From Bdellovibrionales bacterium RIFOXYC1_FULL_37_79 (GTDB taxonomy: Bacteria > Bdellovibrionota > Bacteriovoracia > Bacteriovoracales > Bacteriovoracaceae), in the NCBI GenBank assembly GCA_001770015.1, contig MEQB01000025.1, positions 1-47,531 on the forward strand: a DNA stretch of 47,531 bases, written 5' to 3'. The number at the start of each line of letters is the position of its first letter. The stretch's first letter is position 1. The position numbers were made by a program, and so were the translations under genes. Shown here piece after piece: positions 1 through 47,531 of the stretch. Under the pieces are notes generated by a model. The model was not told the origin of the DNA and searched no databases. It saw only the letters and a list, made by a program, of their open reading frames with translations.

Positions 1-86
1 GGAAAAGTCTAGATAAGCAAATCTATATTGAAAGCACTAAATATAGCTTCGATTTCCAATTTCAAGGTCGATAATTAAGTGAGGAT

Positions 87-269
87 TCACGAAGCTTGGG
101 ATATACCCGAGCTTGATTTAATGATGCAGTTTTCATACAGATCAATTATTGGAAAGACCAAATCGTAATCATTCCAAATCAAATCACCATCAGATAGTTC
201 AAAGCTCATAAATAATTCAAGATCAAGATTAACAACGGTTTCCCTGTCTTTAACAAGAAATCGAAGCAT
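87..269 (-). CDS. Hypothetical small protein (doubtful)
   Basis: This is a 60-residue reading frame from an ATG at 269. The frame can be extended to a TTG at 311, but that start lies in the U-tract of a terminator-like hairpin (305-333), so the internal ATG is preferred. The product is acidic, with leucine- and isoleucine-rich strands, no signal peptide and no motif I recognise. No convincing ribosome binding site precedes the ATG. It lies outside the proposed island, on the old chromosome side. It could be a small orphan gene or a chance frame. Confidence 0.25.
   Translation of the reverse strand: MLRFLVKDRETVVNLDLELFMSFELSDGDLIWNDYDLVFPIIDLYENCIIKSSSGISQAS
92..114. repeat. 9-bp inverted repeat (hairpin)
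   Basis: AAGCTTGGG is followed by a 5-base ATATA loop and CCCGAGCTT. All nine positions pair if one T-G wobble is allowed. No run of T follows on either strand, so it is not a typical intrinsic terminator. It sits at the 3' end of the small minus-strand ORF at 87-269. Confidence 0.5.
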
Positions 270-304
270 AAACGTCTTCGTACTTTTAAACTTTTTCTCA
301 GCCC

Positions 305-333
305 AAAACAAAAAAACCCAGAAAAAAACCGGG
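305..333 (-). terminator. Intrinsic terminator on the minus strand
   Basis: Read on the minus strand, a CCCGG / CTGGG stem (one G-T pair) around a T-rich loop is followed by seven T residues. It lies just beyond the tRNA-Ser 3'-end remnant at 335-383. It is probably the original terminator of the tRNA-Ser transcript, displaced when the island inserted. Confidence 0.6.
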
Positions 334-334
334 C

Positions 335-383
335 AATTTCAATAATCTATATCATGAAAAAAGTTCAATAATGGCGGAGACGG
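335..383. repeat. Left island boundary: att-like direct repeat with tRNA-Ser 3' end
   Basis: This 49-bp stretch matches 5952-6001 with a handful of substitutions and one indel. The first 17 bases and the last 12 bases are identical. On the minus strand the block starts with CCGTCTCCGCCA, exactly the last 12 bases of the tRNA-Ser(GCU) gene including CCA. This is the arrangement left when an element integrates at a tRNA 3' end and displaces the old end. The mismatches suggest an old event or an imperfect attP. Calling it an att site is inference. Confidence 0.6.
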
Positions 384-490
384 CCCCGCCTGTACTCCTG
401 TATTATCAATAGTATAAGTGAATTTCATGTGATTTGAAACAGCAAAGACACTTGCTGCCACACGCCATCCTACAATCTCTATCTATTTTT
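384..490. other. Short non-coding stretch inside the left island edge
   Basis: These 107 bases hold no plausible gene. They are somewhat richer in G and C than the surroundings. They may contain integrase arm-binding sites, but I see no clear repeated motif. Confidence 0.3.
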
Positions 491-970
491 TTATAAAAGA
501 TGCTTGGCCAATAGTTCTTTTAATTTTTTACTCGGTTGAGCCGCTGAGTACCCGTTGTTTTTGCGCCATGAATACGACTTCAGCCAATCTGTCGCCTTAC
601 CAATATATTGCACAAGCTTATTATGTGACACGAGACAAAAAGAATCGCCCAGAGGAAAGCAGATATATATGTCCTTTCCTTTTCCCATATATTTTTTGGA
701 TATAGTGATTCTGCTTTTTAATTGAACTTTAATAATGTCTACACCGTTGAAATGTGCCGCTATAAAATCAGCTGATTCAAAATCTACGTTCAGCCAGTTG
801 GTAGCGAAGCCATAATCAACGAGCATTGCGCTGACCTTTTGAAAATTATACGTTTCCTTGGCCTTTCCCGATAATTTTTTATAGGGAACTTTAGTAAGCG
901 TTAATTCTGATTCAATTTTCATAAAGTCCTCTTTGCTGTCCGCAAGTTCAACAATCCAGCGATATCCCAA
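491..970 (-). CDS. PD-(D/E)XK nuclease-like protein of unknown role
   Basis: The 159-residue product has no signal peptide or membrane segment. The centre (residues 66-92) reads as a beta strand with D68, a loop, then a strand with the Q83-x-K85 pair. This matches the D...(E/Q)xK layout of PD-(D/E)XK nucleases in a Q-for-E variant. The N-terminal 60 residues are helical and the C-terminus is lysine-rich. The start is a TTG at 970, chosen because the YRWIVELAD segment looks like a structured N-terminus; a GAGG lies 10 bases upstream. It is divergent from the integrase remnant and inside the putative island. It could be a solitary nuclease, a resolvase-like enzyme or a defence accessory. The fold assignment is by eye only. 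Confidence 0.55.
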   Translation of the reverse strand: MGYRWIVELADSKEDFMKIESELTLTKVPYKKLSGKAKETYNFQKVSAMLVDYGFATNWLNVDFESADFIAAHFNGVDIIKVQLKSRITISKKYMGKGKDIYICFPLGDSFCLVSHNKLVQYIGKATDWLKSYSWRKNNGYSAAQPSKKLKELLAKHLL

Positions 971-1045
971 TTTATTGACGCCTCATTAAACCATGCTAGG
1001 CTCGATTTCGCAAAATGACACAGTTAACGAAATAAGGCGGTGTTT

Positions 1046-1438
1046 ATGCACAAGGAGCATCCAGACAACGTAGAAAATATGCAAGATTTCGTCGATCAGG
1101 AATCGAATACGAAATCAGTAGTCCAGCGTTGTGTAAAGTTTCTTGAAAAAGAGACGAATAAAAATAAATTCAATTATGGCCAGCTAAGATATATTTTTAG
1201 AGCTGTTCGAGAGCGCTGTGATATTCAAATTAGCGAGAAAAGAAAAAGTTTATATGAGTTGCCTACATCTCAAGAGCTTCAGGCTTTTTATGCTGTTGTT
1301 GGTGATCCAACCCATAAATTATTATTTGAATTTCTACAAGGCACTGACCTTAGAATAAGTGAACTGTGTTCCCTTGAAGTTTCACGCATCGACTTTGATC
1401 AAAATATGATTGTATCTATTCAGCGTAATCTAATCTGA
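1046..1438 (+). pseudogene. Tyrosine recombinase/integrase, truncated
   Basis: About 130 residues remain. The first 70 look like a helical core/arm-binding domain. The segment GTDLRISELCSLEVSRIDFD near the end is the typical start of the phage-integrase catalytic domain, with the first catalytic Arg in LRISEL. The frame then stops after about 10 further residues. The remaining catalytic motifs (HxxR, the second His and Tyr) are missing here and are not found on the far side of the IS66-like gene. The start ATG at 1046 has AAGGCGG 5 bases upstream; a GTG at 1040 is possible. It was probably the island's integrase, broken by IS insertion plus deletion. Confidence 0.65.
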
Positions 1439-1454
1439 AAGTAAGTTTTTGTTA

Positions 1455-1471
1455 GGCCAATTTCTTTGGCC
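1455..1471. repeat. 6-bp perfect hairpin at the IS left end
   Basis: GGCCAA, a 5-base loop and TTGGCC lie 30 bp upstream of the transposase start. It could block read-through transcription into the transposase or be part of the IS end. The role is inferred. Confidence 0.45.
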
Positions 1472-1501
1472 GATTATCTTTAATGCGCAATAATCTTTGA
1501 C

Positions 1502-2923
1502 ATGACTATCGGGAACATTGGTGTCGAAGACACGATAATAAAAATCCAAGAGGAAATTAATAAGGATAAATCGGTATCTCCGGCACTACTTCACTCGATT
1601 AATCTTTTAATTACGGTTGTGAACTTATTGGTTTCCAGGTTTAAGTTGGATAGTCGCAATAGTAGTTTGCCTCCTTCTTCAGATCAGATGGCAAAAAGGA
1701 AGCGTGGAAAAGATAGAAAAAAAAGAAAATCCAAAAATAATCCCGGCGGTCAAGAAGGCCATGAGGGTTCAACATTAGAACAGTATGAAGAGCCTGATGA
1801 AGTTATTCCGCTGGAAATCGATCGACGAACATTACCCCGTGGAGAAACATTTTCTCATGGAGAAGTTGAGAAACGTCAGGTAATAGATCTGCATTTAGAT
1901 TTTATCGTCAGAGAATATCAGGCAGAAGTTATGATTGACTCTAGGGGGAATCGCTATACGGCAACTTTCCCTGAACATATTACCAAGGCGATTCAATATG
2001 GGGCATCGGTAAGGTCACTTGCAGTTTATCTTCTGCAGTATCAACTGGTTCCGTATAATAGAATCCAAGAACTCTTTAAAGATCAGTTTGGATTGGAAAT
2101 AAGTCAAAGTTCACTTTATAACTTCAACAAAGAAGCATACGAAAAGTTGGAATTTTTTGAGGCCGAAGCGGTTAAACAGCTAGAAGATTCGCCAGTACTA
2201 AATGCGGATGAGACTGGTATTGTTGTCAATGAAGAAGGAGCTTGGTTGCATGTTTTATCGGATAATAAAACCACAATATTCTTTCCCCATGAGAAAAGGG
2301 GGAAAACAGCAATGGACGCTCTTGGAGTAATAAAAAACTTTGGAGGGATTTTATGTCACGACCACTGGAAACCGTACTTGGGTTATCAGTGTCAACATGC
2401 TCTTTGCAATGCCCACCATCTGCGAGAACTGAAGTGGGTAATCGATTTTACCAAACAAAAATGGGCGTCGAGTATAAAAAGGTTTTTAATTAAGCTTAAT
2501 GAGTTAGTGGATAAACATGGTGGTATCCTGCCGGAAAAAGATCAGGCAAAACAACTGAAGCGTTACCGTGAAATTATTAAAATTGGACGCTCAGAATGTC
2601 CCATAATGGTTAGAAGTACCATTGACAAAAGGAAAGGGAAAATCAAACAAAGCAAGGAGAGAAATCTCCTCGACAGGCTGGCGGATTATGAGAACGAAGT
2701 ATTGTTATTTATGAAAGTAAAAAATGTTCCATTCACCAATAATCAAGCCGAGCGCGATATTCGCATGGTAAAAGTTCAACAAAAAATATCCGGGCAATTT
2801 AAATCAATGGAAGGCGCCAGATATTTTTGCAGGATAAGAAGCTATCTTATGACATCAAAAAAACGCGGTCACTCCCCCTACGACAGGCTATGTATGGTGT
2901 TCGATCCAGAATTCGCTGAATAG
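1502..2923 (+). CDS. tnpC: IS66-family transposase (TnpC-like)
   Basis: The 473-residue product is of normal length for a TnpC. It starts with a helical/leucine-zipper-like stretch and the S-S-x-PPSSD motif (residues 54-61). A basic segment with PGGQEGHEG follows (81-89). The DDE catalytic triad is likely D236 (NADETG), D287 (CHDHWKPY) and E417 (NNQAERDIR). The CNAHHLREL motif at 302-310 and the FCRIRSYL motif near 442 are hallmarks of the family. The start ATG at 1502 is taken because no upstream start precedes it within the IS. The last 15 residues overlap a small ORF on the other strand, so the natural C-terminus may be altered. It would cut and join the IS ends if both were present. Confidence 0.9.
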   Translation: MTIGNIGVEDTIIKIQEEINKDKSVSPALLHSINLLITVVNLLVSRFKLDSRNSSLPPSSDQMAKRKRGKDRKKRKSKNNPGGQEGHEGSTLEQYEEPDEVIPLEIDRRTLPRGETFSHGEVEKRQVIDLHLDFIVREYQAEVMIDSRGNRYTATFPEHITKAIQYGASVRSLAVYLLQYQLVPYNRIQELFKDQFGLEISQSSLYNFNKEAYEKLEFFEAEAVKQLEDSPVLNADETGIVVNEEGAWLHVLSDNKTTIFFPHEKRGKTAMDALGVIKNFGGILCHDHWKPYLGYQCQHALCNAHHLRELKWVIDFTKQKWASSIKRFLIKLNELVDKHGGILPEKDQAKQLKRYREIIKIGRSECPIMVRSTIDKRKGKIKQSKERNLLDRLADYENEVLLFMKVKNVPFTNNQAERDIRMVKVQQKISGQFKSMEGARYFCRIRSYLMTSKKRGHSPYDRLCMVFDPEFAE

Positions 2924-3033
2924 ATACCAAATGCGTACCTACCACAGTCAGTATACTCAACAACTTTCCAACCATCAGCTTTATATTTTGCAACTTGTGA
3001 CACTGAAATTTTCTTTGGTTCTTGTGAGCTCAT
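2878..3033 (-). CDS. Small hypothetical protein, possibly cut by the IS
   Basis: A 51-residue frame begins at an ATG at 3033 with AAGGA about 6 bases upstream, the kind of ribosome binding site that marks a real start. The N-terminal half reads MSSQEPKKISVSQVAKYK and looks helical. The last 15 residues are encoded by the complement of the transposase 3' end and are low in complexity (SANSGSNTIHSLS). A likely reading is a small gene whose natural 3' part was replaced by the IS edge. Its function is unknown. It is divergent from the RHH regulator gene and shares the operator-like inverted repeat region at 3083-3125. Confidence 0.45.
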   Translation of the reverse strand: MSSQEPKKISVSQVAKYKADGWKVVEYTDCGRYAFGIYSANSGSNTIHSLS

Positions 3034-3082
3034 TTTGATTCCTTTTTTATTTATTTGCTTATCTTGAAGAGAATTTAAAAAA

Positions 3083-3125
3083 TGTATTGCATTTTTGAAT
3101 AAAAAACAAGACAATTTGCAATACA
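3083..3125. promoter_or_regulatory. Operator-like inverted repeat over the regulator/methyltransferase promoter
   Basis: TGTATTGCA (3083-3091) and its exact reverse complement TGCAATACA (3117-3125) are separated by 25 bp. The second arm ends one base before the ATG of the RHH regulator at 3127. A promoter-like pair, TTGCAT (3087-3092) and GACAAT (3110-3115) with 17-bp spacing, lies between and over the arms. No Shine-Dalgarno sequence precedes the ATG. This fits autoregulation of a leaderless transcript, as known for many controller proteins of type II systems. Binding by the RHH protein is inference. Confidence 0.6.
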
Positions 3126-3126
3126 A

Positions 3127-3327
3127 ATGAAAAATAAAACTTTTAAATTTAAAGAAAAGAGAGATGTAGCTTTAACAGTCAGGCTTCCTAGTTCAATAGT
3201 GAAAAAAATTAAGCTGATTTCAAAAAAATATAACTATAGCCAATCAGAGGTGGTAGAGACGCTTGTAGACCTTGGGTGGCAAAAGATAGACAAAGAAGAA
3301 GATGGTTTAAATGAAAGAAAGAACTAA
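3127..3327 (+). CDS. Ribbon-helix-helix (CopG/Arc-like) regulator of the R-M module
   Basis: This is a 66-residue basic protein. Residues 13-50 show the RHH pattern: a strand with alternating residues (DVALTVRLP), then two helices with IVKKIKLISKKY and SQSEVVETLVDLGW. Such proteins bind DNA as dimers, with the strand in the major groove. The gene overlaps the first methyltransferase by 17 bases, which implies co-translation. It probably represses its own promoter through the inverted repeat immediately upstream. A half-site-like GTATTGC also occurs upstream of the endonuclease gene (5878-5884), so it may control both arms of the module. Most type II controller proteins are HTH proteins, so an RHH controller is less usual. 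Confidence 0.75.
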   Translation: MKNKTFKFKEKRDVALTVRLPSSIVKKIKLISKKYNYSQSEVVETLVDLGWQKIDKEEDGLNERKN

Positions 3328-4201
3328 GGCGATTAATTCTCCTTTTCGCTACCCTGGCGGAAAATTTTACGCGAGAAAGCAGATATTGCCATTAATTCCG
3401 AAACACTCTGTCTACTGTGAACCCTTTGCAGGGGGAGCTTCTATTTTTTTTGCAAAAGAACTAGCCGACAAGAACTATCTTAATGATCTCGATAAAGAAC
3501 TAATCAACTGCTACCGACAAATCAAGAACAACTTGCCCTCATTGTTGAAAGAAATATCGGGATTTGCAGCAACACCTGAAAATCATCAATATTTCAAATT
3601 CTCTTATGATGCTAATACAAACATTAAAAAAGCAGCTCGATGGTTTTATCTAAATAGAACTTCTTTTTCTGGAATTATGAAAATGTCCAATAACGGATGG
3701 GGTTATGGTGAGAAGTATTCTATGCCGCCAGAGAGATGGCCTGCCATGCTTGAAAATGTCTCTAAAAGAATAAAAAATGTTACGTTCTCATCTCTTGACT
3801 TCGAAGAAGTAATTGAAGACTTACCAAAGGGAACATTCGCATTCATAGACCCTCCTTATTACAATGCTCGTCAAGATAAGCTATACACTTGCTCATTCAA
3901 AAAAGATGATCATATTAGATTATCTAAGTGCCTATATCGGGCACGAAAAAAAATTACTTTTTTGCTAACATATGATAATTCTGATGAAATTTCTGAGATG
4001 TATGACTGGTGTAACTCATCTGCAACTACATGGAACTATACACTTGCAAGAACCGATGATCAAATTAGAGGATTAAATCTTTCTGATGGATTTAAGTCTA
4101 ATCGCTCTCTCGGTAAAGAACTTTTCTTATCTAACTACACTTTATATAATATTCCTAAAAAAATTGGAGTTCCGCGTGCTCAAGAAATCTTTCAAAACTA
4201 A
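3311..4201 (+). CDS. DNA adenine methyltransferase, D12 class (first of two)
   Basis: This 296-residue enzyme should transfer a methyl group from SAM to N6 of adenine. Motif X is RYPGGK (13-18), motif I is CEPFAGGAS (36-44) and motif IV is the catalytic DPPY (180-183). These stand in the X-I-IV order of the Dam/D12 (alpha) family. The segment between holds WFYLNRTSFSG, a family hallmark. Length is normal. It is the first gene of a pair; the second methyltransferase overlaps its last 26 bases. Target specificity cannot be read from the sequence. A pair of D12 enzymes often serves an asymmetric site, one for each strand, but a palindromic site is also possible. Confidence 0.88.
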   Translation: MKERTKAINSPFRYPGGKFYARKQILPLIPKHSVYCEPFAGGASIFFAKELADKNYLNDLDKELINCYRQIKNNLPSLLKEISGFAATPENHQYFKFSYDANTNIKKAARWFYLNRTSFSGIMKMSNNGWGYGEKYSMPPERWPAMLENVSKRIKNVTFSSLDFEEVIEDLPKGTFAFIDPPYYNARQDKLYTCSFKKDDHIRLSKCLYRARKKITFLLTYDNSDEISEMYDWCNSSATTWNYTLARTDDQIRGLNLSDGFKSNRSLGKELFLSNYTLYNIPKKIGVPRAQEIFQN

Positions 4202-5075
4202 TTCCCCATTTCGCTATCCTGGTGGAAAATTTTATGCTCGAAAATTAATTCTTGAATGTATTCCATCCCATAATAAATACTGTGAATTATTTGCGGGGGG
4301 GGCTTCAATATTTTTTTCAAAACCATCTGTAAATGAAAATATATTGAATGATAAAGACGAAGAATTAGTTAATTGTTTTTTGCACATCAGGGATCATGTT
4401 GAAGAATTAATCGAAAAGTTAAAAGGAATTCCAGCAACCAAGGAACTTCATAAATATTACAAGAACGAGTTTGTTCCTAAAAATGATCTTGATCGTGCAT
4501 TTAGATGGTTTTATCTGAACAGAACTTCGTATTCTGGAATTATGAAGCACGTAAACTGTTACTGGGGGTATGGCGAAAAATATTCAATGGTGCCTGAAAA
4601 TTGGCTAAGTCACCTTAGAACTGTTTCTGAAAAACTTCAGAATGTAACCATTCTTTCTAAAGATTTCGAGGAGGTTTTAGAGACTCTACCTTCGGGATAC
4701 TTTCTTTTCATTGATCCTCCATATTTTAATGCTGATCAGGATAAGTTCTACACCTGCTCGTTTAAACTTGAAGATCATATCCGTCTTGCAAAAGCACTGA
4801 AAAAGCATCAGAAGAAATTTAAGTTTTTAATAACCTATGACAACAGTGAAGAGGTTAGAGAACTATATACTTGGTGCACAGCTATGCTGGATAGAGAATG
4901 GAATTACACCATGAATAGAACTGATGATCAAAAAAAGGGTCTACAGTTAAAAGATGGTGTAAAAAATGAACGCTACAAAGGCAAAGAGGTGTTTATCACC
5001 AACTATTCAGTGAATGATATTGTACCAGTTGAGATGTTAAAATATAGTAAGGAAACTAGTCAGCTATCTCTTTAG
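4176..5075 (+). CDS. DNA adenine methyltransferase, D12 class (second of two)
   Basis: The 299-residue enzyme is colinear with its neighbour: RYPGGK falls at 13-18, CELFAGGAS at 36-44 and DPPY at 180-183 in both. The start is set at a GTG at 4176 with GGAG 6 bases upstream, inside the end of the first methyltransferase gene. The longer frame back to 4086 would lie wholly inside that gene and is rejected. About half the positions look identical between the pair, so an old tandem duplication is likely. Motif I has Leu where most relatives have Pro. Its 3' end overlaps the convergent endonuclease gene by 20 bases. Confidence 0.87.
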   Translation: MLKKSFKTNSPFRYPGGKFYARKLILECIPSHNKYCELFAGGASIFFSKPSVNENILNDKDEELVNCFLHIRDHVEELIEKLKGIPATKELHKYYKNEFVPKNDLDRAFRWFYLNRTSYSGIMKHVNCYWGYGEKYSMVPENWLSHLRTVSEKLQNVTILSKDFEEVLETLPSGYFLFIDPPYFNADQDKFYTCSFKLEDHIRLAKALKKHQKKFKFLITYDNSEEVRELYTWCTAMLDREWNYTMNRTDDQKKGLQLKDGVKNERYKGKEVFITNYSVNDIVPVEMLKYSKETSQLSL

Positions 5076-5832
5076 AGTTTTTTTTAAAGTCTGCTTCTAG
5101 TTTTTCTATCGAATACCAAGGTGGCTCGGGTTCAGTCTTACCCTTTTTAAAAATCATTACAGGGTAATTAGGAATAAATGCACATTCGGGGTCATTACAT
5201 GTCTTTTTAACACATGTTCTTGTTTTATTTGTAGAAATCAAATTTGCAGATCTCGCAAAATATAATCTCTTGTATGCTTGTTTTTGGTTTTTAACACCTA
5301 TACCATTTAAGAATTCTATTTGTTCTTCAGTAGGATTCCAGCCATATTGACCTTCTGTTGTTGTATAAAATGCATTACCAATACTGGTAACTACGTACTC
5401 AAAGTCAGATGGTCTATATTGATCTCTATGCTTTTCTATATATGCTTTTGATACCTTCCAATGTTTTGCATAAAATTCAATCGCTTTTTCGCCAAGAGTT
5501 CTAGAGCGCATGCATTTAATCTTTATTTCTGTCTGATCTTTGGAGATTTTACATAAACCCTTACCAGAAAGCTTACACTCAACTGAATGTTTTGTTCCAT
5601 TTGGCTCAGTTACAAGAATGTCTACATCATGCTGTCCTACAGATGAATTCCCTCTTGGATTTTCAACAAGATATCCCTTGAGTAGTTTCTTTATAACTTC
5701 GGCAGCGAAGAACTCAAAAGATTTTCCCCTAATCATAGGAATTACTTTAGGGTCATCAAGAATTACATCCAAGAATTTGAATGAAATATTATATCGATCA
5801 CAAAATTTTTCGAGTTTTTCAGCTATTGTCAT
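5056..5832 (-). CDS. Putative type II restriction endonuclease, PD-(D/E)XK fold
   Basis: The 258-residue soluble protein carries D69/D71 in QHDVDILV and E85-C-K87 in HSVECKLSG, the D...ExK active-site pattern of many restriction enzymes. A helix with E40 precedes it. Three cysteines at C207, C212 and C217 might hold a metal or be part of the DNA-binding end. Placement tail-to-tail with two adenine methyltransferases makes a restriction role by far the most likely. It does not resemble DpnII in the parts I can recall. The ATG at 5832 has an AAAGG only one base upstream, within a small hairpin. The specificity is unknown. Confidence 0.7.
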   Translation of the reverse strand: MTIAEKLEKFCDRYNISFKFLDVILDDPKVIPMIRGKSFEFFAAEVIKKLLKGYLVENPRGNSSVGQHDVDILVTEPNGTKHSVECKLSGKGLCKISKDQTEIKIKCMRSRTLGEKAIEFYAKHWKVSKAYIEKHRDQYRPSDFEYVVTSIGNAFYTTTEGQYGWNPTEEQIEFLNGIGVKNQKQAYKRLYFARSANLISTNKTRTCVKKTCNDPECAFIPNYPVMIFKKGKTEPEPPWYSIEKLEADFKKNSKEIAD

Positions 5833-5854
5833 GCCTTTAATTTTAAGGCCTTAA
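5833..5854 (-). promoter_or_regulatory. Palindrome and small hairpin in the endonuclease leader
   Basis: A perfect 12-bp palindrome TTAAGGCCTTAA (5843-5854) lies 10 bp before the endonuclease start. On the minus strand GCCTT and AAGGC form a 5-bp hairpin that covers the AAAGG next to the ATG. This could bind a regulator or lower endonuclease translation. Both roles are inferred. Confidence 0.4.
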
Positions 5855-5933
5855 TCCAAATATTATTAGACTGGAAAGTATTGCTTCTTGAGTATTTAAC
5901 TTCTGAACTTTTGTTACGCTCTAAAATAAAGAG

Positions 5934-5951
5934 ACTCGCGCAAAGGCGAGT
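5934..5951 (-). terminator. Terminator of the serS-tRNA-Ser transcript
   Basis: On the minus strand ACTCGC, a 6-base loop and GCGAGT form a perfect stem followed by CTCTTTATTTT. It lies about 40 bp beyond the 3' end of tRNA-Ser(GCU). It differs in sequence from the terminator at the left repeat, as expected if the island brought its own downstream sequence. Confidence 0.65.
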
Positions 5952-6001
5952 AATTTCAATAATCTATACAGTGGAAAAAGTTCAAAAAATGGCGGAGACG
6001 G
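5952..6001. repeat. Right island boundary: att-like repeat overlapping tRNA-Ser(GCU)
   Basis: This 50-bp segment is the partner of the repeat at 335-383. It includes the last 12 bases of the intact tRNA-Ser(GCU) gene and its immediate downstream sequence. The crossover presumably restored a functional tRNA end here. Confidence 0.6.
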
Positions 6002-6079
6002 TGAGATTCGAACTCACGGAGCAGTTGCCCGCTCCACGCCTTAGCAAGGCGCTCCCTTCGACCACTCGGGCACGTCTCC
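5990..6079 (-). tRNA. tRNA-Ser (anticodon GCU)
   Basis: The minus strand gives a 90-nt class II tRNA. The acceptor GGAGACG pairs with CGTCTCC. The anticodon loop is TTGCTAA within a CGCCT/AGGCG stem. A long variable arm (GGAGC...GCTCC) follows, then the T-loop TTCGAAT, discriminator G and an encoded CCA. It reads AGC/AGU codons. It lies downstream of a second tRNA-Ser and serS and is the target of the island. Confidence 0.95.
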
Positions 6080-6100
6080 TCAAACAAGGTTATGCAAGCA

Positions 6101-6188
6101 TGGCGGAGGACACAGGATTCGAACCTGCGGACCCTTACGGATCAACGGTTTTCAAAACCGCCGCTATCGACCACTCAGCCAATCCTCC
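6101..6188 (-). tRNA. tRNA-Ser (anticodon UGA)
   Basis: The minus strand gives an 88-nt class II tRNA. The acceptor GGAGGAT pairs with GTCCTCC (one T-G pair), the anticodon loop is TTGAAAA, and the variable arm is GATCC...GGGTC. The T-loop is TTCGAAT and the end is GCCA. It reads UCN codons. It starts 54 bp after the stop of serS, so the synthetase and its two substrates appear to share a transcript. Confidence 0.95.
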
Positions 6189-6242
6189 GAAATGATTACC
6201 AAAAAATAATATATTAGTTTGTAAGCTGGTTGACAATAAGAA

Positions 6243-7517
6243 TTAACCCTTACTAATAATTTTCATTCCACCCATATATGGAACTAAAATATCTGGTACC
6301 GTAATGGTACCATCTTCATTTTGATAATTCTCTACAATGGCAACCAAAGTTCTGCCAACGGCCAAACCCGATCCGTTTAGGGTATGAGCAAATTGCGGCT
6401 TACCATCATTATCTCTGTAACGAATCTTTGCTCTTCTCGCTTGAAAATCCCAGCAGTTTGAAATCGAGGAAATTTCTCTAAATTTATCCTGACCAGGAAG
6501 CCATACTTCCAAATCAATTGTTTTAGTTGCCCCGAAACCCATATCCCCAGAGCAAAGCAGCATTGCACGATAAGGTAAATTCAATGCCTCTAAAATACTA
6601 GTGGCCCGATTCACCATATCTTCCAACGCTTTTTCGGAATCCTCTTTGGCCACAATATTAACCAGCTCAACCTTGTTAAACTGATGAAGACGGATTAAAC
6701 CTCGAGTATCCTTGCCATACGAGCCAGCCTCACTTCTAAAACACGGACTATAGCCACAATATTTAAGGGGCAATTCACTTTTAGGAAACAGCTCATCTCT
6801 TTTTATATTGGTAAGTGGCACCTCTGCAGTTGGAATAAGATACCAATCAGTATTTTTTAATTTAAAAAGATCTTCTTCGAATTTAGGAAGTTGCCCGGTC
6901 CCATACATTGTTTCCGCATTAACAATAAAAGGAGGAATAATCTCTTCATAACCATGTTGGGTATGTTGATCAAGCATAAAACTGATAAGCGATCTTTCAA
7001 GTCTAGCAAGTGCTCCCTTATAAAAAACAAAACGAGAACCCGTAACCTTGGCTCCCGTTTTAAAATCGAGCATGCCAAGAGTCTCCCCTAAATCCACATG
7101 ATCTTTAGGGGTAAAACTAAAATTTCGTTTATTACCCCACTGTTTGACGTTTTTATTGAATGATTCATCCTTCCCAATTGGCACATCTTTAAAAGGTAGG
7201 TTTGGAATAATAGCGAGCAAGTCTGTTTGTTTTTTTTCAACCTGCTCTAGTTCCAAAGTTTTTTCTTCTATTTGTTTTTTTGACTGAGCCACCTGATTCA
7301 TTAAATCACTGGCATCTTTACCAGCTTTTTTCAGTGGACCGATTTCGTTGGACAACTTTTTAACCTGAGCCCGACAATTTTCTACTACTTGAATAAGTGA
7401 TTTTCTTTCTTCATTTAAATTCACAATATCATCAATAATTTTAGTATCGACAAACTTTGTGCTCAATCTTTCTTTAAAACCTGAAACATTTTCTACTATT
7501 GTCTTTAAATCATGCAT
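6243..7517 (-). CDS. serS: Seryl-tRNA synthetase
   Basis: This 424-residue class II synthetase charges tRNA-Ser with serine. The first 110 residues form the long coiled-coil arm that grips the tRNA variable arm. Motif 2 is in CFRSEAGSYGKDTRG and motif 3 is GSGLAVGRT (about 382-390). The length is standard. The start ATG at 7517 has GGAG 9 bases upstream. It begins 13 bp after the stop of the TPR gene and ends 54 bp before a tRNA-Ser gene, so it appears to sit in the long nuo-type transcript with its own tRNAs after it. Confidence 0.97.
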   Translation of the reverse strand: MHDLKTIVENVSGFKERLSTKFVDTKIIDDIVNLNEERKSLIQVVENCRAQVKKLSNEIGPLKKAGKDASDLMNQVAQSKKQIEEKTLELEQVEKKQTDLLAIIPNLPFKDVPIGKDESFNKNVKQWGNKRNFSFTPKDHVDLGETLGMLDFKTGAKVTGSRFVFYKGALARLERSLISFMLDQHTQHGYEEIIPPFIVNAETMYGTGQLPKFEEDLFKLKNTDWYLIPTAEVPLTNIKRDELFPKSELPLKYCGYSPCFRSEAGSYGKDTRGLIRLHQFNKVELVNIVAKEDSEKALEDMVNRATSILEALNLPYRAMLLCSGDMGFGATKTIDLEVWLPGQDKFREISSISNCWDFQARRAKIRYRDNDGKPQFAHTLNGSGLAVGRTLVAIVENYQNEDGTITVPDILVPYMGGMKIISKG

Positions 7518-7530
7518 ATAAACTCCAATA

Positions 7531-10500
7531 TTATCTTAATACACTTAATTCTTCTTCTATACTTGCCCGGTCTGGTGCATCCTTACGTAAATCCAGATAA
7601 TTTTGAAAATATTCAACCGCCAGATCTCCCTGACCTATTTGCTTATATATATATCCGAGTTGTTTATTAGCTTCCGGATCCGCTTTATCAATATTCCAAA
7701 CCCGGAGATAGTACTCTCTAGCAATATCATATTGTCCTTGTCGATATTTAAGTTGTCCAAGATTTTTAAGCGCATCAAACGAATCACGATTTCTTGAAAT
7801 TGCATTTTCAAAAAATTTGGTGCTATCATTTAACATTTTTGCTTTTATACTCATATCATTTTCTTGATTTGCCATTTCCTGCATAGCCATCCCTTGAATC
7901 AAAAACCCAAACTCACTATTGGGAAAATAAAGAGATTCACTAGCACCGCTAGTCAATGCTCCCTGAAAATCACCCTGATTAAATAGTAATCTCGCTTTAT
8001 AATAATTGGCCATCTTGTATGTCGGCATCCTTTCCAAGACATCGTCAATAATCGCATGCCCTTCGGGAAATCTTTTTAATTCTAAATAGGTGCTGGCCAG
8101 ATTAACCTTATTATCTATATCACCAGGTTCTAGTATTGATATCTTTTTTGCATACTCTACAACACTTTTCAAATTGCCATCCAACTCCGCTGTCTTTAAC
8201 AAAAATTTATATAAAGATGGATCTTCGCTGGTTCCCAAAGAAGTGATTTTATTTTTAGTTTTTTCAAATAGCTTATTTTGACCACTTCTATAATAAAAAA
8301 TTGCAATTTGGCTAAGCAGTTTTACGTCTTCCCCCCTGGATCTAATTTCATTCCTTAAAAAACCAATAGCGACATCTGCTCCATCTGACTCATACAACAG
8401 TTCCGAATAAAAACATATATACTCCAAATTATCCGGCTGAAGAGTTAAGGCGGTACTGATTCTTCTTTTACTTTCACTTACTTGACCAAACTGTAAAAAA
8501 AGTTTAGCTAAATAATAATAATCATCATCATTAAGATTATGAATATTTAATCCTTTTTTTATGTATCTTATTCCAATCGATATTTTGCCATGCTTAACGT
8601 ATGCCCTTCCAAGCAAAGAATAAAAGGCAGGATCATTTGACACCCTTGATTCCCTGGAAAGAATAGATAGTTTCTGTAATGCCTTATCTATCAAATTAGC
8701 TTCGACGTAGGCGGCAACTAGATTGATATTGACCGTAGTATTAGTAGGATAAATCCTGGCAAGTTTTTCTAAAATTTCAATGGCCTGGGTAAAATATCCT
8801 TTTTTAAGTTGAATATGCGCAAGCCATATATGAGAAGGTATATAAGTGGAACTGGCGTCCGCCGCTTCTACCGCGTATTTAAAAGCGTTTTCCCATTGAT
8901 TGGCAGTAGCCATTTTTTGAGAACTTTTCATCAGATCTTTAATTTTACTTTCCAGTATTAAAAATTTTTCAAACTCACCACCCTTAAGTTCTAATTCCGC
9001 TAGTTTTGATCTTAACTCATCATTTTCTAAAAGCTTTAAAGATTTATTAAAATATTTCGCAGCCAAATCAAATTGTTTTTCAGAAATTATGGAAATACCC
9101 TTATACTCAAGATATTTTGCATAGTATTCTGGACAATTTTCAAGTTTTAATAATTCAAGAGCCTGCAAATTATGTTTAACTTTATTAATATCCTTATTTC
9201 TTAATGCATATTCAGTAAATTTTAAAATGAGCCAGACTGAATTTTTATAAAACTGGCTAGCTTTAAATAAAATTTTTTCTGCATCTTCAAATCTTTGATT
9301 AAACTCTAAATATTCCGCACAAAAAATATACATTTCCAACGGGCCACGGGATTGTTTTAAAAGATATTGAAAAGTCTCTTCGGCATCATTACGATCCGTA
9401 ACTGGATCAATCCCCACCATGCCGGCCTTCATTAAAATATGTAATCGATACGCCAGCAGTTTATTTGATAATTGTTTCTTTTTCACCCCGGAAGTGGCCA
9501 TTAAAACATATTTTTCAATAATATATGCGGCAGTTTTAAACTTTCCAATTTTTAAGTAAAAAATACCAGCCGCCAAGGCCGCTTTTTCTTCAGTAATGGT
9601 TTTAGTATTTGCAATTTGAAGCAAACGGAAAATAATATTGCTATCTTCACTTTTATTTTTTGAATTATTTAAGATTTCTGAATAAATAATTGCCAGCCAG
9701 TAAATAGCAGGAGATAAAACTTCCTTTATAATCACATTATCCTTTTGATCTGTGTTTGGATTATTTTCTATCACTTCCTGATTTTTTTTCAAAGTGATCT
9801 TTTTTTGATCCCGGAACATATGCTTGAGTGATGTTTCAAAATATTTGGCTGCTTTAATTTTACTAACATAGGTATTTTTAGCATACTCTTTTTTTCCAAG
9901 TTCATATGCTTCAATCGCCTTGGGTTTATCCAAGTACGTATGTACGACGGGAAAGCTAATAACTGGATAAATTACTTTTATATTTCCACTAGAATTTTCC
10001 TCTGGAAAAAGTAATACATAAAAAACCACAATAAAGGCGAATGCCGTTATCCATTTTGTCTTTTTTCCTTTTGGAATTTTTTTAATGATGGTTTGAATTT
10101 TAGTCAATTCTTTTAAGGATTCCTGATCCTCAACATCTTCTTCCAGAAGTAAAATCTTTTTTTCAAACTCACTTTCTGCCTCTTTTAGTTCTTTTTTCAG
10201 AGACGGTAAAATACTTTTTAAACTTACCACCTCTGTTTTGTCATAAACACTTGCTTGATTTTTTAAGGGAAGTTCCTCTTTTTCTTTTAAGTGTTCATCC
10301 AGAATTAAAGGATCTTTTTCATCAGCAAAGGGCACCTGGAGTTGGGCAACTTTAGTTTTATCTGTAATTGTTATTTTAGGATTGATATCTCTTCTTAAAA
10401 CCGTTTTATCAAGAGACGCTTGCCCATTATTGACCTGTTTTATCCTGGTTGATCCACCTTCTTCATCTTTTTTAAATTTAAATTCTTGAAAAAGTTTTTT

Positions 10501-10806
10501 AGTTTTATCAATCTCTGGAAGAGATTTTTCCAAAACCTGGGTAACATCATCTAGTATCTTTTTTAAAATCTCTTTTTCTTTTTTTGAAATTAGGTTTTCC
10601 TCAATAATTTTACCATCAATAATTTCTTCAATTAATGTTAACAACTCTGGGTAAGATGTTATGTTACCCCAATCACCTTCATTAACTTTGTGATAATGTT
10701 CATTCCCGCAAATATGACCATAAATATATAAAACGCCAATTTGCTTTTTTGTCAACGGACCGACAATTTGGCCATTATCAAATTTAATTTTATATTCATT
10801 TTTCAT
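7531..10806 (-). CDS. GYF-domain, single-pass membrane TPR protein
   Basis: This 1091-residue protein is built in three parts. Residues 1-60 look like a GYF_2-type module (GQIVGPL...GDWGNI). Residues 61-250 form a charged, probably cytoplasmic linker with repeated short motifs at 117-122 (GGSTRI), 133-137 (DKTVL), 149-153 (DKTKV) and 189-193 (DKTEV). One membrane helix (about 252-268) follows. The remaining 800 residues are helical TPR repeats, presumably in the periplasm. The ATG at 10806 overlaps the nuoN stop by 4 bases, so it is translationally coupled to the complex-I-like genes. The layout recalls scaffold proteins of delta-proteobacterial motility machines such as GltJ/GltI, but this is only a likeness of architecture. 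Its function is unknown. Confidence 0.75.
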   Translation of the reverse strand: MKNEYKIKFDNGQIVGPLTKKQIGVLYIYGHICGNEHYHKVNEGDWGNITSYPELLTLIEEIIDGKIIEENLISKKEKEILKKILDDVTQVLEKSLPEIDKTKKLFQEFKFKKDEEGGSTRIKQVNNGQASLDKTVLRRDINPKITITDKTKVAQLQVPFADEKDPLILDEHLKEKEELPLKNQASVYDKTEVVSLKSILPSLKKELKEAESEFEKKILLLEEDVEDQESLKELTKIQTIIKKIPKGKKTKWITAFAFIVVFYVLLFPEENSSGNIKVIYPVISFPVVHTYLDKPKAIEAYELGKKEYAKNTYVSKIKAAKYFETSLKHMFRDQKKITLKKNQEVIENNPNTDQKDNVIIKEVLSPAIYWLAIIYSEILNNSKNKSEDSNIIFRLLQIANTKTITEEKAALAAGIFYLKIGKFKTAAYIIEKYVLMATSGVKKKQLSNKLLAYRLHILMKAGMVGIDPVTDRNDAEETFQYLLKQSRGPLEMYIFCAEYLEFNQRFEDAEKILFKASQFYKNSVWLILKFTEYALRNKDINKVKHNLQALELLKLENCPEYYAKYLEYKGISIISEKQFDLAAKYFNKSLKLLENDELRSKLAELELKGGEFEKFLILESKIKDLMKSSQKMATANQWENAFKYAVEAADASSTYIPSHIWLAHIQLKKGYFTQAIEILEKLARIYPTNTTVNINLVAAYVEANLIDKALQKLSILSRESRVSNDPAFYSLLGRAYVKHGKISIGIRYIKKGLNIHNLNDDDYYYLAKLFLQFGQVSESKRRISTALTLQPDNLEYICFYSELLYESDGADVAIGFLRNEIRSRGEDVKLLSQIAIFYYRSGQNKLFEKTKNKITSLGTSEDPSLYKFLLKTAELDGNLKSVVEYAKKISILEPGDIDNKVNLASTYLELKRFPEGHAIIDDVLERMPTYKMANYYKARLLFNQGDFQGALTSGASESLYFPNSEFGFLIQGMAMQEMANQENDMSIKAKMLNDSTKFFENAISRNRDSFDALKNLGQLKYRQGQYDIAREYYLRVWNIDKADPEANKQLGYIYKQIGQGDLAVEYFQNYLDLRKDAPDRASIEEELSVLR

Positions 10807-12176
10807 TTTAAGATCAAGTCAATACCTTTCGGAATTACTCCTCTGACCAGTATAAATATGCAAAATACTCCCAAAATAAGCAAATAACGCTTGGGAAGAT
10901 CAACAAAATATTGAGACTGGCGGTTGTTTTTTAGGAAAAAAGGAAAGAATGTTTTAAACAAACTAGTGGCCCCAAGAGTCATTGATATTAGAGATATCCC
11001 CAAAAGGAAAAAATGTTTATGTTTCGCCAACTCTAAAAAAAGAGAAAATTTACTATAAGCTCCTGCTGAAAAGGGAGCGCCCATCAAGGAAAGCAACATG
11101 ACTAAAATAATAATACCAAGCAATTTCTGATCATAAATAAATCCGTACACCTCTCTACCATAAACAATATTTTTATTATTATGCTTAATACTATTAATAA
11201 TTATTAAAATAGAGGCAAAAACAATCCCGTGATATATAAAATACTCCAAAAGCAATTCACTGGTTTTCTGATCAAAGAAAAGATTTACCGTCAGCATTGC
11301 ATAACCGGCATGTGCCATAAAAAGACAAGCGATAACTTCTTTGACTTCCTTTTTATAAATGGATATCAAACTGGGTATTAATATCGCTACGGCCAGAAAC
11401 ACATTAATAACCAGAAAGATGTCATCATTTGGTTTTAAAAAAATATTCAAAATTTTAAATAAATTATGAAGCACCCCATATCCAATAAGACTCCAAATCA
11501 ACAAAACATCCGAAGCATAATTTTTGTTATATTCACTATTGGTTATCTTGAAAATACCCGTATAGGTCGGAAAAGTTCCGGCAAAAAAAGCCGTGGTCAT
11601 AAAAAACAACACAATCGCAAACAAACCTATTTCAGAGATATTTTCAAATTTTCCCTCTAATAATATAGACCCGGTTTCTGCATAGTAAAGACCAATTGCA
11701 AATAAGAATAACCCCACCATGATCATATTGATATAGGTTGCCACCAGAGCAATTCTTTTAGAATCACTGTTCACTGCAACCAATATCGATGTCAGCAATA
11801 TTGGTATAAGAATTGATAGAAAAAAAGTTATTAAATCTGTTGACCCAAGAATAGAAAAAGAAACAATTAATGTAACAGTATTTATTAAACTATTACCTAT
11901 ATTATTAAGACTCTCATATCCATTAATAATAAGCATGCAAAAGCAAATAATTGAAAAAACAAATATATATTGAAGTTTGAATTTATCTAAAAAAACCAAA
12001 TCCGAGATAGCCACTTCTTCCAAAAGATAAGAATAACCGGCAATCATAAAAATAATTATAATGTTGAAAAGGTATGACAAGAAAAATCCCCGTCGGCCTA
12101 AAAAAGCAAACACAATTGAAAATATCAACAAAAAAACTACAAGGATATAAATCGTGCTTATATTATAAAATATCAT
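10803..12176 (-). CDS. nuoN: NuoN-like membrane subunit, divergent
   Basis: This 457-residue polytopic protein has about 14 membrane helices, matching NuoN in length and position. It retains the MAHAGY segment and SLMGAPFSAGAYSKF, the equivalent of NuoN's SLAGIPP...GKF with its Lys. The TM5 glutamate of NuoN (LGLELLSL) is replaced in LSILIPILL. The TM7 lysine region, PFHFWTPDVYEGAP in ordinary relatives, is reduced to TAFFAGTFPTY. Three of the usual channel features are therefore gone. Overlap with the TPR gene (4 bp) and an 8-bp gap to nuoM show one operon. The gene name reflects ancestry and position; quinone-reductase activity should not be assumed. Confidence 0.75.
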   Translation of the reverse strand: MIFYNISTIYILVVFLLIFSIVFAFLGRRGFFLSYLFNIIIIFMIAGYSYLLEEVAISDLVFLDKFKLQYIFVFSIICFCMLIINGYESLNNIGNSLINTVTLIVSFSILGSTDLITFFLSILIPILLTSILVAVNSDSKRIALVATYINMIMVGLFLFAIGLYYAETGSILLEGKFENISEIGLFAIVLFFMTTAFFAGTFPTYTGIFKITNSEYNKNYASDVLLIWSLIGYGVLHNLFKILNIFLKPNDDIFLVINVFLAVAILIPSLISIYKKEVKEVIACLFMAHAGYAMLTVNLFFDQKTSELLLEYFIYHGIVFASILIIINSIKHNNKNIVYGREVYGFIYDQKLLGIIILVMLLSLMGAPFSAGAYSKFSLFLELAKHKHFFLLGISLISMTLGATSLFKTFFPFFLKNNRQSQYFVDLPKRYLLILGVFCIFILVRGVIPKGIDLILK

Positions 12177-12184
12177 AATTTATT

Positions 12185-13588
12185 CTAAAAATGTTGTCCC
12201 CCGACACCCAGTAAAAGCTCCGCCGTTATCAGCAAGGTTAAAATACCAAATTCATATTTATTTATATCGGATACTTTTTCAATTACTTGCTTATCGTTTT
12301 CATTTTTATTTCTTTTTGCACATAATATGAATGGTATGAAAAGCAGCAAATGCATAAAAACAAAAATTCCCAAAAAATATACCGCAAGCAAAGATTGACC
12401 AGCAAGTTTACTTATGTAAAACATCTTAACCAGATTTCCACCTGACCAGGGAAATCCGCACACTACCACCACCCATATCGTAAGTAACAAGAAAAATTTT
12501 GGCATAGTTTTTTTTAAACCAATAGGCGCCCACAATGGTTGGCTGCCAAACCGATTTTTTAAAATTTCATTAATAACATTTATTATTGCAAACAACACTA
12601 GGAAATGAGCCGTAAACAAATAAACCATTTTCGTATTTATTGGAGTGATGAGAATAATAGCAGAAATAAATATTACGTTATAAATAAACAGCATACTTTT
12701 AAAAAAATTATCATTTGTTTTAATTTGAATAATCATCAAACCGCCCAGGAAAATCAACAACCATGGCAATGCAACGTGAATCCATGTGAAGTGTAAAAAA
12801 ATATTGTTCAAATGATTTTGGAAAAAATAAGTTAAAACATAAACTAACAAAATTGTATTTACCGCGACTTGGATATTAAAAATATATGATTGTAATTTCT
12901 TTTGATTAGATTCCAGTTGAGCTGCGTAAAAAGCAGGGAATAAGGTTTTTAAAATTAAAACACCAAGCAAAATGTAAACCAAAAAATCTATATCTACTTC
13001 AGATGATTTTACATTCGTCAAATCCATCAGCATTTGTGCACTTAAATTGAAAAAAGGTTGTTTGGTTGCTATCCAGCTAGACAAGGATAATATACAAAAA
13101 ATATTAATCAAAGTAGTTCCAAACATGACGTTAATCAACACCCTATATAAACTTCCTTTTTCCTGATAAAAAAGTAATCCGAGCAAAAATAATAATAATA
13201 ACCAAACTAATTCATAAAAAAAATAGAACATTATAAGACTATCAAACAAAACTGCACCGCTAGAAAAAAGAAGAATAAAATTTCCTATTGATGAAGCTGG
13301 ATAAATTTGAATTTGATCCAGTTTATTTTGACAGACATTCATAAAGAAAAAAAACAAGGAACCCGCCAACATTGAAACTTTGCCTATCATCGATAATGAA
13401 TCATCTATTAACAATGGATCTATACCTTGCCAAAATAAACCCATCCCTTTCGTTAAATTCATCACCATAGTCAGCGAAATAATACTTAAAAACAAAGTAC
13501 CCAGCAAGTTCACTATCTTGCTTTGTTTTGGCCAAAACAAAGCAAGACTTGAATAAATTATTAAAATACTAAAATACAAAATAACCAT
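12185..13588 (-). CDS. nuoM: NuoM-like membrane subunit, divergent
   Basis: This is a 467-residue polytopic protein of the antiporter-like type. Two key residues survive: E126 in FYFFYELVWL (TM5 Glu) and K214 in LILKTLFPAF (TM7 Lys). Their separation of 88 residues is close to that in E. coli NuoM. The loop that normally reads HTWLPDAHVEAPT is not recognisable. It is the least degraded antiporter-like subunit of this cluster. It has a 7-bp gap to nuoL upstream. Confidence 0.75.
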   Translation of the reverse strand: MVILYFSILIIYSSLALFWPKQSKIVNLLGTLFLSIISLTMVMNLTKGMGLFWQGIDPLLIDDSLSMIGKVSMLAGSLFFFFMNVCQNKLDQIQIYPASSIGNFILLFSSGAVLFDSLIMFYFFYELVWLLLLFLLGLLFYQEKGSLYRVLINVMFGTTLINIFCILSLSSWIATKQPFFNLSAQMLMDLTNVKSSEVDIDFLVYILLGVLILKTLFPAFYAAQLESNQKKLQSYIFNIQVAVNTILLVYVLTYFFQNHLNNIFLHFTWIHVALPWLLIFLGGLMIIQIKTNDNFFKSMLFIYNVIFISAIILITPINTKMVYLFTAHFLVLFAIINVINEILKNRFGSQPLWAPIGLKKTMPKFFLLLTIWVVVVCGFPWSGGNLVKMFYISKLAGQSLLAVYFLGIFVFMHLLLFIPFILCAKRNKNENDKQVIEKVSDINKYEFGILTLLITAELLLGVGGQHF

Positions 13589-13595
13589 ACTTCGA

Positions 13596-15449
13596 TCACC
13601 GCTTTATAAAAATTGCCAACAACATAAATAGGAGCATCCACAAATATACACCAAGCTGTTGTCTTGACGTGTGAAGTTCAAAAATTGTAATCAAGCCCAA
13701 TTGCCTATCAATTTCCTTGCCTACTGTTGTAACAATCGCACCGTTTTGTTTTCTTATCAATACTCCCGCACTTATTAACGTCTTGACCATGATTAAAAAT
13801 AGTGATTTGACTTTTTTAAAAAATAAAGTATAAAAATTCTTGAGAAATTCCCTTATCGGTTTAGTTTGTTGTACCAATTTCATGTCTAAACCTATTTCTT
13901 CTTTTTTAGCAAAATAAACAATATAAGCTCCCATTGATAGCAACAGAAAAAATAAACTCCATAATATCATAAACCAGACATTAACAGGGGTGACCATATG
14001 ATTTGTAAAATATAACTTATCATACCAAGATAAAAAAAGATCTTTTCTAATAAACCATAAATCAAAGGGCAGATTTAATAAAACAACAGTACCTACCAAT
14101 AAAACATAAATAACCAGAATGATTTTATACGATAAACTCTCCCTTGGAATATTTTTATCTCTTCTACTGGTCATTTGAGTAAAAAACATCCTGGCAAAAA
14201 ACCAGACCAGGATAGACTGAATGCAAAGTGTATAAAAAAAACCAATAAACATCATTCCATTTGAATGCATCTGATTCCACATAATACCCGTAATGGCCTT
14301 AATTATTCCACATCCAGGTGGTAAAAACATCACTAAAAATGATATCATCAAATATGTGGAATGCCAGGGGCCTATTGCAACGTCGCCTGAATAGTCTTGG
14401 ACTGTTTGTCCGGTCTTGTTTTCAACATACTTTAAATGACCATATAATCCTGTAAGCATCACTAAAGATACTAATATTAAATAAAATGACATTCCAACAG
14501 ATTGAACAATCAAGGCAATAATAACCATTAAAAAAAATCCCGCTACATAACTTCCAAGGATTTTATTTAAATGCTTTTCTTGTATCAGCGTCCAACCAAC
14601 ATACGTAACAAAAGGAAACATTCCAAAAATTACTATTGTATTTAACCCTGCCGCCATATCAATTATAAAAACAAAACGGACAATAATATATGTTAATACC
14701 AAAAAACCCACATTTATTTCCGTAAAGAATCTTTCAATAGTTTTATTTTTTGAAAATATTAAAACATCCAATATCTGGATAACTGATTTTAATAACAACA
14801 TTGCTACTATCCAAAATCCTTCATTGATTTCTAAAAACATTTCATGGGATATAAGCGTAAATCGGCCTAAAATTATATTTTTTGGATCTATTTTGCTTAA
14901 CATCATAACCATTAAAATAAAAATCACCACGTCTAGTGCCCGCTGAAAAATAAAAATCATAGCACCTTTATTTTGAGTCACCTCCTGAGGTTTTAAAATA
15001 TCATCAATTAAAAAACCCAACGACAATAGGGTCATAGAAAAAAGCAGAACCAGTATATTTCCCGCCAAAATAACAACTGTCATCGCAGACAGACCTGCCG
15101 GAAACCATTTAAAAGATGTATTATTTTTATAAAAAAGATTAACCAGGATAGGATGTAGAAAAACACAAATGTTAGCAAAAATATAAAACAAAACAATTCT
15201 ATCTATTTTAAAACAAATAGGTATTTTAAAATTACCAATCTCAACTTCAAAAAAACTGGTCAATAATACCGGGTCGTAATTCAAAGCGCGTACCGCCAAG
15301 ATAATCCAAGCAGCAAGACTTGCCAGGATTAAGATCAATACAAAAATTGTATTGTGCTCTTTTTTAGCGCCATTAAAAATTGAAAGTTCACCAATATAAT
15401 ATAAAAGGGGGGTAAACGTTGCAATGGAAATTAAAAAACTAAACATCAC
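13596..15449 (-). CDS. nuoL: NuoL-like membrane subunit, divergent
   Basis: The 617-residue protein has NuoL's length, many membrane helices and a long C-terminal lateral section ending in a final membrane helix (about 598-615). K221 in LLLKSVIQ matches the TM7 lysine. The TM5 WELVGLCSYLLIGF motif has become SMTLLSLGFLIDD, so its glutamate is missing. The [27 protein letters not shown] signature is lost after its first residues. Its start overlaps the end of nuoK by 4 bp. It is more divergent than normal species variation would explain. Confidence 0.75.
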   Translation of the reverse strand: MMFSFLISIATFTPLLYYIGELSIFNGAKKEHNTIFVLILILASLAAWIILAVRALNYDPVLLTSFFEVEIGNFKIPICFKIDRIVLFYIFANICVFLHPILVNLFYKNNTSFKWFPAGLSAMTVVILAGNILVLLFSMTLLSLGFLIDDILKPQEVTQNKGAMIFIFQRALDVVIFILMVMMLSKIDPKNIILGRFTLISHEMFLEINEGFWIVAMLLLKSVIQILDVLIFSKNKTIERFFTEINVGFLVLTYIIVRFVFIIDMAAGLNTIVIFGMFPFVTYVGWTLIQEKHLNKILGSYVAGFFLMVIIALIVQSVGMSFYLILVSLVMLTGLYGHLKYVENKTGQTVQDYSGDVAIGPWHSTYLMISFLVMFLPPGCGIIKAITGIMWNQMHSNGMMFIGFFYTLCIQSILVWFFARMFFTQMTSRRDKNIPRESLSYKIILVIYVLLVGTVVLLNLPFDLWFIRKDLFLSWYDKLYFTNHMVTPVNVWFMILWSLFFLLLSMGAYIVYFAKKEEIGLDMKLVQQTKPIREFLKNFYTLFFKKVKSLFLIMVKTLISAGVLIRKQNGAIVTTVGKEIDRQLGLITIFELHTSRQQLGVYLWMLLFMLLAIFIKR

Positions 15450-15727
15450 CCATCTTCCTTTTCTTGATCCTGGTTGAAGCAGTCCTGTATAAGCTTGGCA
15501 AGTATTACTACAAAAATATTGATCAATCCTAACGCCAAATATCCAATATAAATCATTTCACTATTCTTTTTTTGTACCCCTATCATTAACAAATAGGAAA
15601 CCACGGACAAAAAAAGAAGAATGATTCCTTGGATTAATTTTATCTTTTCTCTGTTTGAGAAAATTGCAATCCAACCTACAAAAAAAAGAATACCAATAAC
15701 CATAATATTAAATAAAATACTATTCAT
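15446..15727 (-). CDS. nuoK: NuoK-like membrane subunit lacking both conserved glutamates
   Basis: This 93-residue protein has three membrane helices, as in NuoK. The helix-2 glutamate (IGIEL in relatives) is replaced in IQGIILLF (Ile36). Helix 3 (58-80) has no acidic residue at all, where NuoK has AAAE. Both glutamates are needed for proton transfer in known NuoK. Position between nuoJ and nuoL, with 4-bp overlaps on both sides, supports the identity. Confidence 0.65.
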   Translation of the reverse strand: MNSILFNIMVIGILFFVGWIAIFSNREKIKLIQGIILLFLSVVSYLLMIGVQKKNSEMIYIGYLALGLINIFVVILAKLIQDCFNQDQEKEDG

Positions 15728-16212
15728 TCAATTTTTCCTTTAACATGACGATTAATCAGCCCAATTACGATCGATATTCCTATTATAAATAAAAAAAACA
15801 ATACAAAAAAAGTGATATACCTTTTATCCAGGGTTATAAATGCTTGGTAATCGAGAGGCAACATATTATCTCCCAATTCGCTTGATGAATTTCTGGCCAG
15901 GATTAAAACCACCAAAACAGATAAAAGTAAGGGGGATAACCAAAAAGGGAATATAAACCAGGGTTGACCGATTATCAATTTTGTTGGTAGCGCCTTCTTG
16001 TACGTTGAAAAATACAACATAAGCAAAACAATTACCCACATGATTGATGAAATAAGTAAAATGATAGAAATTATCTGATAGCCCATATTAATCCAGTTTA
16101 TGACTATAAGTAGGATATACAAGAAAAAACCAGAAAAATTTGAAAGAACAGATTTGTTAAACAAAAATAAGTAAGAAGCAAAAAAAAGTAAAATAACGTT
16201 AACAAAAAACAT
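15724..16212 (-). CDS. nuoJ: NuoJ-like membrane subunit, divergent
   Basis: The 162-residue protein has five predicted membrane helices, like NuoJ. The TM3 signature VYVGAIMVLFLFV corresponds to ISIILLISSIMWVIVLLML here; the conserved Gly and Tyr are absent but the SIMWVIVLLM core keeps the pattern. It overlaps nuoK by 4 bp and lies 3 bp after nuoH. Identity rests on gene order, size and weak motif similarity. Confidence 0.6.
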   Translation of the reverse strand: MFFVNVILLFFASYLFLFNKSVLSNFSGFFLYILLIVINWINMGYQIISIILLISSIMWVIVLLMLYFSTYKKALPTKLIIGQPWFIFPFWLSPLLLSVLVVLILARNSSSELGDNMLPLDYQAFITLDKRYITFFVLFFLFIIGISIVIGLINRHVKGKIE

Positions 16213-16215
16213 GCT

Positions 16216-17253
16216 TTAATACCTGCTATGTACAATTATGATAGTTGCAATCAAATCCATGGTTGCTATTGGCAATATTATATACCAATTTTTTTCCCAA
16301 AAAAATCTGTTCTTGAAAGAATAAAAAAACCATTTGAAAAAATAAATTAAAAATAGTATGAAACTGAATTTGCACAATAATGAAACAAATAATATCGCCT
16401 TGTATAATATGATATTTACTGATTTTAGTTGAATTAACCCGGGAAAAGAGGGAACTCCTCCCATAAAGAAAAGAATAATAAATAAAACCCAAACAATTGC
16501 ATATGTTTTTATGGCGGACTCATAAAAAAACCTGTCAATTCCTGCCAAACAATTTTTTTGAGTTTTACTCATAAAATCAGTAGTTGTATTGGATGAAAAT
16601 ATTTCAATAAAAAAAAGTGCATACAAAAAAAATACAATAGCACCCAAGGGTTGTCGAACCAGTCCCCAACTTCCCGCTTTAATATCTACAAATGCCTGTT
16701 GTTCATTCACTATTTGCTCAATACTGGCACTTTGAGTATTTATAACCAGGGAAATCAAAACAAGAAATAATGGAAGCATTTGAAACAATAACTTCGATAA
16801 CATATTGACCCCATTAAAAACAACATGTTTATCCTGACTGGCCAAATCCATTAAAATAATTACAAGTGGAAATCCTATCAAATAAAAAAATACCCATAAA
16901 AGTCCGTATTCATGATTTTGATAAAAATTATAATATTCATGCAATTCTAAAAATGAAATTGACAGAGGCAAAATTAGAATAATCGACATGGATAAAATAA
17001 ACAAAAGACGACATCCTGCCCAGTTAATCAACTCGGATTCATTATAATGACAGATCCTTTTTTGCGACAATAAAAGCACCATATGGGAGAACAAATATTC
17101 ATTTATTATTCGAAAAGAAATTTTCTTACATTGTATTTTTCCTGTAATTAAATTATAGGTTATTTCAAAAAAATTAAAAATATATAGCATCCCTCCCAAA
17201 ATTAAACCTATATAAAACAATTCAGCAAACAGGAAATATACGTCGAATTTCAT
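16216..17253 (-). CDS. nuoH: NuoH-like membrane subunit, divergent
   Basis: This is a 345-residue protein with about eight membrane helices. The segment LVRQPLGAIVFFLYALFFIEI aligns with the W-QPLG-I-F--A-LAE of NuoH. The downstream RxPFDLPEAESELVAGYxTEYSG motif is replaced by FSSNTTTDFMSKTQKNCLAGIDRFFYES, which keeps only the LAGIDRFFYES trace. The first-loop ERKxxGxxQxRxGP motif is missing. Quinone-site and peripheral-arm contacts are therefore unlikely to work as in complex I. It lies between nuoA and nuoJ, where nuoB-G and nuoI should also be found but are not. Confidence 0.65.
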   Translation of the reverse strand: MKFDVYFLFAELFYIGLILGGMLYIFNFFEITYNLITGKIQCKKISFRIINEYLFSHMVLLLSQKRICHYNESELINWAGCRLLFILSMSIILILPLSISFLELHEYYNFYQNHEYGLLWVFFYLIGFPLVIILMDLASQDKHVVFNGVNMLSKLLFQMLPLFLVLISLVINTQSASIEQIVNEQQAFVDIKAGSWGLVRQPLGAIVFFLYALFFIEIFSSNTTTDFMSKTQKNCLAGIDRFFYESAIKTYAIVWVLFIILFFMGGVPSFPGLIQLKSVNIILYKAILFVSLLCKFSFILFLIYFFKWFFYSFKNRFFWEKNWYIILPIATMDLIATIIIVHSRY

Positions 17254-17260
17254 TTTTTCT

Positions 17261-17605
17261 TTACTTCCTTTTTTGCTTTATTGTTATAAGAAAAAAACCA
17301 AGCAACACTTCGATAAATACTGCAACTCCTATTATTAATAAACTTAGTCCATTTAAGTTTTTATTATAGGCAATAACCCATGGAAAAACTGATATATTGA
17401 TACTAAGGATGATTACAACAAAAACAACTTCATCCATATTTTTAAAATAGAAGCGATGAATAGCTTTGCCAAAAACATGATTTCCGGATTCAAAAACCCT
17501 AACTTTCTTTGTTTTTGGTGAATTGCCTGAAAAAAACCAGGCAATTAACGTTATTAACAATAAATAACAAATAAACAGAATAATCATGTTGAAAATTGGT
17601 ATCAT
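17261..17605 (-). CDS. nuoA: NuoA-like membrane subunit, divergent
   Basis: From the ATG at 17605 the product is 114 residues with three membrane helices. The loop FESGNHVFGKAIHRFYFK corresponds to the YECGxxPxGxARxRFxVRFY signature of NuoA, with Cys replaced by Ser. The FDVExxFLxPWA motif of helix 2 has become LSINISVFPWVIAY, so both acidic residues are lost. An upstream ATG at 17653 is in frame, but its residues are charged and it has no ribosome binding site. The inner ATG has GGA about 8 bases upstream. It is the first gene of the cluster and is divergent from mfd. Confidence 0.7.
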   Translation of the reverse strand: MIPIFNMIILFICYLLLITLIAWFFSGNSPKTKKVRVFESGNHVFGKAIHRFYFKNMDEVVFVVIILSINISVFPWVIAYNKNLNGLSLLIIGVAVFIEVLLGFFLITIKQKRK

Positions 17606-17683
17606 TAAATAATCCGTCGTTCTTTTTTGTATAAATTTTACCTGAAGAAACATAAGAAAGGAAATATTTGTATCGTTTTATGG

Positions 17684-17712
17684 TTGTTTACTGTTTTTAA
17701 AAAATATATTAT
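17684..17712 (+). promoter_or_regulatory. Candidate promoter of the mfd cluster
   Basis: TTGTTT (17684-17689) and TATTAT (17707-17712) are 17 bp apart and about 30 bp before the mfd start. The interval to nuoA on the other strand is only about 100 bp, so both operons share this region. Confidence 0.4.
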
Positions 17713-17741
17713 TCACAACAAACACTTTTCCGAGTTAAAAA

Positions 17742-20700
17742 ATGGGTTTTTTCAACAATCATATGACCAAAATCACAAATTGGTTTTCCCACGAGTTAAC
17801 AGATCTTAACGTTGCCGGGGTTACGCCGGAACAATGGTGTCATCTTTTTTTAAACTATTTTATACCCACACCCAATAACCCATATCGACATGTCGTTTTA
17901 GTATGCCATGATAACGAAACTGCTGAATTTATCTTTGAATTGTGTAAACACCAACATCCTTTTTATCATACAATGTTTTTTCCAGGACTTGAAGTGTCCC
18001 CCTATGGAAATATTCTTCCATCATATGCCAATTTACTTCAACGATTCTCTGTTTTGCACACTCTGACCACATCGGATAATCCCACCATACTGGTTTGCAC
18101 CGCTGAGTCTTTAACACTAAAAATTCCGTGTAAAAAATTTTTTATTGAAAATAATCATCCACTTAATAGGGAAGATATCATTTCCCCTAGAGATCTCTCT
18201 AGTCTTTTGGTCTCTCTTGGTTATTTTTCTTCTGCCACTGTTGAAGAACCTGGTACCTTTGCCTCCAAGGGGGAAATTTTTGATATTTTTCCAATATCTG
18301 GTCAACCATATCGTTTAACCTATTTTGATAATATGGTGGAAAATATATTTTTAATAGATAAAGAAACTAATAAAACTAAGAAAAATTGCGAAATAACCAG
18401 TTTAAATATTGGCCCCTCCCCTGCTATTGTTGCGTCTAGGCCATATCTTGAAAATTTCAGATCTAAAGTTCCTATTCCCGGTCCCCAATTTAAAGAAAAA
18501 TTTGAAAAAAGAAAGGCGATTATTAACAATCTTTCTGATGGCATTTTATTTAATGAATTTCCTTGCTTCTTACCTATGTTTTTTCAAGAATTATCGTCAA
18601 TCACTGATTATTTTAGCCCTTCCAATACCGTTTTTATTTGTCTTGAAAATGATAAAATCATCACCTCTTTTACCGATCTTATTGAACAATATACTCAAGA
18701 ATATGACAAACACAAAGACAACAAGGAAAGTGATCTGCTGTTAGGAGACCCTGACAATATTTATAAGCTCAATAAGCCTTTTAATTTTAAAAAAATAACC
18801 ACCAATACGATTAACATAAATATTGATTTGGATAAAAAACTGGGAGCAATTCTTGATATTTTGCTTGAAAAAACTGAAACCTGGATTGCTCGAAACGTTG
18901 GTAAAAATCTTCATAAAACTGCCTTTATTAAAGAATTTTTTTCATTTTTAAAGAATGAATTTCAAGTTAATGGCACTGTTATTTTTACCTATTCCAGCGA
19001 ATCCACTAAAAAAGAAATTGCCTATCTTTTGGATCTATATGAGTTCCCAGAAAGCATCTATTCCCGCATTTCATTCAAACAATCCAACTTGCAAAACGGT
19101 TACTTTTATCCCCCTGAAAAGATCCTGACGATTGCCGAAGGAGATTTGTTCACCCGAAAACAAAGCAAAACTTACAAAGATTATCATAACGTTGTTGACC
19201 TTTTTGCAGAAAGACTTTCTTCAATCAAGCCCGGAGACTTTGTTATTCATAACAGCCATGGGCTTGGTAAATACCTTGGTCTTGAATCAATCACCATCAA
19301 TGATATTAAAACTGATTATCTTATAATTGAATATGCTGAAAAAGACAAAATATACGTCCCCATCTATAAAATAAATCTTATTCAAAAACACGCTGATTCG
19401 ACAGCTGCACTAAACCCTGCCAACCTTCGCACCAACAAATTTACCCAGGCTAAAAAAAGAGCCAAGGAGTCAGCTTCTAGGCTGGCCTTCGATTTATTAG
19501 AACTTCAGGCCGAGCGGCAAACCAACCCCGCCTTTGCCTTTAGTCCTCCAGACCATGCTTACAAAGAATTTGAACTGGAATTTCCTTTTATTGAAACATA
19601 TGACCAACGCAAAGCCATTGACTCAATTTTAGAATCCATGCAAAAACCGGCTCCCATGGATCATTTAGTGTGTGGAGATGTGGGTTTTGGAAAAACTGAA
19701 ATTGCCATGCGAGCTGCATTTAAGGCAATCTCCGATAACAAACAAGTTGCCGTTTTGGTTCCTACAACTATTCTTGCCTTACAGCACTATCAATCTTTCA
19801 TAGAAAGATTTAAAAAATTTCCTGTTAACATCGAATATATTTCTCGTTTTAAAAATCCCCAAGAAGTCCTGGAAATCATCAATAAATTAAAAATGGGACA
19901 AATTGATATTATCATTGGAACTCATAAGTTGTTAAACGATTCTATTGAATTCAAATCCCTTGGTCTGGTGATTATCGACGAAGAACATAAATTTGGAGTC
20001 AAACACAAAGAAAAGCTAAAGATATATAAATCCACTACTGATTTTATGACCCTTACAGCCACTCCGATCCCTCGCACTTTACAACTTGCCTTTTTAGGAT
20101 TGCGAGATTTATCTCTCATTCAAACGCCTCCTCCCAAAAGACAATCCATTAAAACCTACATTATCAAGCAAGATGATTTGACCATTCAAAGCGCTATCAA
20201 AAAAGAAATCAGCAGGGGAGGACAAGTTTTCTTTGTGCATAATCGGGTAATGGATATTGAGAAAATTCATCATTACCTTAAAGAGTTGGTTCCCGAAGCA
20301 TCCATTGTTATTGGCCATGGCCAGCTGCCTGAAAGTCAGCTAGAAAAACGAATCACTGATTTTTACATGGGAAAGTATCAAATCCTTCTTTGTACAACCA
20401 TAATTGAATCTGGCCTTGATATCCCTAACGCCAATACAATGATTATCAATCGAGCAGATCGCTTTGGACTGGCACAATTACACCAATTAAGAGGACGTAT
20501 TGGTCGATCCGATAAAAAAGCTTATGCATATTTTGTAATACCCAATGATCGAAATTTAAACATCGATGCTGAAAACCGATTAAAGGCCCTGCAAACCTAT
20601 GCCGATATGGGATCTGGTTTTTCCTTAGCTTCTTGTGATTTAGAATTTCGAGGGGCAGGAGATATTTTGGGTGCTGAACAATCCGGTCACATTGAATCTA

Positions 20701-21236
20701 TCGGACTGGAACTTTATATGGAACTTTTACAAGAAGCTATAAACGAAATTAAAGGAAAGCAAAAAATTATTAAAAAAGATATTGAAATTGTAATTCCCTA
20801 TAACGCCTATATTCCAAACAATTATATTACTGACCCATCCTCTCGATTAAAATACTATAAAAAGCTGTCCAATTGTTATGATATGGAAAAATTGACTAAT
20901 TTAGCGGAAGAAATCGAAGACATTTTCGGATTGCTTCCGCATGAACTTGGTAATTTAATAATCATTATAAAAACCCGAATCCTTTTACAAAATATGGCAA
21001 TAAAAAGTATACAGGTGGCCGGTAACCAAATTTCTATGAATTTTGATGCAAATTTTCTTTCTTTAAACCTGATTTTGCGTGATAAAATAGTTGACTATTT
21101 TCTTTCTCACAAAAAACAGTTTCAATTAACTCCGACTTATCAAGTATTTTATGTACACAAATCTGCGGTTACCCCTGAAGTCATGCTTGAGTTTGTCGGT
21201 CAATTATTAGAGAACATTAAAATTGATAATGGTTAG
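17742..21236 (+). CDS. mfd: Transcription-repair coupling factor
   Basis: This 1164-residue ATP-dependent translocase removes stalled RNA polymerase and recruits UvrA. The N-terminal UvrB-like domains occupy about 1-470. The RNA-polymerase interaction domain follows (GDFVIHNSHGLGKYLGLE, near 495). The helicase core has Walker A GDVGFGKTE (about 645), DEEH (about 746) and TATPIPRTLQL. The TRG/translocation part includes HNRVMDIEK and IIESGLDIPNANT, and RADRFGLAQLHQLRGRIGRS is motif VI. A C-terminal autoinhibitory domain completes it. Length is normal. The start ATG at 17742 is weakly supported; an in-frame ATG at 17763 is an alternative. It heads a cluster that also contains uvrA, its repair partner. 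Confidence 0.97.
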   Translation: MGFFNNHMTKITNWFSHELTDLNVAGVTPEQWCHLFLNYFIPTPNNPYRHVVLVCHDNETAEFIFELCKHQHPFYHTMFFPGLEVSPYGNILPSYANLLQRFSVLHTLTTSDNPTILVCTAESLTLKIPCKKFFIENNHPLNREDIISPRDLSSLLVSLGYFSSATVEEPGTFASKGEIFDIFPISGQPYRLTYFDNMVENIFLIDKETNKTKKNCEITSLNIGPSPAIVASRPYLENFRSKVPIPGPQFKEKFEKRKAIINNLSDGILFNEFPCFLPMFFQELSSITDYFSPSNTVFICLENDKIITSFTDLIEQYTQEYDKHKDNKESDLLLGDPDNIYKLNKPFNFKKITTNTININIDLDKKLGAILDILLEKTETWIARNVGKNLHKTAFIKEFFSFLKNEFQVNGTVIFTYSSESTKKEIAYLLDLYEFPESIYSRISFKQSNLQNGYFYPPEKILTIAEGDLFTRKQSKTYKDYHNVVDLFAERLSSIKPGDFVIHNSHGLGKYLGLESITINDIKTDYLIIEYAEKDKIYVPIYKINLIQKHADSTAALNPANLRTNKFTQAKKRAKESASRLAFDLLELQAERQTNPAFAFSPPDHAYKEFELEFPFIETYDQRKAIDSILESMQKPAPMDHLVCGDVGFGKTEIAMRAAFKAISDNKQVAVLVPTTILALQHYQSFIERFKKFPVNIEYISRFKNPQEVLEIINKLKMGQIDIIIGTHKLLNDSIEFKSLGLVIIDEEHKFGVKHKEKLKIYKSTTDFMTLTATPIPRTLQLAFLGLRDLSLIQTPPPKRQSIKTYIIKQDDLTIQSAIKKEISRGGQVFFVHNRVMDIEKIHHYLKELVPEASIVIGHGQLPESQLEKRITDFYMGKYQILLCTTIIESGLDIPNANTMIINRADRFGLAQLHQLRGRIGRSDKKAYAYFVIPNDRNLNIDAENRLKALQTYADMGSGFSLASCDLEFRGAGDILGAEQSGHIESIGLELYMELLQEAINEIKGKQKIIKKDIEIVIPYNAYIPNNYITDPSSRLKYYKKLSNCYDMEKLTNLAEEIEDIFGLLPHELGNLIIIIKTRILLQNMAIKSIQVAGNQISMNFDANFLSLNLILRDKIVDYFLSHKKQFQLTPTYQVFYVHKSAVTPEVMLEFVGQLLENIKIDNG

Positions 21237-21315
21237 TTATTTTTGTTTAATAATTTTTCCAGGTAGGATAAAATCAAAGCATAAGCATATAACTATTAAT
21301 ATCAGGATGTTATTA

Positions 21316-22134
21316 ATGAAAAAAAACTTTTTAATTTTCTGCTTTATATCTTTTCTATCAACCTCGCTGCTGGCAGATAATAAAAGACCTGTTGTAGCTG
21401 AAATAAATGGAGAGCCCATCTTCCGGGATATTTTCGAACAGGAATGGAAGCAACAATCACTTTTTGTTGGAAATGAAAAACTTAGTCAGAAGAAAGTTTT
21501 AAATACTCTGATCGACCGCCAAATTGGCATACAAAAAGCACTTAAAAACCAGCTTGATAAAAATGAAGTCGTGCTTAGAAAAATGCAAGACGTTCTTTTT
21601 CATGCGCAAGTATCAAAAGACTTGGAAGATAAATTTAAAACCATTAAAGTTACCGATGCTGACGTAAAAGACTACTACACCAATTTCCCTGAATACCGTA
21701 CGGCACACATTCTTTTTAGAATTCCCGCTGAATCTTCTGAGACTGATAGAAACATGGCGCTAACACAGGCCATAAAAGTTTATAACCAACTTCAAAAAGA
21801 TCCTTCTTTGTTTTCTGCACTGGCGAACGAATACTCTCAAACTGATGCTGCTAAAAACGGTGGGGATGTTGGATTTCAACTAGCCGATAGTTACACACCT
21901 GAATATTTTAAAGAAATACACGGAAAAAAAATTGGTTATGTATCAAGTCCAATTAGAACTCAATTTGGCTACCATATTGTAAAACTGATTGCAAAAAAAG
22001 AATTTAATGAAATTAATAAACAATTATATCAGGACATCGTTTACAAAATAAAACGTAACAAGCTACTGGAACAATATTTTAGCTCTGCGCGCAAGTCAGC
22101 AACAATTGTGATCTTGGACAGCTCTCTTAAATAG
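21316..22134 (+). CDS. Secreted parvulin-type peptidyl-prolyl isomerase
   Basis: The start is an ATG at 21316 with AGGA 8 bases upstream, giving 272 residues with a clear signal peptide (MKKNFLIFCFISFLSTSLLA). Longer starts (back to 21223) would spoil the signal. A SurA-like N-terminal helical part follows (about 24-135). Then comes a rotamase domain with YRTAHILFRIP, GGDVGFQ and TQFGYHIVKL (about 140-245). It should assist folding of envelope proteins in the periplasm. It is the second gene in the mfd cluster, followed 57 bp later by a second SurA-like gene. Confidence 0.88.
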   Translation: MKKNFLIFCFISFLSTSLLADNKRPVVAEINGEPIFRDIFEQEWKQQSLFVGNEKLSQKKVLNTLIDRQIGIQKALKNQLDKNEVVLRKMQDVLFHAQVSKDLEDKFKTIKVTDADVKDYYTNFPEYRTAHILFRIPAESSETDRNMALTQAIKVYNQLQKDPSLFSALANEYSQTDAAKNGGDVGFQLADSYTPEYFKEIHGKKIGYVSSPIRTQFGYHIVKLIAKKEFNEINKQLYQDIVYKIKRNKLLEQYFSSARKSATIVILDSSLK

Positions 22135-22191
22135 CCCTCATTTAATTGATATGCTATATTCCTAGGAAGTAACTTTTTCATTGGATTTTTT

Positions 22192-23097
22192 ATGAAATAT
22201 TTTGCTTTCTTGGTTGTATTGTCCTTTGGTCTCAATGCTAAAGTATTAGATAAAATTTTGGCCATTGTTGACGATAATATGATTACTTTGTCTGAAATTC
22301 AAAGAGTGCAGGATAATCTAGATGCACGTAAAACAATTTCTCCAATTCTGTATTCCAAAAATAAATACTCTCAACAAGAAATAACTGAATTGCTTGTTCA
22401 AGGATTCTTAGTAAGAACCAATTTAACTGAATCGGGTTATGTCGTTTCTGATGACCAGGTTGAATTACAAATCAAAGAGACTGAAAAAAATCTTGGTGTT
22501 AATCGTGAATATCTTCTTAAGTTTTTAAGTTCAAATAATTTAACTTTCGATGAATATTTTGAAATTATTAGGGAAACCCTAGAGTTTAATATTTTTCACA
22601 CCAAGGTTATTTATCCCCTTATATCTATAACAGAACAGGAAATTAAAAATTATTTTTATCGAGAAAATGCATCCAGCAAATCCCTTGCTTTTCGATACAC
22701 CTTGGTTGATTTTTTTCTACCAGCTAAAACGGTTAACAAAGAAATGTTAACCACTTTTACGAATGTTATGACCAAATTCAACAAGGACGGCATCCTTCCC
22801 AACAACTTTAAAAATATCGAATCCAAGGCCATTGAAGATATTACAGACGAGGGACTTGAAGTGAACCTCAAAAAACTACTTAAAAATACTGACGAAGGAG
22901 GTTTTTCGTCCCCGATATTAATGGATCATCAATACCACGTTTTTTATGTTAAAAATAAAAATTTAGTTGAATCGGAGGAATTCCAAAAATCAAAAGAATC
23001 AATCCGGGCAAAAATTTTTCAAACCCATTCTGAGAACATGATAGGTTTGTGGTTCAAGCGGGTTCAAAACAAGCATTATATAAAATACTTTTTATAA
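22192..23097 (+). CDS. SurA-like periplasmic chaperone with degenerate isomerase part
   Basis: The 301-residue protein begins with a short signal peptide (MKYFAFLVVLSFGLNA). The next segment, KVLDKILAIVDDNMITLSEI, is the hallmark start of SurA (VVDRVVAVVDNDVIT). The N-terminal chaperone fold spans about 17-165. The C-terminal 120 residues resemble a parvulin domain in length (SSPILMDHQYHVFYV) but lack the GG-DLGW and H residues, so isomerase activity is doubtful. It ends 3 bp before uvrA. I leave the symbol empty because full SurA has two parvulin domains. Confidence 0.75.
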   Translation: MKYFAFLVVLSFGLNAKVLDKILAIVDDNMITLSEIQRVQDNLDARKTISPILYSKNKYSQQEITELLVQGFLVRTNLTESGYVVSDDQVELQIKETEKNLGVNREYLLKFLSSNNLTFDEYFEIIRETLEFNIFHTKVIYPLISITEQEIKNYFYRENASSKSLAFRYTLVDFFLPAKTVNKEMLTTFTNVMTKFNKDGILPNNFKNIESKAIEDITDEGLEVNLKKLLKNTDEGGFSSPILMDHQYHVFYVKNKNLVESEEFQKSKESIRAKIFQTHSENMIGLWFKRVQNKHYIKYFL

Positions 23098-23100
23098 ATA

Positions 23101-25893
23101 ATGACATCCAATAAAATAGTTGTTGTAAATTCCCGGGTTCATAATTTAAAAAATGTATCCTGTGAAATACCCAGAAGTTCATTTACCGTTGTAACGGGAC
23201 CTTCGGGATCTGGCAAATCCTCCCTGGTTTTCGACACTATTTATAAGGAAAGCCAAAGACGATTTATTGATTCTCTCTCCTCTTATTCCAGATATTTCTT
23301 AGGACAATTTCAAGCTCCAGATGTTGATTTAATCGAAGGATTGTCTCCCTCAATTGCCATAGAACAAAAATCCTCTCTTAAAAATCCTCGCTCTACAGTG
23401 GGAACCTTAACAGATATATATGATTATTTAAAAATATTATTTGCTAAAATGGGCACAGTATATTGTCCCGATTCCGGCGAAAAAATCATCTCTTATACTT
23501 TTTCCCAGATTATTAAAGAAATTGAAAAGCTGGGATTAGATCAAAAAATAATAATAGTGTCTCCCGTTCCAATAAAAGATAAAACTCATTGGGACCAAAC
23601 CATCAGCAAATTTCAAAGCATGGGATTGTTGAGAGGAGTAATTGAAAACAAAGTTTTTGATTTTGGCGATGAAAATAATTTTATCAATTATAACCTTGAT
23701 ACTTTTGGGGTCGTTATAGATCGAGTGATTATAAAAAGCGATATTCGTCAACGTCTAAGCGATTCAGTGGAACTTGCTCTTCGTATAGGCAACGGAGTTA
23801 TTAATATTCTAGTTAATAATAAATGCCTTTTTTTTAGCACACAAAACATTTCCCCGGTAACCTTGAAAGTATTTCCCAAGGTCGATACCCGTTCTTTTTC
23901 TTTTAATTCACCTCACGGCGCATGTTTAACCTGTAAAGGACTCGGTACCATTGAAGATTTCGATGAAAATCTTCTAATTATCGATCCCTCTTTTTCTATC
24001 GAAGATGGTGCTATCAAAGCCGTTGGAAATAAAAATTCTCTTTTTTATAACTTACTGGTTGATTTTTTAAATACTAACAATTTAAAAACCACCACACCAC
24101 TAAAAGATTACTCACAACAACAACTTTACACTTTCTTTCATGGAAATTCGACTGACTTAAATCCTTCAAAACCATCAAATACAAACATATTAAAATATCC
24201 AGGCCTCATTACTTGGCTTAGAAAAAAAAGAAACGAAAGTTTACTCAAAAAAACTAGAAATAATTTTAACGAATATTTAATCGAAAAAACCTGCCATGAT
24301 TGTCATGGATATAAATTAAATAGATTCGCCTTATCAATTAAAATCAATAAAAAAAATATCACTGAACTTTGCAATTTATCAGTCATCGAGCTTAACGAAT
24401 TTATATCTAAAATCACTATTGATTCCCATCTAATCCCAGTTATCCTACCCATTATTCAAAATATTACAAAAAGATGTTCTTTTTTAATAGATGTCGGACT
24501 TGATTATTTAAATTTAAATCGTAAAGCAACCACTATGTCTGGTGGAGAACTCCAACGGATTAGAATGGCCAACCAGCTTGGCTCATCTCTATCTGGAGTG
24601 CTTTATATCTTGGATGAACCAAGCATTGGATTACATCCTAAAGATAATGATGGACTACTCCAAACTTTTCAAAAACTAAAAAATAACGACAATACCGTCA
24701 TCGTAATTGAACATGATTTAGAAACCATTCGTAATGCCGATTATATTATTGATTTAGGTCCTGGCGCAGGAATCAACGGCGGTGAAATAGTTGCTGCGGG
24801 TAACTTAAACGAAATTAAGAATAATCCCAATTCTTTAACCGGAGCGTATTTATTAAAAACCAAAAATATTTCCATACCTAACAAACGCCGAAAAAGTGAT
24901 AAATCCATTTTTTTAAAAGGCGCCAATTTATATAATATAAAAAATTTAGATATACTTTTTCCATTAAATTCACTGGTATGCGTAACTGGCGTTAGCGGAT
25001 CTGGCAAAACTACTCTTTTAAATAAAATTCTTGTCCCCGCTATTGAAAACTATCTTTCAAAAAAAAGAATATTTATTAACAGCAACTTTCATTCAATCAA
25101 GGGATTATCAAATATTCAGCAAATTATAAAAATGGATCAGGGTCCCATTGGGCGTTCTCCTCACTCCAATCCCGCAACTTTTTGTGGTTTTTTTGATGAG
25201 ATTAGAAGCATCTTTTCCAATACTCCCGAAGCAAAAACCAGAGGATATGACGCAACCCGTTTTAGTTTTAATAATATTGGAGGACGTTGCGAAGAATGTG
25301 AAGGACATGGCTTCATTAAAGTAGAAATGCATTATATGGCTGACGTTTACTTGACCTGTGAAGAATGTGAGGGTGCCAGATATAATCAAGAAACCCTATC
25401 CGTCCTTTATAAAACCAAAAACATTTCAGACGTATTAAATATGTCTATTTCCGAAGCCCTCGTTTTTTTCAAAAACCATCCAAAGATTCATCGAAACCTG
25501 GAAACTTTGGATAAGGTTGGTCTGGGTTATATAAAACTTGGCCAATCTGCCACGACGTTGTCTGGCGGTGAAGCTCAACGCTTGAAAATTGCCAAAGAAT
25601 TATCTAAAAAAAAGAATGGTCATGTTTTATATATTCTAGATGAACCCACCACCGGGCTTCATGTAAATGATATCTCCTTACTACTTAAAATATTAAACGA
25701 GCTTGTCGATCAGAATAATTCTGTTTTTGTTATAGAACATAATATTGATATTATAAAATGTGCTGACCATGTTATAGATTTAGGTCCTGGCGGTGGAATC
25801 TATGGTGGAAAAATTGTCGCATGCGGAACACCAGAAGAAGTATCTGAAATCAATAATTCTTTTACCGGAAAATATCTAAAAAATAATTTTTAA
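23101..25893 (+). CDS. uvrA: Excinuclease ABC subunit A
   Basis: This 930-residue damage-recognition ATPase of nucleotide excision repair has two ABC modules. Module 1 has Walker A GPSGSGKSS (33-41), the SSYSRYFLGQFQ and IEQKSS segments, CxxC pairs at SPHGACLTCKGLG and KTCHDCHG, and the signature TMSGGELQRIRMA. Module 2 has Walker A GVSGSGKTT, the zinc finger CEECEGHGFI...CEECEGARY, signature TLSGGEAQRLKIA and LDEPTTGLH. It follows the SurA-like gene by 3 bp without its own ribosome binding site, which suggests coupling. Its 3' end lies 5 bp from the convergent histidine kinase gene, and I see no clear terminator between them. Confidence 0.97.
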   Translation: MTSNKIVVVNSRVHNLKNVSCEIPRSSFTVVTGPSGSGKSSLVFDTIYKESQRRFIDSLSSYSRYFLGQFQAPDVDLIEGLSPSIAIEQKSSLKNPRSTVGTLTDIYDYLKILFAKMGTVYCPDSGEKIISYTFSQIIKEIEKLGLDQKIIIVSPVPIKDKTHWDQTISKFQSMGLLRGVIENKVFDFGDENNFINYNLDTFGVVIDRVIIKSDIRQRLSDSVELALRIGNGVINILVNNKCLFFSTQNISPVTLKVFPKVDTRSFSFNSPHGACLTCKGLGTIEDFDENLLIIDPSFSIEDGAIKAVGNKNSLFYNLLVDFLNTNNLKTTTPLKDYSQQQLYTFFHGNSTDLNPSKPSNTNILKYPGLITWLRKKRNESLLKKTRNNFNEYLIEKTCHDCHGYKLNRFALSIKINKKNITELCNLSVIELNEFISKITIDSHLIPVILPIIQNITKRCSFLIDVGLDYLNLNRKATTMSGGELQRIRMANQLGSSLSGVLYILDEPSIGLHPKDNDGLLQTFQKLKNNDNTVIVIEHDLETIRNADYIIDLGPGAGINGGEIVAAGNLNEIKNNPNSLTGAYLLKTKNISIPNKRRKSDKSIFLKGANLYNIKNLDILFPLNSLVCVTGVSGSGKTTLLNKILVPAIENYLSKKRIFINSNFHSIKGLSNIQQIIKMDQGPIGRSPHSNPATFCGFFDEIRSIFSNTPEAKTRGYDATRFSFNNIGGRCEECEGHGFIKVEMHYMADVYLTCEECEGARYNQETLSVLYKTKNISDVLNMSISEALVFFKNHPKIHRNLETLDKVGLGYIKLGQSATTLSGGEAQRLKIAKELSKKKNGHVLYILDEPTTGLHVNDISLLLKILNELVDQNNSVFVIEHNIDIIKCADHVIDLGPGGGIYGGKIVACGTPEEVSEINNSFTGKYLKNNF

Positions 25894-25898
25894 TTTTT

Positions 25899-28664
25899 CT
25901 ATGTTTTAATATTTTTCCGTATCACTTCGATCAAATCCTCCATCGTATATGGCTTGGCCAATGAGGCATTAAACCCATGCTCCAAAGGTTTTGCCAAGAC
26001 TGGATCGTCTGAATACCCACTGCAAGCTATACCAAGAAAATTACTAAATATTTTTCTTAACTTCCCTATCACTTCTCTTCCCCCCGCTTCCCCGGGAATT
26101 GTCAAATCAAGCATTACTAAGGAAAAGGGATTTGCAGACCTGAAGGCTTCCGTAAAAAATTTAATCGTTTCTTCACCATTTTTAGCACAAGTAACTATAT
26201 ACCCAATCTCTTTTAGATAATAAGCAAATATTTGAAGCAAATACTCTTCATCATCCATTATCAAAGCCTTGCCTTGAAATTTTTGTTTATTTAAAACTTC
26301 TTTTTCTTGAATACTTTTTTTCTCCGTGCAAGCCGGAAGATAAATTATGAACGTAGTCCCAACCCCAAGTTGTGATTTAACTTCAATTTCTCCTTCGTGT
26401 TTTTTTATGATGGAATATGCTGTCGCAAGTCCTAGACCACTACCTTGCTGTTTGGTGGAAAAAAAGGGATCAAAAATTTTTGATAAATGCTCAGATGAAA
26501 TGCCTATCCCCTGGTCTTTAATCGAAATACATACATACGCATTTTCTTTTAATCCCACGGGAAGATTTTCTCCTCTGGCAATATTTTGTACTGCTACAAA
26601 AAGTTCTCCCGCAATTGGCATGGCTTGTTTAGCATTTATGACAATATTATCTATAACTTGTCCTATCTGATTTTCGTCAATACAAACATCCCACACACTT
26701 TCTGGTATAGACCTTTTAAGTTTAATATTAGAACCACTCAAAGCAAATTCCAATGAGTGAATTAATATTGGAATTATCGACTGCTGTTTGGATACAGGAT
26801 GTCCTCCTTTTGAAAAAGTAAGCAACTGCATAGAAAGATCTTTGGCCCGACTAAACATAGTTAACGATTTAGCTAAATAAGCTGAAATATTTTCAAATTT
26901 TCCTTCTTGTGCTTCACTATTAGCCAAATCAATAAAACCAAAAATCCCACCCAATAAATTATTAAAATCGTGGGCAATTCCTCCAGCTAAAATTCCAATC
27001 GATTCCAGTTTTTGCACCTTAAATGCATGTTCTTCCAATTTTTTACGACCCGTAACATCTTCCAAAATTGTAGCAAATTGATTTTGACATGGGCGATAAG
27101 CGGTTACCGCTAGATATTTATCAAATTCTCTAGAATAATTTTCAAATTTAACTGACTCTCCCGCTTTGGCAACTTCCCCATATCGCTCTATCAAACTTTT
27201 TTCTATACCCGGTAAAACTTCCAAGATGGTTTTGCCAATAATGTTTTCACGCTTTAAACCCGTCAAATTTTCAAAACTTGGATTAATATCCAAAAAACGA
27301 AAATTAACAGGGTTTTGATTATCATCAAGAATTATTTCATGAACAGCTAATCCTAGTTGCATTTCGGTAACCAAAGTACGGAATTTTTTTTCACTCTCTT
27401 TTAAAACTTCATCTGCCTTTTTCTTTTCTGTGATATCCCGGGCAGTTGAAATTGCACCAATAACTTTACCATCTTTATTTTTTAAAACCCTTGACCACCA
27501 GGCCAAAAGTCTGTTTTCTCCATCAACGCGTTTTTGCCAGCTTTCTACATAAAACATATTTTCACTACCCTTAAATAAGGGATTAATTATTTCGTACGTT
27601 TTTTGCTCTCCTACAAAATAATCGGAGGCTTCTTTACCTATTACATCTAATCCAAAAAAGTTTAATCCTGCTTGATTAACCCATGTATATTTTTTATTTT
27701 GATCCACTTCAGCAATAATATCTGGAACCGTTTCTACTACCCCATTTATCCGATTTAAATTTTTTCTAAGTTCAAACTCCGTAGCTTGAAGTTGTTGGTT
27801 TGAGGCCCTTAATTGCTGTTCCGTAGCCTGAAGTTGTTGATTCGCCGCTTGTAGTTCAACCGTTTTTTTACTAACCAGTTGATCAAGATATTTGGTATTT
27901 TTTTCAATGCTTTCTGCTGCAAAATTTAAGACCTTGGAAAGATTCCCAATTTCATCTTTTTGCTTAAACTGGATTCTTTCCTTGTATTCTCCTTTTTGAA
28001 TTTTTTCTGCAAATTTTTCTAAACATTTCAATGGATAAACAATAGCCTTAATAGTCCACCAATTAAAAAACAAAATCAATAACAATGAGATTATAAAAAC
28101 AAGTATAATTATAACTTTAGTATGCTTTGCCAAATCTATTATTTCTGAAAAAAGTTCCTGTATGCGTATTTGAGCATGATCACTAATTAATTGAGACAGT
28201 ATTAATAATTTTTCAACGTGATCTTTTCCTTCCGTCCTGGTGATTTCGCCTGCCCTAATATAATTTTTATTTTTTAATTCTGTTATGACTTTTGCCCGGA
28301 TTAAATCCCAAGCTAAAAAAATATTTTTAAGCTTTATTGCATCCTGTTTATTGCCTTGGCATAATTCATAAATATTTGCAATATTATTTAATTGAGATTT
28401 TCTCTCCAATTCAACTTTAATAATTAGTTGTTCCACCTCAATGTCATTATTTTTTAACAAAACAATATCTTTCATAGCTTTGTGAATAACATGGACACCT
28501 TCGCGAAATTCACGAACTTTGTTGGTTACTTGTAAAGAATGATCATTTATATTGACTATGTTCGAAACGATTATGCGAAATATATCAAATGACGAAAGCC
28601 CCCAAAAAACAAAAATCACCAAAATTGTTCCGAAACCAAGCATTAATCTGGTTCTAATTTTCAT
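25899..28664 (-). CDS. Hybrid sensor histidine kinase with MCP-type sensor and two PAS domains
   Basis: The 921-residue protein has, in order, a first membrane helix (9-27), a four-helix periplasmic sensor like those of chemoreceptors (30-180), a second helix (183-201) and HAMP (203-255). A coiled coil with heptads of A-x-x-QQ-L-x follows (272-300), then two PAS domains (about 305-415 and 425-540). The HisKA region has H565 in GGIAHDFNN. The HATPase domain has KQAMP, DQGIGI and GSGLGLA. A receiver domain with D853 completes it. Phosphate should move from H565 to D853. It begins 8 bp after cheD and is the last gene of the dnaN-gyrA-atpB transcript. The Gln pairs (276-277, 283-284, 290-291) resemble CheD substrate motifs. 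Confidence 0.93.
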   Translation of the reverse strand: MKIRTRLMLGFGTILVIFVFWGLSSFDIFRIIVSNIVNINDHSLQVTNKVREFREGVHVIHKAMKDIVLLKNNDIEVEQLIIKVELERKSQLNNIANIYELCQGNKQDAIKLKNIFLAWDLIRAKVITELKNKNYIRAGEITRTEGKDHVEKLLILSQLISDHAQIRIQELFSEIIDLAKHTKVIIILVFIISLLLILFFNWWTIKAIVYPLKCLEKFAEKIQKGEYKERIQFKQKDEIGNLSKVLNFAAESIEKNTKYLDQLVSKKTVELQAANQQLQATEQQLRASNQQLQATEFELRKNLNRINGVVETVPDIIAEVDQNKKYTWVNQAGLNFFGLDVIGKEASDYFVGEQKTYEIINPLFKGSENMFYVESWQKRVDGENRLLAWWSRVLKNKDGKVIGAISTARDITEKKKADEVLKESEKKFRTLVTEMQLGLAVHEIILDDNQNPVNFRFLDINPSFENLTGLKRENIIGKTILEVLPGIEKSLIERYGEVAKAGESVKFENYSREFDKYLAVTAYRPCQNQFATILEDVTGRKKLEEHAFKVQKLESIGILAGGIAHDFNNLLGGIFGFIDLANSEAQEGKFENISAYLAKSLTMFSRAKDLSMQLLTFSKGGHPVSKQQSIIPILIHSLEFALSGSNIKLKRSIPESVWDVCIDENQIGQVIDNIVINAKQAMPIAGELFVAVQNIARGENLPVGLKENAYVCISIKDQGIGISSEHLSKIFDPFFSTKQQGSGLGLATAYSIIKKHEGEIEVKSQLGVGTTFIIYLPACTEKKSIQEKEVLNKQKFQGKALIMDDEEYLLQIFAYYLKEIGYIVTCAKNGEETIKFFTEAFRSANPFSLVMLDLTIPGEAGGREVIGKLRKIFSNFLGIACSGYSDDPVLAKPLEHGFNASLAKPYTMEDLIEVIRKNIKT

Positions 28665-28672
28665 AATAAATC

Positions 28673-29179
28673 CTAAAATTCGTAAAAAACTTTTTCTGAG
28701 CTATCACCTACCGTATAGCGTATCTGTTTATTTTGTATATCTAAAATAGCTGACTTTCGATCATGTCCTCCTAGCGCTGTTTTTTCAATTGGAATACTAA
28801 GATTTCTAAGACATGTATTTACTGAATTAATGATAGGTAAACAAATAATATCATCTGGGCTTTTCAGAACATTTCCCGCACCGATTGCAAACGCTTTCAT
28901 ATCTTTTTTTAATGAACCACAAACCGTAAGCTTATCAATAAGTGCAGCAATCGCACCTTCTGCGTATCGATAATCACTTTCTGGCAAAGTATTTTTATTA
29001 GTACCTGGTAACATAACATGTGCAATTCCACCAATCAGATTACATGGATCAACAATTATCACAGCTATACATGAACCAAGTGGTCCTGAATTGATTATAA
29101 AATCACCACCATCAATAGCGATTTCACCTGTTTGTAATAAAACAAACTGGTCCAAGGACACATCATTATCAATGGTCAT
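28673..29179 (-). CDS. cheD: Chemoreceptor glutamine deamidase
   Basis: This 168-residue enzyme deamidates specific Gln side chains, usually in chemoreceptors. The active-site Cys is C37 in PLGSCIAV, the His is H54 in GIAHVMLP, and the end has the GGHDRKSAILD motif typical of CheD. Its start lies inside the end of atpB (11-bp overlap), so translation is coupled. It is followed 8 bp later by a histidine kinase with a chemoreceptor-type sensor. No other che gene or receptor is in the window. Confidence 0.9.
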   Translation of the reverse strand: MTIDNDVSLDQFVLLQTGEIAIDGGDFIINSGPLGSCIAVIIVDPCNLIGGIAHVMLPGTNKNTLPESDYRYAEGAIAALIDKLTVCGSLKKDMKAFAIGAGNVLKSPDDIICLPIINSVNTCLRNLSIPIEKTALGGHDRKSAILDIQNKQIRYTVGDSSEKVFYEF

Positions 29180-29921
29180 GCTTTGTAGCCAAGCTTATAT
29201 ACACCATGGACAGCGTAGTAAAAACATAAGCTTGAATAAAGCTTACCATCAAACCAAAAAATAAAAAAATAATAGGCACACCCACTGGCACCAGATCATA
29301 AAAAGTAGTTAACACCAAATGATCCCCCATAATATTACCCCTAAGTCTCAAAGAAAGAGTAATAGGTCTAAACAAATGAGAAACCAATTCTATGGGAAAA
29401 ATAAGAAAACTCATATACCAAAGAGGCCCGGCAAAATGTTTTAAATAATTTAAAATACCATGGGCCCGAACTCCCTTTAAATTATAAAAAACAAATGAAA
29501 ACACGCCTAATGCTAAGGTCGTGCTCATATGCTCAGTTGGGGGCATAATTCCCGGAATAAGTCCAATCAAATTGGAAAAAAAAATAATCAAAAAAATAAT
29601 TGATACAAATGAAAAACATTGCTTTGCCTTTTCTTCTCCCATAACCAGTAAAGCTTGAGAAAAAATAAACTTACCATACATATCCATCATGCTTCTTATA
29701 GATATTTTTTTATCTGGATTTATCGAATTAGGCGAAGCGATTAAGCTGATACGATACCAAAGCCCTACTATCAAAATACATAAAACTATAAATATAAATG
29801 ATAAAACATGTTCGGGTATCCCGGTACTTGCTTTAACTGTTGAAAGCCAAGTAAACCCCTCGTTGGAATAAGTTGTTAGCGGAAGGCTGGTAAAAATAAA
29901 AAGTACAAATAGCTTGATCAT
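29169..29921 (-). CDS. atpB: F0F1 ATP synthase subunit a
   Basis: The 250-residue membrane subunit forms the proton half-channels. The essential Arg is R192 in LSLRLRGN, at the position of E. coli R210; most relatives have Phe where this has R194. Five or six membrane helices are visible, after an N-terminal hydrophobic stretch (1-18) that may be a signal sequence. It overlaps the AtpI-like gene by 4 bp and cheD by 11 bp. The gene for subunit c (atpE), which usually follows, is not here. Confidence 0.95.
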   Translation of the reverse strand: MIKLFVLFIFTSLPLTTYSNEGFTWLSTVKASTGIPEHVLSFIFIVLCILIVGLWYRISLIASPNSINPDKKISIRSMMDMYGKFIFSQALLVMGEEKAKQCFSFVSIIFLIIFFSNLIGLIPGIMPPTEHMSTTLALGVFSFVFYNLKGVRAHGILNYLKHFAGPLWYMSFLIFPIELVSHLFRPITLSLRLRGNIMGDHLVLTTFYDLVPVGVPIIFLFFGLMVSFIQAYVFTTLSMVYISLATKHDH

Positions 29922-30274
29922 TGGTTTTTGTTTTTTCTAATTGAAAAAAATAATATTATTACTTGCACCAAATAAAGTCCCACTGCATAAATAATTTTTT
30001 TCTCTATAATTTTATATCCCCAATACAGTGTTATCAATACCAGGGCGTTTTTTATTATAATAATAAATAAGGCAATTGTAATTTCTTTTTTAGAGGGCCT
30101 GTCACCACTCATTGATTTGAAAATAATTTTTCCAAAATAAAAAAGTAAAATAAGTGACAAAATAACTACAGTATAAGTAATCAAATAAACATATAAAACA
30201 TGATTTAAACCTATTAAAGTAAAAAGTCCCAGATAAACCAAAATGCTAGCTAAAAAATAAATGGAAAAATTCAT
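29918..30274 (-). CDS. atpI: AtpI-like four-helix membrane protein
   Basis: The 118-residue protein has four hydrophobic helices and a short basic tail. A gene of this size directly before atpB (4-bp overlap) is typically ATP synthase subunit I, which helps to assemble the c-ring or supply Mg2+. The sequence itself carries no decisive motif, so the symbol is from position. The ATG at 30274 has AAAGG about 8 bases upstream. The TPR lipoprotein gene ends 5 bp before it. Confidence 0.55.
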   Translation of the reverse strand: MNFSIYFLASILVYLGLFTLIGLNHVLYVYLITYTVVILSLILLFYFGKIIFKSMSGDRPSKKEITIALFIIIIKNALVLITLYWGYKIIEKKIIYAVGLYLVQVIILFFSIRKNKNQ

Positions 30275-30279
30275 TAAAG

Positions 30280-31074
30280 CTACCTTTTACGAGCAATTCT
30301 TCGCTCATAAATCGAGTTGAGTCTGTTTTGCAGAACTTTGGTATTTGGATAATCTCCAAATATGGAATAATACAGATTATATGCCTCCTCTAATTGCTCC
30401 ATGGTTTCATAACAATTGGCCATTAAATATTTAGTATGAACAATATTATCTTTCCTTGTCTCTTGTAAAATATACTGGGACCAATAATCCAAAGCCTTTT
30501 GCCATTCTTTTTCCTTAAAATAAATATGTCCCAGCTCATAAAAAGCCTGCACCTTATATTCGTGAGAAACGCTAGTGGAAATAGTTTCAAATCTTTTTTT
30601 GGCAACCTCGTGATTCATTAAATAGATATCGCAAAGCCCCAACCTATATTCATAAAAATCATGTTTTTTAAGTCTCGGTTGAAACTTGATAAGCTTCTGA
30701 TATCCAGCCTGGGCTTCCTTATATTTTCCTAAAAAAGAAAATTTAATTTCAGCAATTTTTTCCTCACTCATATATAACCATTTTGGATCACTGGTTACTT
30801 CTATGACCTGTCTAAAATATTTTATTGCCTTAAGATTGTTAAATAAATGGGTTGAATAAAGCTCGCCAAGTTGAAAATAAATCTTTGTTTTAATATCATC
30901 AGGACAATCAACTTTTAAAATTTCCTCATACTTTCCTATGGCCTTTTGGACTTCTTGCTTAGCTAGATATTCTTGGGCTATTAAAATCTCTTTTTGTAAT
31001 CTGGGAGAAAAATCACAAGATACCAGAAACCATAAAATAAGCAGTTTGGTAATTACATTTACAATATCTTTCAC
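30280..31074 (-). CDS. TPR-repeat lipoprotein
   Basis: The 264-residue protein starts with a signal peptide ending in a lipobox (LVSC, Cys20), so it should be lipid-anchored. The rest is made of helical TPR-like repeats (for example residues 30-65, 65-100 and 160-200). It most resembles outer-membrane BamD/YbgF-type TPR lipoproteins in build, but there is no clear family signature. The start is a GTG at 31074, 3 bp after gyrA, with the GGGG of the junction as a crude ribosome binding site. Confidence 0.7.
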   Translation of the reverse strand: MKDIVNVITKLLILWFLVSCDFSPRLQKEILIAQEYLAKQEVQKAIGKYEEILKVDCPDDIKTKIYFQLGELYSTHLFNNLKAIKYFRQVIEVTSDPKWLYMSEEKIAEIKFSFLGKYKEAQAGYQKLIKFQPRLKKHDFYEYRLGLCDIYLMNHEVAKKRFETISTSVSHEYKVQAFYELGHIYFKEKEWQKALDYWSQYILQETRKDNIVHTKYLMANCYETMEQLEEAYNLYYSIFGDYPNTKVLQNRLNSIYERRIARKR

Positions 31075-31077
31075 CCC

Positions 31078-33669
31078 TTATTTTTCTTCTTCTGGTGTTT
31101 CTTCTACAGACTCAACTTCCTCAAATTCAACAATTTCCAAGTTTTCCACGGGTTCATTGATTTTAACATTATTTTCTGTTTCTGACTCAGATTCCGGATC
31201 ACAAAAATTTTCAACGGCAACCACTTTTTCCCCTTCCTTAAGCCTTATAAGCCGTACCCCCTGGGTAGTTCTACCAATAAGAGATATTCCTGAAATTTTA
31301 ATTCGAATAACTTGTCCCTTGTCAGTAATTATCATTAAATCATCACTATCGGTTACCGGTTTTATCGATATTATCTCTCCAGTTTTTTCCGTGAGTTTCA
31401 TGGCCAAAATACCTTTTCCGCCTCTGCTTTGTTTACGATATTGTGAAACGCCGGTTCGTTTTCCATAACCATTATCGGTGATAGAAAAAATTTCTACCGA
31501 ATCATCAATTGTTTCCATTCCTATCACTTTTTCATTTTCCGACAAGTTAATTCCTTTCATTCCCTGGGAAACTCTTCCCAAAACTCGGCAATCATCTTCA
31601 GCGAAACGAATAATTTTTCCCGAGCTTGAACAGAGTAAGACATCTTTTTTACCATCAGTGACTCTAACCCCAAGTAACGAGTCACTATCTAAAATTTTAA
31701 TTGCCCGCAAGCCATTTTGCTGAATTCTCACATACTCATCATAACTGGATCTTTTAATCAAACCTCTTTCAGTGGCAAAAACTAAAAACATTCCTTCCAT
31801 TTTATTTTCATCATCAATCGCAATAATTTCTTTTATTTTTTCAGTCGAAGCTATTGGTAATAAATTAGCTAAATTTCGACCTTTGGCGGTTCTTACTCCT
31901 TCTGGAATATCATAAACTTTTTTAGAAAAAACCTGTCCTTTGGATGTAAAAAATAAAATGGTTGCATGAGTATTGGCGGTAAAAATATCTGTAAAAAAAT
32001 CATCATCTGTACTAGCTGCCCCCTTGACTCCCGATCCCCCACGCTTTTGAGCACGATATGTATCATTGGCCATTCTTTTTATATAGCCCTTATGAGTAAT
32101 TGTTACGATAACTTGCTCGTTTTTAATAAGGTCTTTTACTTCTATTTCTTTTCCCCTAGCAACTATGGTGGTTTTTCTTTTATCTCCATAGTTATCAAGT
32201 AATTCTTGAAATTCCTCTTTCATGATTTCTTTAATTTTTTCTTCATCCTTAAGGATACCTTCAAGTTTTTCAATTTCTTGCATGGTCAGATTATAATCTT
32301 GGATTATTTTATCCCGTTCAAGACCAGTAAGTCTTTGCAACCGCATATCCAAAATTGCCTGGGCCTGAATTTCAGATAACTTATAATTTTCCTGCAATTT
32401 TTGTTTGGCTTGGCTTGGACCTTCTGCCGTTTTAATCAAGAGAATAATTGGATCAATATTTTCTACTGCAATTTTCAACCCTTCCAATATATGTGCTTTT
32501 TCTTTTGCTTTATTAAGATCAAAAATAGTTCTTCTTATAATTATTTCTTTTCTATGATCAATAAAATAGAGAAGTTGATCTTTAATATTTAAAACTTTTG
32601 GCGATCCATTTACAATTGACAGAAAAATAATACCAAAGGAGATTTGAAGTTGGGTATGTTTATAAAGTCTATTAAGTATAACCGAAGGTATTTCTCCTTT
32701 TTTTAAATCAATACAAATTCTAATACCCAGTCGATTAGACTCATCTCGAATATCAGAAACACCCTCGACAGCTTTTGAATTAACAAGTTCTGCAATTTTT
32801 TCTATTAATTTTGATTTATTAACCTGGTAAGGAATTTCCGTAATTACAATTCTCTCACGCTCATCACCTTTACCATAGGCCTCTACTTCCACTTTTGATC
32901 TAATTTGTATAATACCTTTTCCCGTAGTATAAGCCGACCTGATTCCTTCTAATCCATGTATTTCTCCTCCGGTAGGAAAATCTGGTCCTGGTATCAACAT
33001 TAATAATTCATCAATAGTAGTATTGCGATTCGCCACCAATACTAAAAGTGCTTTCATTACCTCGGTTAAATTATGGGGAGGTATGTTGGTTGCCATACCA
33101 ACGGCAATACCCGTTGAACCATTAACCAATAAATTAGGAAGTTTCGCTGGTAAAACCTTTGGTTCTTGAAGAGAATCATCATAGTTAGGTTGCCAATCAA
33201 CCGTATCCTTATCCAAATCTTTTAACATTTCTTCCGAAAGTTTTTTCATCCGAATTTCGGTATACCTCATGGCAGCTGCTTCATCACCGTCAATAGAACC
33301 AAAATTTCCCTGTCCATCAATCAAAGGATATCTTAGAGAAAAATCTTGGGCCATTCGAACAATCGTATTATAAACAGCCGTATCTCCGTGTGGATGATAT
33401 TTACCAAGAACATCACCAACTACTCTAGCGGATTTTAAGTATGATTTATTGTGATAATTATTAAGAGTTCGCATTGCAAATAAAACTCTTCGATGAACCG
33501 GCTTCAATCCATCCCGAACATCTGGCAAGGCCCTGCCAACAATTACACTCATGGCGTAATCTAGATAACAACTTCGCATTTCATCTTGAATTATTAATGG
33601 CAAAACACCATCAATTTTTTCTTTGACAATTTTAACTTCATTTTCTTCGGTTTTATTATCATCAGTCAT
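31078..33669 (-). CDS. gyrA: DNA gyrase subunit A
   Basis: This 863-residue subunit cuts and rejoins DNA. The catalytic tyrosine is Y136 in [10 protein letters not shown]. The resistance-determining region reads [17 protein letters not shown], with T97 and N101 at E. coli Ser83 and Asp87. The C-terminal beta-pinwheel has the gyrase box QKRGGSG (near 540), and the tail is strongly acidic. The start ATG at 33669 has AAGG 5 bases upstream. It lies 14 bp after gyrB and 3 bp before the lipoprotein gene. Confidence 0.98.
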
Positions 33670-33683
33670 TTTTACCTTCTAAA

Positions 33684-36152
<2,469 letters not shown>

Positions 36153-36173
36153 TTAATAAAAAACTCAATCCAT

Positions 36174-37271
36174 TTAGTTTTTCAGAATCCTTCCATTTGC
36201 AACCAAGATTTTTGTAGCTCCATTAATTTTTTCTAATTCTTTTTGAAAGCTCTCGTTTGCTGTCGTAATCAAAACTTGGTATTTACATATTTTTAAATAA
36301 TTTATAAGGTTACCCCAACGCTCTTTGTCAAGCTCGCCAGAAACGTCATCAATCAAGACTACGGGATATACCCTGTATTTATACCTTAGAAGCTCTATAT
36401 AGGCAAATATGAGGCTAAGATAACTCATTTTTTGTTGTCCTAAAGAGCAATAATCAAAAGACCTTAACCCATTAAAATAAGGGGTATAATCGTCCTTATG
36501 AATTCCATAGGCAGTGTGACCTAAAATTTTATCTTTTTCTATATTTTTTTTTAGTATATTTTTTATCTCAAGATCAGTTAAACCTATCATTTTTGATTCA
36601 TACTGGATTTCTAAATCGTTTTCTTCTGAAAAAATCGCCTTAAATGTTTTTTTATAAAAATCAGAAATTTCATTTAAAAAAATACATCTTTTTTCGATTA
36701 TTAATTTTGATACGTTAGCTAAATTTTCATCAATAGCAAAAATTTGATCTAAAAAATATGACGGCTTTTTTGCTAATAAGGTATTTCGAAATTTTAACGA
36801 TTGATGATAATCTCTTAGTTTTTTTTTATAATCGACATCCCACAGGGAAATGTGTTCATCAAACCATTTTCTTCTAAACGTGGAACTATTAAAAAAATGA
36901 TATGAATCAAACGGATTAATAAAAATACAACTTACAGGATTCTTACCTCTTAATGGCTCCTGATTATAAAACCAACTTGAGCTATCAGAGGATATTTTAG
37001 CTGAAAGTGTTTTACGTTCTCCTTCTACCACAAAAACCGATGAGAATATAATTTCACTTTCTTCACAATCAATACTTAAAATTTGTGGAAAAGCTGTATT
37101 TTTACGAAATGATTTTTTATGAATTAAAAAGTTGATGGCCTCAAGTATATTAGTTTTTCCATTTCCATTATCACCGAAAATACAATTTATACCATTTCCA
37201 AAAGTAATAACATCCGAACTTATATTTCTAAAATTAACTACCTTAATTTTTTCAAGCCAAGGATGAGACAT
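36174..37271 (-). CDS. recF: DNA recombination/repair protein RecF
   Basis: The 365-residue SMC-like ATPase loads RecA at gaps. Walker A is FGDNGNGKTN (32-41), the signature region is in SLGQQKMSYLSLIFA, and Walker B is VVLIDDVSGELD. It starts 3 bp after the dnaN stop and is followed 33 bp later by gyrB. Confidence 0.95.
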   Translation of the reverse strand: MSHPWLEKIKVVNFRNISSDVITFGNGINCIFGDNGNGKTNILEAINFLIHKKSFRKNTAFPQILSIDCEESEIIFSSVFVVEGERKTLSAKISSDSSSWFYNQEPLRGKNPVSCIFINPFDSYHFFNSSTFRRKWFDEHISLWDVDYKKKLRDYHQSLKFRNTLLAKKPSYFLDQIFAIDENLANVSKLIIEKRCIFLNEISDFYKKTFKAIFSEENDLEIQYESKMIGLTDLEIKNILKKNIEKDKILGHTAYGIHKDDYTPYFNGLRSFDYCSLGQQKMSYLSLIFAYIELLRYKYRVYPVVLIDDVSGELDKERWGNLINYLKICKYQVLITTANESFQKELEKINGATKILVANGRILKN

Positions 37272-37274
37272 ATA

Positions 37275-38393
37275 CTAAAGCTTAAATGGCATTATAACAC
37301 CCAAAAAGTTTTGCTCATCAAGCGATTTCACTAAAATTGGGCCAAATTCATTTTTCAACTCAAGTTGAATTTCATTAGATTCAAAAGCGGATAATAGATC
37401 AATTAAATAGCGGGCATTTAAACCAAGTTCTATTTCCTTATCATCATATTCCACAGGTATTTTTTCAACCCCGTGGCCCAGGGATGGATTCTTTGCTGTT
37501 ATATGCATTTCATTATGTAAAAATGCTAAACGAATACCGTTTGTCTTTTCGTCAGACATTATTCTAATTCGCTTAACAGCATTCAAAAGAAGATTTTTAT
37601 CTGCAGTTATAACATAGGAAACCTTTGAAGGAATGACTGCCTGGTATTTTACATATTCTCTAGAAATTAAACGACTGGATAAAAAATCTAAATTATCAAC
37701 GCTAGCGTATATAAATGATTCATCGACGGACATTTTAAAATTTTTATCCAAATAATTTTCTGCCATTTTTTTTAACTCTACCACGGCTTTTTTAGGAATA
37801 ATGATTCCGTTTGACATGTATTCGGTAATATTCGAATTAAAATCCTCTATATCAAGTAAGGATAATCGATATCCATCAGTGGCCACAGACCTGAGTTTGG
37901 AATCAATTTGTTGCAAGTAAATCCCATTCAAGTAAGGCCTTGTTTCATCTATAGATATGGCGTAAGATGTTTTGTTAATTATTCGTAGCAATTCATAGGC
38001 AGGTATTTCAAAAGAAGGTTGCTTGTCACCAAAAAACAAAAGTGGAAATTGAGTATCATTAAATCCCACTAGCGAGAAATTAATATTTTCATTTTGTATT
38101 TTTAAAATATTCTCTTGATCATTAAAAGATATTGAAATAATCGAATCAGGAAAATCTCTAAGGACATCTGAAAGATTTTTAGCGTTAACACAAAAAGATC
38201 CTTCTTCAAAAATTTCAGCAGAAATAAAAATTTGAGCAGCCACTTCCTGGTCAGTACAAGATAATTGCAAATGATTGTTTTTTGCGACTAAGAGAATGCA
38301 GCTTAAAATGGGTCTGGTGTTTTTTTTATCAACGATTGTGCTAATTCTTGATATAACTGATTTTAATTCATGTGCATGAACATTTAAATGCAT
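37275..38393 (-). CDS. dnaN: DNA polymerase III beta clamp
   Basis: The 372-residue sliding clamp has the three-domain clamp fold expected for the family and ends in the typical VIMPFKL tail (MPMR[LV] in E. coli). RPYLNGIYLQ and ATDGYRLS are the middle-domain hallmarks. The ATG at 38393 has AAGGAA 6 bases upstream. It is the first gene on the left side of the putative origin. Confidence 0.96.
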   Translation of the reverse strand: MHLNVHAHELKSVISRISTIVDKKNTRPILSCILLVAKNNHLQLSCTDQEVAAQIFISAEIFEEGSFCVNAKNLSDVLRDFPDSIISISFNDQENILKIQNENINFSLVGFNDTQFPLLFFGDKQPSFEIPAYELLRIINKTSYAISIDETRPYLNGIYLQQIDSKLRSVATDGYRLSLLDIEDFNSNITEYMSNGIIIPKKAVVELKKMAENYLDKNFKMSVDESFIYASVDNLDFLSSRLISREYVKYQAVIPSKVSYVITADKNLLLNAVKRIRIMSDEKTNGIRLAFLHNEMHITAKNPSLGHGVEKIPVEYDDKEIELGLNARYLIDLLSAFESNEIQLELKNEFGPILVKSLDEQNFLGVIMPFKL

Positions 38394-38485
38394 TCACTTT
38401 CCTTAAACTTGGAAGTTTTTAAAACCTCCGAAAAAATCATACAAATATATATATGTATTTATATAAATAATATTATTATTATTCT

Positions 38486-38494
38486 TGTGTATAA
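38486..38494 (-). promoter_or_regulatory. DnaA box, perfect match
   Basis: TTATACACA on the minus strand fits the TTATNCACA consensus. It lies next to the AT-rich stretch, the expected position for the box nearest the unwinding element. Confidence 0.75.
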
Positions 38495-38771
38495 GTTAAT
38501 AACTAAAAAACATAATAATTTCAAATGTTTTTTTCATACACAAAAGATGTTTATATTAATAATTATTTTCAAGAAAGGCAAGTTGTTCGGAGATTCTAAG
38601 TTATTTATTCCTAAATCTAGTTATTATACTCAATTTCTATACCCGTTTTCCCCATCATTTATATCAGGTTTGTGAAAGGATAGTTTTATTGAAAAAAATA
38701 TTTTTATCCACCGAATTATACAAAAATGTGTATGGAAAAATCGGTGAATTTAAACTTATTCAGGAATCGAG

Positions 38772-38780
38772 TTATTCACA
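38772..38780 (+). promoter_or_regulatory. DnaA box, perfect match
   Basis: TTATTCACA fits the TTATNCACA consensus. A one-mismatch box on the other strand (38783-38791) follows 2 bp later, giving a paired arrangement. Confidence 0.75.
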
Positions 38781-38871
38781 TTTGTGGAAAACTATTCAAA
38801 GAGTATATAAAATCAATAATATAGAGATACTAATTATTAACACAGAAAATTTATCATGTGGAAAAAATAGG

Positions 38872-40446
38872 TTAAAGTTGACTTTCTATGGCCACAACGT
38901 CAGTGGAAAGAGAGTTATCAGTTTTTAAATCCTGCTTAACTTTTTCAACAGCATGCATCACAGTAGTGTGATCACGATTACCATAATATTTACCGATTTC
39001 TTTTAGAGTTGAACCTAAAATTTTCTGGGATAAATACATTGCCATATGTCTCGCCCTGGCAATTTCTTTATTTCTGGCTTTAGATTTTAAATCAGCCAAA
39101 GGTATTTTGGTTTGTTTCGAAGTGGCTTTAGCAATTGAGTCCAGGCTTGTTTTTTCTTGGTCGGTATTTTTATGTAATTTTAAGATTTCTTTTACAATTT
39201 CTACATCAATTTCAATTTTCATGTAATCAGAAAAAGCCTTGAGCCTAACAAGTGATCCCTCCAATTCTCGAATGCTTGATTTTATCGAACTGGCAATAAG
39301 GTTAATAATGTCTTCCTTTAAGTAAAGATCTAATTCGTTAGCTTTCTTTTTTAAAATTGCAATTCTGGTTTCTAAATCAGGTCTTTGAATATCAATAACT
39401 AGACCCCATTGAAGTCTTGTTTTAATTCGATCTTCCAGTCCGTCAATTTGCTTGGGTGATTTATCAGAAGTAAAGATGAGTTGCTTGCGTTTTATATGAA
39501 GTTCATTAAAAATATGAAAAAATTCATTCTGAGTACCCTCTTTACCGCTTAACTCATGAATATCATCAATAATTAGTACGTCTGTTTTTTCGGTATATTT
39601 TTTTTGAAATTCATGTATTTCTTTTTTTTGAATATAATAAATCATGTCTTTTAAAAAATCCCTGCCGGTGGTTAAGCAAAGAGCGAGGTTTGGGTAGCGA
39701 AGATTTATTTCGTTAGCAATGGCGTGGAGTAAATGGGTTTTACCAAGTCCAGAATCACTATAGAAATAAAGGGTGGGATATTTTCCTGTTTCACCTGGAT
39801 TTTCAGCCACCGCTTTCGCTGTTGCAAATGCCATATTATTAGAGGGACCGATAATAAAATTATCAAAATTTTTGGAAATATCAATATGGTTCATGTGAAC
39901 TTCGGGGCGATTCATATATTTAATATAGGTAGATTCAGCATTTAACCTCAAATCTTCGTTATTTTGAGTAAGAGTAAATTTAGCAGTTTTAGCAGATTTT
40001 ATCGGAGACAAACGAGAGGAGTCGCCCGAGACTAAAACTCGTTCTGGCTGAAATGGTCTAATTGAATGGTTAGGGGTGGTTGCGCCTATAATAATATTAA
40101 TATCATACTTTTTTCCAAAAATGCTTTCAACGGAGGCATCGATGGATGAAAGATAATTATTTTCAATAGTTGACTTAATAAAAGGGGTGGAAACACGAAA
40201 AACAATTTTGTCTAAAAAAACCGAATCTAAATAAAAATTATTTTCAAAAAATGCATTATATTTTTCTGGAGAGATATGGGATTTAAGATTGCCTAAAATT
40301 TCTTTTTGAATGAGATCGTACTCGTCGGCAGAAAATGAATCTGACTTGGTTAATGGTTGTTCAAATGTTTTGTCAGAAGAAATGTTGGAAGATGAAATAT
40401 CGGTTTTGTTTTTAAGGAAATGATGAAATGGAAAACCTTGATCCAT
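38872..40446 (-). CDS. dnaA: Chromosomal replication initiator protein
   Basis: This 524-residue initiator has domain I at about 41-115, a linker, an AAA+ domain (about 185-400) and a DNA-binding domain IV. Walker A is SDSGLGKT (230-237), with Ser at the first glycine position; Walker B is VLIIDDIHEL. Domain IV has GNRDHTTVMHAVEKV and ARHMAMYLSQK, which contact the DnaA boxes. About 40 residues precede domain I, an N-terminal extension compared with most DnaA proteins. The ATG at 40446 has AAGGA 8 bases upstream. It is the only gene between the proposed origin and rpmH. Confidence 0.97.
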   Translation of the reverse strand: MDQGFPFHHFLKNKTDISSSNISSDKTFEQPLTKSDSFSADEYDLIQKEILGNLKSHISPEKYNAFFENNFYLDSVFLDKIVFRVSTPFIKSTIENNYLSSIDASVESIFGKKYDINIIIGATTPNHSIRPFQPERVLVSGDSSRLSPIKSAKTAKFTLTQNNEDLRLNAESTYIKYMNRPEVHMNHIDISKNFDNFIIGPSNNMAFATAKAVAENPGETGKYPTLYFYSDSGLGKTHLLHAIANEINLRYPNLALCLTTGRDFLKDMIYYIQKKEIHEFQKKYTEKTDVLIIDDIHELSGKEGTQNEFFHIFNELHIKRKQLIFTSDKSPKQIDGLEDRIKTRLQWGLVIDIQRPDLETRIAILKKKANELDLYLKEDIINLIASSIKSSIRELEGSLVRLKAFSDYMKIEIDVEIVKEILKLHKNTDQEKTSLDSIAKATSKQTKIPLADLKSKARNKEIARARHMAMYLSQKILGSTLKEIGKYYGNRDHTTVMHAVEKVKQDLKTDNSLSTDVVAIESQL

Positions 40447-40480
40447 GCTCGGAGTCCTTATGTTTGTTTTTTAGTGGTTT

Positions 40481-40509
40481 CTTTTAACAACAGATTTCTT
40501 TAATTGCAA
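40481..40509 (-). promoter_or_regulatory. Candidate dnaA promoter
   Basis: On the minus strand TTGCAA (40504-40509) and TAAAAG (40481-40486) are 17 bp apart. They lie about 35 bp before the dnaA start. The -10 match is weak. Confidence 0.35.
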
Positions 40510-40545
40510 GGTAAGAGTTTTAAATAATTTTATGACGGAAACGCT

Positions 40546-40561
40546 GGCCACTATTGTGGCC
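40546..40561. repeat. Perfect inverted repeat in the dnaA-rpmH gap
   Basis: GGCCAC, a TATT loop and GTGGCC form a perfect 6-bp stem about 100 bp upstream of dnaA and 153 bp upstream of rpmH. It has no T-run on either side and may be an operator rather than a terminator. Confidence 0.45.
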
Positions 40562-40678
40562 TGGTTAATAAATTAAGATTTTGTCACAGTTTTAAATTTA
40601 TAGTTTTTTAGCACGTTATTTCTTTTATACCATTGACCTTTTTATAAATGATAGGTAAAGGTATATGAACTATGTGGG

Positions 40679-40684
40679 TATAAT
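40679..40684 (+). promoter_or_regulatory. -10 element of the rpmH promoter
   Basis: A perfect TATAAT lies 30 bp upstream of the rpmH ATG. No good -35 stands at 17 bp; TTGACC at 40633-40638 is too far away to pair with it. Confidence 0.45.
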
Positions 40685-40713
40685 TAATAAATATTGTTTA
40701 TGGCGAGGAATTT

Positions 40714-40866
40714 ATGTCGAAGCGAACATGGCAACCAAAGAAGAAAAAGAGATTAAAAGTTCATGGCTTTCTAAAAAGAATGTCAACAAATAACGGCCGA
40801 AGTGTTATCAGTCGTCGAAGAGCCAAAGGACGTAAGAATCTTACGGTAACCATAGGTGAGAAATAA
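40714..40866 (+). CDS. rpmH: 50S ribosomal protein L34
   Basis: The 50-residue, strongly basic protein starts [19 protein letters not shown] and contains the family motif [23 protein letters not shown]. The ATG at 40714 has GAGGA 5 bases upstream. It ends 5 bp before rnpA, as in most bacteria. Confidence 0.97.
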
Positions 40867-40871
40867 GATAG

Positions 40872-41231
40872 GTGTCGTGTAATTCTTTTTCAAAAGACTT
40901 TCGTCTGCTAAAACCAAGTGATTTTGAAAATCTAAAAATTGAACGCTTGGTTGTTAGAAGAAAATTTTTAAGCGCTTATTATAAAAAATCAAAAATTGAT
41001 AGCAAGCTAACGAGAATAGGGATAAGTGTTTCAAAAAAAGTTGGTAAAGCTAATTTTCGAAATCTTTTAAAAAGGCTGATTCGGGAAAATTTCAGAACTT
41101 CAGTTTTTAAAAATCTGGGAAGGGATATATCTTTCGTAGTATCAACCCGTTGTAAAATAGATGATCTGGAACTTTTTAAAAAAATGATTTCTGAAATTTT
41201 ATTGGATATAAGTAAAAATGGTCGTAAATAA
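40872..41231 (+). CDS. rnpA: Ribonuclease P protein component
   Basis: This 119-residue basic protein assists the catalytic RNA in trimming tRNA 5' ends. The family motif is in RIGISVSKKVGKANFRNLLKRLIREN, where RN-LKR replaces the usual RNR-KR. The start is a GTG at 40872, because no ATG precedes the conserved part. It lies 5 bp after rpmH and overlaps yidD by 14 bp. Confidence 0.92.
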   Translation: MSCNSFSKDFRLLKPSDFENLKIERLVVRRKFLSAYYKKSKIDSKLTRIGISVSKKVGKANFRNLLKRLIRENFRTSVFKNLGRDISFVVSTRCKIDDLELFKKMISEILLDISKNGRK

Positions 41232-41451
41232 TGTTATAATTTTTTTTATTAAACTATATAAGTTATTTTTATCGCCCATATTGGGTCATCGCTGTCGTTT
41301 TTATCCTACATGTTCCAGCTATGGAGTAGAAGTATTTCAAAGACATTTATTTCATAAAGCTGTATGGTTGCTCATTCTACGAATAATAAAATGTCACCCC
41401 TTTAATAGCGGAGGATATGATCCGGTTCCCGCTTCGGAGAAAAAATTATGA
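41218..41451 (+). CDS. yidD: Membrane protein insertion efficiency factor
   Basis: The 77-residue protein has the family layout: an amphipathic N-terminus (IKLYKLFLSPILG), then CRFYPTCSSYGVEVFQRH, then the ILRIIKCHPFNSGGYDPVP tail. It supports YidC-dependent insertion at the inner membrane. It overlaps rnpA by 14 bp and yidC by 4 bp. Confidence 0.95.
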   Translation: MVVNNVIIFFIKLYKLFLSPILGHRCRFYPTCSSYGVEVFQRHLFHKAVWLLILRIIKCHPFNSGGYDPVPASEKKL

Positions 41452-42914
41452 ACACAGAACAGATGCGTTTAATAATAGCGGTTTCGTTATCAGCGCTAGT
41501 CTTATTTACTTGGCAGATATTTTTTGCTCCTAAAGAAAATCGCAATATAATTAGTAATCAGCCAGAAGTGATCAAAGAACATCTATCAACAGTTGTAAAT
41601 AATAAAGAAGAAGCTGTAGCTGAAACGGTTATTAATAATCAAGAATCCAATTTAACAGTTACAAATATCAATATTGAGGGAAATAATTCTTCCTTTAATA
41701 TTACCAACGAATTAGTCCTGGTTGATGCAAAAGGTGCTTACGCTAAAAATAGTGTTTTTAGTACGACGGGCAATGCTGGTCCGATTGAAATTTATATTGT
41801 TAATGACAACAGACCAATTAAATTAAATTTTGATATTAAATATGATGAAAAAAATAATATTTACCATGGAAATGATTTAAAAAATGGTGTTCAACTTACC
41901 TTAAAACCTGGAGAAACTGGAAAGTTATTTTTCTCTCTACAATCAAATAATAGTCTGCTTTATGAAATCAAATTAAGGGCCAAACAACATAAGCAAGATC
42001 AAAAAATCAGACAATTTGTAATTTTTAGCCAAGATATAAAAAGAGTCGATGTTGGAGATGATAAGAAATTGGATGGTTCCATTAAATGGTTGGGTATTGA
42101 CTTTAATTATCACTTACTGGCTATTGTTTTTACTGAAAAAATTCCATCTAAACAATCGGCTGATAAAAATGGTGAATTGGTAGTTAATTTTTCAAATTCA
42201 AATAATAAACTTGAGGGATATTTTTTCTACCAACAAAAAAATTATGATCATTTGGTTAAAGCGGGAGACAATCTTCAAGCGGCTGTTGATTTCGGAATGT
42301 TTGCAATTGTAGCGGTTCCCATCTTAAGAGGGTTACAATTTTTTTATAAATATCTGCCTAATTATGGAATAGCTATTATTTTATTAACGTTAGTAGTAAG
42401 AATTATTTTACTTCCTTTAAATTATAAGTCTTTCAAAAGCATGAAGAAAATGCAGGAAATTCAACCTGAAATGAATAAATTGAAAGAAAAATTTAAAGAT
42501 GATCCACAAAGAATGCAAAAAGAAACTATGGAACTTTTTAAAAGAGCAGGTGCTAATCCCCTGGGTGGATGTTTGCCTCTTCTATTACAATTACCGATAT
42601 TTTTTGCTTTTTATCAAGTATTATTTTCTGCCGTAGAACTTGTCGGCGCACCTTTTTTTGGTTGGATAATAGATTTGTCATCCAAAGATCCCTATTATGT
42701 TCTTCCTGTTCTGATGACGGTCACAATGTTTGTTCAACAAAAATTTATGCCATCACCCACCACAGATCCAACTCAAAAGAAAATTATGCTTTTTATGCCA
42801 CTAGTTTTTGGAGTAATTATGAAGGATTTACCGGCAGGCTTGACGCTTTATATTTTTGTTTCAACATTAGTTGGAATTATTCAACAATATGTAATTAGTA
42901 TTTCCAAGAAATGA
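41448..42914 (+). CDS. yidC: Membrane protein insertase YidC
   Basis: The 488-residue insertase has an N-terminal membrane helix (about 6-25), a large periplasmic beta-sandwich domain (about 80-275) and a conserved five-helix core from about 290. The core carries IILLTLVVRIILLPLNYKSF with the essential Arg, the QEIQPEMNKLKEKFKDDP hairpin loop and GCLPLLLQLPIFFAFYQVL. The length is a little short for a Gram-negative YidC. GGAG lies 8 bases before the ATG. Confidence 0.97.
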   Translation: MNTEQMRLIIAVSLSALVLFTWQIFFAPKENRNIISNQPEVIKEHLSTVVNNKEEAVAETVINNQESNLTVTNINIEGNNSSFNITNELVLVDAKGAYAKNSVFSTTGNAGPIEIYIVNDNRPIKLNFDIKYDEKNNIYHGNDLKNGVQLTLKPGETGKLFFSLQSNNSLLYEIKLRAKQHKQDQKIRQFVIFSQDIKRVDVGDDKKLDGSIKWLGIDFNYHLLAIVFTEKIPSKQSADKNGELVVNFSNSNNKLEGYFFYQQKNYDHLVKAGDNLQAAVDFGMFAIVAVPILRGLQFFYKYLPNYGIAIILLTLVVRIILLPLNYKSFKSMKKMQEIQPEMNKLKEKFKDDPQRMQKETMELFKRAGANPLGGCLPLLLQLPIFFAFYQVLFSAVELVGAPFFGWIIDLSSKDPYYVLPVLMTVTMFVQQKFMPSPTTDPTQKKIMLFMPLVFGVIMKDLPAGLTLYIFVSTLVGIIQQYVISISKK

Positions 42915-42917
42915 GTT

Positions 42918-44438
42918 GTGAATGCTTTATTTGATAATAAAATTATAATTGCTTGTAGCAGTGGTAACCAATCTAATTGTGCTATCACGGTTATTAGAAT
43001 TAGTGGAAAACAAATTTTGGATGAGTGTCAAAAATGGTTTTCTAAAAAATTAAATTCTATTCAACCAAGAAAAATGTATAGATCTCAAATTATAGATAAT
43101 CATCAATGTATTGATGATATAATGCTTTGTTTTTTTGCTAATCCTAATAGTTATACCGGCGAAAACGTTCTTGAACTTTATGTGCATGGTAATATTTTAA
43201 ATGTAAAAAGAATTTTGGCTCTTTTTTGTAAGTCGGAAAAAATTCGTTTTGCCCAACCAGGAGAATTCACTTATCGAGCATTAAAAAATAAAAAAATTAG
43301 TCTTACTCAAGCTGAGGGATTGGATCTTTTATTAAATGCTAATAATGGGATTGCTTTTAAGCAAGGTTTAGATATTTTGCAAGGTAATTTGCATAAAAAA
43401 TTTTTATCCTTATATAAAAGTTTTCGAAATTTAAAGGTTACTTTTGAATTACAAATCGATTTTTTGGAAGATGTTGGAGAGAAATCAGCGAATCAACAAC
43501 TTGATTTCGCTTTAAAAGATTTTGAGTCTAAAATAACCGACTTATATATAAAAACTTTAACCAATAAATCTCATTTATTAACACCAACGGTGGTTGTGGT
43601 AGGTCAAACTAATGCAGGAAAAAGCTCTTTTTTTAATAATATTCTTGGATTAAATCGATCAATTGTTTCAAAAATTAAAGGGACTACGAGAGATTACGTT
43701 AGCGATTATATTACTATTGAAGAAAACCTATTTCAGTTTATCGATACTGCTGGGATAAGAAATTCATATGAAGAAATTGAAATGGAAGGAATTAAAAGAT
43801 CAAAAGAAATAATGAAAAATGCTTTTTTTTGTGTGATGGTCTTGAACCCATTTGAAACTGATTACGATGAATTAAAGTCTCTGGATTTAAATAAAATTGA
43901 TATGTTTATTGTTAGTCATGCAGACTGTAAAAATTCATATGCTGAATGTAAAAAACTTGAAAAAATTTTAAATCAAAAAGTTTATTTTACCAATTTGAAT
44001 TATGATAATGAAAATTGTCAAAGTGGTCCTATAGGACCAGATAAAACTAGTGGTCCTATAGGACCAGATAAAACTAGTGGTCCTATAGGACCAGACAAAA
44101 TTAGTGGTTCTATAGGACCAGATAAAATTAGTGGTCCTATAGGACCAGATATTATAAATGGTTGTTTTTTAAAGGAAGAATTTTATAGAAATGTTCATAG
44201 TAAATTTTTAAAATTTTCTGAAACTGATACTCTTTTTATTGAAAGGCAACGTACTTATATTAACAAAACGTATAATAAATATCTAAAATTTAAAGAATTA
44301 TTGAAATGCAATACGGATATTGCTATCTCTATAAGCGAATTGTCTATATTAGAAAACGAAATTAGTCAATTAATTGGAATTATTTCTACTGATGATTTAT
44401 TAGGTGATATTTTTAAAAACTTTTGTATAGGTAAATAA
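42918..44438 (+). CDS. mnmE: tRNA modification GTPase MnmE with an in-frame repeat insertion
   Basis: This 506-residue GTPase works with MnmG on wobble uridine 34 (5-carboxymethylaminomethyl). The N-terminal folate domain (1-118) has SYTGENVLEL and AQPGEFTYRA. The G domain has G1 GQTNAGKSS (229-237), GTTRD (255-259) and DTAGI (276-280). The G4 position after strand MFIV reads SHAD (333-336), not NKxD. Residues 369-411 are five 9-residue repeats, SGPIGPDK(T/I), absent from normal MnmE. The end FCIGK keeps the catalytic Cys. The start is a GTG at 42918, 3 bp after yidC. It joins mnmG without any gap. Confidence 0.93.
   Translation: MNALFDNKIIIACSSGNQSNCAITVIRISGKQILDECQKWFSKKLNSIQPRKMYRSQIIDNHQCIDDIMLCFFANPNSYTGENVLELYVHGNILNVKRILALFCKSEKIRFAQPGEFTYRALKNKKISLTQAEGLDLLLNANNGIAFKQGLDILQGNLHKKFLSLYKSFRNLKVTFELQIDFLEDVGEKSANQQLDFALKDFESKITDLYIKTLTNKSHLLTPTVVVVGQTNAGKSSFFNNILGLNRSIVSKIKGTTRDYVSDYITIEENLFQFIDTAGIRNSYEEIEMEGIKRSKEIMKNAFFCVMVLNPFETDYDELKSLDLNKIDMFIVSHADCKNSYAECKKLEKILNQKVYFTNLNYDNENCQSGPIGPDKTSGPIGPDKTSGPIGPDKISGSIGPDKISGPIGPDIINGCFLKEEFYRNVHSKFLKFSETDTLFIERQRTYINKTYNKYLKFKELLKCNTDIAISISELSILENEISQLIGIISTDDLLGDIFKNFCIGK
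44022..44150 (+). repeat. In-frame palindromic tandem repeat inside mnmE
   Basis: Four full 27-bp units (44022, 44049, 44076 and 44103) and a partial fifth (44130-44150) each carry the perfect 14-bp palindrome GGTCCTATAGGACC, except unit 4, which has one change. With one extra base on each side the palindrome is 16 bp. The unit is nine codons, so the frame is kept. It sits in the loop after the last strand of the MnmE G domain. Confidence 0.95.
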
Positions 44439-46295
44439 ATGGAGAAATCCACATTTGATATTGTTGTAGTAGGTGCTGGTCATGCTGGAATTGAAGCCGC
44501 ATGGATGGTTGGTAACATTGGGTTAAAGGTTGCTTTGATTAATTTGCCAGGTGTTCAAATTGCTGAAACTCCGTGTAATCCGGCGATTGGAGGTGTTGGC
44601 AAGGGCCAATTAGTTAGAGAGATTGATGCCATGGGTGGTTTAATGGGTAAAATCACAGATTTATCCGCTATCCATTATAAGGTTTTAAATGAAAGTAAAG
44701 GTTATGCAGTACAATCTACCAGGGTTCAAGTAGACAAAGAGCGGTATTCAGTATTCGCTGAAAAATTTTTGAGAGAAAATAAAAATATAAGTATTATCAG
44801 CGCAAAAGTTGTTAAAATAAATTATATTGCAGCAGACTGTTTTGAAATTAGATTAGAAAACAATGACTTAATTTCTTCTAAGGCAGCCATTGTTTGTACA
44901 GGCACTTTTCTTAATGGGAAACTACATATTGGCGCTGAACAAATTCCAGGAGGGGTGTTTGGTTGTGATCGATCTGATTCATTGATTAGTATTTGCCCTG
45001 TTATTGAGGCAAGTAAACGCTTTAAAACTGGAACTCCTGCTAGAATTTGTAAAAGTAGTATTAATTGGAGCAAATTAGAAAAACAAAATTCCGAACCAAC
45101 CGCGCAAAATTTTCATATTTTGCATAATGATTTTGAAAGATTTAACCAACAGATAACGTGTTATTTAACTAGAACTAATCAAAGAACTATGGAAATAATT
45201 CGTAGAAATAGAAATATTGCCCCGCTTTATAATGGCCAAATAAAAGGTATTGGGCCACGATATTGTCCCAGTATTGAGGATAAAGCTTTTCGTTATCAAG
45301 ATAGAAATGAACATCATATTTTTCTTGAAATGGAAGGCCATGAACTTGACAGTGTTTACCCCAATGGAATTTCAACTAGCCTACCAAAAGAAGTTCAAAA
45401 TGAATTCATTCATTCAATTGTTGGATTGGAAGATGCTCAAATTTTAAAATATGGTTATGCTGTTGAATATGATGTTGTTGATCCAACGGTTCTAAATTTT
45501 GGTTTAGGACATAAAGATTTTCACGGATTGTATTTTGCTGGACAAATTAATGGAACTTCAGGTTACGAGGAAGCGGCAGCGCAGGGCGTTATCTCTGGAA
45601 TTAATGCTTCTTTAAAAATTTTAAATAAGGCCCCCATCATTTTTTCTAGAAATGATTGTTATCTGGGAGTATTGATCGAAGATATTATTACCAATGATAG
45701 GGATGAACCTTATAGATTGTTCACCGCTAGGGCCGAAAATAGATTATTTATTAGAGAAGATAATACGATTAATCGTATGCACTGTTATCGAGAGAAACTG
45801 GGTCTTCATCAAGATATTGATCAATTCCAAAATAACTATATTAATTATTTTAATTTGTTAGAAGAATTTGCTGAAAGTTATTTTTTTAAATCTAATGATT
45901 TAATTATGCACAAATTCAACAATAATGGTTATGGAGTTATTGATGCAAGATTATCCTTGTCTGAATTATTAAAACGAGCACATTTAGACCCGGTTAAGAC
46001 ATTATCACAAGAAATAAGTGATCAATTAGTTAAAATTGATTATAAAATTATTAAATCCGTAGCTATTTCTCAGAAATATAGAGGCTATATAACTAAGGCT
46101 AATAATGAATTTGAAAACTTAAATAAACTTGATGCACTTAAAATTAATTGGAAATTAATAGCCGAAAATGAGCGTATTTCTAATGAGTGTAGACAAAGAA
46201 TTATAAAAACCAAACCTGAAAGTTTTTCTCAACTTAGAAGAATTAATGGAATCAGACCCGCAACCATTGCCTATGTTGCTACAATGTATAATTAA
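44439..46295 (+). CDS. mnmG: tRNA uridine 5-carboxymethylaminomethyl modification enzyme MnmG
   Basis: The 618-residue FAD enzyme is MnmE's partner. The FAD motif is VVGAGHAGIEAAW (about 10-22). TPCNPAIGGVGKGQLVREIDAMGG, the catalytic-Cys region and GTPARI follow, then the C-terminal RAENRLFIREDN. Full length. It starts directly after the mnmE stop and its stop overlaps the rsmG start (TAATG). Confidence 0.98.
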   Translation: MEKSTFDIVVVGAGHAGIEAAWMVGNIGLKVALINLPGVQIAETPCNPAIGGVGKGQLVREIDAMGGLMGKITDLSAIHYKVLNESKGYAVQSTRVQVDKERYSVFAEKFLRENKNISIISAKVVKINYIAADCFEIRLENNDLISSKAAIVCTGTFLNGKLHIGAEQIPGGVFGCDRSDSLISICPVIEASKRFKTGTPARICKSSINWSKLEKQNSEPTAQNFHILHNDFERFNQQITCYLTRTNQRTMEIIRRNRNIAPLYNGQIKGIGPRYCPSIEDKAFRYQDRNEHHIFLEMEGHELDSVYPNGISTSLPKEVQNEFIHSIVGLEDAQILKYGYAVEYDVVDPTVLNFGLGHKDFHGLYFAGQINGTSGYEEAAAQGVISGINASLKILNKAPIIFSRNDCYLGVLIEDIITNDRDEPYRLFTARAENRLFIREDNTINRMHCYREKLGLHQDIDQFQNNYINYFNLLEEFAESYFFKSNDLIMHKFNNNGYGVIDARLSLSELLKRAHLDPVKTLSQEISDQLVKIDYKIIKSVAISQKYRGYITKANNEFENLNKLDALKINWKLIAENERISNECRQRIIKTKPESFSQLRRINGIRPATIAYVATMYN

Positions 46296-46927
46296 TGGAA
46301 TTTAGCAAACAATTACATAAATTAATTTTTGAAGATTTTAAGGGATTAAATTTAACAAATTATTCGAGTTTTAATGATTTTCAATTATTGCAAATTTCTG
46401 ACTCTATTAAACCCCTGGAAATCAGTTCTATATTCAAAAAAGCCATTGAGGATAAAGGAATTGTAATTGATGTCGGTTTTGGTGGCGGATTTCCTATTCT
46501 ACCCTTAGCTAATTTTTTTCCCGATATTCAATTTTTAGGCATTGAAGCAAAGAGAAAGAAAGTAGATGCGGTTAATATAATAAAAAATAAATTAAAATTA
46601 GATAATGTTCATTTGATTCACCAGCGAATTGAAAATCTTATTATCGACATGGAAGTGGTTATTGTGGTTAAGGCAGTTTCAGACATCAAGGATTTATTAA
46701 ATAAAATTATCACAATAAAAAATATTAATGTTTTTTTTTATAAGGGGCCCAATATTGATGAAAAAGAAAATTTTGAGGATGTGTTAATTTCCTGGGAAAT
46801 AATTGAAAATAAAAAATATTCGTTGGAAAATTTTCAACGATCACTTATTGGTTTTTCTAATAAAAATGTTCCATGTGGAACTTTTTTAAAAAAGGATAAA
46901 ATAATTTTGTCGAAAATTTTAAAATAA
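46295..46927 (+). CDS. rsmG: 16S rRNA (guanine527-N7)-methyltransferase RsmG
   Basis: The 210-residue SAM enzyme has the motif VIDVGFGGGFPILPLA (about 57-72) and GIEAKRKKVDAV (about 80-91). The typical YKGP segment is replaced by FYKGPNIDEKE. The ATG shares its A with the mnmG stop codon. A parS-like site is embedded in its last codons (residues 192-197, VPCGTF). Confidence 0.92.
   Translation: MEFSKQLHKLIFEDFKGLNLTNYSSFNDFQLLQISDSIKPLEISSIFKKAIEDKGIVIDVGFGGGFPILPLANFFPDIQFLGIEAKRKKVDAVNIIKNKLKLDNVHLIHQRIENLIIDMEVVIVVKAVSDIKDLLNKIITIKNINVFFYKGPNIDEKENFEDVLISWEIIENKKYSLENFQRSLIGFSNKNVPCGTFLKKDKIILSKILK
46867..46882. promoter_or_regulatory. parS-like site 1, within rsmG
   Basis: TGTTCCATGTGGAACT matches the bacterial parS consensus TGTTCCACGTGGAACA at 14 of 16 positions. 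It lies within the 3' end of rsmG. It would nucleate ParB. Confidence 0.8.
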
Positions 46928-46928
46928 A

Positions 46929-46944
46929 TGTTCCATGTGGAACT
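46929..46944. promoter_or_regulatory. parS-like site 2, between rsmG and parA
   Basis: This site is identical to the site at 46867-46882 and lies 62 bp downstream of it. A 9-bp hairpin (46939-46960, GGAACTTTT / AAAAGTTCC) overlaps its right half. Confidence 0.8.
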
Positions 46945-46960
46945 TTTATGAAAAAGTTCC

Positions 46961-46989
46961 TTGTCAAACATTTCGCTTTAAACTAAAAA
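46961..46989 (+). promoter_or_regulatory. Candidate parA promoter
   Basis: TTGTCA (46961-46966) and TAAAAA (46984-46989) are 17 bp apart, about 28 bp before the parA start. The second parS-like site lies just upstream, so ParB binding could affect it. Confidence 0.4.
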
Positions 46990-47016
46990 TATATTAAATA
47001 ATAAACGGAGATTTGC

Positions 47017-47531
47017 ATGGCAAAAATAATTTCAATTGCTAATCAAAAAGGCGGAGTTGGAAAAACAACCACTGCAATAAATTTAGCAGCTTGTTTGGCT
47101 GTCTATGAGAAGAAAACTCTTCTTATAGATCTCGACCCACAAGGGAATGCCTCAGTAGGCTTAGGTTTAAAAAAAGAAACATTTGCCAATAGAAATATTT
47201 ATCATGCCTTAATTGGTAATACCTCAATTGCTCAAACAATTTATAAAACTAAAATTCCATTTTTGCAGATCTGCCCTGCAGATAATAATTTGGTGGGAGC
47301 TGAAATGGAGCTGGTTAGTGTCATGGCCAGAGAACATAAATTAAAAATGGCGTTGGTAGATATAGAAAGTCAATATGATTTTATTATTATTGATTGTCCT
47401 CCTTCTCTAGGCTTATTAACACTTAATGCTCTTAATGCAACGCATAATATTGTTGTACCATTACAAACAGAATATTTTGCAATGGAAGGACTTACCCAAC
47501 TATTAAATACCGTGCAATTAATTAAAAAAAC
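47017..47531 (+). CDS. parA: Chromosome partitioning ATPase ParA (partial, runs off the window)
   Basis: The visible 171 residues begin [18 protein letters not shown], the deviant Walker A of ParA/Soj proteins (10-18). [12 protein letters not shown] is Walker A' and [18 protein letters not shown] is Walker B. It should drive origin segregation with ParB on the two parS-like sites. CGGAG stands 6 bases before the ATG. The 3' end and parB lie outside. Confidence 0.97.

What the first reader, a model, noticed from the sequence alone, without database searches (positions are those of the whole stretch)
44022..44150. Palindromic 27-bp repeat array inserted in frame into MnmE
Five units built on the 14-bp palindrome GGTCCTATAGGACC encode SGPIGPDK(T/I) repeats within the G domain of an essential-type tRNA-modifying GTPase. 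The array is nearly uniform, so it is recent or kept uniform by recombination. In-frame palindromic insertions are known in Rickettsia (RPE elements), but this tandem collagen-like GPIGP form is different. The palindrome may have a DNA role (protein site or mobile repeat) that the protein tolerates. Copy number may vary between strains.
Basis: seen in the sequence. Interest (0 to 1): 0.8.

Follow-up and report, generated by a model that had tools for sequence, protein, structure and literature searches.

The report
Second centromere-like array inside mnmE
A run of identical palindromes inside a tRNA-modification gene is probably not a protein feature but the landing site (a second, unusual centromere) for an extra chromosome-partition protein found only in this bacterial family, beside the replication origin.

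Summary
The array is real: five 27-bp units, each holding a 16-bp palindrome TGGTYCTATAGGACCA, in frame in mnmE (44022-44150). It is a conserved DNA element, not a collagen-like protein motif. In relatives whose MnmE is only about 40-48% identical, the same palindrome (TGGTYCTATAGRACCA) recurs 1-13 times in the same disordered MnmE loop. It also occurs intergenically after parB, antisense to dnaA, and in all three reading frames. Wobble bases are fixed while the neighbouring amino acid varies freely. In the two single-contig chromosomes all copies lie within 13 kb and 2.4 kb. The ordinary parS (TGTTCCACGTGGAACA) sits among them; the new motif has the same length and differs at base 3 and the central four bases. 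I predicted, and then found, a second ParB (ParB2) in the same family: 69/72 family genomes, 0/169 others of the phylum. It is always encoded behind its own parA, and its recognition helix has lost the parS-reading residues. Best reading: a second ParABS-like system on one chromosome, whose parS2 sites are tolerated as coding sequence in mnmE. ParB2 binding to the motif is inferred, not shown. No description of this was found in the open-access library searched.

The parts
42918..44438 (+). mnmE (tRNA-modifying GTPase) carrying the array in frame
   Evidence: ORF; TrmE_N, MMR_HSR1 and MnmE_helical hits; MnmE equivalog models; GTPase motifs and C-terminal FCIGK intact
44022..44150 (+). 27-bp tandem array, 5 units, encoding SGPIGPDK(T/I)-type repeats
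44024..44039 (.). putative parS2 site 1, TGGTCCTATAGGACCA
44051..44066 (.). putative parS2 site 2, TGGTCCTATAGGACCA
44078..44093 (.). putative parS2 site 3, TGGTCCTATAGGACCA
44105..44120 (.). putative parS2 site 4, TGGTTCTATAGGACCA
44132..44147 (.). putative parS2 site 5, TGGTCCTATAGGACCA
46867..46882 (.). ordinary parS-like site (parS1), TGTTCCATGTGGAACT
   Evidence: in relatives this region holds TGTTCCACGTGGAACA
46929..46944 (.). ordinary parS-like site (parS1), TGTTCCATGTGGAACT
44439..46295 (+). mnmG (gidA), next gene of the origin-proximal cluster
46295..46927 (+). rsmG (gidB); in relatives parA1-parB1-bacA follow
   Evidence: own parB1 is at the start of contig C65
38872..40446 (-). dnaA; cluster of DnaA-box-like sequences at 38486-38865 places the likely oriC about 5 kb from the array

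Best explanation
The array is a cluster of DNA-binding sites, here called parS2 (TGGTYCTATAGRACCA). It belongs to a second ParABS-like chromosome-partition system conserved in this bacterial family beside the ordinary ParABS. Proposed mechanism: the ParB2 dimer (own genome G000:C23:52525-53346, operon parA2-parB2) recognises the palindrome with its altered recognition helix, closes as a CTP-dependent clamp, and slides onto flanking origin DNA. Its partner ParA2 then positions or tethers the origin region, alongside ParB1 on ordinary parS. The sites sit in mnmE because the palindrome can be read there as GPIGP, GSIGP or GPIEP in a disordered surface loop, and tandem duplication there adds sites cheaply. 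Shown by sequence: DNA-level conservation of the motif, its confinement to the origin region, interleaving with parS1, restriction of motif and ParB2 to the same family, the parA2-parB2 operon, and loss of parS-reading residues in ParB2. Inferred: that ParB2 binds this motif, that it is a CTP clamp, and that the output is origin positioning or segregation.
For: DNA-level selection: over 116 sites in 27 genomes, Gly1 is GGT in 109/110 while Gly4 is never GGT; Pro2 is mostly CCT while Pro5 is CCA or CCG. One site per genome gives Fisher P of 4e-15 and 4e-13. Ile is ATA in 86/93 against 20% ATA in the rest of mnmE. The preceding codon ends in T in 110/116 whatever the residue. The motif also occurs intergenically (22 sites, mostly between parB1 and bacA), antisense to dnaA, and in frames 1 and 2 (RSYRTK, AVLWDQ). 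In G005 the MnmE loop carries it in another frame, reading PVLSGH. Location: all 9 sites of G003 (3.44-Mb main contig) lie in 13 kb and all 3 of G137 (single 4.15-Mb contig) in 2.4 kb; reversed-pattern controls gave 0. Ordinary parS TGTTCCACGTGGAACA lies among them and equals the proven B. bacteriovorus parS (PMC10547168). Prediction tested: a second ParB was found. It is present in 69/72 family genomes and 0/169 other genomes of the phylum; the motif is in 68/72 against 3/169 with one copy each. parA2 lies directly upstream of parB2 in 22/22 loci. The contact residues Q162, K171, R173 and N178 of ParB (PMC7383237) are kept in ParB1 but are E, I, K and R in ParB2 (positions matched by hand). 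ParB2 keeps GERRxRA and ENxxR and its model best matches Noc and ParB structures.
Against: No binding datum links ParB2 to the motif. One well-assembled genome (G026, 99% complete, 240 contigs) has the motif but no detectable ParB2. Genus g5 keeps ParB2 but has only a few, mostly degenerate sites. The motif is not near parA2-parB2 (0 sites in those loci), unlike most ParABS loci. One isolated copy in the own genome lies near flagellin genes. PF17762 (HTH_ParB) does not hit ParB2, and the ParB2 model has a modest pTM of 0.43.
Confidence: 0.72

Rival explanations
1. The palindromes are auxiliary sites for ParB1 or for another origin protein such as an SMC loader, pole anchor or replication regulator, and parA2-parB2 serves something else.
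For: The motif resembles parS in length and half-site layout and lies next to parS1 and parA1-parB1. G026 has the motif without a detectable ParB2.
Against: ParB1 keeps canonical parS-contacting residues and canonical parS is present, so a second motif has no obvious ParB1 rationale. Outgroup genomes of the phylum have ParB but almost no motif. Only ParB2, among proteins looked at, shares the family restriction.
Confidence: 0.2
2. The motif is a Noc-like occlusion site: ParB2 works as a nucleoid occlusion factor that brings origin DNA to the membrane rather than partitioning it.
For: The best PDB sequence and fold matches of ParB2 are Noc (7ol9, 7nfu). The motif differs from parS much as NBS does (PMC7383237).
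Against: ParB2 always has a ParA partner, whereas Noc acts alone. Sites are confined to about 13 kb, not dispersed along the chromosome. The curated Noc cut-off is far from met (94 against 315 bits). The ParB2 N-terminus is basic and was not tested for membrane binding.
Confidence: 0.12
3. A protein-level repeat: a collagen-like or disordered loop selected for GPIGP-type peptides in MnmE.
For: The pentapeptide is common in MnmE of the family and sits in a disordered loop.
Against: Fixed synonymous bases, intergenic and out-of-frame copies, confinement to the origin. A true collagen-like gene of the same genome uses other codons.
Confidence: 0.02
4. A selfish or mobile palindromic repeat (RPE, REP or HIP1 type) inserted by chance into mnmE.
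For: Palindromic, in frame, tandemly repeated.
Against: Only 1-17 perfect core copies per genome, essentially all at one place, in the same loop and gaps across dozens of genera.
Confidence: 0.02

Closest known systems
Chromosomal ParABS with parS (B. bacteriovorus: PMC10547168; ParB/parS structure: PMC7383237)
   Same: 16-bp palindromic sites clustered by oriC; ParA-ParB operon; ParB_N domain with GERR and EN..R boxes; family parS1 identical to B. bacteriovorus parS
   Different: A second, paralogous pair on the same chromosome; sites TGGTYCTATAGRACCA instead of TGTTYCACGTGRAACA; sites unlinked to parA2-parB2 and mostly inside mnmE; recognition helix rewritten
Noc / NBS (nucleoid occlusion; PMC8429893, PMC7383237)
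   Same: A ParB paralogue with shifted DNA specificity; best fold and sequence match of ParB2
   Different: Noc has no ParA partner and dispersed sites; NBS changes parS bases 1 and 6 of the half-site, whereas here base 3 of 16 and the central four bases change
RacA/ram origin-anchoring sites of Bacillus subtilis (from memory, not tested)
   Same: Short palindromes near the origin bound by a dedicated protein
   Different: Unrelated protein family and other sequence
Rickettsia palindromic elements (RPE; from memory)
   Same: Palindromic DNA read in frame inside genes
   Different: RPEs are dispersed and longer; these sites stay at one locus and occur outside genes too

Membership tests
ParABS partition system | ParA-type ATPase with deviant Walker A motif | tested here: met
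   parA2: NNKGGVGKT in all 22 loci; AAA_31, CbiA and ParA-family models
ParABS partition system | ParB with N-terminal CTP-binding domain (GERRxRA, ENxxR) | tested here: met
   PF02195 hit; motif residues invariant in 19 sequences; CTP binding itself not assayed
ParABS partition system | parA-parB operon | tested here: met
   parA2 ends within about 125 bp of, or overlaps, the parB2 start in 22/22 loci
ParABS partition system | Palindromic centromere sites clustered near the origin | tested here: met
ParABS partition system | That ParB binds those sites | not testable with these tools
   Only co-restriction to the family and helix divergence support it
ParABS partition system | Standard parS-contacting residues in the HTH | tested here: not met
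   ParB2 has Q162E, K171I, R173K, N178R (against residues listed in PMC7383237); fits a changed site, not canonical parS
Noc | Score above the curated nucleoid_noc model | tested here: not met
   92-94 bits against cut-off 315
Noc | No ParA partner; sites dispersed over the chromosome | tested here: not met
Noc | Membrane-targeting amphipathic N-terminus | not tested
   ParB2 starts MAKxFAPRVSKKxRK; no assay or helix analysis done
Rickettsia palindromic element / dispersed repeat | Many copies scattered over the genome | tested here: not met

The most novel reading that the evidence does not exclude
One bacterial chromosome carries two complete, non-interchangeable ParABS centromere systems with interleaved sites at the same origin. 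The second centromere is largely written inside the coding sequence of a conserved housekeeping enzyme, so that centromere growth by tandem duplication creates protein repeats. This is conserved across a whole family.
Probability: 0.6. Interest if true: 0.9.

Novelty: new variant of a known kind. Interest (0 to 1): 0.8.

Why it matters
If true, this is a natural case of two orthogonal centromere systems on one chromosome, with a previously unlisted ParB specificity (TGGTYCTATAGRACCA). It would bear on how ParB paralogues change specificity and on how some relatives of Bdellovibrio organise their origin. It could also offer a new orthogonal ParB-parS pair for DNA labelling. It further shows how a centromere can be embedded in, and reshape, an enzyme's coding sequence.

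Tried and rejected
Genome-wide dispersed repeat: rejected, because copies cluster at the origin. Collagen-like peptide: rejected by codon and frame evidence; the only genuine collagen-like gene hit (C12) is unrelated. First idea that the motif replaces parS: rejected, because ordinary parS TGTTCCACGTGGAACA is also present. Autoregulation of parB2 by the motif: no site in the parB2 loci. ParB2 as a recent duplicate of ParB1: the tree separates the two groups and ParB1 sits with the outgroup ParBs. Naming the organism by its relative's 1973-bp contig in the plasmid collection gave no hit. Searches for prior reports of Bacteriovorax or Halobacteriovorax with parS or ParB, two ParABS systems, or non-canonical parS found none describing this; only open-access papers were searched.

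Full report
Observation. The window holds five 27-bp units at 44022-44150, in frame in mnmE (42918-44438), each with the palindrome GGTCCTATAGGACC (one copy GGTTCTATAGGACC). Extended by one base on each side it is a 16-bp palindrome, TGGTYCTATAGGACCA. In MnmE the repeats fall in a loop between the strand at 355-357 and the helix at 416-434, modelled as disordered (pLDDT about 30). MnmE is otherwise an ordinary family member. The gene order is dnaA, yidC, mnmE, mnmG, rsmG, and DnaA-box-like sequences cluster next to dnaA, so the array is about 5 kb from the likely origin.

Relatives. Among 58 other genomes, all have a match to MnmE. In most of the 29 same-family relatives whose MnmE was read, the same loop carries the motif, even though these proteins are only about 40-48% identical to the window's (73-74% in the same genus). 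I counted 116 sites in 27 genomes, 1-13 per MnmE ORF. The encoded peptide varies (GPIGP, GSIGP, GPIEP, GSIEP, GPMGA, APIEP) and so do the linkers. The DNA hardly varies: TGGTYCTATAGRACCA, with a second half-site form TGCCCCYA.

The motif is a DNA element. The same amino acid uses different, mutually complementary codons by position: Gly1 GGT 109/110, Gly4 GGA or GGG only; Pro2 mostly CCT, Pro5 CCA or CCG. Taking one site per genome, Fisher P is 4e-15 and 4e-13. Ile is ATA in 86/93 against 20% in the rest of mnmE. The codon before the motif ends in T in 110/116 cases although it encodes more than ten different residues. Motif copies also lie in intergenic DNA (22 sites, mostly between parB and the bactofilin gene), antisense to dnaA, and in mnmE, mnmG and rnpA in other frames. 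In G005, which seemed to lack the motif, the MnmE loop has it in another frame, reading PVLSGH, plus two more degenerate sites nearby. A true collagen-like gene in the own genome uses different codons.

Location. With the degenerate 16-mer, all nine sites of G003 (main contig 3.44 Mb) lie within 13 kb around mnmE and parB, and all three of G137 (single 4.15-Mb contig) within 2.4 kb. Reversed-pattern controls gave none in these two. Ordinary parS sites TGTTCCACGTGGAACA lie in the mnmE-mnmG and rsmG-parA parts of the same region. That sequence is the functional parS of B. bacteriovorus, whose parA-parB-bactofilin order is also the same (PMC10547168). The new motif has parS length and differs at base 3/14 and the central four bases. 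This is the kind of change that separates the Noc site from parS (PMC7383237).

Prediction and test. A parS-like but different palindrome suggested a second ParB with altered specificity. A search for the ParB family then found one. With an alignment of ParB2, it is present in 69 of 72 family genomes and in none of 169 other genomes of the phylum. The motif is in 68 of 72 against 3 of 169 with one copy each. parB2 is directly preceded by its own parA2 in 22 of 22 loci, roughly 300-400 kb from mnmE where both lie on one contig (my arithmetic). ParB2 forms a group separate from ParB1. Residues that contact parS in ParB (Q162, G170, K171, S172, R173, N178; PMC7383237) are mostly kept in ParB1. 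ParB2 has E, G, I, S, K, R at these positions, in a helix LGISKSEVHR that is nearly invariant across the family. ParB2 keeps the CTP-pocket boxes and its model best matches Noc and ParB structures.

Interpretation. The best reading is a second ParABS-like system with its own centromere sites (parS2), laid over the ordinary centromere at the origin and mostly housed in a disordered loop of mnmE. Shown: DNA-level conservation, origin confinement, family restriction of both motif and ParB2, operon structure, loss of parS contacts. Inferred: binding of ParB2 to the motif, clamp action, and a role in origin positioning. Exceptions: G026 has the motif but no ParB2 was found (draft of 240 contigs), and genus g5 has weak sites. 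The step from co-occurrence to binding is why confidence is 0.72.

Taxonomy. From memory, a relative with a chromosome of about 3.436 Mb and a 1973-bp plasmid (G003; sizes) fits Halobacteriovorax marinus, which would place the family near Bacteriovoracaceae. This was not confirmed.

Noticed in passing
L005:2378-2391 (G000:C54:4377-4390): A single perfect GGTCCTATAGGACC lies between two flagellin genes, next to a terminator-like inverted repeat, away from the mnmE contig. It may be chance or an isolated extra site.
   Followed up: partly
L167:2328-4178 (G000:C12): A 616-aa secreted-looking collagen-like protein with long Gly-X-Y repeats (GPVGPQG..., KGDTGAVGA).
   Followed up: partly
L157:1504-2406 (G003:C1) and similar hits: A third ParB-like group of about 300-360 aa, matching only the N-terminal ParB domain, recurs in many family genomes; function unknown.
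   Followed up: no
L156:3916-4800 (G019:C53): An additional ParB of 294 aa in G019, on a long branch in the tree, possibly plasmid- or element-borne.
   Followed up: no
L043 and L049 mnmE: Near-perfect 24-bp arrays (8x SGPIEPEK-type and 6x SGPMGAEK-type) show independent recent tandem expansions of the same site in different genera, the latter built on the less symmetric GGTCCTATGGGGGC form.
   Followed up: partly
window 7531-10806: A 1091-aa TPR-repeat protein near a 617-aa ORF at 13596-15449 without any Pfam match.
   Followed up: no
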